Source: Candidatus Liptonbacteria bacterium (GTDB lineage Bacteria; Patescibacteriota; Minisyncoccia; UBA6257; 2-01-FULL-56-20). From it: 44,847 bases of DNA. The notes below the pieces were generated by a model. That model saw only the letters and a list, made by a program, of their open reading frames with translations, was not told the DNA's origin and did not search any database. Position numbers and translations under genes: made by a program. The stretch spans positions 1 through 44,847 of the forward strand of contig JACQBP010000045.1 of NCBI GenBank assembly GCA_016194445.1. The letters are read 5' to 3'. Position 1 is the first letter of the stretch. Each line of letters opens with the position of its first letter. Below, one piece after another: positions 1 through 44,847 of the stretch.

Positions 1-99
1 AAAAAGTTTATCGAGCTCGCCGATCTGGTCACGGAAATGAAAGAAATAAAACACCCCTACATGAAAGGCATCAAAGCCAAAAAAGGTTTAGAATACTGA
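1..99 (+). CDS. cobO: C-terminal end of cob(I)yrinic acid a,c-diamide adenosyltransferase (partial, runs off left edge)
   Basis: Frame 1 reads [32 protein letters not shown], resembling the conserved CobO/BtuR C-terminus (ADLVTEMxxIKHP..KGIKAQKGIEY). Confidence 0.75.
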
Positions 100-143
100 A
101 AACAATTATTCTAATTTCTAAATAACCTAATTATTCTAAAAAT

Positions 144-695
144 ATGGCTAAGCTTTTTCAAAAACTCGGCGGGCTAAAATATCTCATCGCCCTGGCAGCC
201 GGTATCAGCCTGCGCTTCATTCCTTTTCGCGCTCCCAATATTGAACCGGTGATGGCCACCACCATGCCCTTGGCCAAAAAATACGGGCGCTTGAGCGGTT
301 TCCTATTTGCGTTCTTGAGCATGGTCCTCTACGACCTCATCGACGGCAAAGTCGGCGCCTGGACTTGGGTGACCGCCGTCGTTTATGGCGCAATCGGCAT
401 CGCCGCGGCCTATTACTTCAAAAACAAATCCAACCGCCCGCTCAATTATCTAAAATTTTCCATCGTGAGCACCCTCGCCTTCGATGCTTTAACTGGTCTC
501 ACGATCGGCCCGCTTTTCTTCCATCAAGCCTTTACCGTCGCGCTCGTCGGCCAAATCCCCTTCACTTTAATCCACTTAGCCGGCAATTCCGTCCTAGCGC
601 TAGCCGTAAGCCCACTTATCTATCGCTGGCTCGTTTTAAACCCCAAACTTGAAACTCAAAACTCTAAAAACTATTTAGCCGTAGATCAACTCTAA
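144..695 (+). CDS. ECF transporter S component-like membrane protein
   Basis: Hydrophobic ORF with small-molecule ECF S-component style; immediately downstream of cobO tail. Confidence 0.6.
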   Translation: MAKLFQKLGGLKYLIALAAGISLRFIPFRAPNIEPVMATTMPLAKKYGRLSGFLFAFLSMVLYDLIDGKVGAWTWVTAVVYGAIGIAAAYYFKNKSNRPLNYLKFSIVSTLAFDALTGLTIGPLFFHQAFTVALVGQIPFTLIHLAGNSVLALAVSPLIYRWLVLNPKLETQNSKNYLAVDQL

Positions 696-706
696 AATAT
701 TAGCAA

Positions 707-740
707 AATAAAGCCCGCGATATGTCTTGCGGGCTTTATT
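707..740. terminator. Bidirectional intrinsic terminator
   Basis: AATAAAGCCCGC gatatgtctt GCGGGCTTTATT between convergent genes. Confidence 0.8.
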
Positions 741-749
741 TTGATTTCT

Positions 750-1754
750 CTATGAGGCCGGAGGTGGATCAGAAACTGGCGGTGGAGTTGGGTCTGTCGG
801 CGGCGGAGTCGGATCGGCTGGGGGCGGAGTGGTATCGGATGGAGGTGGAGTCGGCTCGGTTGAAGTTGGAGTAGGATCAACCACAGGCATAGTCGAAGTC
901 GAATCCGGAACAGTAGAAGTAGAATCCACCGGAGTCTCATTGGTCGTTGAAGTTGAAGTAGAGCTTTCGGTCTGATCTGGAACCGCTTCACTTCCTGCGC
1001 CGGCTTCTCCCTCTAAACCGGTATCACCCTCCGGCGAAACCGCATCCAGAATACTCGCCCCTAAATTAGCCGGCTCGGAAGGAGGCGGCTCGCTCTCGCA
1101 AGTCGGCGCTGGAGCTTGACCCCCTAGATAATCAGATAAAGCTATCTGGTCAAAGACATCCGAAACGCCATCACCGTTCAAGTCAGTTTTCACTCCCGTC
1201 GGGATCGAGCCCCCGCTGAAGAGATAGTTTATCAAAACCGTCACGTCTGGCATATTTATCACCCCGTCAGCATTGATGTCGCCGCAGAGCAAGAAAAACT
1301 GATCGCAGGTTGAAACCGTTTCCGAAGTATTAATCTCTTCAATTAAGTTATGATAATAGGCCAGCGTGTCGCTTACTTGCGGATCAGCGAGCAATGCCGC
1401 ATCCGCTTGGGCCGCCAACTGTGAAAGAGTGGTGCTATCTCCGCCTCCCACAATCGCTTCTCCGGAACCGAAATAAGCGATATCAAATTTCAAAGCCAAA
1501 AGCTGTTTTTTAAGCTTATTGGCTAAAACATTATTCGGCAGATTAAAAACCGCGTCCGCTTCCGCGTTATTTGCCACCGTTGTATCCCCTACTGTTTGCG
1601 GGAAAATTCTTTGGCTAGGATGATTCTTCCAGTATCCCATTGAGCGGATTTCATAAGTTAAGCAGGGCTTTCTCTCGATCGTGGCCGTCACATTCACAAT
1701 ATGCGCCTCAAAAGCCGCAAGCGGCACCACGAGCGTAATTAAAACGAAAAACAA
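750..1754 (-). CDS. Dockerin type I repeat-containing exported protein with Pro/Thr-rich C-terminal tail
   Basis: GDINADGVINMPDVTVLINYLF and DLNGDGVSDVFDQIALSDYL duplicated Ca-binding motifs; N-terminal hydrophobic segment; PTPPPTDPTPPP tail. Confidence 0.75.
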   Translation of the reverse strand: MFFVLITLVVPLAAFEAHIVNVTATIERKPCLTYEIRSMGYWKNHPSQRIFPQTVGDTTVANNAEADAVFNLPNNVLANKLKKQLLALKFDIAYFGSGEAIVGGGDSTTLSQLAAQADAALLADPQVSDTLAYYHNLIEEINTSETVSTCDQFFLLCGDINADGVINMPDVTVLINYLFSGGSIPTGVKTDLNGDGVSDVFDQIALSDYLGGQAPAPTCESEPPPSEPANLGASILDAVSPEGDTGLEGEAGAGSEAVPDQTESSTSTSTTNETPVDSTSTVPDSTSTMPVVDPTPTSTEPTPPPSDTTPPPADPTPPPTDPTPPPVSDPPPAS

Positions 1755-2051
1755 ACCAATTCTCGAAATTAAAAGCAGTTTAAAAATATAACCTAAAGTT
1801 AATTTAAATTCCCCGATAGCGTTAAAAATTTTCTCCCCAAAATTTTGCTTCTGTCCTAAGCGAAGCCGAAGGGCTTGCCCTAAAATCGCCGTCTCCGTTA
1901 AAACCCCCTTCTTTATTCGATAATCCTTTTTACACCTATTTCATTTGGAGGTATGTTATACTTTAGCCATATAAGGTGTCAGTAGGGAAACTAGGGTAAA
2001 AATCTTCAATTCCTGTGGATAAGTTTTGGATAAGTCAAAAAGGCCGAAAAA

Positions 2052-2125
2052 AATCCGGGCATGGACGCTAAATCGGGGAAACTGCCTGAAAAATCAAGCA
2101 AAGATTTAGCGTCCGTGCCCGGATT
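2052..2125. repeat. Long hairpin (23-bp arms, 28-nt loop)
   Basis: AATCCGGGCATGGACGCTAAATC ... GATTTAGCGTCCGTGCCCGGATT; one G-U pair, otherwise perfect. Confidence 0.85.
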
Positions 2126-2216
2126 CTTGAAAAGTCTCAGCTATTCTATTGTCGCTAGACTCTAAAACAATTATCCTTAAATTGTCAATGGTTTCCAAAA
2201 ATTCATCTAGCACCTA

Positions 2217-3272
2217 ATGGACCGTCAAAATCTACAAGTTTATTTTTTCCTAGGACTTATCTTCGTCGCCCTCGTTATTGTTTTCTTTATGTTCCTGCCC
2301 TTCCTAGGATCAGTCGTCCTCGCTACTACCTTTGCTGTTCTCTTCGAACCCGTCTACGAAAAAATTTTAAAACTATCTCGAAACCAAAGAAGTGTCGCCT
2401 CCCTCGCCACCATTCTTACCATTCTCATTATTGTTTTTGTTCCCTTAACTCTGATTGGTATTAAAGTCTTTGGCGAAGCTCAAGATCTTTATCTTAGAAT
2501 CACCCAACCCAACACCGCTATTAACCCGGTCACCAAAATCGAAAACACCTTAGAACATAACCTCAAAATTTTCTTTCCCAAGTTGTCTGTTTCTCTTAAT
2601 CTTAATGATAGTATCAAGAGCTTTTTCAAGTGGTTCACCCAAAATTTAGGACCCATCTTCTCCGGTTTAGCCAACATTTTAACAAGCTTCCTGCTTAGTC
2701 TTTTGGCTATTTACTACATTTTTAAGGACGGCGCGCGGCTCAAAAAAGCCGTCTTCAGAGTTAGTCCTCTGCCGGAAAAATACAATGTCGAAATACTAGA
2801 GAAGGTTAAATCCTCTATCAGTTCAGTTATTAAAGGCAATCTTATCGTCGCGATGAGCCAAGGTATCGTGGCCGGCATCGGCTTTACCATCTTTGGCGTG
2901 CCCAACGCCGCCCTCTGGGGTTTTGTTACAGTCGTTGCCGCCCTCGTTCCAATCGTCGGCACCTCTCTTGTCCTTGCCCCAGTTATTATTTACCTCTTTC
3001 TTTTTGACACCCTGTTCTCCGCGATTGGTCTTCTCGCCTGGAGCATGCTCGCGGTCGGTTTAATCGACAACCTCCTCGGACCAAAGCTTATTCAAAAAAA
3101 GATCCAAGTTCACAATTTCCTGATCCTCTTAAGTGTTTTGGGCGGTATCAGTCTTTTTGGACCGATCGGCTTTCTTTTAGGTCCGTTCTTGCTAGCTTTC
3201 CTCTCTGCCCTGCTTCAAATCTACCCCTCCCTCATTCTCCGAAAAAAAGAAGTGGTCGAAATGATCGAGTAG
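2217..3272 (+). CDS. AI-2E family transporter
   Basis: 351 aa polytopic protein with characteristic C-terminal GPIGFLLGPFLLAFLSALLQIY. Confidence 0.85.
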   Translation: MDRQNLQVYFFLGLIFVALVIVFFMFLPFLGSVVLATTFAVLFEPVYEKILKLSRNQRSVASLATILTILIIVFVPLTLIGIKVFGEAQDLYLRITQPNTAINPVTKIENTLEHNLKIFFPKLSVSLNLNDSIKSFFKWFTQNLGPIFSGLANILTSFLLSLLAIYYIFKDGARLKKAVFRVSPLPEKYNVEILEKVKSSISSVIKGNLIVAMSQGIVAGIGFTIFGVPNAALWGFVTVVAALVPIVGTSLVLAPVIIYLFLFDTLFSAIGLLAWSMLAVGLIDNLLGPKLIQKKIQVHNFLILLSVLGGISLFGPIGFLLGPFLLAFLSALLQIYPSLILRKKEVVEMIE

Positions 3273-3320
3273 CCTTAAAACTACTAACCTTTAAGTGATA
3301 GTGGCTACTATACTCGAGTC

Positions 3321-3887
3321 TTATTGAACTCTTTCTACGTACTCGCCAGTTTCTGTATTCACCTTCACAACATCCCCTTCGTCCACAAAAAGCGGCACTG
3401 AAATTTTGGCTCCCGTTTCAAGCGTTACCACCTTCGTTCCCCCTTGCGCCGTGTTGCCTCTAATCGCCGGCGGGGCTTCGGTAACTTTCAGTTCCATTTT
3501 AACTGGTAACGTCACCCCAATTACTTTTTCATTGAAAACTAGAGTCGTCACTTGCGTACTCTGCTTCAAAAACTGTCCCGCCTCGCCCACTAATTCTTCC
3601 TTCAAAGAAAATCTATTTCCCGGTTTTCCGATCTCGTGAAACCAACACTCGCCTTTGGCTTTATAAATAAAGTTAGCTTCCTTTTTCTCCATGTCGGCCT
3701 CGTCGAAGTTATCGCTCGGCTGAAAATTTCGATCGAAAACCTTGCCAGTCATCAAGTTTCGAATCTTAGTCTGCACCACCGCCTTCCTCTGTTGCATGCG
3801 CAAAAAATGCGCCTCCAAAACCTCGTACGGCTCGCCGTTCATCACAAAAAACACTCCTTTTCTTAAATCAGTGTAAGATAAAGACAT
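3321..3887 (-). CDS. efp: Elongation factor P
   Basis: MSLSYTDLRKGVFFVMNGEPYEVLEAHF...GDVVKVNTETGEYVERVQ. Confidence 0.95.
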   Translation of the reverse strand: MSLSYTDLRKGVFFVMNGEPYEVLEAHFLRMQQRKAVVQTKIRNLMTGKVFDRNFQPSDNFDEADMEKKEANFIYKAKGECWFHEIGKPGNRFSLKEELVGEAGQFLKQSTQVTTLVFNEKVIGVTLPVKMELKVTEAPPAIRGNTAQGGTKVVTLETGAKISVPLFVDEGDVVKVNTETGEYVERVQ

Positions 3888-3898
3888 AAGGGCACACT

Positions 3899-3942
3899 TA
3901 TCCCGAGCGAGTCCCGCTAAGCGGGACGACGAGGGGGATACA
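3899..3942. repeat. Hairpin upstream of efp
   Basis: GTCCCGCTAAGCGGGAC core, flanked by TATCCC/GGGATA. Confidence 0.5.
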
Positions 3943-3999
3943 ATTGATTTGATACTGATTTTAGCAGAAAATCAATAGAAATCAACTCATAGTAAACAA

Positions 4000-4145
4000 A
4001 ATCGGCGGGGAACATTTCTGCTCCACCGCCGAATGTCGCTAAGGGATTTCTTTTAGCGCTCCCCGCTCTTGGGGCATGGCCGGCATCATCCCTGATTGGC
4101 CTGGCGCGACGTTTGGACGCCAATCTCGCCTTTCCGTGAAACCAA
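4000..4145. other. Candidate structured intergenic element
   Basis: Minus strand: CGGCGGUGGAGCA-GAAA-UGUUCCCCGCCG hairpin, CGCTAA/TTAGCG hairpin, GATTGG/CCAATC helix in succession. Confidence 0.4.
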
Positions 4146-4179
4146 ATTATAAACCTCAAAACCAAACTGTCAACAAACT

Positions 4180-4210
4180 AAAAACCCCCGTTTTAATGCG
4201 GGGGTTTTAG
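4180..4210. terminator. Intrinsic terminator after khpA
   Basis: AAAACCCCCG ttttaatg CGGGGGTTTT. Confidence 0.75.
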
Positions 4211-4230
4211 CTATTTAAGTTTCTTATATT

Positions 4231-4539
4231 TTAGAAACTCCCTGAATCGCCTTCCATGGGTTTCCTTTGTCTTGAACCGCCCTCCGGCTCTTCAATTTTC
4301 AAATTAACCCGGGCGTTGTTTTTGATCCCCACGATGCGGAGCAATGAACGGATCGCCTTCGCGGTCGCGCCTTGGCGTCCAACCACCTGTCCCATATCTA
4401 ATGCGTTTACCCGAAGCGAAAGTAGCACTCCCATTTCATCCACTTTGCGAACCACCTTCACGTCATCGGGATGATCAACTAAGGACTTTACTAAGAATTC
4501 CAGGAAATCCTGATCAGCAGTATTAGTCATTATTTTCAA
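4231..4539 (-). CDS. khpA: KH domain RNA-binding protein
   Basis: LVDHPDDVKVVRKVDE...VGRQGATAKAIRSLLRIVGIKNNARVNLKIEEP; located next to rpsP. Confidence 0.88.
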   Translation of the reverse strand: MKIMTNTADQDFLEFLVKSLVDHPDDVKVVRKVDEMGVLLSLRVNALDMGQVVGRQGATAKAIRSLLRIVGIKNNARVNLKIEEPEGGSRQRKPMEGDSGSF

Positions 4540-4624
4540 TTCTGATTTTCATTTCGACCTTTTCATCAAGACGTAAGTCTTCGCAGTTTAAAAGCTGACT
4601 TTCGAAATCATGTTTCTTTTCTGC

Positions 4625-4942
4625 CTAAGCGCCCACCGCCGCGCTCGCCGCCGGAGCCGTCTTATCGCTACTCTCTTTCTTGCTCATTTTAACCGCCGCT
4701 TTTTTCCCCGTTATCACGCCTCCCTGAATCAATAGGTTGTGGACGGTAACGGTGGGCTGCGCCCCGACCCCTAACCAATGTTTCACTCTTTCCTTTTTAA
4801 CGCTCACTGCCTTAGTAAAAGAGTTGTAAGAACCCAAATCCTCAACTGGCGGGCCTCCCAATTTTGACCGCTTCAAAGCCACAACTAGCCGGTAGCTCGG
4901 TTGATGTTTCTTCCCGATCCTCTGTAATTTTATGGCTAACAT
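4625..4942 (-). CDS. rpsP: 30S ribosomal protein S16
   Basis: MLAIKLQRIGKKHQPSYRLVVALKRSKLGG...DLGSYN. Confidence 0.93.
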   Translation of the reverse strand: MLAIKLQRIGKKHQPSYRLVVALKRSKLGGPPVEDLGSYNSFTKAVSVKKERVKHWLGVGAQPTVTVHNLLIQGGVITGKKAAVKMSKKESSDKTAPAASAAVGA

Positions 4943-5070
4943 AAAAAGTAGGTCAATAATAAAACCTTTCCGTTATAAAATCAAGGTATGATTGAAAACC
5001 TAAGTAATTGAGTGCTGTACGCGCTCGGAGGCGGTGGTGTAGGCATCTGCTGTGGCATTTGCGGTGGAGC

Positions 5071-5511
5071 TTATGGTGGTGTGAGCATAGGTGGCGGCAT
5101 TAAGCCAGCGGAATTATTTCTATTTAAAATTTCTTGCACCTTCTTAGCCACGTCCCCTAATTCTTCCGTTTTCTCAATAAAATCTTCCATCCCTAATTCT
5201 TTGCTGATGTTTTTATGATCCCCCGTCAAAGCCGGCCATGGATCTTTAAGATTGGTCAGAAAGGCAACTTTCAAATTTTTGGTTTCTGGGTTTTGTTTGA
5301 TATTTAAAGCAATGTCCGTCCCCGTCGGTCCCGGTGGCATAAAAATATCCATCAAAATTAAATCGGGCATCAACTCTTTTGATTTTTGCACGGCTTCCGC
5401 CTCATTTTTAGCCGCCTCCGTGTCAAATCCGGCCGCTCGAAGCTTAGCCGTGAAAATCTCTCGAAAATTTTCCTCGTCATCCACTATTAAAATAAGCGGC
5501 TTTTGCCTCAT
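5071..5511 (-). CDS. Response regulator receiver-domain protein with Pro-rich tail
   Basis: LIVDDEENFREIFTAKL...DLILMDIFMPPGPTG...KVAFLTN; CheY-like. Confidence 0.88.
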   Translation of the reverse strand: MRQKPLILIVDDEENFREIFTAKLRAAGFDTEAAKNEAEAVQKSKELMPDLILMDIFMPPGPTGTDIALNIKQNPETKNLKVAFLTNLKDPWPALTGDHKNISKELGMEDFIEKTEELGDVAKKVQEILNRNNSAGLMPPPMLTPP

Positions 5512-5519
5512 AACTGAAA

Positions 5520-5906
5520 TTAAAAAAAACTTTTAACCTTACTAGCAATCTTATCCAAATCATCCGTTTTCCTAAGATAATCATTCGCCCCGATCTCTTT
5601 CGAAAAATGCACATCCGCCTCTCGCATTTCCATCCTCGGATCGCCAAAATTAGTCAAAAAAACCACTTTGATATCTTTCGTCTTCGGATCATTCTTGAGT
5701 TTCATCACTGCCCCCGCTCCATTTAAAACCGGCATCTCCATATCCATGAGTATCAAATCCGGCTTTAACTCCCGAGCGCTCTTGTAACCTTCCTCGCCAT
5801 CCTTCGCTGTCTTGACCTGAAAACCGGCTTCCGTCAACTTAGCCGAGAATATCTCTCGAAAGTTTTCTTCGTCGTCAACAATCAAAACCAAAGGTGGATT
5901 ATTCAT
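5520..5906 (-). CDS. Response regulator receiver-domain protein
   Basis: LIVDDEENFREIFSAKLTEAGF...DLILMDMEMPVLNGAG...VVFLTN; paralogous to the neighbouring ORF. Confidence 0.9.
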   Translation of the reverse strand: MNNPPLVLIVDDEENFREIFSAKLTEAGFQVKTAKDGEEGYKSARELKPDLILMDMEMPVLNGAGAVMKLKNDPKTKDIKVVFLTNFGDPRMEMREADVHFSKEIGANDYLRKTDDLDKIASKVKSFF

Positions 5907-5981
5907 ATCTTTTATGATAATATTTTACCCGAAATTACACAAATTCGCTATCCCCATTCTTAACTCCTGTATTTAGTCCAC

Positions 5982-6023
5982 CTAAAATCTAAAACCTATA
6001 ACCTATAACCTACAACCTAATTC
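5982..6023. repeat. Heptanucleotide tract upstream of prfA
   Basis: CTAAAAT CTAAAAC CTATAAC CTATAAC CTACAAC CTAATTC in perfect 7-nt phase. Confidence 0.85.
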
Positions 6024-6026
6024 ATA

Positions 6027-6758
6027 ATGACCAATAAAATTATACTAGAAATCAGAGCCGGTGCTGGCGGCGACGAAGCCTCAATTTTTGCGGGCGACCT
6101 GGCCCGAATGTACCAGCGTTATGCCGGAAAACGCGGTTGGAATTTTCATATTTTAGACTCTAGTCAAAATAGTCTTGACGGCTATAAAAATCTCGTAGCC
6201 GAACTCTCGGGCGTTGGCGCGTACGATGAATTAAAACAAGAGTCCGGCGTCCACCGCGTCCAGCGTGTCCCCAAAACCGAAAAATCCGGCCGCGTCCACA
6301 CTTCGACTGCCTCCGTCGCCATTTTGCCCATCGTCGAAGCCAAAGAAGTCAATATAAAGGACAGCGACCTCGAAGTCACTTTCTCCCGCGCTGGTGGTCC
6401 CGGCGGCCAAAATGTGAACAAAGTGGAAACAGCCGTAAGAATTTTACACAAGCCCTCTGGTATCGTCGTCGCCTCCCGTGAAGAACGCTCCCAGCACGCC
6501 AATCGTGAAAAAGCCATGGAAGTTCTGCGAGCCAAGCTCTACGAAATAGAACAACAAAAAGTTTCCGGCGACATTGGCGCTTCCCGCCGCGAACAAATCG
6601 GCTCGGCTGATCGCTCCGAAAAAATCCGCACCTACAACTTTCCGGACGACCGCATCACTGATCACCGCATCGGCAAAAAATTTTCAAGAATTGAAGATAT
6701 TATGGACGGTAATATCGATCCCATAGTAAAAGCATTCCGGAAAACGCCACAGAGCTAG
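6027..6758 (+). CDS. prfA: Peptide chain release factor 1, short form lacking N-terminal domain
   Basis: [28 protein letters not shown] and [17 protein letters not shown] (GGQ) motifs; only 243 aa. Confidence 0.88.
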
Positions 6759-6770
6759 GAGGAAACACTT

Positions 6771-6840
6771 GCCCCGTACTAAACGAGAAATCTGAATCTA
6801 TTAATAAGCAGTTTAAATTTTTCTCGTTTTAGTATCGGGG
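6771..6840. repeat. Hairpin between the two prfA 3'-end copies
   Basis: CCCCGTACTAAACGAGAAA ... TTTTTCTCGTTTTAGTATCGGGG imperfect inverted repeat. Confidence 0.75.
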
Positions 6841-6845
6841 TGGAA

Positions 6846-6912
6846 CCCATTATCAAAGCTTTCAAAAAATCCCCCCAAACAACCCCCTCCTCCGTACAGG
6901 TTTACTATTAAG
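6846..6912 (+). pseudogene. Displaced second prfA 3'-end remnant
   Basis: GTG GAA CCC ATT ATC AAA GCT TTC AAA AAA TCC CCC CAA = VEPIIKAFKKSPQ, parallel to the intact gene's [13 protein letters not shown]. Confidence 0.6.
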
Positions 6913-6914
6913 AG

Positions 6915-6920
6915 TATAAT
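6915..6920 (+). promoter_or_regulatory. Candidate -10 element of ncRNA
   Basis: Perfect TATAAT just before the GGGCTAGCT...AGCTAGCC helix; no convincing -35. Confidence 0.5.
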
Positions 6921-6922
6921 AC

Positions 6923-7410
6923 GGGCTAGCTCGGTGAGAGAGTCAAGCGCTTGGCTCTCAAACCTTAGGTTTCAAGGATTAGCTAGCCAGCTATCAACCA
7001 GTAGAAAGGATGTTGCGGACAAGGGAGCCCTCCATCGGAACTGACCGTTTGGTCGCTTTGGTGGGACAAAAGAGTAGGCTCACGCGCGTAGCGCAAGTAC
7101 CGTACTGGAAGAAAGTCTGACCGCAAAGAGGAAGGGCTATACCAACGGAGACGGGGACCGGGTTATGTAAATTTTTTAAAAACATAATGCGGATTGCCAC
7201 CCCTAACCGAAGTGATGCTCGAAAACTCTGTAGCTGATCCAGAGGCTGGGCGGATAAGTTCGAGGGTTGTACTGTCCGTCGCTAACACACCCCGAAAGCC
7301 AGAATCTCGCTTCGGCAAGCGAGTAGGAGGCAAAGCCTTTAAAGAAGCCCGCGAACATAGCGCAACACCACCCCGCAGACTTGAGCCGTCTGCGGGGTGT
7401 TTCTTTTTTA
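6923..7410 (+). ncRNA. Candidate ~490-nt structured noncoding RNA of unknown class
   Basis: Non-coding interval rich in helices (GGCTAGCT/AGCTAGCC; GAGAGUCAA-GCGC-UUGGCUCUC; GACC-GUUU-GGUC; CTCGCTT-CGGC-AAGCGAG), preceded by TATAAT and ended by a strong intrinsic terminator. Confidence 0.6.
7369..7410 (+). terminator. Intrinsic terminator of the ncRNA
   Basis: CACCCCGCAGAC ttgagcc GTCTGCGGGGTG TTTCTTTTTT. Confidence 0.92.
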
Positions 7411-7453
7411 AAAATAATCTTTTTCAGGTAAAAAACCCGTCAGAGTTTTTTAA

Positions 7454-7948
7454 TTACTCCCTCAAAGTAAACTTCGTATACGCCGGCTGGTGATTCACTA
7501 ATTCTTCCGGCTTAAACCAAACGTTGATTTCGGCTTTCGCTTCTTCAGCTGAACCGGAAGCGTGAATCAAATTAAAAACGCCGATTCCTTTTCCATCCGC
7601 GTGCTTAAAAGAAACGTGGGCGTAATCGCCGCGGATCGTCCCCGGCGCGGCCGACTTCGGCTCCGTCGTCCCCACCATTTTCCGCGCAATTTCAACCATC
7701 TCAATTCCTTCTAAAACTATTGCCACAATCGGCCCGGAAGTGAGCATCTCAATCATAAGCTCTCGCACCTTCTCTCCACGCCGCTTAGCCAAATCATCCG
7801 TGTAGTGCAAACTCGCCGTATCCTTGGCCGAAGCTAAAAGCTTGAGGCCGATGAGCTTCGCCCCCACTCTTTCAAATCGGGTCACAATCTCCCCTATAAT
7901 CCCCCGCTCCAAAACGTCCGGTTTTAACAAAACTAATGTTCTTTCCAT
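7454..7948 (-). CDS. ndk: Nucleoside diphosphate kinase
   Basis: MERTLVLLKPDVLERGIIGEIVTRFE...GTIRGDYAHVSF...NLIHASGSAEEAKAEI. Confidence 0.93.
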   Translation of the reverse strand: MERTLVLLKPDVLERGIIGEIVTRFERVGAKLIGLKLLASAKDTASLHYTDDLAKRRGEKVRELMIEMLTSGPIVAIVLEGIEMVEIARKMVGTTEPKSAAPGTIRGDYAHVSFKHADGKGIGVFNLIHASGSAEEAKAEINVWFKPEELVNHQPAYTKFTLRE

Positions 7949-7986
7949 TTGCCTTAAATTCTAACTGAAAACAAAAAATATATCAA

Positions 7987-8304
7987 CTAAACCTTACCTT
8001 TAGGATTATTAAACCAGCGCTGCAAAAGTGGCACACCGAAAAATAAAATACAAAAATTCAAAACCCCAGGAATTAAAGTTAGAATATGGTAATAAAAACT
8101 TGTATAATCGACGTCGTTAAAAAAGTTTGAGGGAAATACCTCATATAAAAACGCTGAGGGTAGGGAAAGTATATAATTAACCCCGATTGGTACCGCACAC
8201 CCTAATTCCTCACATTCGAAATTCAAAACCCACCAAGAAAGCAGGAAAAAGAGTATGTAGATAATACTTAGAGTTAAAATAAAACTTGATCGCTTGAGCT
8301 TCAT
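7987..8304 (-). CDS. Small membrane protein of unknown function
   Basis: 105 aa ORF with predicted TM segments. Confidence 0.55.
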   Translation of the reverse strand: MKLKRSSFILTLSIIYILFFLLSWWVLNFECEELGCAVPIGVNYILSLPSAFLYEVFPSNFFNDVDYTSFYYHILTLIPGVLNFCILFFGVPLLQRWFNNPKGKV

Positions 8305-8306
8305 AA

Positions 8307-9770
8307 TTATCCCTTCAACTTCAACCCTAAATCATCTAGTTGTTTCTTATCAACTTCGCTCGGCGCCCCCATCATCAAATCCCGCCCGTCTCCGGTCTTC
8401 GGAAACGCAATCACTTCCCGAATATTCGACTCGTTTTGATAAAGCATCACCAGCCGATCAATCCCCGGCGCAATCCCCCCGTGCGGCGGCACGCCATAAT
8501 TAAAAGCTTCAAACATGTGTCCAAATTGCTTTTCCACCTCCTCCGGTTTATTGCCCAAAAACTCAAAGACCCGCTTCAAAAGCGCCGGATCGTAAGTCCT
8601 GATTGACCCACCGCCCACCTCGTACCCGTTCAACACAAAATCATACTGGTACGCCGAAAGTTTTAACCCTTCTTTTTCGGAATCGAGCATCTTGAAAAGT
8701 TTTTTTGAGTTTTCACTCCCCGGTTTGAAATCGTCTGGCACAAGCGAGGTATCAAAAGTCGGAAAAGTAAACGGATGGTGCACGGCTCCGATCGAACCAT
8801 CATCTTTTTTCTCAAACATCGGAAAGTCCACCACAAACGCAAAGGCGAGTTCGTTTGGATCATTTTTGTCCTTTCTCAAGTCCGGCTTGTCGGAATGATA
8901 TTTCTTCATCACATCGACGTATTTCAATCGCGGAAATTTACCCGTGGTGAGCTTGCCGAATCCACCTTCCGCCGTCAAAGTCGAAATTTTTTTCTCTGGA
9001 AAAAGCTCGCTCGTGAGTTTGATAAACAATTCCTCCGTTAAATTTAAAATATCCTCTTGCGTCACAAAACTCATCTCCAAATCGAGCTGCGTAAACTCCG
9101 GTTGCCGGTCTCCGCGCGTGTCCTCGTCCCTAAAACACCTCACAATCTGGAAATATCTCTCGAGTCCGCCAACCATCAAAAGCTGTTTGTACTGCTGGGG
9201 CGACTGCGGTAAAGCGTAAAAATTCCCCTTTTGAAGTCGAGAGGGCACTAAATAATCTCTAGCTCCTTCTGGAGTAGACTTACCAAGATAGGGCGTCTCA
9301 ATTTCCACGAAACCTCTCTCGCTCAAAAAATCCCGAATGTATTTCGTAACCTTATGCCGAACCATCAAGTTTCTCGTTAGTCGTTCCCGTCGTAAGTCAA
9401 GATACCGATACTTCATCCTCACATCCTCTCCAATCTCCCGCCCATCGGTATCAAGCGGCATCGGTAATTCTTTCGAAGCGCTCAAAATCTCCAAACCCGT
9501 TGCCTGAATTTCGTAAGCGCCGGTCGCAATTTTATTGTTCACTAACTTTTCCGGCCGCTTCGCCACTTTACCCATCACCTTCACCACATACTCCAATCTC
9601 AAATCCCCCGCTTCTTTCATCTCCGGCCCAAAAACAACTTGAACAAGTCCCGAGCGATCCCTTAAATCAATAAAGACAAGCTTCCCGTGATCCCGCCTCG
9701 AATGCACCCAACCAAAAAGCTGAACTTCTTTGCCTTCATGTTTTACAACTTCCGCTGTTGATATCCGCAT
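8307..9770 (-). CDS. aspS: Aspartyl-tRNA synthetase
   Basis: LFGWVHSRRDHGKLVFIDLRDRSGLVQVVF...RDEDTRGDRQPEFTQLDLEMSF...PPHGGIAPGIDRLVML. Confidence 0.94.
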   Translation of the reverse strand: MRISTAEVVKHEGKEVQLFGWVHSRRDHGKLVFIDLRDRSGLVQVVFGPEMKEAGDLRLEYVVKVMGKVAKRPEKLVNNKIATGAYEIQATGLEILSASKELPMPLDTDGREIGEDVRMKYRYLDLRRERLTRNLMVRHKVTKYIRDFLSERGFVEIETPYLGKSTPEGARDYLVPSRLQKGNFYALPQSPQQYKQLLMVGGLERYFQIVRCFRDEDTRGDRQPEFTQLDLEMSFVTQEDILNLTEELFIKLTSELFPEKKISTLTAEGGFGKLTTGKFPRLKYVDVMKKYHSDKPDLRKDKNDPNELAFAFVVDFPMFEKKDDGSIGAVHHPFTFPTFDTSLVPDDFKPGSENSKKLFKMLDSEKEGLKLSAYQYDFVLNGYEVGGGSIRTYDPALLKRVFEFLGNKPEEVEKQFGHMFEAFNYGVPPHGGIAPGIDRLVMLYQNESNIREVIAFPKTGDGRDLMMGAPSEVDKKQLDDLGLKLKG

Positions 9771-9807
9771 TTGAATAATACGCCTAGTATTCTAGAATTA
9801 TATGTAA

Positions 9808-10302
9808 ATGCTGACCTTCGAGCAAATGCTCATTAACCTCATCGTGGCTCTGGCCCTCGGCGCGCTGATCGGCGTCGAACGCGAATTCGCCGGCAAAGAA
9901 GCCGGTATTCGTACCTCCATGTTGGTGGCCGGTGGAGCGACCATCTTCTCGATGATTGCCTTAACTCTCCCGGAGTTGATTGGCAAAAACGTCACCAACT
10001 ACGCCCAAGCCATCACCGTCCAAAACGCCGGTTTTCTAAACATCATTGCCAATATCGTGGTCGGCATCGGTTTCCTCGGCGCCGGCATCATCATCAAAAA
10101 TAAAAACCATGTGCATGGCTTAACCACCGCCGCCGACATCTGGATGACTTCCGCGATCGGTGTCTTGGTCGGCATCGGTCTCGTCCAATTCGCTATCATC
10201 TCCGCCATCATCGTCTCTGGTCTTCTCTTCTTATTCCGTAAAATGAAAATCTCCGAACGCATCGACAAAGACTTCCCCGGCAAAGACGACGACGGGAACT
10301 AG
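9808..10302 (+). CDS. MgtC/SapB family protein
   Basis: ALALGALIGVEREFAGKEAGIRTSMLVAGGA...GIGFLGAGIIIK...TTAADIWMTSAIGVLVGIG. Confidence 0.9.
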   Translation: MLTFEQMLINLIVALALGALIGVEREFAGKEAGIRTSMLVAGGATIFSMIALTLPELIGKNVTNYAQAITVQNAGFLNIIANIVVGIGFLGAGIIIKNKNHVHGLTTAADIWMTSAIGVLVGIGLVQFAIISAIIVSGLLFLFRKMKISERIDKDFPGKDDDGN

Positions 10303-10337
10303 ATTTGCAAGAAAACCTCCGAAACTACCCAAGTCAT

Positions 10338-11213
10338 ATGAATTTACCAAAAATAGATAAAAACCTGAACGACCGCGGTGGTATACAAACTTCACTGCTT
10401 TTAATTTTAGCCATATTAGTCATAGGATTAGTAGGAGTTATTTTATTCTTCTACTTTCTTATGTCCCCATTCTATTCCGAGGGAAAACACAATTACCAAC
10501 TTTGGATTATGCCACTAGTCCCGATTTGGGTAATTTTAATGTACAGCATAATAAAAAAACTCGCGCAAAAAACCACGAAGCGCCTCGGTACTAGATCAGA
10601 GCCAAACCGCACCATAGTAGTTATAGCGACAATACTCGCACTAATCCCGTTTGGATACATTATCTACGCTCTTGGCAGGGCAGAAATTAACAATTTTGTA
10701 GCTTCAAAACAGATTAGAGTAGCAAATAAGTGTGCGGACTTCTTTTCAGAAAACTTCCAAATAACAGAGATCTACAATGAAAGACTTGTGCCAGAAGAAA
10801 AAGCCATAAAAATAACAGCGAAAACATCCGTCACAACACCAATACTCCTTACTATTAGTGAGCCTGATGGAACCCTCTACGAGGAGCCGATCGAAAAAGA
10901 TCATCTAGTTTTGAATCTTGATTTTGATATCACGGAAAACCCAATGCTGACACAATATCGGAGAAGTGAGATATTAGTAGAACCTGGAACTAAAAGTATA
11001 GACTTCGTGATAACTCCAAGTAAATTTCTTACTAAACCAAATTATTACAATAAAATAGCGTTAGACAACTGGGTAAGTGGAAAATCATTTAGCCTCAGGC
11101 GTCTGGCTCTCTACGCTCGAGATCAATCAAACTGCAGTTCCACTTCAGCATTCATTAGCGCATACGGCTCTTACGCAACCAGGAAATATACGAAACAAGA
11201 TCTAGGTCTCTAA
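10338..11213 (+). CDS. Hypothetical membrane protein
   Basis: Long ORF with several N-terminal TM segments; start at internal ATG chosen, uncertain. Confidence 0.6.
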   Translation: MNLPKIDKNLNDRGGIQTSLLLILAILVIGLVGVILFFYFLMSPFYSEGKHNYQLWIMPLVPIWVILMYSIIKKLAQKTTKRLGTRSEPNRTIVVIATILALIPFGYIIYALGRAEINNFVASKQIRVANKCADFFSENFQITEIYNERLVPEEKAIKITAKTSVTTPILLTISEPDGTLYEEPIEKDHLVLNLDFDITENPMLTQYRRSEILVEPGTKSIDFVITPSKFLTKPNYYNKIALDNWVSGKSFSLRRLALYARDQSNCSSTSAFISAYGSYATRKYTKQDLGL

Positions 11214-11788
11214 AAATGTATCCAAAATCTCCACTTCCTTTTCTTCCAATACGGCCCCGCATAATTCACGCCCACTCTAGGGCCTCTTTTAATTTGTGAC
11301 TCGAGAAATTTTACGCCTCGATTTTCCACCCAAAGTCCAGATTTTTTACTTGCCGGCATTCCGTTCAATTTTTTATCAATCCTCAAAAACTTGGTGAGTT
11401 TCGCCGGCCCGTTAAAACCTTCGACACCTCTAATTAGTATCGCCGCCGGATAATCCTTCTCCCTCGTCACAATATTCAGCATCCAGTGCATCCCGTATGT
11501 AAAATAAACATACCAATGTCCCGCCGGCCCAAACATAATCGAATTTCGAATCGTCTTCCCCCGCGCCGCGTGTGAAGCTTTGTCATTAAATCCATCATAA
11601 ACTTCAACTTCGCGGATCACTAACGATATTTGGTTATTTTTAATAAGTTCGCGAAGTTGTCCGGAGGTTTTCCGGAGGACTACTATTTCTTTTTTACTAA
11701 AGCGCCGAACCAAAAATTTCCCCAGCAACTCCTTCGCCACTAAAACTGTATCCCGCTCAAAAAACCTTCTTGATAAAATCCGGCGCAT
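11210..11788 (-). CDS. DNA-3-methyladenine glycosylase (AAG/MPG family)
   Basis: LAKELLGKFLVRR...EVEVYDGFNDKASHAARGKTIRNSIMFGPAGHWYVYFTYGMHWMLNIVT...GPAKLTKFL. Confidence 0.92.
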   Translation of the reverse strand: MRRILSRRFFERDTVLVAKELLGKFLVRRFSKKEIVVLRKTSGQLRELIKNNQISLVIREVEVYDGFNDKASHAARGKTIRNSIMFGPAGHWYVYFTYGMHWMLNIVTREKDYPAAILIRGVEGFNGPAKLTKFLRIDKKLNGMPASKKSGLWVENRGVKFLESQIKRGPRVGVNYAGPYWKKRKWRFWIHF

Positions 11789-11829
11789 AAATCAAATTTT
11801 AGCAAAAGTTCCCAAAAACCCGCCAACTA

Positions 11830-11927
11830 AACTATCTAACGATCGTAAGATAGTTGAGTTTGAAAAAACATCCCCACCATCCCTCTCTTACCCACTATAG
11901 TATCTAACGATCGCCGGATACTATAGT
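11830..11927. repeat. Pair of hairpins with identical core TATCTAACGATCG
   Basis: AACTATCT-aacgatcgta-AGATAGTT (11830..11855) and ACTATAGTATC-taacgatcgccg-GATACTATAGT (11894..11927); 13-nt core shared. Confidence 0.8.
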
Positions 11928-11955
11928 AAAAACAAAACACCCCGCCGAAGCGGGG
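11926..11955 (-). terminator. Intrinsic terminator of rnpB
   Basis: Minus strand CCCCGCTTCGGCGGGG TGTTTTGTTTTTAC. Confidence 0.85.
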
Positions 11956-12301
11956 CATTTTATGGCAATTCATAAGCGGGATTCTGTCTCGCCCGTCATA
12001 GCTTTCGCGACGGCGGGATTAACGATCATTTATCTGGGCCTTTGATTACTCGCAGGCTCAAGCGGCACTTCCGAAAACAGCTTGCGCTGTTCGGACACGA
12101 CCTTGCACTCGATAAGGATTTAGCCGTTTCACCTCTGTCTTTTTATCCCTATAACAGAGTTAGACCAAACTAGCTTGGGATTGGATCTCCCTCGTCCTTT
12201 CGAACGAGAGCGTCACTGCTCGCACCTCTACGCTTACGCGCGACGGCTGTTAGCCGCTACCTTTTTATCCTGTTTACACAGGAGAGTGTCCCGACTTTCC
12301 T

Positions 12302-12320
12302 CCCCCCACCACTTTTCATG
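12302..12320. repeat. Arm of perfect 19-bp inverted repeat (P3 3' strand)
   Basis: CCCCCCACCACTTTTCATG; exact reverse complement at 12574..12592. Confidence 0.97.
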
Positions 12321-12576
12321 CCGACTCGAGACTACCTTTTATTCGCTTTACTAATTCTTTATAAGAATTTTTAAACTGCTTCAGCTTTCTTTCTCGAGTC
12401 AGGGCATCTAACTTAGATCGGTAGATTTCACAGTAGACAAGAACGAAAGGACCTCTGTGTTTCGTTGATTTAGTATCACCCGCATTATGCTCAGATAGCC
12501 GACGCTTCAAATCATTAGTGACACCAATATACAACCTACCGTCCTTTGTACTTTTCAAGACATAAACGCAATACAT
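12316..12576 (-). CDS. Small GIY-YIG nuclease-family protein (UPF0213/YhbQ-like), located in the P3 loop of rnpB
   Basis: MYCVYVLKSTKDGRLYIGVTNDLKRRLSEHNAG...LDALTRERKLKQFKNSYKELVKRI; intact GIY-YIG core. Confidence 0.9.
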   Translation of the reverse strand: MYCVYVLKSTKDGRLYIGVTNDLKRRLSEHNAGDTKSTKHRGPFVLVYCEIYRSKLDALTRERKLKQFKNSYKELVKRIKGSLESA

Positions 12577-12592
12577 GAAAAGTGGTGGGGGG
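12574..12592. repeat. Arm of perfect 19-bp inverted repeat (P3 5' strand)
   Basis: CATGAAAAGTGGTGGGGGG; exact reverse complement of 12302..12320. Confidence 0.97.
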
Positions 12593-12616
12593 CGATCGTC
12601 TGAATTACCAACCCCA

Positions 12617-12645
12617 ACTATACCCTATACCAACCAAAATAGCAA
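12617..12645 (-). promoter_or_regulatory. Candidate rnpB promoter
   Basis: Minus strand TTGCTA (12640..12645) - 17 nt - TATAGT (12617..12622); P1 5' strand GGTAATTC starts 7 nt downstream of -10. Confidence 0.75.
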
Positions 12646-12747
12646 TATGTGGTAATAACGTCTAAGAAAAAATTTATTTCCGAAACCATAAGCGAGAGGC
12701 GAGGTAGAAATCAGTTAGCGAGTAATTTTAATGACTCTTATGTAAAA

Positions 12748-12886
12748 GCAAACAAGATATTCCTTTGGCGCGGCTCGGAGGCCGAGCGGGCAGGGTGTCC
12801 CGCCTTGGCGGGACGAGCGAGGCCGGAGTGCCAGCGAAAGTTCTCGCTGGGAACTTGAGTGGTAGTCAAAGGAATATCTTGTTTGC
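12748..12886. repeat. Structured intergenic element, copy A
   Basis: Perfect 20-bp terminal inverted repeat GCAAACAAGATATTCCTTTG; interior near-identical to copy B. Confidence 0.9.
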
Positions 12887-12941
12887 ACCCTTAAGCTGAA
12901 GCGGGTTGAAGAAATAAACTTTTTCTTAACAAAACTATCTT

Positions 12942-13178
12942 CTACTTCAGTCCCAAAAGCTCCATCAAATACCTCTTATCAAACCCAACCACAATTTTCC
13001 CGCCCACATCGATGACCGGCACTCCCAACTGGCCGGACTTATCCACCATCTCTTTTCGAGCTTCAAGATTCGTCGCCACATCCTTCTCCTCAAACTCCAC
13101 CCCCTTTTCTTTAAAAAGCGCTTTGGCCATCTTGCAATAAACGCAAGTCGGCGTGGAATAAATTATTACTTTAGACAT
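12942..13178 (-). CDS. Glutaredoxin family protein
   Basis: MSKVIIYSTPTCVYCKMAKALFKEKGVEFEEKDV...GVPVIDVGGKIVVGFDK. Confidence 0.92.
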   Translation of the reverse strand: MSKVIIYSTPTCVYCKMAKALFKEKGVEFEEKDVATNLEARKEMVDKSGQLGVPVIDVGGKIVVGFDKRYLMELLGLK

Positions 13179-13180
13179 GA

Positions 13181-13489
13181 TTATCGGTGTGATATAACCT
13201 TCTCAATTTTAGAAATTCTCTCCTCAAGCAAATTGTATTCATCACGGCCAACCTTAATCTTAACATCACCCCTAACAATGTGAAGTTCCATTTTTATTTC
13301 TTCAATATCCACCGTATTTTTAGCCACCATATCTCGGATTAACACTAGCTGTTGCTGAATACCAAAAGTTGACTCGGCAATGAGCTTAACTTGCGACTCA
13401 AAACTTTCAGTCAACACTCCCAGATAACGTTGATATTCATTTCTCTGATCAGTTAAAATCTTCTCCAGTTTTTGGTCGTTTATTTCCAT
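13181..13489 (-). CDS. Hypothetical coiled-coil protein
   Basis: 102 aa, heptad-like charged/hydrophobic pattern; abuts glutaredoxin gene. Confidence 0.55.
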   Translation of the reverse strand: MEINDQKLEKILTDQRNEYQRYLGVLTESFESQVKLIAESTFGIQQQLVLIRDMVAKNTVDIEEIKMELHIVRGDVKIKVGRDEYNLLEERISKIEKVISHR

Positions 13490-13579
13490 GCTTCTATTCT
13501 ACTTCTAGGTTTTGATACACGTCAAGAGTTAAATAATTCGCTCCGGAACCAAATGATTCCGGAGCTAGACTGTGTTATC

Positions 13580-13807
13580 CTAAGCAACCACCGACACAGG
13601 CATCTCGATCAGTCGATGGTCGTAGGGATTGGTTGGGCTCCTCAAAACAGGATACGTCGCTGACTGATAAGCCACGCGGAGGCCGTCTACAAATTTCTTA
13701 GCCTCCTCAAAAGCAGCTGCCCAATCATTCGCAAGTATAACCCGAATTGTTATGAAGCCAGGGCATCTGTAATCTGCCTCTTCCGATTGAAACAAAAACG
13801 CCTTCAC
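13580..13807 (-). CDS. Hypothetical small protein, GTG start
   Basis: Strong SD GAGGAGGT upstream of GTG; downstream hairpin GCTCCGGAATCATTTGGTTCCGGAGC. Confidence 0.55.
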   Translation of the reverse strand: MKAFLFQSEEADYRCPGFITIRVILANDWAAAFEEAKKFVDGLRVAYQSATYPVLRSPTNPYDHRLIEMPVSVVA

Positions 13808-13868
13808 TTAGACCTCCTCTCTATTTGATGTAGAAACCAAATTAGCCACCACTAGTATATTTAAAAAC

Positions 13869-14297
13869 CTACCTTTTGTCCAACTCCCTATTCACCAACC
13901 TATCCGCCCGCTTATTTTGTTCCCTCGGGATATGTTTAAACTCCACCTTCTTAAAATCCAACCTCAAATTCCAAACTTCAACAAATAGTGGCTGCAAATC
14001 CGGTTCTTTGATCTTATACTCCCCATTCAACTGCTTCACAATCAACTCCGAATCCATCCGCACCTCAACCTCCGCCTCCCCTGCCTTCTTGCCCCCCAAA
14101 AGCGCCTTGGCTTTTTTGAGAGCGAATACGAGCGCCAAATACTCCGCTTTGTTGTTTGTCATCTCTCCCAAATATTCTGAATACTCCTTGCTCCCCACCA
14201 CCACCCCCAAAGCCGCTGGTCCTGGGTTCCCCCTAGCGCCTCCGTCGGTATAAATTATCAATTTCTTATCTCCGAAAAGTTTGGCCGATCTAACCAT
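13869..14297 (-). CDS. rnhA: Ribonuclease HI family protein
   Basis: LIIYTDGGARGNPGPAALGVVV...NNKAEYLALVFALKKA...VRMDSELIVKQLNGEYKIK. Confidence 0.92.
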   Translation of the reverse strand: MVRSAKLFGDKKLIIYTDGGARGNPGPAALGVVVGSKEYSEYLGEMTNNKAEYLALVFALKKAKALLGGKKAGEAEVEVRMDSELIVKQLNGEYKIKEPDLQPLFVEVWNLRLDFKKVEFKHIPREQNKRADRLVNRELDKR

Positions 14298-15234
14298 TTA
14301 AAACTTTAATTAATTCGTGAACGATTCGCATCGCCTCTCTCTTATTTTTGATCCCCGTAATCCCCGCCGCCCTCGCGTGTCCTCCCGCTTTGAATCCATA
14401 TCGCTCGCGCACTAATTTTCTCAAATCGTGCTTGTGTGATTTTGGCCTCCAGGGATTGGCCCCCACTGCCACCCGAAAAACTTTTCCGCTTTTTAAGAGC
14501 GTCACAATATAGCTCAAACTTGGCACTAAAAAGTGCGGCGCAAACCGCACTCTTTCCACTTCGCCCAAACTCAAATCAATAAAACAAACTTTATCAAAAA
14601 TTTGAAGATTTTTCCGATGATACTCCAAACTCTCCTTTATTTTCGCTAGAACATTTTTCACTACCGCCATCACCCTTCTATCTTTGGCCACTTTGACCAA
14701 ATCTTTTCGACTTAGCTCCTCAATCACCCACCGCACTGGATCACCCTTTTGAGATTTTTGATCAAGATAACTGTCAATCTGAAGCGCTGGCGCATTGAGT
14801 TCGATTGTATCTTTCGCCGACTTATATTTGGCCGCATCCACAATATCCGCCCACTTAACTAAATCTTTAATATACCTACTCGGCCTATATCCAAACTTCT
14901 TTACCAAAACATCGAAGACTAAATGGCAACAAGATTCGTATTTAAAATTCAAATTGAGATATTTTGTTCTCTTAAATTTCTTTTCCCAATCCGGTCGAAT
15001 AAAGGTTGATAAATGATGATCAAAAAAGAAAGCGGCTTTGGGGTGGTAGTAGAAATCAAAAATCACCACTGGATTTTTAGACCTTTTCACCATTCTGTCC
15101 CAGTTCGACCGAGCGTAATGATCCACCGCAAAATAATTAGCCACCGAATCGCCGCGCGATCGCAGATATTCCAAAAACACCGCCGATGAAACTCTCCCAT
15201 CAAAATCGTTGTGAAAATAAACGTCGTACTTCAT
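14290..15234 (-). CDS. DHH/DHHA1-type phosphoesterase
   Basis: DVYFHNDFDGRVSSAVF, FDHHLSTF, FKAGGHARAAGITG. Confidence 0.8.
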   Translation of the reverse strand: MKYDVYFHNDFDGRVSSAVFLEYLRSRGDSVANYFAVDHYARSNWDRMVKRSKNPVVIFDFYYHPKAAFFFDHHLSTFIRPDWEKKFKRTKYLNLNFKYESCCHLVFDVLVKKFGYRPSRYIKDLVKWADIVDAAKYKSAKDTIELNAPALQIDSYLDQKSQKGDPVRWVIEELSRKDLVKVAKDRRVMAVVKNVLAKIKESLEYHRKNLQIFDKVCFIDLSLGEVERVRFAPHFLVPSLSYIVTLLKSGKVFRVAVGANPWRPKSHKHDLRKLVRERYGFKAGGHARAAGITGIKNKREAMRIVHELIKVLNG

Positions 15235-16328
15235 TTTTTAGATTTTTCGAGAGCCTCTATCCCAGGAAGTTTTTCCCCCGCCAAAAATTCAAGCATCGCT
15301 CCCCCGCCAGTAGAGACAAAGCCAAACTTATTAAAAAATCCATACTCTCGCAAAAACATCACCGTCTCTCCCCCACCGGCCAAAGAAAAACATTTTTTAT
15401 TTGAAACTATGGCTCGCGCAACCGCCAAAGATCCCCTCTCAAATCCTTTCTTTTCAAAAAGCCCCATCGGCCCATTCCAAATCACCGTCCTAGCCTTGCT
15501 GATCTCCGCGGCAAAGAGCTTCTCGGTTCTCGGCCCAATATCCAGAATTCTTTTATTTTTTATATGGTAATCAATCGGCAAAACTAATTTTTTATATTTA
15601 AGGAGCGGCAGAAAAGCTTTCCGATTATCTTTTTCGGCCAGTGAGTCCCCAATATCCACTCCTTTAATCCAAAGCAAAGTGTTAGCCGGCTCTCCCCCAA
15701 CAATAAACCGATCCGCTTTTTTTCGGAAAAACTTCAAAATCCCCAACTTATCTCCCGCCTTACCTCCCCCTAAAACAATCAAGGTTGGTTTCTTAGGGTT
15801 GGCCACCACGTGCGAAAGATATTTAATCTCCCTCTCGAGCTGAAATCCGGCATAGGACGGCAAAAATTCTGTAATCGCGGCCACCGAAGTGTCGTTGCGG
15901 TGTGAAATCGGAAAACCTTCATTCACATAAAAATCTCCCAAATGGGCCAACTTTTTAGCCAACTCTCGGCTGTTTTGATATTCTCCCTTTAGAAATCGGA
16001 TATTCTCCAAAACAAAAACTGATCCGGGGTTGGCTTGGTCTAAAATTTTTTTGATATCACCGAACCGAAAATGAGGTATAAAACTTATTTTTTTGCCGAG
16101 CAGCCGAGCTAATTTTTGAGAATCTTTTCGTAAACTGAACTTCTTTTCAAACCCCTTAGGCCTACCCCTGTGGCTCAGAGCTAAAACCTTACACTTTCTT
16201 TTTAACAAAAACTTTAGAGTCGGAATTGCCGTCTCCATCCGCCAAGTGTCTTCCGTATTGAAATCCAACCGTACAACTGCCGTGCTCCCCAACCTTTTCT
16301 TACCTACTTTACTTAAATATCTAATCAT
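15231..16328 (-). CDS. pgk: Phosphoglycerate kinase
   Basis: AVVRLDFN...LSHRGRPKG...FVLENIRFLKGE...VLGGGKAGDKLGIL...VIWNGPMGLFE. Confidence 0.93.
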   Translation of the reverse strand: MIRYLSKVGKKRLGSTAVVRLDFNTEDTWRMETAIPTLKFLLKRKCKVLALSHRGRPKGFEKKFSLRKDSQKLARLLGKKISFIPHFRFGDIKKILDQANPGSVFVLENIRFLKGEYQNSRELAKKLAHLGDFYVNEGFPISHRNDTSVAAITEFLPSYAGFQLEREIKYLSHVVANPKKPTLIVLGGGKAGDKLGILKFFRKKADRFIVGGEPANTLLWIKGVDIGDSLAEKDNRKAFLPLLKYKKLVLPIDYHIKNKRILDIGPRTEKLFAAEISKARTVIWNGPMGLFEKKGFERGSLAVARAIVSNKKCFSLAGGGETVMFLREYGFFNKFGFVSTGGGAMLEFLAGEKLPGIEALEKSKK

Positions 16329-16433
16329 TCTCTTACTCTTATAAATTCGCGTTATTGAAATAGATTCGTATATTCGTGATTACTCAAAAAATCTAATCAT
16401 TCTGAAAGCCTTTCCATTATAACAAAAAAAGTG

Positions 16434-16463
16434 TGCCCCCGCATCTCAACGAGATGCGGGGGC
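16434..16463 (-). terminator. Intrinsic terminator
   Basis: Minus strand GCCCCCGCATCTCGTTGAGATGCGGGGGC followed by ACACTTTTTTTG. Confidence 0.85.
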
Positions 16464-16470
16464 AATTCAG

Positions 16471-17034
16471 TCATATCGGAGGCAATTCCGAAGTAGGTTT
16501 TTCGAGCCACGCTCGATTTCGTCTGCACCACCAGCGGGCCTGCCACAAAGTCTTCAGACAAATTGCCCCCACTTCGCGGATCGAAGAAAAAATCAGGTTC
16601 TCGGTGTGCCAAACTCCTGCAACCTTGATTGGCTTCCGAAAACCGTTCCGTTGAAGAAACCGAACAATCATCGCCACCCTCGGCGCATGATACCAAGAAG
16701 TAACTATGACGATTGAGTTGAACTCATTCTTCGACCCCACCAGACGGATTATCTCAACGACGTCCCGAAAAGTGTCACTGCTTTCGGCCCAATCACTGAT
16801 AATCAGTCTGGATTCGTCAGGAACTAATCCTTCCCCAAGCATAACCCACTTAATATGCTCGGCGTGGATCTCTCTTCCATTCGGAGGTTTCCCTCCGGTA
16901 AGCACGAGCGACACTTGGTCGTTCCCTCGAGCAAGATCAACTGCGAAATGAATCCGGTACCACTCGTGCACACCAACTCGATCCCCTTCGACCCAACAAG
17001 CCAAAGGGCAAACCGCGGTTTTCCCGAGTTCCAA
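16471..17034 (-). CDS. DUF218/YdcF-like domain protein (TTG start)
   Basis: SLVLTGGKPPNGREIHAEHIKWVML...ESSDTFRDVVEII...IVIVTSWYHAPRVAMI; SD AAGGAGGTGATC. Confidence 0.75.
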   Translation of the reverse strand: MELGKTAVCPLACWVEGDRVGVHEWYRIHFAVDLARGNDQVSLVLTGGKPPNGREIHAEHIKWVMLGEGLVPDESRLIISDWAESSDTFRDVVEIIRLVGSKNEFNSIVIVTSWYHAPRVAMIVRFLQRNGFRKPIKVAGVWHTENLIFSSIREVGAICLKTLWQARWWCRRNRAWLEKPTSELPPI

Positions 17035-17150
17035 TCCCGATCACCTCCTTGTGGTTGGTTTGGTAAAGCAACGACTCAAAAAGCCAACCTAATGATAATA
17101 CGAAATCAAGTAATTGTCAAATCAAACATAAACTGCTCAAAAAGCAAAGC

Positions 17151-17286
17151 GCAAATAAGATATTTCTTTTGCGCGGCTCGGAGGCCGAGCGGGCAGGGTT
17201 CGAGCGTAGCGAGAGAGCGAGGCCGGAGCGCCAGCGAAAGTTCTCGCTGGGAACTTGAGCGGTAGCCAAAGGAATATCTTATTTGC
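17151..17286. repeat. Structured intergenic element, copy B
   Basis: GCAAATAAGATATTTCTTTTG / CAAAGGAATATCTTATTTGC; terminal stem covaries relative to copy A. Confidence 0.9.
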
Positions 17287-17294
17287 ACCGCACC

Positions 17295-19670
17295 TCACTC
17301 CCTCAACCTCCGATAAATTTCCTTTTCTATCTCCTGCCGGTCAGCCCCGTATTTCAGTCTCGAATACTCCTTAAGTTTATAGGCCGCCTCGGCGTTTCCC
17401 TTCTCGACCGGCAAAGTCTTGATATTAAAAGGCTTTGAGGTTTCACCGTTTATCAAAATTTTCGCGTAAGCGTTGAAATTGTCGATATTGACCAAATCGC
17501 TCCGGTCAAAAGTCGGCTCGAACTGCTTGAGTAAAAATTCCGCGTCCTGCACCCCCACCCGAAAAACAATCTGACTGCCAACGTTGCCAAAAACCGCGTC
17601 TCTAATTTTTTCTGTGAGTTGCGCGATAAACTGGTGCGCCATCGTGAGACTCAACCGATATTTCCTGGCTTCCGAAAGAATGGTGGAAATCGATTCGGTT
17701 GTAAAATTCTGGAATTCATCAATGTATAAATTAAAATCTCTCCTCTTCGATGCATCGGGAATATCCACCCGAGAGAGCGCCGCCATCAGCATTTTCCCTG
17801 TAAAAACCATCCCCAAAAGTCCCGCGTTAATATCCCCAATCCTGCCTTTTGAAAGATTAATGAGTATGATCTTCCCCTCATCCATCGCTTGCCGAAAATT
17901 AAACGCGGACTTCGCCTGCCCAATAATCGGCCGCATGTAGTCATTCGAAATAAAATTATTAAACTTCGAAGTGATGTAAGGCGTCATATTCGCAAGCGAC
18001 GCCTCCCCGCCGGCCTTAATGGCCTCTTTTTCCCAAAAATCAATCACCACTGGATTCTGAATTCTAGCCAGTTTCCGTTTACGATATTCTGTGTCCGTAA
18101 ATATTCTAGGCACTTCGATTAAAGTCGCCGGTTCGTTCGGCAAGTCTTCCATCAAAAGCAGAAGCGCGTTGCGCATATACTGCTCAAACATCGGCCCCAT
18201 TGTCTCCTGCGAAAACAGTTTATTAAAAATGCTCTGCATCTCATTTACGATAAAAGTTTTCTCTTCCGGCCGGCCAAAATTGTAATCGAGCATGTTGAGT
18301 CCCAGTGGCCGATCTAAATCCGCTGGATCAAAATAAATCACGTCCTCCATTCTCTCCGGCGGAATCTGGCCCAAAACTTCCTCCACCAAATCCCCGTGAG
18401 GATCAATCATCGCCACTCCAAAACCCCGCGTGATGTCGTGAATCAACATGTTGGTCATCAGGGTCGATTTCCCGGTTCCAGTTTGACCGATAATATAAAT
18501 ATGCCGCCGGCGGTCCTCTTCGGTGATATAAACCGGTTCGTACTCGCCGCGGAAACTGGTCCGGCCAATCAAAATTCCAGTCGCCGGCAAATTCGCTGGC
18601 GGCGGCGCTTCCTTGGACTTCAGCCACTTCACTTTCGGCGCCTCGGTGGTCGCGCTCGGCAAATGGAAAAAGCTCGCGATCTCCTCGCTGTTTAAAACCA
18701 TGGCCTGTTTGTTCTCGAAATTCCGGAAGCTAAAATCGTAAACCAAACCCTTAGAATTCTTGGGCTTTGCCACCTTAAATTCATTCCTCCTTGGAGCGCC
18801 AAATTGAGCCAAACCCGCCAAAAATCCATCCAAAATATCGCTGGCCTGAAAAGGAGTCGCCGCCGAAGTGACCAGTCGCAAGTTAACTTTAAAAAGCGGC
18901 TTGGAGATTTTAGCCTCAAGTGCCTTCACGCCTTCTTCGTCCACCACCTTCATCGCCTTATTCTCTTGTCTTTCCTCAAGTTTTTTCGGACTCAAGGCTT
19001 CGCTAATCATCTTGAAACCAAAACCGCTACCAAAAAGATTTTCCCAAGACTCCCCTTTCTTTAAATGCTCCACGAGATCGTAAACTCTTTTTTTGACATC
19101 TTGCCCCCCGGGTCGAATCAAAAGTTGAATCGCCGCTCCTTCGCCCACCTCGTTCACTTTGGAGAAACCGCCCACAATCGAAGAAAAAGAATCCGCTTCG
19201 AGCTCTCGATAAGTCCGGATCGGCAAAACTGAATCTTCTTTTTGCAAAACATAAGCCACGGCCACGGCGCCCTCCGGATTAAAAATGTTATAGTCCTGGT
19301 TGGCTGGCTCCACCACCGCTCCGCTCCAAAGCCCTTGAACCTGTTTCGCCGCCACCTCGCTCATGGTCTTAGGCACCGCCAAATAAAAATGAATTTCTTC
19401 GCCGATATGCGGCACCGCCGCCTCAAAGCCAAAAGTCTTCCTCATCGAACTCAAGTTGCTCACTAACTTCTCAAATTTGTTAATCTCTAATCGAAAATCT
19501 TTTTCCCGACCGCCCTCGCTCAGCATCTCTTCCCTAGGTATCTTGATCAAGAATAAACTCAAACCTAAAGCTGCGAGCACCGAACGCTTTCTTAAATATC
19601 GAAAAATAAAATAACCGCCCCCCACGACCGCTATTCCCAAAACACTTCCTAGGAAAAAGTTTAGGAACAT
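17295..19670 (-). CDS. HerA/VirD4/TraC-like DNA-translocase-type ATPase
   Basis: HIYIIGQTGTGKSTLMTNMLIHDI (Walker A), GVAMIDPHGDLVEEVL, FNLYIDEFQNF (Walker B). Confidence 0.85.
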   Translation of the reverse strand: MFLNFFLGSVLGIAVVGGGYFIFRYLRKRSVLAALGLSLFLIKIPREEMLSEGGREKDFRLEINKFEKLVSNLSSMRKTFGFEAAVPHIGEEIHFYLAVPKTMSEVAAKQVQGLWSGAVVEPANQDYNIFNPEGAVAVAYVLQKEDSVLPIRTYRELEADSFSSIVGGFSKVNEVGEGAAIQLLIRPGGQDVKKRVYDLVEHLKKGESWENLFGSGFGFKMISEALSPKKLEERQENKAMKVVDEEGVKALEAKISKPLFKVNLRLVTSAATPFQASDILDGFLAGLAQFGAPRRNEFKVAKPKNSKGLVYDFSFRNFENKQAMVLNSEEIASFFHLPSATTEAPKVKWLKSKEAPPPANLPATGILIGRTSFRGEYEPVYITEEDRRRHIYIIGQTGTGKSTLMTNMLIHDITRGFGVAMIDPHGDLVEEVLGQIPPERMEDVIYFDPADLDRPLGLNMLDYNFGRPEEKTFIVNEMQSIFNKLFSQETMGPMFEQYMRNALLLLMEDLPNEPATLIEVPRIFTDTEYRKRKLARIQNPVVIDFWEKEAIKAGGEASLANMTPYITSKFNNFISNDYMRPIIGQAKSAFNFRQAMDEGKIILINLSKGRIGDINAGLLGMVFTGKMLMAALSRVDIPDASKRRDFNLYIDEFQNFTTESISTILSEARKYRLSLTMAHQFIAQLTEKIRDAVFGNVGSQIVFRVGVQDAEFLLKQFEPTFDRSDLVNIDNFNAYAKILINGETSKPFNIKTLPVEKGNAEAAYKLKEYSRLKYGADRQEIEKEIYRRLRE

Positions 19671-19677
19671 AACTTGA

Positions 19678-20097
19678 TCATTTTAAAAGTCCTCTTCTTT
19701 TAAACTCATCGTAAAGTTTACCCGCCAAAGCGTCATGAAAAGTATCCAAAACAAAAGGACTCGACTGACTGGCTTCTTTGACCGCTTTCATCACCCCCTC
19801 GCTTAAAGCTTTCGAAATGAGATGTTCCACTTCAAGTTTAGCGGAAGGCGGAGCGCTCTCTGCATAATTTGGTAAGGCTCCAGCCGACTGATCATCTTGG
19901 ACTTTATTAGGAGCCGCGGGTGGTGGCGTACTCGCCTGGAGCGCCTTTTTCAAAAGCTCCCGCCCGCCCAAATTTAGGGTCTCGGCAGCCTTTTTTTGCT
20001 TCTCCACTTCTTCTTGAATCTGCCTTACTTCAGCCTCAAAATTCTCGTTTTTGAACTCTGGGGAAAACTGGTCTGGCATAGCTTTAGAAATCCACAA
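19678..20097 (-). CDS. Hypothetical protein
   Basis: 139 aa ORF directly upstream of the ATPase, same strand. Confidence 0.6.
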   Translation of the reverse strand: MWISKAMPDQFSPEFKNENFEAEVRQIQEEVEKQKKAAETLNLGGRELLKKALQASTPPPAAPNKVQDDQSAGALPNYAESAPPSAKLEVEHLISKALSEGVMKAVKEASQSSPFVLDTFHDALAGKLYDEFKRRGLLK

Positions 20098-20275
20098 GCT
20101 TGAAGTTTCTAACTACAGTATAATTACTTTGGGTTTGAAACCCGGAAACGATTAAGCTCGTGGCTTATTCTTTTTTTAATTATACCAAACATAGCTACGA
20201 AATACGAATTTGTACAAATATACAAATAAAAAAATCCGTATATTCGTAGGTCATTCGTAATCCGTAGAGTAATTC

Positions 20276-21898
20276 ATGACTAGATACATCTTCGTGGTCG
20301 GCGGCGTCATGTCCGGTATTGGCAAGGGCATTGCCACCGCTTCAATCGCCTCGCTTTTGGAAAACCGCGGCTACAACGTCACCGCCGTCAAAATCGATCC
20401 CTACATCAACGTTGACGCCGGCACCATGAACCCCATCGAACACGGGGAAGTTTTTGTGACCGAAGATGGCCTCGAATCCGATCAAGATCTCGGCAACTAC
20501 GAACGTTTTTTAAATAAAAACATTTATCGGACTAACTATATGACCACCGGGCTGGTCTACAAAACCGTCATCGAAGCCGAGCGCGCCTTGAAGTATGACG
20601 GCAAGTGTGTCGAAGTCGTGCCTCATATTCCCGAAGAAGTTATCCGCCGGATTAAACTCGCCGCCAAAAAATCCAAAGCGGATTTTGTTTTGGTAGAAAT
20701 CGGCGGCACGGTTGGCGAATACCAAAACATTTTATACCTCGAAGCCGCTCGGATGATGAAAATTGAAAACCCGAACGCCGTCATTTTTGTTTTAGTGAGT
20801 TACTTGCCTGTCCCCGGAAATTTGGGCGAAATGAAAACCAAACCCACTCAATACGCTGTCCGCACGTTAAATTCCGCCGGCCTCCAGCCCGACATCATCA
20901 TCGCGCGCTCTTCCGCCTCTCTCGACGAACCCCGCAAGAAAAAACTTTCCATTTTCTGCAACATCCCAGCCGAAAATATCGTCTCTGCCCCGGATGTCAA
21001 AAGCATCTACGAAGTTCCGATTAACTTCGAGCGTGAACAGCTCACCTTAAGAATTTTAAAAAAATTTGGGCTTCAAGCCAAAAGAAACGGCCACACCCCT
21101 TGGTCCAAACTCATTCAAAAAATCGCCCGCGCTAAAAAAGAAGTTAAAATCGGCATCGTTGGCAAATACTTCGACACTGGCAAGTTCACGCTCTCCGATT
21201 CCTACATCTCCGTGATCGAAGCCATCAAACACGCTTCCTGGGCTGAAGGCGCCATTCCTAAGATCGATTGGCTAAACGCTAAAGATTTTGAAACCAAACC
21301 AAACGCCGTCAAAAGTCTTTCTGGGTATGACGGCATTATCGTCCCCGGCGGCTTCGGTTCACGGGGTGTCGAAGGCAAAATCAAAGCCATTAAATACGCC
21401 CGCGAACACAAGATTCCCTACTTTGGCCTCTGCTACGGCATGCAACTCGCCACCGTCGAATTCGCCCGCGATGTCGCCGGTATGAAAAACGCCAATTCGA
21501 CTGAAATTAACCCCAAAACTCCGTATCCCATAATCGATATCCTCCCCGAACAAATCAAAAACCTCTCCGAAAAGAACCTCGGTGGCTCCATGCGCCTCGG
21601 CGCCTACAAATGCCGCCTGGTCAAAAACACCATTGCTTTAAAAGCTTATGGCAAACCGCTCATCAGCGAACGCCATCGCCATCGCTACGAAGTCAACAAC
21701 AAACTCCGCGACAAGCTGGAAAAATCCGGCCTCATTTTCTCCGGTCTGAATCCCGAAAAAAATTTAGTGGAAATTATTGAGTTAAAAAACCATCCCTTCT
21801 TCGTCGGCGTCCAATTCCATCCCGAGCTAAAGTCACGTCCCTTCGACCCGCACCCTTTGTTTTTAGAATTCATCAAAGCCGCTCTTAGAAAAAAATAG
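20276..21898 (+). CDS. pyrG: CTP synthase
   Basis: RYIFVVGGVMSGIGKGIATASIASLLE...KIDPYINVDAGTMNPIEHGEVFVTEDG...GLCYGMQ...GVQFHPELKSRP. Confidence 0.96.
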   Translation: MTRYIFVVGGVMSGIGKGIATASIASLLENRGYNVTAVKIDPYINVDAGTMNPIEHGEVFVTEDGLESDQDLGNYERFLNKNIYRTNYMTTGLVYKTVIEAERALKYDGKCVEVVPHIPEEVIRRIKLAAKKSKADFVLVEIGGTVGEYQNILYLEAARMMKIENPNAVIFVLVSYLPVPGNLGEMKTKPTQYAVRTLNSAGLQPDIIIARSSASLDEPRKKKLSIFCNIPAENIVSAPDVKSIYEVPINFEREQLTLRILKKFGLQAKRNGHTPWSKLIQKIARAKKEVKIGIVGKYFDTGKFTLSDSYISVIEAIKHASWAEGAIPKIDWLNAKDFETKPNAVKSLSGYDGIIVPGGFGSRGVEGKIKAIKYAREHKIPYFGLCYGMQLATVEFARDVAGMKNANSTEINPKTPYPIIDILPEQIKNLSEKNLGGSMRLGAYKCRLVKNTIALKAYGKPLISERHRHRYEVNNKLRDKLEKSGLIFSGLNPEKNLVEIIELKNHPFFVGVQFHPELKSRPFDPHPLFLEFIKAALRKK

Positions 21899-22118
21899 AG
21901 GGGCGGTTCGGCATCCCAAACCTCTCCCCTCATGTTTCCCCTTATCGAAGCTTTCCCGTAGAGTCTCCTACCCCATGAAACCAATTTAGGAGTCCCTGTC
22001 TAGCTCTTTCGCGAGGAAACTAAGAAAGTTTATCACTCTCAAAAATAAACCGCAAGATTATTGAAAAAAATCTAAGTTGGAGCAATTTATTCAAAACGTC
22101 CGCGAGGAAAACAAAAAC

Positions 22119-22153
22119 CCGCCGTTCGCATTTCGCTACTAGGCGGGGAACTA
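22119..22153 (-). terminator. Intrinsic terminator
   Basis: Minus strand CCCCGCC tagtagcgaaatgcgaac GGCGGG TTTTTGTTTT. Confidence 0.75.
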
Positions 22154-22172
22154 CTGTGAGTGTCGTTCACTT

Positions 22173-22547
22173 CTAACACCCTTTAGACTCACGAGAAGCT
22201 TGAACGGCTCGGAGATCCTTCATGAGATTCCGCACTTCTCGTCGCAAATCACCGAGTTGGACATATACAGCTTGAAGTCTGCTGATATGTAATTCTTTCA
22301 CTGGATTCTTCTGCTGCTCCGGTTGTGAGTTAAGAATATCAAGCGCACAGAGAACCCTGAATCTGGTTTCCGTTTTACCCTCACCCCGCAACCAACGATA
22401 CACCGTGACGCGGCTAAGATGGTAAAACATCGGATAGTTCCTAAGCACTCGAGTGATAGCATCCCAGGAGCCGTACTGCCTAAGAGCAGCTTCTAGTTGC
22501 TCTTTCACATCTACTAATGGTTTAGGAATGGACCTTTCTCGCTTCAT
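22173..22547 (-). CDS. Hypothetical protein, possible DNA-binding
   Basis: HLSRVTVYRWLRGEGKTETRFRVLCALDIL helix-turn-helix-like segment; GAGGGGAAAGGGT upstream of ATG. Confidence 0.5.
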   Translation of the reverse strand: MKRERSIPKPLVDVKEQLEAALRQYGSWDAITRVLRNYPMFYHLSRVTVYRWLRGEGKTETRFRVLCALDILNSQPEQQKNPVKELHISRLQAVYVQLGDLRREVRNLMKDLRAVQASRESKGC

Positions 22548-22659
22548 ACCCTTTCCCCTCTCGTTTAAAAGACCTACATAGTGAACTACTTATCCTATAG
22601 CACTACTTGAACTCAGCGTCAAGCAAAACTGGAGAATTCTCACTTCGAAAGTGCGGCTA

Positions 22660-22692
22660 AAAAAGAAGCCGCCACTAGGATTAAGTGACGGC
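22660..22692 (-). terminator. Intrinsic terminator
   Basis: Minus strand GCCGTCACTTAATCCTAGTGGCGGC TTCTTTTTT. Confidence 0.75.
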
Positions 22693-22725
22693 GACTGTAA
22701 GACCGGCGAGGTTCTTTCTTGTTTA

Positions 22726-22956
22726 TTAGGCTGGTAATACGACTCCCACCAGCGTAATAACGACCACACCGAGCAACCACAGACATGCAGGCTTGAGAAG
22801 TTTCCAGTTGGCTTGGTCGTCCAGGTCACAACCGTTGCAGGCATAATATCCGGTTGCGCCCACGAAGAATATGATCAACCTGAGCGCGGCCATCACGCCG
22901 CAAACCAGCCAAGCCATCCCAAGCAACTGCGTAGCAAGAGAAAATGGCTCATCCAT
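22726..22956 (-). CDS. Small membrane protein
   Basis: MDEPFSLATQLLGMAWLVCGVMAALRLIIFFVGATGYYACNGCDL...; SD GGAGG upstream. Confidence 0.6.
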   Translation of the reverse strand: MDEPFSLATQLLGMAWLVCGVMAALRLIIFFVGATGYYACNGCDLDDQANWKLLKPACLWLLGVVVITLVGVVLPA

Positions 22957-23065
22957 GTAACTAGCCTCCGCTTTGGGGTTTAACCTACCGAAAACCAGCT
23001 TTGTGCTGTTTAGAGTTATACCAAAATCAAGCCAAAAAGCAAGGCTAGGGACCATAGTAACTTTT

Positions 23066-23195
23066 GTAAAACTTTTACTTTCCGAAACCCCGCAGCCGGC
23101 TAGCTTGGTGTCGCCTTAGGCGACTCGTCGAGCGAGGACAGGATTATCCGCCGCTGGAGCGGATAATCCGAGGTTGAGGAAAGAAAAAGTTTTAC
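23066..23195. repeat. Structured intergenic element, copy C
   Basis: GTAAAACTTTTACTTTCC / GGAAAGAAAAAGTTTTAC; inner hairpin GGATTATCCG-CCGCTGGAG-CGGATAATCC. Confidence 0.85.
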
Positions 23196-23202
23196 GCTCA
23201 AC

Positions 23203-23514
23203 CTAAATCTTGGTTATTTCTAACTCCGTATACGGTTGCCGATGCCCCTTCTTTTTTCTATATCTAGTCTTCGAGTGATACCGAAAAATGATTTTCTTTT
23301 TATCCCGCCCCTGATTTAAAACCTTCGCCTCCACTTTTTCTCCCGAAAGATAGGGGGTTCCCACTTCCACCCTATCGCCATCCGCTTTAAGTAAAACTTT
23401 ATCAAAAATAAGAGCGCCGCCAGTTTCAGCTTTTAGTCTTTCCACTTTTAACTTGTCTCCAACGGAAACTTTGTACTGCTTTCCGCCTGTTTCAATTACA
23501 GAAAAATTTTTCAT
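23203..23514 (-). CDS. rplU: 50S ribosomal protein L21
   Basis: FSVIETGGKQYKVSVGDKLKVERL...RYHSKTRYRKKKGHRQPYTELEI. Confidence 0.95.
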   Translation of the reverse strand: MKNFSVIETGGKQYKVSVGDKLKVERLKAETGGALIFDKVLLKADGDRVEVGTPYLSGEKVEAKVLNQGRDKKKIIFRYHSKTRYRKKKGHRQPYTELEITKI

Positions 23515-23550
23515 AGGTATTTCTTATTCTTCTTTTTACCCCCTAAGCGA

Positions 23551-23683
23551 AACTTTTATTTTGAAAGAGCTCGCGGAGACCGTAAAAGCTTGGTCCCCGT
23601 CGTAACGGGGTTTTACGGTCGAGCGCGCAGGCGGGCTTTGGCCGCTGGAGCCAAAGAACCGCCGGTCTTTCAAAACAAAAGTT
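23551..23683. repeat. Structured intergenic element, copy E
   Basis: AACTTTTATTTTGAAAGA / TCTTTCAAAACAAAAGTT; inner hairpin CTTTGG-CCGCTGGAG-CCAAAG. Confidence 0.85.
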
Positions 23684-23688
23684 GAGCG

Positions 23689-24039
23689 CTAATTCACCGA
23701 TATAATAGCCGCAAAGTAAATAAAAATCAAGATGCTCAAAAAGAGGGTAAAAGCGGAAGCTAATTTAGCCAAAAACTTATCTCTAAGCTCCAACTCATAA
23801 GCAATCAGAAAATTAACCATAACGACTAGGATCCCAAAAAGCCCCACCTTCGCCAAGTCCCAAGCGTAACCCACTTGGTTGATGCCGGAGATATTGCTGA
23901 AATGAATGATGAGCGGCAAAGATATAGTCCTTAAAGCCAAATACGCCCACAACCACCCGCCCAAAACAAAAACCAAACTGACCACAAAACTTAAGTTATT
24001 AAATTTCGAACTAAAAATTTTCCGGAATGTTTGATTCAT
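23689..24039 (-). CDS. Small integral membrane protein
   Basis: 116 aa, three predicted TM segments; start overlaps end of mrdA. Confidence 0.6.
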   Translation of the reverse strand: MNQTFRKIFSSKFNNLSFVVSLVFVLGGWLWAYLALRTISLPLIIHFSNISGINQVGYAWDLAKVGLFGILVVMVNFLIAYELELRDKFLAKLASAFTLFLSILIFIYFAAIISVN

Positions 24040-25960
24040 AATCGTTGATGTTTTTATTCTCCTGATTAACTTTCGTCATTCTATTCAAATAATACCAATC
24101 TAAAACATCTTTCGCAATCGGCACCGCGTTTAAACTCCCTTCTTTAGAGTTTTCAACCAAAACTAGAATGCTGATCTCTGGATTTTGAGCGGGCGCGTAA
24201 CCCACAAAAAAAGCGTTTTCTTGGCTGTTATTCCTTATCTGAGCGCTGCCAGTTTTAGCGGCCACCTTAAAAGGCAAATCGTGAAGCGCGTAAGCGGTTC
24301 CGAGTGGGGAAGTGACCGCCCTTTCCATTCCTTTTTGAACTTCTTTGATGACGGAAGTGCCAACCGCCGACAGATCTTTAACCGCTTTCGGTTGATGAAA
24401 ACCATTCACCAAAAAAGTTTGATACACCTCTCCCCCATTCGCCACCGCGCCGATGTAGCTCAAAAGCTGGAGTGGGGTCACTAAAAGATCGCCCTGCCCA
24501 ATCGCAACATTATAAGTGTCACCCAAAAGCCAAGGTTTGCCCGTCTTCTTTTCCCGACTTAATGCATCCGGCAGAGAACCGGCCGCCTCCCCAAACAAAT
24601 CGATGCCGTTCGGAATCCCCAAACCAAACTTCTGCCACCACTCCTTGAGTTTGTTGATGCCCAAACCTTTGACTCCCTCCTGTCCCGCCGCCGCCCGGGG
24701 CGGCGACCCTCCGCCTACGATGTAAAAATAAACATTACTCGATTGAGCCAGCGCCGAAGCTAAGTTCACCTGGCCCTGATAACGCCAATCCAAAAATCGA
24801 GTCGGTTCGTCCGGGTTGTATGGATTTGGGACATCCAAATATCCCGGCGAAAAAATTTCCCTTTCGGGAGTAATCACCCCTTCGCTAAGCGCCGCGATGG
24901 CATGCAACGGCTTGATCGTCGAACCCGGCGAGTAAAGACCGCCAATGGCTCGGTTAAAAAGAGGTTTGAGGGGCGCACTAAGCAACTCGGCTACCGCCTT
25001 ACTCGTCGAGGCAGAATTAAAAATACCGTTATCGTAACTCGGCAAGTTAACCATGGCGAGTACCCGACCGTCTCTTGGATCAATCGCCAGACCCACTCCC
25101 ACCTTCCGACCCAAACTCTCTAACCCTTGCTTTAAGCGACTATAAAAGTAAGTTTGAAAATCCGCGTCGATCGTTAAGTGCAACTCTTGGCCAATTTCTG
25201 ATTCCTTGCCTTTTTTCTGATCGAGGACATTGCCTCTCGCGTCTCGAACCTTAACCGACGTGCCCGGTTTTCCTCGAAGTTTGTTTTCATAAAAAGCTTC
25301 GAGGCCGGCTTTGCCCACAAAATCCCGGCCGCCTAAATTCGGATACCGTTTTAAATCTTCCGCGCTGGCGATCCCAGTGTAACCCACGACCGATGCAAAC
25401 ACCGGTCCCTGCGGGTAGTGGCGATCAAAGCCGCGGCTGACTAAAATTACGGTGGAATCCAAACTTTCCAGTTTTATCAGTTGGCTTTGACTTAAATCAG
25501 CGTTCAAAAGAATCGTATCGCTAAAAACCCCCTGATTATTCTCTTCAATTAAATGCCAAAAATCGTCCGCGCTAATTCCTAAAACCTCCCCGGCCACCTT
25601 AAGAGTCTGATTCTGCAAATCGCTCCTCCGAAGAAATTCTCTCACGTTGAGAAAAGCCAAGAAAACCGGCCGATTTTCGGCCAAAACCTTACCTCGCGCG
25701 TCATAGATAATTCCCCTCGGAGCCGGCAACCTCTGGACTTCGCTTAAGTTAGCCAACGCTCGAGCCTTATAAAAACTGCTCTCGAAAGCCAGTAAGATAA
25801 TTTTCACCGTCGCCCCCAAACCCACTAAAAAAACTATCACCCCGAGATAAAATAAAATTTGCTGATTGAGCGGCGCTTCCGTCACCCCCAAGTCTCGCAC
25901 CCAGTCATCTCCCAAAGACTCTTCTAAAGCCAAATCTCTTTTTTTTCTGAACTTAAACAT
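24011..25960 (-). CDS. mrdA: Penicillin-binding protein 2
   Basis: RLPAPRGIIYDARGKVLAENRP...YSPGSTIKPLHAIAAL...AQSSNVYFY...AAKTGSAQ. Confidence 0.93.
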   Translation of the reverse strand: MFKFRKKRDLALEESLGDDWVRDLGVTEAPLNQQILFYLGVIVFLVGLGATVKIILLAFESSFYKARALANLSEVQRLPAPRGIIYDARGKVLAENRPVFLAFLNVREFLRRSDLQNQTLKVAGEVLGISADDFWHLIEENNQGVFSDTILLNADLSQSQLIKLESLDSTVILVSRGFDRHYPQGPVFASVVGYTGIASAEDLKRYPNLGGRDFVGKAGLEAFYENKLRGKPGTSVKVRDARGNVLDQKKGKESEIGQELHLTIDADFQTYFYSRLKQGLESLGRKVGVGLAIDPRDGRVLAMVNLPSYDNGIFNSASTSKAVAELLSAPLKPLFNRAIGGLYSPGSTIKPLHAIAALSEGVITPEREIFSPGYLDVPNPYNPDEPTRFLDWRYQGQVNLASALAQSSNVYFYIVGGGSPPRAAAGQEGVKGLGINKLKEWWQKFGLGIPNGIDLFGEAAGSLPDALSREKKTGKPWLLGDTYNVAIGQGDLLVTPLQLLSYIGAVANGGEVYQTFLVNGFHQPKAVKDLSAVGTSVIKEVQKGMERAVTSPLGTAYALHDLPFKVAAKTGSAQIRNNSQENAFFVGYAPAQNPEISILVLVENSKEGSLNAVPIAKDVLDWYYLNRMTKVNQENKNINDYESNIPENF

Positions 25961-26416
25961 CTAAGTTGAGGTGAAAAGATTATTTAAAAATAAAAAAATG
26001 ATCGCTCCAAAAAGTAAGTCCGCTCCCAAAATCTGCAAGAGTATTCTCAAATTCACCGTCAAAAAAGAAAAGTCAACTAAAGCGTAAAAAATCAGTACCC
26101 CGAAAAAAACGGCCAAAAAAACACCGAGCCACAATTTACCTCGGAAAAAGCGGTGGCCGAAAAATGAAAGCGCGGGTAGAACCGCTAAAGCCATCATTTC
26201 TAAACTTAAAGCGGGTTGCCAATTCAACCATAAAATTGCGACCAAAATAAGAAACGTGAGTTTCCAAAAATCGACAAAAAAGGCCAAGACTAAAAGCGCC
26301 ACCAAAATAAAATCCGGATGTAAATTTGAGGCGCTAAAAAATGCTCCCAAAAAAATAGCTAGGAGCAAAACCAAGGAAGCGAAAAACAGATTCACTCTCT
26401 CTTGTTCAGGGTTCAT
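25961..26416 (-). CDS. mreD: MreD-like membrane protein
   Basis: Hydrophobic ~151 aa protein between mreC and mrdA; identification mainly positional. Confidence 0.65.
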   Translation of the reverse strand: MNPEQERVNLFFASLVLLLAIFLGAFFSASNLHPDFILVALLVLAFFVDFWKLTFLILVAILWLNWQPALSLEMMALAVLPALSFFGHRFFRGKLWLGVFLAVFFGVLIFYALVDFSFLTVNLRILLQILGADLLFGAIIFLFLNNLFTST

Positions 26417-27114
26417 TTCTTTAAAACCATAACGGCCTTGATCTGGCTCCAGTCGTAATTCATTTTGAGATCGGCTTCCTGAAACAACTGATCTTTCGAC
26501 CAACCGATATTCCAAACTTCACCGAGCGGCAATCCATAAGGAAATCGCTCATCTGTACTGTAAACCACCTCCCCTTCTTGGATCTTCGCCTCTTTTTTAA
26601 TTAAGGTGAGTCTCGGCTCTCCGCCACCGATCACTAAAGCTTCCACTCCGGGCTTGCCGATTTTGGCTTCGGACTTCCACTCTGGATCAAAAATCGTTGT
26701 GACCAAACTCGTCCGCTCTTTCACTTCTTTTATCCTACCAAGTAAAATCTCGTCATTTTTGAGTAAACCGCTCTTTTCCTTCACAAAGAGCGTAACCGCC
26801 TGATTCACTCCTATCCCCTGTCCACGCCCTGCATTCAGTAAAATCTCGTTTTTAAGATTAAAAGGATAGCGGCTGTAAACTAGAGCCGGCGTAAAATCAG
26901 TTGTGATTTTTGGCAACTGCTCTTTAAGATCTCCCAATTTAATCAGTTCTGCTTTGAGCGACTCATTTTCGAGCGTGAGGCGCTCCCGTTCCGTTTCTTC
27001 TCCCGGTTCTTTCGCCAAAAAACTTCTTAAGTCCCAACCCAATTTAGGGTTGAATAAAATTAAAACCAGTAGGCCAAAAATCAAAATCCCCAAAAAAACA
27101 TTTTTCTTCCTCAT
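26413..27114 (-). CDS. mreC: Rod shape-determining protein MreC
   Basis: N-terminal TM, coiled coil, GRGQGIGVNQAV...LLGRIKEVKERTSLVTTIFDPEWK. Confidence 0.88.
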   Translation of the reverse strand: MRKKNVFLGILIFGLLVLILFNPKLGWDLRSFLAKEPGEETERERLTLENESLKAELIKLGDLKEQLPKITTDFTPALVYSRYPFNLKNEILLNAGRGQGIGVNQAVTLFVKEKSGLLKNDEILLGRIKEVKERTSLVTTIFDPEWKSEAKIGKPGVEALVIGGGEPRLTLIKKEAKIQEGEVVYSTDERFPYGLPLGEVWNIGWSKDQLFQEADLKMNYDWSQIKAVMVLKK

Positions 27115-27132
27115 ATCATAAAAATATTGAGA

Positions 27133-28185
27133 CTAAGGTGATAAAAAATTAATCGTCATCGGCTTCAAAGGATTGTCGAGCAACTGCCGATGGCCATCAA
27201 AATTATCCACCAGTTTCCCTAAACCGCGCGCCACGCAAGTTAAAGGTTCATCCACCACTTCCGTGGCGACCGATGTTTCCCGCTCTATTAAGGCATCGAT
27301 CCCTCTTAAATTGGCTCCGCCCCCGCAAAGATAAATGCCTTGTTTTAACATATCTCCCACCAGCTCCGGAGGAGTGAGCTCAATCACTTCTTTGATTGTT
27401 TCGATCATTGATCGCACTGACTTGTTGATGGCGGCTCGGACTTGAGTGTCTTTAATTAAAACCTCCCTCGGTAAGCCCGTCGCTAAATCCCGGCCCCGTA
27501 AACTGACCTCCAATTTCTCACTATGCGGAATAGCCGATCCAGCTGCCACCTTGGCAAACTCAGCGGTGGGTTCGCCGATCGCGAGCTTGAATTCATCTCT
27601 TACAAAATTAACTATATCTTCATTAAACTTATCTCCCGCTACCTTGAGAGTCCGGGAAACGACCGTCCCGCCCATTGAAATCACGGCGATATCGGTGGTG
27701 CCGCCGCCAATATCCACGATTAAGCTGGCCGTGGGCAGGTGAATCGGTAAATTCGCTCCCAAGGCTGCCGCTACCGGCGATTCAACTAAGTAAACTTTCG
27801 AACAACCGGCGTTTAAAACTGCGTCCTCGACAGATTTTCTCTCCACTTCCGTCAAATTGTCAGGTATAGATAAAATTCCCCTCCGATAACTGAAAAATGA
27901 CTTCTCGCTAATCTGTCTCAAAAATTGGCGGATGACTTCCTGGGCCATTTCAAAATCAGAAATCACGCCATTTTTAAGTGGTCGGACCACGCTGATATGA
28001 GCGGGCGTTCGTCCAAACATTTTCTTGGCCTCTTCGCCCACGGCTAAAATCTTGTTTGTCTTATTGTTAAACGCCACGACCGTCGGTTCGTTCACTAACA
28101 CTCCTCGACCGCGCAAATAGATCAGGGAATTGGCCGTTCCCAAATCAATCCCGACGTCTTTAAAAAAAGTACCGAAGAATGCCAT
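27133..28185 (-). CDS. mreB: Rod shape-determining protein MreB
   Basis: DVGIDLGTANSLIYLRGRGVLVNEPTVVAF...VDIGGGTTDIAVIS...GIYLCGGGANLRGID. Confidence 0.96.
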   Translation of the reverse strand: MAFFGTFFKDVGIDLGTANSLIYLRGRGVLVNEPTVVAFNNKTNKILAVGEEAKKMFGRTPAHISVVRPLKNGVISDFEMAQEVIRQFLRQISEKSFFSYRRGILSIPDNLTEVERKSVEDAVLNAGCSKVYLVESPVAAALGANLPIHLPTASLIVDIGGGTTDIAVISMGGTVVSRTLKVAGDKFNEDIVNFVRDEFKLAIGEPTAEFAKVAAGSAIPHSEKLEVSLRGRDLATGLPREVLIKDTQVRAAINKSVRSMIETIKEVIELTPPELVGDMLKQGIYLCGGGANLRGIDALIERETSVATEVVDEPLTCVARGLGKLVDNFDGHRQLLDNPLKPMTINFLSP

Positions 28186-28190
28186 AATGT

Positions 28191-29426
28191 TTAACCTTTA
28201 TTTTTCAGTAATCTCAAAACCCCTTTCACGTCCGCCAATTTAACGTTTTTCTCCGATCTTATTTTGACCTCAACCTTCTTACCAGTTTTTTTACTCAAAA
28301 CTAGTCGCCAAGGAATCCCAATCAAATCCGCCTCCGCGAACTTCTCGCCCGCCGAGATTTTCCTGTCATCATAGAGTACTTCAATCTCCGCCTTCTGTAA
28401 ATCTCCGTAGAGCTTTCTCCCTAAGGCCTTTTCAAGTTCTAAAAGGTGAACTTGAAAAGGCGCCACTGTTTTTGGCCAAACTATTCCCCGCTCATCGTGA
28501 AAAACCTCGGCGATGGTCCCCGCCAATCGGCCTGGGCCAATCCCATAACTTCCCATAATCACCGGCTTCAGCTCCTCATTCTGATCTTTAAACATCAAAT
28601 TAAAATCTGTCGAAAACCGAGCTCCTAAGGAGAAAATATTGCCCACCTCTACCGCCTTCACTTCTTCTAAATCCCCTCGCTTCAAGCCCAAATCCGCCAA
28701 AATTTCCTCCCTTAAAACTTCTTTATTCACAGCTAAACCTTTCTTCCGATCCAAGTAAATCGTATCTTCGCCGACCGGTGCAATTGTTTGAAACTCGTGA
28801 GAATATTTTGAAAAAGTGCCACCGGAAGCGAAGGTCAAAAAAGTCTTATCCCCCAAGCCCACCCGGCTAAAAACCTTTAAATAGGCTCCCTTAGCCTTCT
28901 CGTAAAACGCCCTATGTTGAACTTCAGAATCCGTAAATGAGTACAAATCCTTCATCAAAAACTCGCGCGTTCTTAAAATCCCACTCTTCGCTCGAATTTC
29001 ATTTCGAAATTTAGTTTGAAATTGATAAACGAAAATCGGCAAATCTCGGTACGAGGAGATATAACTCTTCATCAGGTACGTGAGAGGCTCTTCGTGAGTG
29101 GCTGCGAGTCCGAGTTCCGAATCATTTTTCAACTTCGTCTTAAACCAAACGTCCAAAACTTTATCCTCCCAACGGCCACTCTTCTGCCAAACGGTTTTGT
29201 CCTGAAGGGTTGAGAGTAAAAGTTCTTGCCCTCCAATCGCATTCATCTCCTCCCGAATAATCTGCTCAATTTTTTTCAAAACCCGAAACCCGAGCGGCAA
29301 ATATTCGTACACGCCCGCCATCACTTTATGCACAAAACCAGCCCTGACTAAAAACCGCATCCCTTGGGCTTCCTCGTCCGCCGGAAACGTGCGGAAAGAT
29401 TTAGTAAATAATTCTGACTGTTTCAT
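28191..29426 (-). CDS. proS: Prolyl-tRNA synthetase (short form without obvious editing insertion)
   Basis: LVRAGFVHKVMAGVYEYLPLGFRVLKKIEQIIREEM...FRNEIRAKSGILRTREFLMKDLYSF...GSYGIGPGRL. Confidence 0.93.
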   Translation of the reverse strand: MKQSELFTKSFRTFPADEEAQGMRFLVRAGFVHKVMAGVYEYLPLGFRVLKKIEQIIREEMNAIGGQELLLSTLQDKTVWQKSGRWEDKVLDVWFKTKLKNDSELGLAATHEEPLTYLMKSYISSYRDLPIFVYQFQTKFRNEIRAKSGILRTREFLMKDLYSFTDSEVQHRAFYEKAKGAYLKVFSRVGLGDKTFLTFASGGTFSKYSHEFQTIAPVGEDTIYLDRKKGLAVNKEVLREEILADLGLKRGDLEEVKAVEVGNIFSLGARFSTDFNLMFKDQNEELKPVIMGSYGIGPGRLAGTIAEVFHDERGIVWPKTVAPFQVHLLELEKALGRKLYGDLQKAEIEVLYDDRKISAGEKFAEADLIGIPWRLVLSKKTGKKVEVKIRSEKNVKLADVKGVLRLLKNKG

Positions 29427-29546
29427 CTTTATTTAAAAAGAATAGCACAGGAAAGATGACCTCGCAAAAATTGACAATTTCCATTAAAACCTATAGATTA
29501 AAAAATGGTAACGGAACCGGCGACAACAGTAAAGGAGGACTCACGA

Positions 29547-29768
29547 ATGCACAATCCAACCAGCTTCCCCTACGAGGTCCAGGTCAGAGATATTGAAGAC
29601 CCAGAAACTCCGTTCCGCATCAAAATCGATCGAGACCCTCAAACCCTCAAGCTGGACTCGAAACTCGTAGCGGAAAACGGCAACGGCTACACAGTCATCA
29701 GCTTCGCTGCTGATGGTAATCCAATTATCGACCTCACCGACTGTGCCACGGTCTTACCACCGGCCTGA
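29547..29768 (+). CDS. Hypothetical small protein
   Basis: MHNPTSFPYEVQVRDIEDPETPFRI...; strong SD AAAGGAGGAC; terminator downstream. Confidence 0.6.
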   Translation: MHNPTSFPYEVQVRDIEDPETPFRIKIDRDPQTLKLDSKLVAENGNGYTVISFAADGNPIIDLTDCATVLPPA

Positions 29769-29788
29769 AAACGGCTGGAGCCAAAGCA

Positions 29789-29822
29789 TTGAAGCCCCGT
29801 TCGTTTTTGCGCGCGGGGCTTC
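29789..29822 (+). terminator. Intrinsic terminator
   Basis: GAAGCCCCG ttcgtttttgcgcg CGGGGCTTC. Confidence 0.75.
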
Positions 29823-29828
29823 CAACTT

Positions 29829-30902
29829 TTAAAAAAACTTAGCTAAAAAGAAAATCACGAGTCCAAAAGCGCTGAAAACCGCCGAGATAATCCAAAACCG
29901 CATGGTCACCTGTGATTCCGGCCAACCTAAGGCCTCAAAATGGTGATGAATGGGGGTGGAGAGAAAAATTTTCTTCCCTCTCGTTTTTTTGCTGATCATC
30001 TGGGCTATCACCGACAAAGATTCGGCCACCAAAATAATTCCGAAAAAAGGCAAGAGTAGGACGGTATTGGTGAGCATCGCGATCACCCCAATTGTAATCC
30101 CAAGTGACATCGAACCGGTATCCCCCATAAAAAATCTGGCCGGATATATGTTAAACCATAAAAATGCGAGTAGCGCTCCAATTGTCACTCCGCCAAAAGC
30201 CGCTAAATCGTACCGCCCTAAAACAAAAGCCACGGTGGTCAAGGCCACAAAGGCAAAAAGCGACACGCCGCCCAAAAGTCCGTCTAAACCATCGGTTTCG
30301 TTGGCCGAAAAGGCGCTCGCGACAATAATAAAAATAAAAATCGGAATGTTGAGCCACCCCACTTCAATCGTTCCCAAAAACGGCACATAAATCACGGTCC
30401 AATCGAGTTTAAAATAAAACCACCACGCCCCAATTAAAGCCGCCACCGTGTAAACCAAAAGTTTATATCGAATTTTGAGTCCTCCTCCGTTCGAACCAAT
30501 CTTTAAAACACCAAGCCAGTCATCTAGGAGTCCCAAAATCGCGGCGATAATTAAAGCCGCGAGCGGCAAATAAGTTTGAGCTCGGTCAATAAAATTTAAA
30601 TAACCCCAAAAACCGTCAAAAAAGTAATTCAAAATCCCAAAGACAATGGCAAGTAAGAGTACCGTTGACCAAATAATCACCCCGCCCGCCGTTGGCGTGC
30701 CTTCTTTTTTCTGATGGAATTTATGAAAAACTGGCGCCTCCGATCTGGTCCGGATCTGTTTACGCATTTGATATCTTTTTATAAGCCGATACCAAAAAGG
30801 CGTGGCAAGAAGCGCCACTAAAAAAGCTATCCCCGTCAAAATAATGACGCGAATAGCTTGACCAGGAATCGATTCCGATAAAACTCCTTGAGAAAAAATC
30901 AT
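29829..30902 (-). CDS. mraY: Phospho-N-acetylmuramoyl-pentapeptide-transferase
   Basis: FHQKKEGTPTAGGVIIW...NETDGLDGLLGG...YPARFFMGDTGSMSLG...TPIHHHFEALGWPESQVTMRFWI; start placed at MIFSQGVLSES. Confidence 0.94.
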   Translation of the reverse strand: MIFSQGVLSESIPGQAIRVIILTGIAFLVALLATPFWYRLIKRYQMRKQIRTRSEAPVFHKFHQKKEGTPTAGGVIIWSTVLLLAIVFGILNYFFDGFWGYLNFIDRAQTYLPLAALIIAAILGLLDDWLGVLKIGSNGGGLKIRYKLLVYTVAALIGAWWFYFKLDWTVIYVPFLGTIEVGWLNIPIFIFIIVASAFSANETDGLDGLLGGVSLFAFVALTTVAFVLGRYDLAAFGGVTIGALLAFLWFNIYPARFFMGDTGSMSLGITIGVIAMLTNTVLLLPFFGIILVAESLSVIAQMISKKTRGKKIFLSTPIHHHFEALGWPESQVTMRFWIISAVFSAFGLVIFFLAKFF

Positions 30903-30915
30903 TCCGTCGTGTAAG

Positions 30916-31971
30916 TTAATATCGATAACTCGACTTAAACCAATTAAACAAACTTTCGGTCTCGCCAAATCTATCGTCCGTTCCGAGAATGATAACTCCG
31001 ACCGGCCTCCGTCCATAAGCGAAGATTGAAATCAGATTACCTTGAGCTTCATCGGTGTGACCGGTTTTCCCGCCCAAAAAATCCGCTCGACCAGCCAAAG
31101 TATTATTATTATCAAACTTAAACACTCGGTTAGTGCTCAAATCTCGAATCGAAATTTTCGCTTTTCTGGTTAACTCAAAAATTTTGGGATAGTTCTCATA
31201 AATTTTTTCCGAGAGCTTTTTTAAATCCCTCACGGTGGATTGATTAGAAACTGATATCCCGGTCGGATCTTTAAAATAAGTACCGTTCAAATCCCACGCT
31301 TTGGCTTGTTCGTTCATCGCCGTTATAAAATTTTCTCGCCCGAAGGTGTGGGCCAAAGCTTCCGCCGCTTCATTACTAGAAGTTCCAAGCATAACTTTCA
31401 AAAGATCGTCAGCGGTAAAAACCTCCCCCACTTTAAGCTCGGCTCCATTCCCCTCTGGAAACTCGAAATCCTTCGCCTCCAAACTAACTTTCTGGTTCAA
31501 ATCAATGTTCTTGATGGTCAAGGCCGCTGTCATAAGTTTAGTGAGCGAAGCCATGGGCCAGCGAGTTTCACCTCCTAGCTCAAAATAAGCCGTGTCGGTT
31601 TGAAGGTCAAAAACCGTGGCCGCTTGAACTTTTATCTCTGGAGGGTCTAATTCTTGAGTCTTGAAAAAGCTAAACTTAGTTTGTTCGCTTTTAGCCTGCG
31701 CCGGATCGATATTGCTCTTTGACTGAACGGCTTGGTTTGGAATCGCCTCGCTAACATTTGACGTTGAGCTTTCATCTATTAAAGAAGTGAAATCGGAACT
31801 GGTGGTTATTATAAGATTATTGGTCACCGATGCCGACTCCAACTTAATCTCTGGCTTTGGCGGTTCTTTTTTCGCGATCACCTCTTGGCTCTTGGTTTTG
31901 CTATTCCCTAAAACCACCGTCACAAAAACCATCACTCCCACCAGTAAAAATTTTGGAAAATTATTCTTCAT
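30916..31971 (-). CDS. dacA: D-alanyl-D-alanine carboxypeptidase (S11 family)
   Basis: RWPMASLTKLMTAALT (SxxK), LGTSSNEAAEAL, GGKTGHTDEAQGNL (KTG); start at MKNNFPKF. Confidence 0.88.
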   Translation of the reverse strand: MKNNFPKFLLVGVMVFVTVVLGNSKTKSQEVIAKKEPPKPEIKLESASVTNNLIITTSSDFTSLIDESSTSNVSEAIPNQAVQSKSNIDPAQAKSEQTKFSFFKTQELDPPEIKVQAATVFDLQTDTAYFELGGETRWPMASLTKLMTAALTIKNIDLNQKVSLEAKDFEFPEGNGAELKVGEVFTADDLLKVMLGTSSNEAAEALAHTFGRENFITAMNEQAKAWDLNGTYFKDPTGISVSNQSTVRDLKKLSEKIYENYPKIFELTRKAKISIRDLSTNRVFKFDNNNTLAGRADFLGGKTGHTDEAQGNLISIFAYGRRPVGVIILGTDDRFGETESLFNWFKSSYRY

Positions 31972-32548
31972 TTTGGTTCGTAGTTTCTTTAGCGGTCGTG
32001 AGCGGCGCTTCAAAACCCTCAAGCAAAGACTTGAATTTGCCGTAATCCGGCAACTCCTCAATTTTTTGAAGACCGAGGTGTTTTATCAAATCCAAACTCG
32101 CTTGGTACAAATAACTATTCAGTCGTTTCGGATCGGGAAAGCGCTCCACTAAACCTCGCAGCAATAAATTTCTAAGCGTAAAAACCGAATTGACTCCTCG
32201 AAAATAATCGAGCCGACTCCTCGAGATCGGACCTAAATAAGCTACTACCGACAACGCTTCCACCGAAGCCGGCGACAAGTCTTCCGAAAGTTCATCTTTG
32301 ATAAACTGATTTAAAATTCCAGCCATCGCGGGTTTCGTCGCGAGTTGGAAAAAATCTCCCTGAGAAACCAACCCCAACCCCCTCTGATCGCTCTCGAGCG
32401 TTTCTTTAAGCTGGTTCAAAAGTCTCTCCCCTTCTCCCAGCTTGAGGTTTAAAAATTTCTCGATCTTCTTAACCTCGAGCGGCTCCCCGTGAATAAAAAG
32501 TAAAGCCTCAAGCGCTGCTAACTTTCGATTTGTTTTCTGTTCTTCCAT
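31961..32548 (-). CDS. scpB: Segregation and condensation protein B
   Basis: LAALEALLFIHGEPLEVKKIEKFLN...ASVEALSVVAYLGPISRSRLDYFRGVNSVFTLRNLLLRGLVE. Confidence 0.92.
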   Translation of the reverse strand: MEEQKTNRKLAALEALLFIHGEPLEVKKIEKFLNLKLGEGERLLNQLKETLESDQRGLGLVSQGDFFQLATKPAMAGILNQFIKDELSEDLSPASVEALSVVAYLGPISRSRLDYFRGVNSVFTLRNLLLRGLVERFPDPKRLNSYLYQASLDLIKHLGLQKIEELPDYGKFKSLLEGFEAPLTTAKETTNQNEE

Positions 32549-32566
32549 TTTACTTTCTTTAAAAAT

Positions 32567-32700
32567 GAAGAGGGTTAAGTTTTGAAACCCCCGCAGCCGC
32601 TTTGGCATGGTCCGCTCGTTCTCTTCGAGCGGCAAAGCGGTGAGGATAAGCGAATGAGCCGCTGGGCGAAAGAAGCGGGTTGAAAAATTTAATCCTCTTC
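32567..32700. repeat. Structured intergenic element, copy F (scpA-scpB junction)
   Basis: GAAGAGGGTTAAGTTTTGAAACCC / GGGTTGAAAAATTTAATCCTCTTC; inner CCGCTTTG-GCATGGT-CCGCTCG...CGAGCGG-CAAAGCGG. Confidence 0.85.
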
Positions 32701-33433
32701 ATTTCCTTCTCACTATTATATCAGAAAAATAAGTCTCTTGCTCGAGGTAAATCAACTGCTCTCTCGCCAAATGCAAAATCGCCAAAAAAATAATGATGAT
32801 CTCGGCCTTAGTTTTCGACTCGGCCATTTGCATAAAACTATCCTCCCCCTTGCCTTGCAGCCGGAGAATGATTTCCTGAATTTTTTCCTCGATAGAAACC
32901 ACTCTTTCCCTCACCACCTTCTCTTCAACTTCTAGGTCCCTAAAACCTTCAACAATATTGCTCAAAGCCTGGAGCAAAATTTTCTGATTCAACTTATCCC
33001 CAGGATAAAAAACCCCCGCCCAACTACCCGCTCCCGCCGCCCCCAAACCTCCTTCCAAAAAATAGGGCCGGCTAAATTCGTTGTTTTTCTCCCGCCACCG
33101 AAGTTGGAGCATCTTCATCGCCGGTTTGAGTTCTCTGTACAACTTGAGTCTTCTCTCCAAATCCTTAATGTCCTCCTCTTCTTCCTGCGATAATTCTAAC
33201 CGCGGCAAAAGCGATTTAGATTTTAAAAGTACTAACCGGCTCGCAACCACAATAAAATCAGCTAAAGTCGGCACCTCCACCTTTTCTAAACTGCGGATAT
33301 ATTTCAAAAAATCATCGGTCACGGCCGCCAAACTAATTTCCGACACCTCCATTTTTCGCTCCTCAATAAACTGAAGTAGCTTGTCCAAGGGGCCAGCAAA
33401 TTTTTCTAACCTTAATTCATACGTTGGATTCAT
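32699..33433 (-). CDS. scpA: Segregation and condensation protein A
   Basis: YELRLEKFAGPLDKLLQFIEERKMEVSEISLAAVTDDFLKYI. Confidence 0.92.
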   Translation of the reverse strand: MNPTYELRLEKFAGPLDKLLQFIEERKMEVSEISLAAVTDDFLKYIRSLEKVEVPTLADFIVVASRLVLLKSKSLLPRLELSQEEEEDIKDLERRLKLYRELKPAMKMLQLRWREKNNEFSRPYFLEGGLGAAGAGSWAGVFYPGDKLNQKILLQALSNIVEGFRDLEVEEKVVRERVVSIEEKIQEIILRLQGKGEDSFMQMAESKTKAEIIIIFLAILHLAREQLIYLEQETYFSDIIVRRK

Positions 33434-33438
33434 AAAAA

Positions 33439-34728
33439 TTATTGCGCAAGTAATAACGCTTCTCTTGTATAAACATTCGCCGGATTCCAAACTAACCACC
33501 CCTGCCCCTCATTTTCCTCGCTCGCTTTGATTTCCGCCCGGACTTTCGTGGCGTCATAAGTCGCGCCCAGATTAAAATCCTGAAGCCAGGGTCGGATTTT
33601 CGCCCGAGCTTCTTTTGTTTTTACCACCTCCGTGGTTCCGGAGGCCGCCGTGGTCGAAGTGCTTTTCACTTTTTCAAATTCATAATTCCTGATTTTTAGC
33701 ATCGCCCCTTCAAGCGAATTTTTAATCACTTCATAAGGATAATCGGCCGGATTTTTATAACCGGCAAACCCAGAGGCGTAATGCGACGGATAAACCATCG
33801 GATCGATGTAATCAAAATAAGGCAGCGCTTTCAGAAGCGTCTGCCCGATGCCTAAATCATCTATGGCCACGGTAACCAACCCAAACAAATCCGCCGAAAG
33901 TTTTGCCTCGCCTAAATTTTCTCTCAAATATTTAAAGAAACTCCCAATCACCGATGCCCTCGAGCTTTTCTTATCCCAAACCGGATAGATAATTTTATTC
34001 AAACTGCCGTCCGAAGGAAAGCGGACGTAGTCAAAATTCACCTCGTCAAAACCTCGAGTGAGAGCGTCTCGAGCAACCGTTAAATCATAATTCCAAACAT
34101 CCTTCGAAGCGGGGTCCATCCAAGCCAAACCTTTATTATCTTTCCAAACCGATCCCGTCGAACTGCTCTTTAAAGCCCACTCCGGATGCGCCCCGGCCAA
34201 GATTGGATCCTGAAAAACCGAAATCCGGCCGATCACATAAATCTGTTTTTCGTGCAGTTTTTTGATTAAAGCGTTCGGCTTCAAAATCCGCAGTTCATTC
34301 AAAGCTCCGCTCCCCTTAATGAGTGGTTCGTCAATATAATAAGAAACGTAACCCGAATAATCTTTAATATCAATCACGATCGCATTCAACTCCGTCTCGT
34401 CAATCATCTTCATCAAATAGTCCATCTTTTTGGTTGAACCCGCCGACCAGCCCGTCGCGTAAATCGCTTTGATCACCGCCGGCGGGTTGGCTAGTGGCTG
34501 TTGATTTTCGATATCGCCACTGCTTTTTTTAACTTCGCTTTTTAAGATAGATGAAGTTGGAATCGGCGCCTCTGGTTGGCCCTGGATGCCCCCCATCGGA
34601 TTGGTCGAACTCGAACCAACCGAATCCGCCGGCTTAATCTCAAAAACTTTTGGCGCTCGGAAAAATAAAAAAAACCCGGCCGCCGCCAAAATTAAAACCG
34701 CTATAAACCACCCGTAAAACTTCATCAT
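33439..34728 (-). CDS. Putative glycoside hydrolase (DUF4015-like)
   Basis: AIYATGWSAGSTKKMDYLMKMIDETELNAIVIDIKDYSGYVSY...FDEVNFDYVRFPSDG...YIDPMVYPSHYASGFAG. Confidence 0.85.
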   Translation of the reverse strand: MMKFYGWFIAVLILAAAGFFLFFRAPKVFEIKPADSVGSSSTNPMGGIQGQPEAPIPTSSILKSEVKKSSGDIENQQPLANPPAVIKAIYATGWSAGSTKKMDYLMKMIDETELNAIVIDIKDYSGYVSYYIDEPLIKGSGALNELRILKPNALIKKLHEKQIYVIGRISVFQDPILAGAHPEWALKSSSTGSVWKDNKGLAWMDPASKDVWNYDLTVARDALTRGFDEVNFDYVRFPSDGSLNKIIYPVWDKKSSRASVIGSFFKYLRENLGEAKLSADLFGLVTVAIDDLGIGQTLLKALPYFDYIDPMVYPSHYASGFAGYKNPADYPYEVIKNSLEGAMLKIRNYEFEKVKSTSTTAASGTTEVVKTKEARAKIRPWLQDFNLGATYDATKVRAEIKASEENEGQGWLVWNPANVYTREALLLAQ

Positions 34729-34792
34729 CTATGGAGAAAGTCTAGTTTAATTAAAGTCAGAATACCACGAAAAACTTCGCTCGTAAAACGAA

Positions 34793-34820
34793 AAACCCTC
34801 GCCTGTAAAAGACGAGGGGT
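34793..34820 (-). terminator. Intrinsic terminator of microprotein gene
   Basis: Minus strand CCCCTCGTCTTTTACAGGCGAGGG TTTTTCGTTTT. Confidence 0.75.
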
Positions 34821-34845
34821 GATCTGAAAATGCAACGGGGCTCAA

Positions 34846-34974
34846 TCAGCGAGCCACCGGGTGGTGAATAAAGGCGTACACGCCGACAACTATTAACCCG
34901 ATGAGTACGGCCCACATCCACCATGTCCCCTTGGCCGACTGGTCAGTCTGACCATCATCCAATTCCGCTGCCAT
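34846..34974 (-). CDS. Single-TM microprotein (42 aa), not in ORF track
   Basis: MAAELDDGQTDQSAKGTWWMWAVLIGLIVVGVYAFIHHPVAR*; SD GGGAGGGAAGT just upstream; terminator downstream. Confidence 0.65.
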   Translation of the reverse strand: MAAELDDGQTDQSAKGTWWMWAVLIGLIVVGVYAFIHHPVAR

Positions 34975-35027
34975 ACTTCCCTCCCGTTACTCGGCGCTGT
35001 TTTAAAAAAACGTTTGCGGAAAATGGA

Positions 35028-35153
35028 TTACCAGCTTGGATGGTACATCCAAACCAACACACCAGAGATGGCTACAAGACAAACTACCAGAAACCACAAC
35101 GGCATCCCGTCTTTTCCCTGCAAAGAGACTCCATCTCCCTCCCGTGTTTCCAT
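35028..35153 (-). CDS. Single-TM microprotein (41 aa), not in ORF track
   Basis: METREGDGVSLQGKDGMPLWFLVVCLVAISGVLVWMYHPSW*; SD GCGGAGGG upstream. Confidence 0.6.
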   Translation of the reverse strand: METREGDGVSLQGKDGMPLWFLVVCLVAISGVLVWMYHPSW

Positions 35154-35250
35154 AGAACCCTCCGCTCAAAACTGCCGTTAAATTTCCCTTGGATACCAAT
35201 TTTAAAATACTAGAAAATCCAATCGGCGTCAATTAATCCCCCCTGCTTGA

Positions 35251-35285
35251 TACTTAATACTGAATACTTAATACTATATACTATG
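35251..35285. repeat. Heptanucleotide tract running into dnaX start codon
   Basis: TACTTAA TACTGAA TACTTAA TACTATA TACTATG. Confidence 0.85.
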
Positions 35286-36392
35286 TCGCTTGCCTTATAT
35301 AGAAAATACCGCCCTAAAAAACTCGAAGATCTGATCGGCCAAGAAACCACCGTTCAGATCCTCAAAAACGCGGCCAAATCTGACCGCCTCGGCCATGCTT
35401 ATCTTTTCTACGGACCAAGAGGCACCGGCAAAACTTCGACCGCGAGATTAATCGCCAAGCTCTTAAACTGCGAAAAACGCTTGAGCGACGAAAAATTCCG
35501 CCTTCTTGGCGAACCCTGTGGCGAATGTTCGCACTGCAAAGAAATCGATATGAACTTCTCTTTCGATGTGGTTGAGATCGACGCCGCCTCGAATCGCGGC
35601 ATCGATGAAATCCGCAACCTCAAAGAAAACATTCAAACCTCGCCGGTCAAAGGTGACTACAAAGTTTACATCATTGATGAAGTCCACATGTTAACCGGCC
35701 CGGCTTGGAACGCTCTCCTTAAAACCCTAGAAGAACCTCCCGCGCACGCCGTCTTTGTTTTAGCCACCACTGAATACGAAAAAATCCCAGCCACCGTGAG
35801 CTCCCGCGCTCAGCGCTTCGTTTTCAAAAAAGCCTCCAAGGTTAAAATCATTGAAAAAATAAAAATGATCGCGGGCCTAGAAAAAATCGCGATCGAAGAC
35901 GCTGCCCTCGAACTTATCGCCGCTATCGGCGACGGCTCCTTCCGCGACGCGGAATCCCTCTTAGATCAGTTAAGTTCTTCGGGCGAAAAAATCACTCTCG
36001 AAGTCGTCGAGCAACTCACCGGCCGCACGGGATTAAAAAAAGTGAGTGAACTCTCCGAACTGATTTTGAAAAAAGACGCGGCGGGCGCTTTAAGTTTCCT
36101 GGCCGAAATGAGCGAAGAAGGCGTCAACCTCACCCAACTCGCCAAAGACCTCATCCACTATCTTCGTAAAATCCTCTCTTTAAAAACCAACCCCGGCCTC
36201 GAAAGATTTTTCTCCTCTGAACTGACTAAAGAAGAGATTGAACACTTAAAAAAATTATCTGCTCTCGCCGACACCGAACGTCAAATCAAATTTTTAAAAT
36301 CCCTTATCCTCGCCTACACCGAAATCCGCTATTCTCCTTTCCCAATCGTCCCCCTTGAAGTGGCTATTATCGAAAACCTCCAAACCCCTTAA
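35283..36392 (+). CDS. dnaX: DNA polymerase III subunit gamma/tau
   Basis: LYRKYRPKKLEDLIGQETTVQIL...HAYLFYGPRGTGKTSTARLIAK...YIIDEVHMLTGPAWNALLKTLEEPP. Confidence 0.95.
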   Translation: MSLALYRKYRPKKLEDLIGQETTVQILKNAAKSDRLGHAYLFYGPRGTGKTSTARLIAKLLNCEKRLSDEKFRLLGEPCGECSHCKEIDMNFSFDVVEIDAASNRGIDEIRNLKENIQTSPVKGDYKVYIIDEVHMLTGPAWNALLKTLEEPPAHAVFVLATTEYEKIPATVSSRAQRFVFKKASKVKIIEKIKMIAGLEKIAIEDAALELIAAIGDGSFRDAESLLDQLSSSGEKITLEVVEQLTGRTGLKKVSELSELILKKDAAGALSFLAEMSEEGVNLTQLAKDLIHYLRKILSLKTNPGLERFFSSELTKEEIEHLKKLSALADTERQIKFLKSLILAYTEIRYSPFPIVPLEVAIIENLQTP

Positions 36393-36400
36393 AAGAACTG

Positions 36401-36431
36401 CGGGCCTACTCCGTAGAATAAGCCCGCAAAA
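36401..36431. terminator. Bidirectional intrinsic terminator
   Basis: TGCGGGC ctactccgtagaataa GCCCGCA. Confidence 0.7.
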
Positions 36432-36448
36432 CAGTTTGTGCTCTTGAA

Positions 36449-36838
36449 TCATACCGAAGCGGCCATTTGCATCGCCCGACCCCTCCGCTTCCTCGGGCTC
36501 ACCTTCTTCGATCCCGTTTGCGAAACCTGCCCGACCGGCCCTTCAATCTCCCGAATCCAAGCTTCTCGCAAAGAAGCGCATAAGGCGAGATTGTAAGGGA
36601 TCGTGGAGTCAAAACCGTGCGATACGGCGCTCTGGAATCGAGCGTTCCCCGAGGTTTCGGCTGGCCAGAGCCAACCCAGACCGTTGGCAAAATCACCCTT
36701 CAACTGACCCAAGATGCAACTGTCCCGGTCATGCATTCTCAAACGCCGAAGGCTGATCCGCTTTTTCCAGTCAGGCATTCTTTGACTGAGAAGCTTGGCC
36801 CCTCGAGCCACATTCGCTTCCAACTCTTTCTGATCCAA
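36449..36838 (-). CDS. Hypothetical protein, TTG start
   Basis: SD GGGAGGTGG precedes TTG; (M)DQKELEANVARGAKLLSQRMPDW.... Confidence 0.5.
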   Translation of the reverse strand: MDQKELEANVARGAKLLSQRMPDWKKRISLRRLRMHDRDSCILGQLKGDFANGLGWLWPAETSGNARFQSAVSHGFDSTIPYNLALCASLREAWIREIEGPVGQVSQTGSKKVSPRKRRGRAMQMAASV

Positions 36839-36959
36839 CTGCCACCTCCCTCTAAAAAAAGGTTGAACTCTGCCTCGCGCTAGCAAAAATATAACACAAG
36901 CCCATTCCAAAAATCAAATTGTCCCCGCCACCACTCCTTTTTCTCATCTGGAGCAGACG

Positions 36960-37095
36960 TCTCGTAAAATTTTGGTTTCCGAAACCCCGCAGCCGGCGAG
37001 CTTGGTGTCGCCTTAGGCGACTCGCCGAGCGAGGACAGAATTATTCGCCGCTGGAGCGGATAATTCGAGGTTGAGGAAAGTAAAATTTTAAGAGA
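36960..37095. repeat. Structured intergenic element, copy D
   Basis: TCTCGTAAAATTTTGGTTTCC / GGAAAGTAAAATTTTAAGAGA; inner GAATTATTCG-CCGCTGGAG-CGGATAATTC. Confidence 0.85.
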
Positions 37096-37106
37096 CCATA
37101 TAAATC

Positions 37107-37556
37107 TCACCGAGTGACCTTAATCGTCTTCCCCAACTCTGCCGCCGGCGCCGCAACCGTAATCTCGGTGGTCGACGCGTTTTTTACGACCGTATAACCC
37201 GTGTCGTAATCGGTTACGCTCGTGTAGCGCGCGCTCGAAGTGGCTGGATCAAAAGGCAGATTGTTCATATAGTTCGGCACCAGACACGGCGCGATGTCAT
37301 AGTTCCCGGCCCCCACGGCCATTCTTTTAGTCGTCGTCGGAATATCACCATTCGCACAGGTAAAAATGCCCGTCCTCGTGTCCGCCACATTTTGCCGAAT
37401 GGCGTTTAGGATCGCATTTAAGTGCAAACTTCGTTCTGAATTTCGGGATGAGGCAAACTGCCCCACCGGATTCAACTTCACCACCCACACGCCCAAAATA
37501 ATCGCCAAAATGGCAATCGATATCAAAAGCTCCATCATCGTCAAACCCCTCTTCAT
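37107..37556 (-). CDS. Type IV pilin-like prepilin
   Basis: MKRGLTMMELLISIAILAIILGVWVVKLNPVGQ prepilin N-terminus. Confidence 0.85.
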   Translation of the reverse strand: MKRGLTMMELLISIAILAIILGVWVVKLNPVGQFASSRNSERSLHLNAILNAIRQNVADTRTGIFTCANGDIPTTTKRMAVGAGNYDIAPCLVPNYMNNLPFDPATSSARYTSVTDYDTGYTVVKNASTTEITVAAPAAELGKTIKVTR

Positions 37557-37572
37557 ATAAGTTAATTATACG

Positions 37573-37607
37573 CTAAAAACTACAACCTATCACCTACAAC
37601 CTAGTTT
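37573..37607. repeat. Heptanucleotide tract upstream of prepilin gene
   Basis: CTAAAAA CTACAAC CTATCAC CTACAAC CTAGTTT. Confidence 0.85.
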
Positions 37608-39036
37608 ATTGGACCTCCTCCCACGATATCAAACTATACTGATCACTGCTTAAAGGAAAACTTGGCGGCGGCCCATAAAGCAAGTAAGAATCGTAAATAT
37701 AATCTCGTTGCTGATAACCGTTCGAGGCCGAATAGTTAAAGGCGGGTCTAAGAGCGCTCCCTAACATCCCATACGAAGTAAAAAGCGCGCGACTAGAATT
37801 TGAACCGCAAAAGGCGTATGAATAACGCCCCACCCGCCCATTTTGTGTCATCATCGCGGCATCAACCCTTAAATCATCCTCGCTTACGAGTCCCACGTTA
37901 ATATTATTTTGAGCCAGGAGCGCTATCACGTCACTGCCATCGTAGTTAGTGTAGAGCACGTCGCTATTCACCGTAATACTCGACCGAGTCGCCGGGTTAT
38001 CCGGAAACCGGCCCGAAGCAATGGTTAATCTTTTATTCTTAATCTGACCTCGCACCCATAGATTATCTTCCACGAAAATATTCCCGTTCGCCGGAATCGT
38101 CCCCGTCGCAAATATAGTTTCGGTTTGAATGCTCCAGGTTCCCCATCCCGACTGACCCGAATTGCTGCAACCGCCTGGCGGCGCAGTGAGCGCCGTCACT
38201 TTATAAATCGTAAAAATCCCGCTGGTCGCTAACTGCAAATCGTATCCTAAAACCGTGGAACTGCCAAAATAAGTTCCACTCGCTTGCGCGGCAGTTTTGA
38301 TCAAGGCCAAATCTTGAGTTATTTTTCCAAAATCCACCGCCGGCACCGGAAACTGTCGGCCCGCCATAAAAACATCCGGCCGACTCGGCACGGCCGCCGG
38401 CGGCAATGGATCGGTGGGTGCCGAGTGGGTGTGCACCCCAAATTCATTAGCGCCACTGTGATCCGGATCATCAAAAGTGGTTTGAGCGCTCGTGACCAGG
38501 TTATGAGCCAAACCGTCAAACCGCAAGCCCGAGTTGGAATGAACCAAACCAAACACCTCCGCGGCCGAACCAAATCGAACGTAATCATTTAAAACCCAAG
38601 CGAATTTCGCAAAAGAAGGTATGCCCATCCTCACCTTAATTACCTTCTCCACTGAGCTGTCGGCTAAAGCCTTGCCGGTGCTTTTTATATTCACAATCGT
38701 GGAACCATTTGTCGGCGCCGTAATATCGAGTACAAACTGGCCGATCAAATTGCCGCTTTTATCGTAATAATTGTGAGTGTAAGGCCCGGCGCTACCTGTG
38801 CCATCCTGATAATCCTTCGGCGCGTGCGCTAAGTGCCAGCGATAGTACTCAATCCCCGACTCCGCGATGGTGAAGGCCAAAGATTTATTGAAAGCCCTCA
38901 CGGAAAGTTTAAGGAAGGAAAGAGCGGCAAACGTAAAACCGGAAATTAAAATGACCACGATCGCCGCAAAAAAAACCATCTGCAGCGACAACTGTCCCCC
39001 TCTTTTTCTAATTTGTATTATTCGTATCATTCGCAT
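37606..39036 (-). CDS. Pilus-associated exported protein (PilX-like position)
   Basis: N-terminal GGQLSLQMVFFAAIVVILISGFTFAALSFLKLSVRAFNKSLAFTIAESGIEYYRWHLAH; within pilin cluster. Confidence 0.65.
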   Translation of the reverse strand: MRMIRIIQIRKRGGQLSLQMVFFAAIVVILISGFTFAALSFLKLSVRAFNKSLAFTIAESGIEYYRWHLAHAPKDYQDGTGSAGPYTHNYYDKSGNLIGQFVLDITAPTNGSTIVNIKSTGKALADSSVEKVIKVRMGIPSFAKFAWVLNDYVRFGSAAEVFGLVHSNSGLRFDGLAHNLVTSAQTTFDDPDHSGANEFGVHTHSAPTDPLPPAAVPSRPDVFMAGRQFPVPAVDFGKITQDLALIKTAAQASGTYFGSSTVLGYDLQLATSGIFTIYKVTALTAPPGGCSNSGQSGWGTWSIQTETIFATGTIPANGNIFVEDNLWVRGQIKNKRLTIASGRFPDNPATRSSITVNSDVLYTNYDGSDVIALLAQNNINVGLVSEDDLRVDAAMMTQNGRVGRYSYAFCGSNSSRALFTSYGMLGSALRPAFNYSASNGYQQRDYIYDSYLLYGPPPSFPLSSDQYSLISWEEVQ

Positions 39037-39060
39037 GCATTAGTATAGTGGTATCACAAT

Positions 39061-39681
39061 TTAATTGCTTCTTAGGTTCCTGATGGTGATGGTATCTGAA
39101 AATAAAAGTGGGTTCGGCGCTTTGCCAGGATTAGTGTCCACGTGAACCGAAACCTTCACCACTCTTATTTTAGAAACATCCACCGTTGAAGTCATAGCCG
39201 TTTGCGTCCCGGTGTAACTGTCGTCAAAATAATCAAAAAAATTAGTGCCGGTCGCGTTCACCGCGTTGTAAATTACATTTTTGACGACTTCGCTTGAGGT
39301 TACATATTGAAACGTCCCCGTCGGTTTAATTACCCCTTTTTCAACCGTGCTTGTCACCAACGTGTACCTGACTCTTTCAAAAATTCCATCCTGATCAATA
39401 TCGCTGAAAAAAACCAGCGAACTGGTCGACGCCGATTGGATTGGATAAGCCCCGTTTGAAGCCGGACCTGCCGACCTGATATCAGTTACCATCACCTGAA
39501 AAGTTTGATCCAGGGTACTTCTTGATTGAAGTTTTTGATTCACAAAGTTCTCAATATTTGAAACGTTACTCGTTAAACTCGAAACGACCAAGACCAAAAC
39601 CGCCGAGATAGCCGCAAAAATTATCACCTCTACGAGCGAAAACCCATTCTTTGACTTTTTGTTATGTATTACCTTATCCAT
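39061..39681 (-). CDS. Prepilin-type N-terminal methylation motif protein (PilW-like)
   Basis: KNGFSLVEVIIFAAISAVLVLVVSSLTSNV. Confidence 0.82.
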   Translation of the reverse strand: MDKVIHNKKSKNGFSLVEVIIFAAISAVLVLVVSSLTSNVSNIENFVNQKLQSRSTLDQTFQVMVTDIRSAGPASNGAYPIQSASTSSLVFFSDIDQDGIFERVRYTLVTSTVEKGVIKPTGTFQYVTSSEVVKNVIYNAVNATGTNFFDYFDDSYTGTQTAMTSTVDVSKIRVVKVSVHVDTNPGKAPNPLLFSDTITIRNLRSN

Positions 39682-39704
39682 AATTCGGTTTTGTTTTATT
39701 CCTT

Positions 39705-39739
39705 CTACAACCTAAAACCTATCACCTAAAACCTGTTCT
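39705..39739. repeat. Heptanucleotide tract upstream of prepilin gene
   Basis: CTACAAC CTAAAAC CTATCAC CTAAAAC CTGTTCT. Confidence 0.85.
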
Positions 39740-41499
39740 TACTGCGGCTGCAATAAAATTTCTGCCTGTGTCCAATTGCCCACTACCGAAACCGAACTGG
39801 TCGCCGGATTGTATCCCGTCGCGCTAACTGTAATATCGTAGTCACCAGAGGCTAAGTTGTTGAATAAAGCTTGGGAGGGTGGCACGCACACCCCTTTAAA
39901 TTCAACACTCACATCATCGAGTCGCGGCGTGTAATTCTCATCCGCGGTTGAAAAATAAACTTTATATCGCAAGTAGCGATTACCAGAGAGTCCACTCCAC
40001 ACATTCGAACTCGAGGCAACGTAGTAGCTCGTAGCGGTGCCATCGGGTCCCACAAAATTCCAAGTCGCGTTGTCGTTGTTTGAAGCTAACTGAAACTTCA
40101 GACTGTCCGAGCCGGTTTGCGAAGGCTGAACTTGAGGATTCCAATTCAAACCGTAAAAACTGGCCGTTGAAGAACCAACATCAAAAGTATTCGAAACCAG
40201 CCAGCTCGTGGTCGAAGTGCTGTAAGTCGACGAAGCGTTCGCTAAAAGTTTTATGGTTCCGGCCGGATTCCCCGTGTCTAAACCGCCATCTTGGGCGGCA
40301 TACTGCCCCCCGGACCAATCCGTTTCTCTAAGAAAACTATGGCCAGTAATCGCGCTCGCTTGAAATCCAGATTTAGTTAAATTAACCGATGCTTCCAAAA
40401 CTCCATTCCCGTTCACACTATTTTTCACCGTTACTAAAAGCGACTTCGGCGCGGTCGGTTGAACCACAAACCTGAAATCGTAGGTGGAACTCGGATTCAC
40501 AATCATCGGCGAAAGCGGGACAGTTCCCAACAAATCATAACTGGCTTCATTCAATGGAAAAGAATAAGTGTCCCATTCAATATTGTTAAGGGACTTAGAA
40601 CTGCTCGATCCAGTGTTAGTGCTAGTTGTAAATTTTAAAACATCTGGGTTGGTACCAATCAGTCTCGTCCCGTTCATCGAAAAATGAATATTCGGGATTG
40701 CCTCACACCGGAGTCCCGAGGAGTCAACGTTGACTCGGCTTACCTTATCAATAGCAAAACTGATCGCGGTTACGGTTTGAGCCGCCACGGTGGCGTGCGG
40801 CTTGGTTGGATTCGGATTCCCCGCCGCTCCAATGGGATAAGTTTGATCCGAAGAGTAGCCGGCTTTACTCACGCTAATTTGATAACTTTGAGTGCTCGTG
40901 GGCACCCCCACTAGTTGCAACACGCCACTTGCGTTAGTCGCGTCGGTAAGATCAATCGTTGGCGTCACTGATGCGTTAACCACGTGCACATTCGCCGCGC
41001 TAACTGACGAACCAATCGCGTCAAAAACATTAATAAAAATCGAACCGTTGGTGCTCGCGCTCTCAAGATTCTTGGGCGCCACCGTGGTCGTAAAAACCAT
41101 CGGCACAAACTTTAAGCAAGTGAGGCAACTCACTTCGAGCTCCACTAATTTATAATCGGCCGGCGCGGTATCGTTCGGTGTGCCGCCCAAAGTCCCGTCA
41201 AACGGATCATCAATATTCCGGACCGTTGTCTTGACCGTAAAATTAACGTTATCAAACTTAATAACTTGAATTTGGGGAATTGCGCCCGCCGGCACTCCTC
41301 CTTGAGTCCCAACGCTGTCGTAAGTCATATTTCTCAAAATCTCGACTTGTCGGTTAAAAACCGACGTGGCTGCTCCTCTGATTTCTAAATTATTTACGGT
41401 GTCGAGAATTGAAAAATAAACTAAATAAATTCCGCCAAAAAGCATCACGATAATCGCGACGCTAATCACCACATCAATCAGGCTGAAGCCTTTTTTCAT
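39739..41499 (-). CDS. Large prepilin-like protein with carboxypeptidase-regulatory-like repeats
   Basis: MKKGFSLIDVVISVAIIVMLFGGIYLVYF N-terminus; SIFINVFDAIGSSVSAANVHVVN...LVGVPTSTQSYQISVSKAGYSSDQTYP. Confidence 0.8.
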   Translation of the reverse strand: MKKGFSLIDVVISVAIIVMLFGGIYLVYFSILDTVNNLEIRGAATSVFNRQVEILRNMTYDSVGTQGGVPAGAIPQIQVIKFDNVNFTVKTTVRNIDDPFDGTLGGTPNDTAPADYKLVELEVSCLTCLKFVPMVFTTTVAPKNLESASTNGSIFINVFDAIGSSVSAANVHVVNASVTPTIDLTDATNASGVLQLVGVPTSTQSYQISVSKAGYSSDQTYPIGAAGNPNPTKPHATVAAQTVTAISFAIDKVSRVNVDSSGLRCEAIPNIHFSMNGTRLIGTNPDVLKFTTSTNTGSSSSKSLNNIEWDTYSFPLNEASYDLLGTVPLSPMIVNPSSTYDFRFVVQPTAPKSLLVTVKNSVNGNGVLEASVNLTKSGFQASAITGHSFLRETDWSGGQYAAQDGGLDTGNPAGTIKLLANASSTYSTSTTSWLVSNTFDVGSSTASFYGLNWNPQVQPSQTGSDSLKFQLASNNDNATWNFVGPDGTATSYYVASSSNVWSGLSGNRYLRYKVYFSTADENYTPRLDDVSVEFKGVCVPPSQALFNNLASGDYDITVSATGYNPATSSVSVVGNWTQAEILLQPQ

Positions 41500-41539
41500 A
41501 CCAATCTAAATTATACCATTCCGTAAACTCCTTCTCACC

Positions 41540-41689
41540 AAGTTCCAACTTGTGTTCAGGGGCAACTCTCGCAGGCTCTGCCAGCTTGGTTCCCGAATCT
41601 TCGAGGGGTAGCAGTGCCGAGAGGGTAGGGCGACTTTCGCCGCTGGAGCGAAAGAACGCCCGGTGCCGCTGAACACACGTCAGGAACTT
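41540..41689. repeat. Structured intergenic element, copy G
   Basis: AAGTTCCAACTTGTGTTCAG / CTGAACACACGTCAGGAACTT; inner hairpin CTTTCG-CCGCTGGAG-CGAAAG. Confidence 0.85.
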
Positions 41690-41695
41690 ATCCCA

Positions 41696-42787
41696 CTATT
41701 GGCTCAACCCCTGCGAAATCGAGTAAATCGGCGTGATGATCGAAATGGCCACAAAACCCACAAACAGACCCATAAAAAGCAGCATCACCGGTTCGAGGAG
41801 TGTGGTTAAATTCCGCACTTTATTATCCACTTCCTCCGTGTAATATTCCGACAAATAAAAAAGATTGTCTTCCAAGTTGCCGGTGTTTTCCCCAATCTTA
41901 ATCATGCCGCACAAAAGAATGGGAAAAAACTTCTCGTTCAAACTCAAGTATTCGGCCAATTGCTGTCCTTTCCGGATATTCTCATCCGCGTTAGCTAGCG
42001 CCCGCCGGTAAACCAAATTATTAAAAGTGCTCGCCGTAATCGTGACCGCCTCCACAATTCTAATCCCGCTTTTAAGGAGCAGCCCCAAAATTCGAGTGAA
42101 GTTGGCCATATTAATGTTAATAGTGAGTCCCGAGAGTACCGGCACCATAAAAACCGATCGATCAAAAAAATATTTAAAAACCGGCAGTCGAATCAACAAT
42201 CTAAAAATCACTATGAGCAGTATCCCTCCGACCAACAATTCCCAACCGTACTGCTTAGTAAAATTTAGGACCTCAATCAGGATTCTCGTGGTGGCGGGCA
42301 ATTTTATGTTCAAACCCGTAAAAACTGGAATGATTTTCGGGAAAACTACGAAAGTCAAAAAACCGGTGATGGCGAGAGTGGCTATCAAAATCACCATTGG
42401 ATAAACCATGGCCGACCTAATTTTACTTCTCAAAACCTTAGCTTTTTTGAGTTCGTCCGCTAAATAAAGCAAGTTTTGAGCGAGCGTACCGCTCGTCTCG
42501 CCCACTCGAATGATATTGATAAAAAAATCCCCGAAGATGTGCTGATGGGCCTGAAGGCTGTCGGCCAAAGACTGACCCTTTTCAATGTCGCCAATCAGTC
42601 GGTCCACGATCTCGATGAGCGTCTTTGAGGTGATTTGATTGCGAATGATCTTAAGGCCCTCCACTAAAGGCAAACCGGCCTTAATCACAATCGCCAAGTG
42701 CCTGGCGAAATCAATCTTTTCCTGAACCGAAAGCCGTTCAAAAAAAGCTGGAAAACCCCCGTGGGCTGATTTTTTAGAACTCGGCAT
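41696..42787 (-). CDS. pilC: Type II secretion/type IV pilus F family inner-membrane protein
   Basis: FFERLSVQEKIDFARHLAIVIKAGLPLVEGLKII...NIIRVGETSGTLAQNLLYLADELKK...MIKIGENTGNLEDNLFYLSEYY. Confidence 0.93.
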   Translation of the reverse strand: MPSSKKSAHGGFPAFFERLSVQEKIDFARHLAIVIKAGLPLVEGLKIIRNQITSKTLIEIVDRLIGDIEKGQSLADSLQAHQHIFGDFFINIIRVGETSGTLAQNLLYLADELKKAKVLRSKIRSAMVYPMVILIATLAITGFLTFVVFPKIIPVFTGLNIKLPATTRILIEVLNFTKQYGWELLVGGILLIVIFRLLIRLPVFKYFFDRSVFMVPVLSGLTININMANFTRILGLLLKSGIRIVEAVTITASTFNNLVYRRALANADENIRKGQQLAEYLSLNEKFFPILLCGMIKIGENTGNLEDNLFYLSEYYTEEVDNKVRNLTTLLEPVMLLFMGLFVGFVAISIITPIYSISQGLSQ

Positions 42788-42804
42788 AGAAATCTATGAC
42801 TCCT

Positions 42805-42839
42805 GTCATAAGTTATTAGTTACCAGTCATAGGTTATTC
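42805..42839. repeat. Heptanucleotide tract upstream of pilC
   Basis: GTCATAA GTTATTA GTTACCA GTCATAG GTTATTC. Confidence 0.75.
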
Positions 42840-44132
42840 GTGAATAATCCTCAACACCTCCTCCAAACTCGTCTTTCCCTCGAGAGCTAGCGCCAAACCA
42901 TTCTGAAGCATCGTCTTCATCCCGTTTTTAATGGCGGCGTCCTTTATTGTTTGGTTATTTGCGCGAGCCATAATCAGTTCCCGAATTTCGTCGTTCACCT
43001 CGATCACTTCCCGAATGCCGATCCTGCCTTTATAACCAATTTTCCCGCAAGTCGCGCAACCTTCGCCAATGTAAAAAACTGGCTGCTTGTCTTTTAAACC
43101 AGGAATCATCTCTCTCACGCTTTGAAGCTCACTCGCGCTTAGATCCCGTTTCTTTTTACAGTCCGGACAAATCATTCTGACCAACCTTTGTCCCATCACA
43201 ATATTAATCGTCGAAGCGATCAAAAATGGCGGCACGCCCATATCCATCAGTCGGGGAAAAGTGGTCGCCGCGTCATTGGTGTGAAGGGTAGATAAAAGCA
43301 AGTGACCAGTCAGCGCGGCGTTGACCGCGATCCCCGCCGTTTCTTGATCTCGAATTTCACCAACCATAATCACGTTCGGATCCTGACGCAAAATTGACCG
43401 GAGGCCGTTCGCAAAAGTCAGACCCACTCTTGCGTCTGCCTGCACCTGCGTGATGCCCTCAAGTGAATACTCAATCGGATCCTCCACCGTAATAATCGAA
43501 GTCTCTGGCACATTCAGTTTTTTGAGAATCGTGTAAAGCGTCGTGCTCTTCCCAGAACCCGTCGGGCCGTTCGCCAAAATCATCCCGTAGGGCTTCTTGA
43601 TCGCCCGCTCCACTTTTTTAAGTTCCTCCGGCGCAAACCCCAAATCTTCCAAAGTGAAAGTTTGTGTTTCGGCAAGCAATCTCAAAACGGCATTCTCTCC
43701 GTAGTAAGTGGGCATAATCGAAACCCGCACATCAATCGCTCCCACTCCGTCCGGATCGGTCTTGAATCTTCCGTCTTGAGGCAAAAAGTGTTCGTCCGTC
43801 CGCAGTCCCGACATCACCTTAATCCGACTGATAATCTCCTGGTGGAGTGATTTGGTGATAAAAATCTTATCAAAAATATCATGGAGCATCCCATCAATCC
43901 TAAATCTCACCCTGATTTTATCCGGCGTGGGATCCAAATGCACATCCGAAGCTCTCGCCACGTAAGCGTACTTCACAAACAAATTGACCAAACTCACAAT
44001 CGAAACTTCGTCGATGGGCTTCGTAATTTGCTTCTCAATATCAAGCTTTAGGGAAGCAACATCCACCACTTCTTTTTTCTTAGGCGGATTCTCAATTTTG
44101 CTTTCGTCTTTTTTAGGACCAAAAATAGCCAT
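42834..44132 (-). CDS. pilB: GspE/PilB family type IV pilus assembly ATPase
   Basis: ARASDVHLDPTPDKIRVRFRIDGMLHD...ILANGPTGSGKSTTLYTIL...EDPIEYSLEGITQVQ...RSILRQDPNVIMVGEIRDQETA. Confidence 0.94.
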   Translation of the reverse strand: MAIFGPKKDESKIENPPKKKEVVDVASLKLDIEKQITKPIDEVSIVSLVNLFVKYAYVARASDVHLDPTPDKIRVRFRIDGMLHDIFDKIFITKSLHQEIISRIKVMSGLRTDEHFLPQDGRFKTDPDGVGAIDVRVSIMPTYYGENAVLRLLAETQTFTLEDLGFAPEELKKVERAIKKPYGMILANGPTGSGKSTTLYTILKKLNVPETSIITVEDPIEYSLEGITQVQADARVGLTFANGLRSILRQDPNVIMVGEIRDQETAGIAVNAALTGHLLLSTLHTNDAATTFPRLMDMGVPPFLIASTINIVMGQRLVRMICPDCKKKRDLSASELQSVREMIPGLKDKQPVFYIGEGCATCGKIGYKGRIGIREVIEVNDEIRELIMARANNQTIKDAAIKNGMKTMLQNGLALALEGKTSLEEVLRIIHE

Positions 44133-44201
44133 CGATAGTTTTCTTACTACTTTATTATAGTTTATTATAGCACGAAGCCAAATCAGCTAAAACCAAGTTA
44201 A

Positions 44202-44301
44202 CCCAGCTCCACGACTCCACAGCCGCGGCTTCAGGGCTATTCCCTTCGGGACCATACTGCCAATTCCTCCACGTCACACCTATGGCTTCCGTGGGGCTGG
44301 G
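44202..44301. other. Candidate structured intergenic element
   Basis: Outer CCCAGCTCCACG ... CGTGGGGCTGGG pairing with internal TCCCTTCGGGA hairpin. Confidence 0.4.
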
Positions 44302-44348
44302 CGAATTCCCCAGTCCTCTTGTGATTAGTCATTTGTTACAATAATGTC

Positions 44349-44513
44349 ATGTCCTCAAAATCCATCATCTGGCTCGGCATGATCGTGGGCTCGACGGCCG
44401 GCAGTTTTATCCCCTCTCTCTGGGGCTCCGGCGTTCTTTCTTACTCGTCTCTTTTATTTTCTACCCTCGGCGGTGTCGCCGGCATCTGGCTCGGGTTTAA
44501 ATTGAGCCGGTGA
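44349..44513 (+). CDS. Small Gly-rich membrane protein (54 aa), not in ORF track
   Basis: MSSKSIIWLGMIVGSTAGSFIPSLWGSGVLSYSSLLFSTLGGVAGIWLGFKLSR*. Confidence 0.55.
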   Translation: MSSKSIIWLGMIVGSTAGSFIPSLWGSGVLSYSSLLFSTLGGVAGIWLGFKLSR

Positions 44514-44640
44514 TTAGGTTTTCTTAGTGAAGAATGAACTTAGAAAACCAATCATCCTGAGGAGCAAGGCGAGGAGGTACCAAACACACTAGTGTGAGGT
44601 ACCGAGTGCACTTGCGACGTAGGATTACCTTTTTATTTAA

Positions 44641-44847
44641 TCAGTCAAAAATATTCACGAGATACTGGTCAATTTCGCGCTGGGACAAGTCGTATAAATA
44701 TTTGCCGCTGTTATGTAAATCAGTCGCAAGCGCTACGCCCACAAAACGCCAGTGCCACGGCTCGAATTGATAGTACGAATTGTTGGAAGGGTAAGAGAGC
44801 ACCAAGCCGAACTTGTACGCGTTTGTCTCCAACCATTTATAAGCTTT
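44641..44847 (-). CDS. M15 (VanY-like) D-alanyl-D-alanine carboxypeptidase, C-terminal part (runs off right edge)
   Basis: KWLETNAYKFGLVLSYPSNNSYYQFEPWHWRFVGVALA: conserved EPWHWR motif. Confidence 0.85.
   Translation of the reverse strand, partial: KAYKWLETNAYKFGLVLSYPSNNSYYQFEPWHWRFVGVALATDLHNSGKYLYDLSQREIDQYLVNIFD

Follow-up and report, generated by a model that had tools for sequence, protein, structure and literature searches.

A candidate noncoding transcription unit, known from a single genome, between prfA and ndk of a Candidatus Liptonbacteria bacterium

What occupies the 695 nt between prfA and ndk on a contig of a Candidatus Liptonbacteria bacterium, an organism with a small genome (0.9 Mb in 48 contigs) from a family of small genomes? 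In the window, i.e., the whole 44.8-kb stretch of DNA analyzed here, prfA (peptide chain release factor 1; 6027-6758, plus strand) and the oppositely oriented ndk (nucleoside diphosphate kinase; 7454-7948, minus strand) were taken from the ORF list, with orthologs of prfA in 60 of 61 genomes and orthologs of ndk in relatives. The first-pass annotation had described positions 6923-7410 as an unidentified structured RNA. We assign a probability of about one half to the reading that this segment is a species-specific noncoding transcription unit of the plus strand, lying in a variable prfA-ndk slot, carrying a folded 5' domain and ending at a terminator. Direct observation covers the noncoding sequence, an RNA-like and strand-specific base composition, the terminator and the absence of the segment from relatives, while we infer that the locus is transcribed, that it folds compactly and that it may have a function.

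The intrinsic terminator at 7369-7409 is the only part of the locus that lies clearly beyond chance. It reads CACCCCGCAGAC-TTGAGCC-GTCTGCGGGGTG-TTTCTTTTTT, in which a perfect 12-bp stem is followed by the T-rich tail TTTCTTTTTT. When the criterion was set to a perfect 10-bp stem with a T tail, no comparable element arose on either strand in 300 dinucleotide shuffles of 6400-7950, and the terminator was the sole instance in the 44.8-kb window, in agreement with the earlier description of it as strong. Since it is oriented toward plus strand transcripts, it does not serve ndk, which reads the opposite way.

Base composition is the chief argument in favor of an RNA gene, and it is suggestive. On the plus strand, 6923-7369 has a GC content of 0.52 with a G>C skew of +0.09 and an A>T skew of +0.19, and the resident RNase P RNA gene, rnpB (11957-12350, minus strand), has the same skew signs (GC 0.50, G>C skew +0.18, A>T skew +0.20). 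Among 8880 windows of 447 nt, taken at a step of 10 on both strands, not one attained the candidate's figures for all three measures. Under looser thresholds the candidate was the only plus strand region in all settings except one, which added a single 300-nt plus strand window (12581-12880), and the minus strand regions that passed were rnpB plus several protein genes; as these thresholds were chosen after the sequence had been seen, this evidence remains suggestive only. Elsewhere in the window, the ORF-poor segment 44133-44640 has an RNA-like composition on its minus strand and a possible small membrane-protein frame on its plus strand.

At the other end of the candidate, the 5' domain (6924-6988) comprises an exact 8-bp helix between GGCTAGCT (6924-6931) and AGCTAGCC (6981-6988) around a hairpin at 6933-6964, whose 9-bp stem pairs 6938-6946 with 6951-6959 in the minimum-energy fold. 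Positions 6923-6990 fold with an MFE of -27.8 kcal/mol, and 6921-6990 reached a z-score of -2.96, the best among six sub-regions tested, with 2 of 200 shuffles folding as well; folding of the 5' domain thus probably exceeds chance. The helix, which had been proposed as closing the domain, is indeed exact and is used by the isolated domain, but it is absent from the whole-length minimum-energy fold. A TATAAT hexamer is likewise present at 6915-6920, as pointed out before, yet its value as a possible -10 box is limited: the hexamer occurs 21 times in the window (9 on the plus and 12 on the minus strand), no acceptable -35 lies at the usual spacing, and the promoter scan did not report it. In addition, only 3 nt separate it from the closing helix, and a start 6-8 nt past TATAAT would leave the first pairs of the helix untranscribed, so that the promoter and the closing helix fit badly together.

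When the whole segment was folded with the terminator included, the full 490 nt gave a z-score of -2.9, whereas the transcript without the terminator ranged from -1.4 (equaled by 11 of 100 shuffles) to -1.6 (by 2 of 60). Positions 7000-7372 alone fold about as well as average, and the 380 nt outside the 5' domain and the terminator were no better than shuffled sequence, with z-scores of about -1 to +0.8. In the same test the resident rnpB reached only -2.0, and a modest z-score is therefore compatible with a real RNA. For a possible long-range pairing of GTTGCGGAC at 7012 with GTCCGTCGCTAAC at 7274, spanning 7012-7286 and suspected earlier, both segments are present, form a duplex of -12.9 kcal/mol and pair (7012-7020 with 7274-7286) in the MFE as well as the centroid fold, but the pairing does not exceed chance. 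A 7-bp hairpin, CTCGCTT-CGGC-AAGCGAG, was also seen at 7306-7323 in both the sequence and the MFE fold. Taken as a whole, the label "structured" for 6923-7410 is weakly supported: the terminator and the 5' domain speak for it, whereas the fold energy of the remainder is near chance, with rnpB only slightly better.

Homologs in related genomes, to which the first-pass annotation had looked for confirmation, did not turn up. Blastn-type searches found none in the two congeners, 35 further family members and the order (245 genomes), nor in samples of the class (387 genomes) and the phylum (382 genomes), and matches in relatives were only ~40 nt or shorter. The identical search with rnpB was positive in 34 of 38 family genomes, so the method has the sensitivity needed to recover an RNA that was inherited. 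A profile built from sequence only (R1) detected no homolog among the genomes of the order, its two weak matches lying inside gyrB and another long reading frame, and it had no match in the regions downstream of or around prfA in 29 relatives; a 5'-domain structural model (R2), run against the order, recovered nothing beyond the locus and a weak match antisense to it. Blastn against phage and plasmid sequences gave chance matches only. The word TGTCCGTCGCTAACAC occurs in 35 viral contigs that show no similarity to the RNA outside that word, most of them sharing one coding-like context, by eye the start of metK; other words were found in no viral contig or in one or two unrelated ones per word. 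Pattern scans of genome contigs found none with the first word and 42 scattered ones with the second, the best match being 27 nt. That all relatives searched lack it makes a conserved cellular RNA less likely.

In relatives, this interval carries other cargo. After prfA it holds other genes, often NUDIX hydrolases (Pfam-confirmed in G002 and G006, with similar-looking frames in several others), a 113-aa frame in G030 or a 73-aa frame in G001, and no copy of the RNA, although for G002 the stretch analyzed covered the prfA-ndk interval only in part, with ndk lying outside it. The slot downstream of prfA is thus variable among relatives, being filled, depending on the genus, by NUDIX hydrolases or by other small frames, which suggests that different cargo is exchanged there within the family. 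The 3' end of prfA itself differs as well: the in-frame tail (14 residues) is unlike that of both congeners, which end with MEPIIKAFKK followed by TP or NP. Farther on, at 6841-6911, there is a second prfA tail, EPIIKAFKKSPQTT, preceded by a palindromic repeat (6772-6840). An 87% identical copy of this repeat adjoins tRNA-Gly in the congener G002 (L073, ~1501-1573), where a tRNA-Gly-like fragment, situated upstream of an intact tRNA-Gly(CCC), is apparently split by it. Judging from these features, 6710-6911 seems to consist of a foreign-type prfA 3' end, the palindromic repeat and a displaced native-type tail, and possibly an insertion supplied a new prfA end in place of the native one, which was displaced. 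The RNA candidate begins just past the displaced tail.

These observations bear on the main rival to a noncoding transcription unit, namely that the segment is nonfunctional acquired DNA, left behind by a mobile element or by horizontal transfer, that would at most form a long prfA 3' UTR ending at the terminator. We consider this a tentative but distinct possibility, in line with the lack of any homolog in the whole order, the near-random fold energy, the variability of the interval in relatives and the signs of insertion in the adjoining prfA 3' end (second tail, palindrome and 87% congener copy). Against it stand the RNA-like, strand-specific composition that matches rnpB, the intact strong terminator and the well-folding 5' domain. 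Like long 3' UTRs with intrinsic terminators, the candidate lies on the prfA strand, is gene-free and ends at a terminator; unlike them, it has the composition of an RNA gene, and the two congeners carry no such extension past prfA.

A different alternative is that the locus belongs to a known large RNA family (a group I or group II intron, an RNase P paralog or an OLE/GOLLD/ROOL-like RNA) but has diverged so far that the covariance models miss it. No Rfam family out of 4227 matched at gathering score in the whole window by cmscan. As rnpB itself scores below the gathering score, the 601 nt at 6850-7450 were rescanned up to E=10, where the sole matches were two to DUF805b at 10-11 bits, attributable to chance. 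No match to RF00010 (RNase P class A), to a group I or group II intron family or, assuming that the release includes them, to OLE, GOLLD or ROOL was obtained in this lax scan, and ARAGORN found neither tmRNA nor tRNA in the 44.8-kb window. At the level of cmscan, by gathering score or at E≤10, the candidate therefore falls in none of these families, and the earlier exclusion of tmRNA, RNase P, SRP RNA and group II domain V holds. The real genes of the first two lie elsewhere: the sole RF00010 match of the genome is rnpB, 4.5 kb from the candidate, and the tmRNA is located on another contig (G000:C24, 124 bits). This rnpB is divergent, scoring 67.8 bits where RF00010 has a gathering score of 100, and is missed by a standard Rfam scan; the 3' end of a GIY-YIG endonuclease-like ORF (12316-12576, minus strand) overlaps its 5' end by ~35 nt.

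Divergence below the cut-off hence does occur in this genome, and two blocks in the candidate, GAAAGTC near 7113 and CAGAATCTCGCTT at 7300-7312, resemble conserved regions of RNase P by eye. Nevertheless, such an overlooked family member appears improbable, because the same kind of lax scan that detected rnpB with an E-value of 2e-20 returned no ribozyme, intron or large-RNA match, and CAGAATCTCGCTT forms a local hairpin rather than an RNase P core helix. The candidate is near the resident rnpB in length, composition and strand bias; an RNase P paralog was rejected given the cmscan result and the real rnpB nearby. A tRNA-like 5' domain, considered for its 8-bp stem and 65-nt span, was discarded likewise, as the arms are unlike those of tRNA and ARAGORN reported none. 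tmRNA is a free-standing stable RNA of a length roughly like that of the candidate. With OLE, GOLLD and ROOL, large ornate bacterial RNAs studied by cryo-EM (PMC12286853), the candidate shares its size, its noncoding nature and the lack of an adjacent protein gene that it obviously serves. Those RNAs are recurrent, with many homologs, whereas the candidate has none in the collections searched and no covariance-model match; they display ornate folds, while the candidate is known here from sequence alone; and membership among them is marked by a homo-oligomeric RNA-only complex. A literature search aimed at structured RNAs from such bacteria yielded no pertinent work.

A small or decayed protein gene is very improbable and ranks below the divergent-family alternative, since, although there are ORFs as long as 99 codons, the 99-codon ORF extends through and beyond the terminator, the longest stop-free run is ordinary (33% of composition-matched shuffles contain one equally long) and a six-frame Pfam search with stops masked gave no match, in accordance with the noncoding nature proposed for the interval.

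We thus return to a species-specific noncoding transcription unit, for which the unique terminator, the composition, the lack of a Pfam match, a 5' domain that folds better than 198 of 200 shuffles and the different cargo in relatives speak, and against which the lack of homologs, the near-chance whole-length fold energy without the terminator and the weak promoter have to be set. Such a unit would be found in this species alone, its acquisition being most likely recent. Transcription would start near 6926 or read through from prfA, and the product would most likely be an RNA of ~440-480 nt with a folded 5' domain, which might act in trans or be a selfish or phage-derived RNA. It is unlikely that the locus is the first representative to be seen of a new class of large structured RNAs, native to tiny uncultured bacteria or to phages of theirs, that reached the slot by horizontal spread. 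The segment 6923-7410 is a fair lead, an unconfirmed candidate from a single genome. If the locus is transcribed and folded, it would represent a large orphan RNA, and a genome of 0.9 Mb would hardly retain half a kilobase of noncoding DNA to no purpose.
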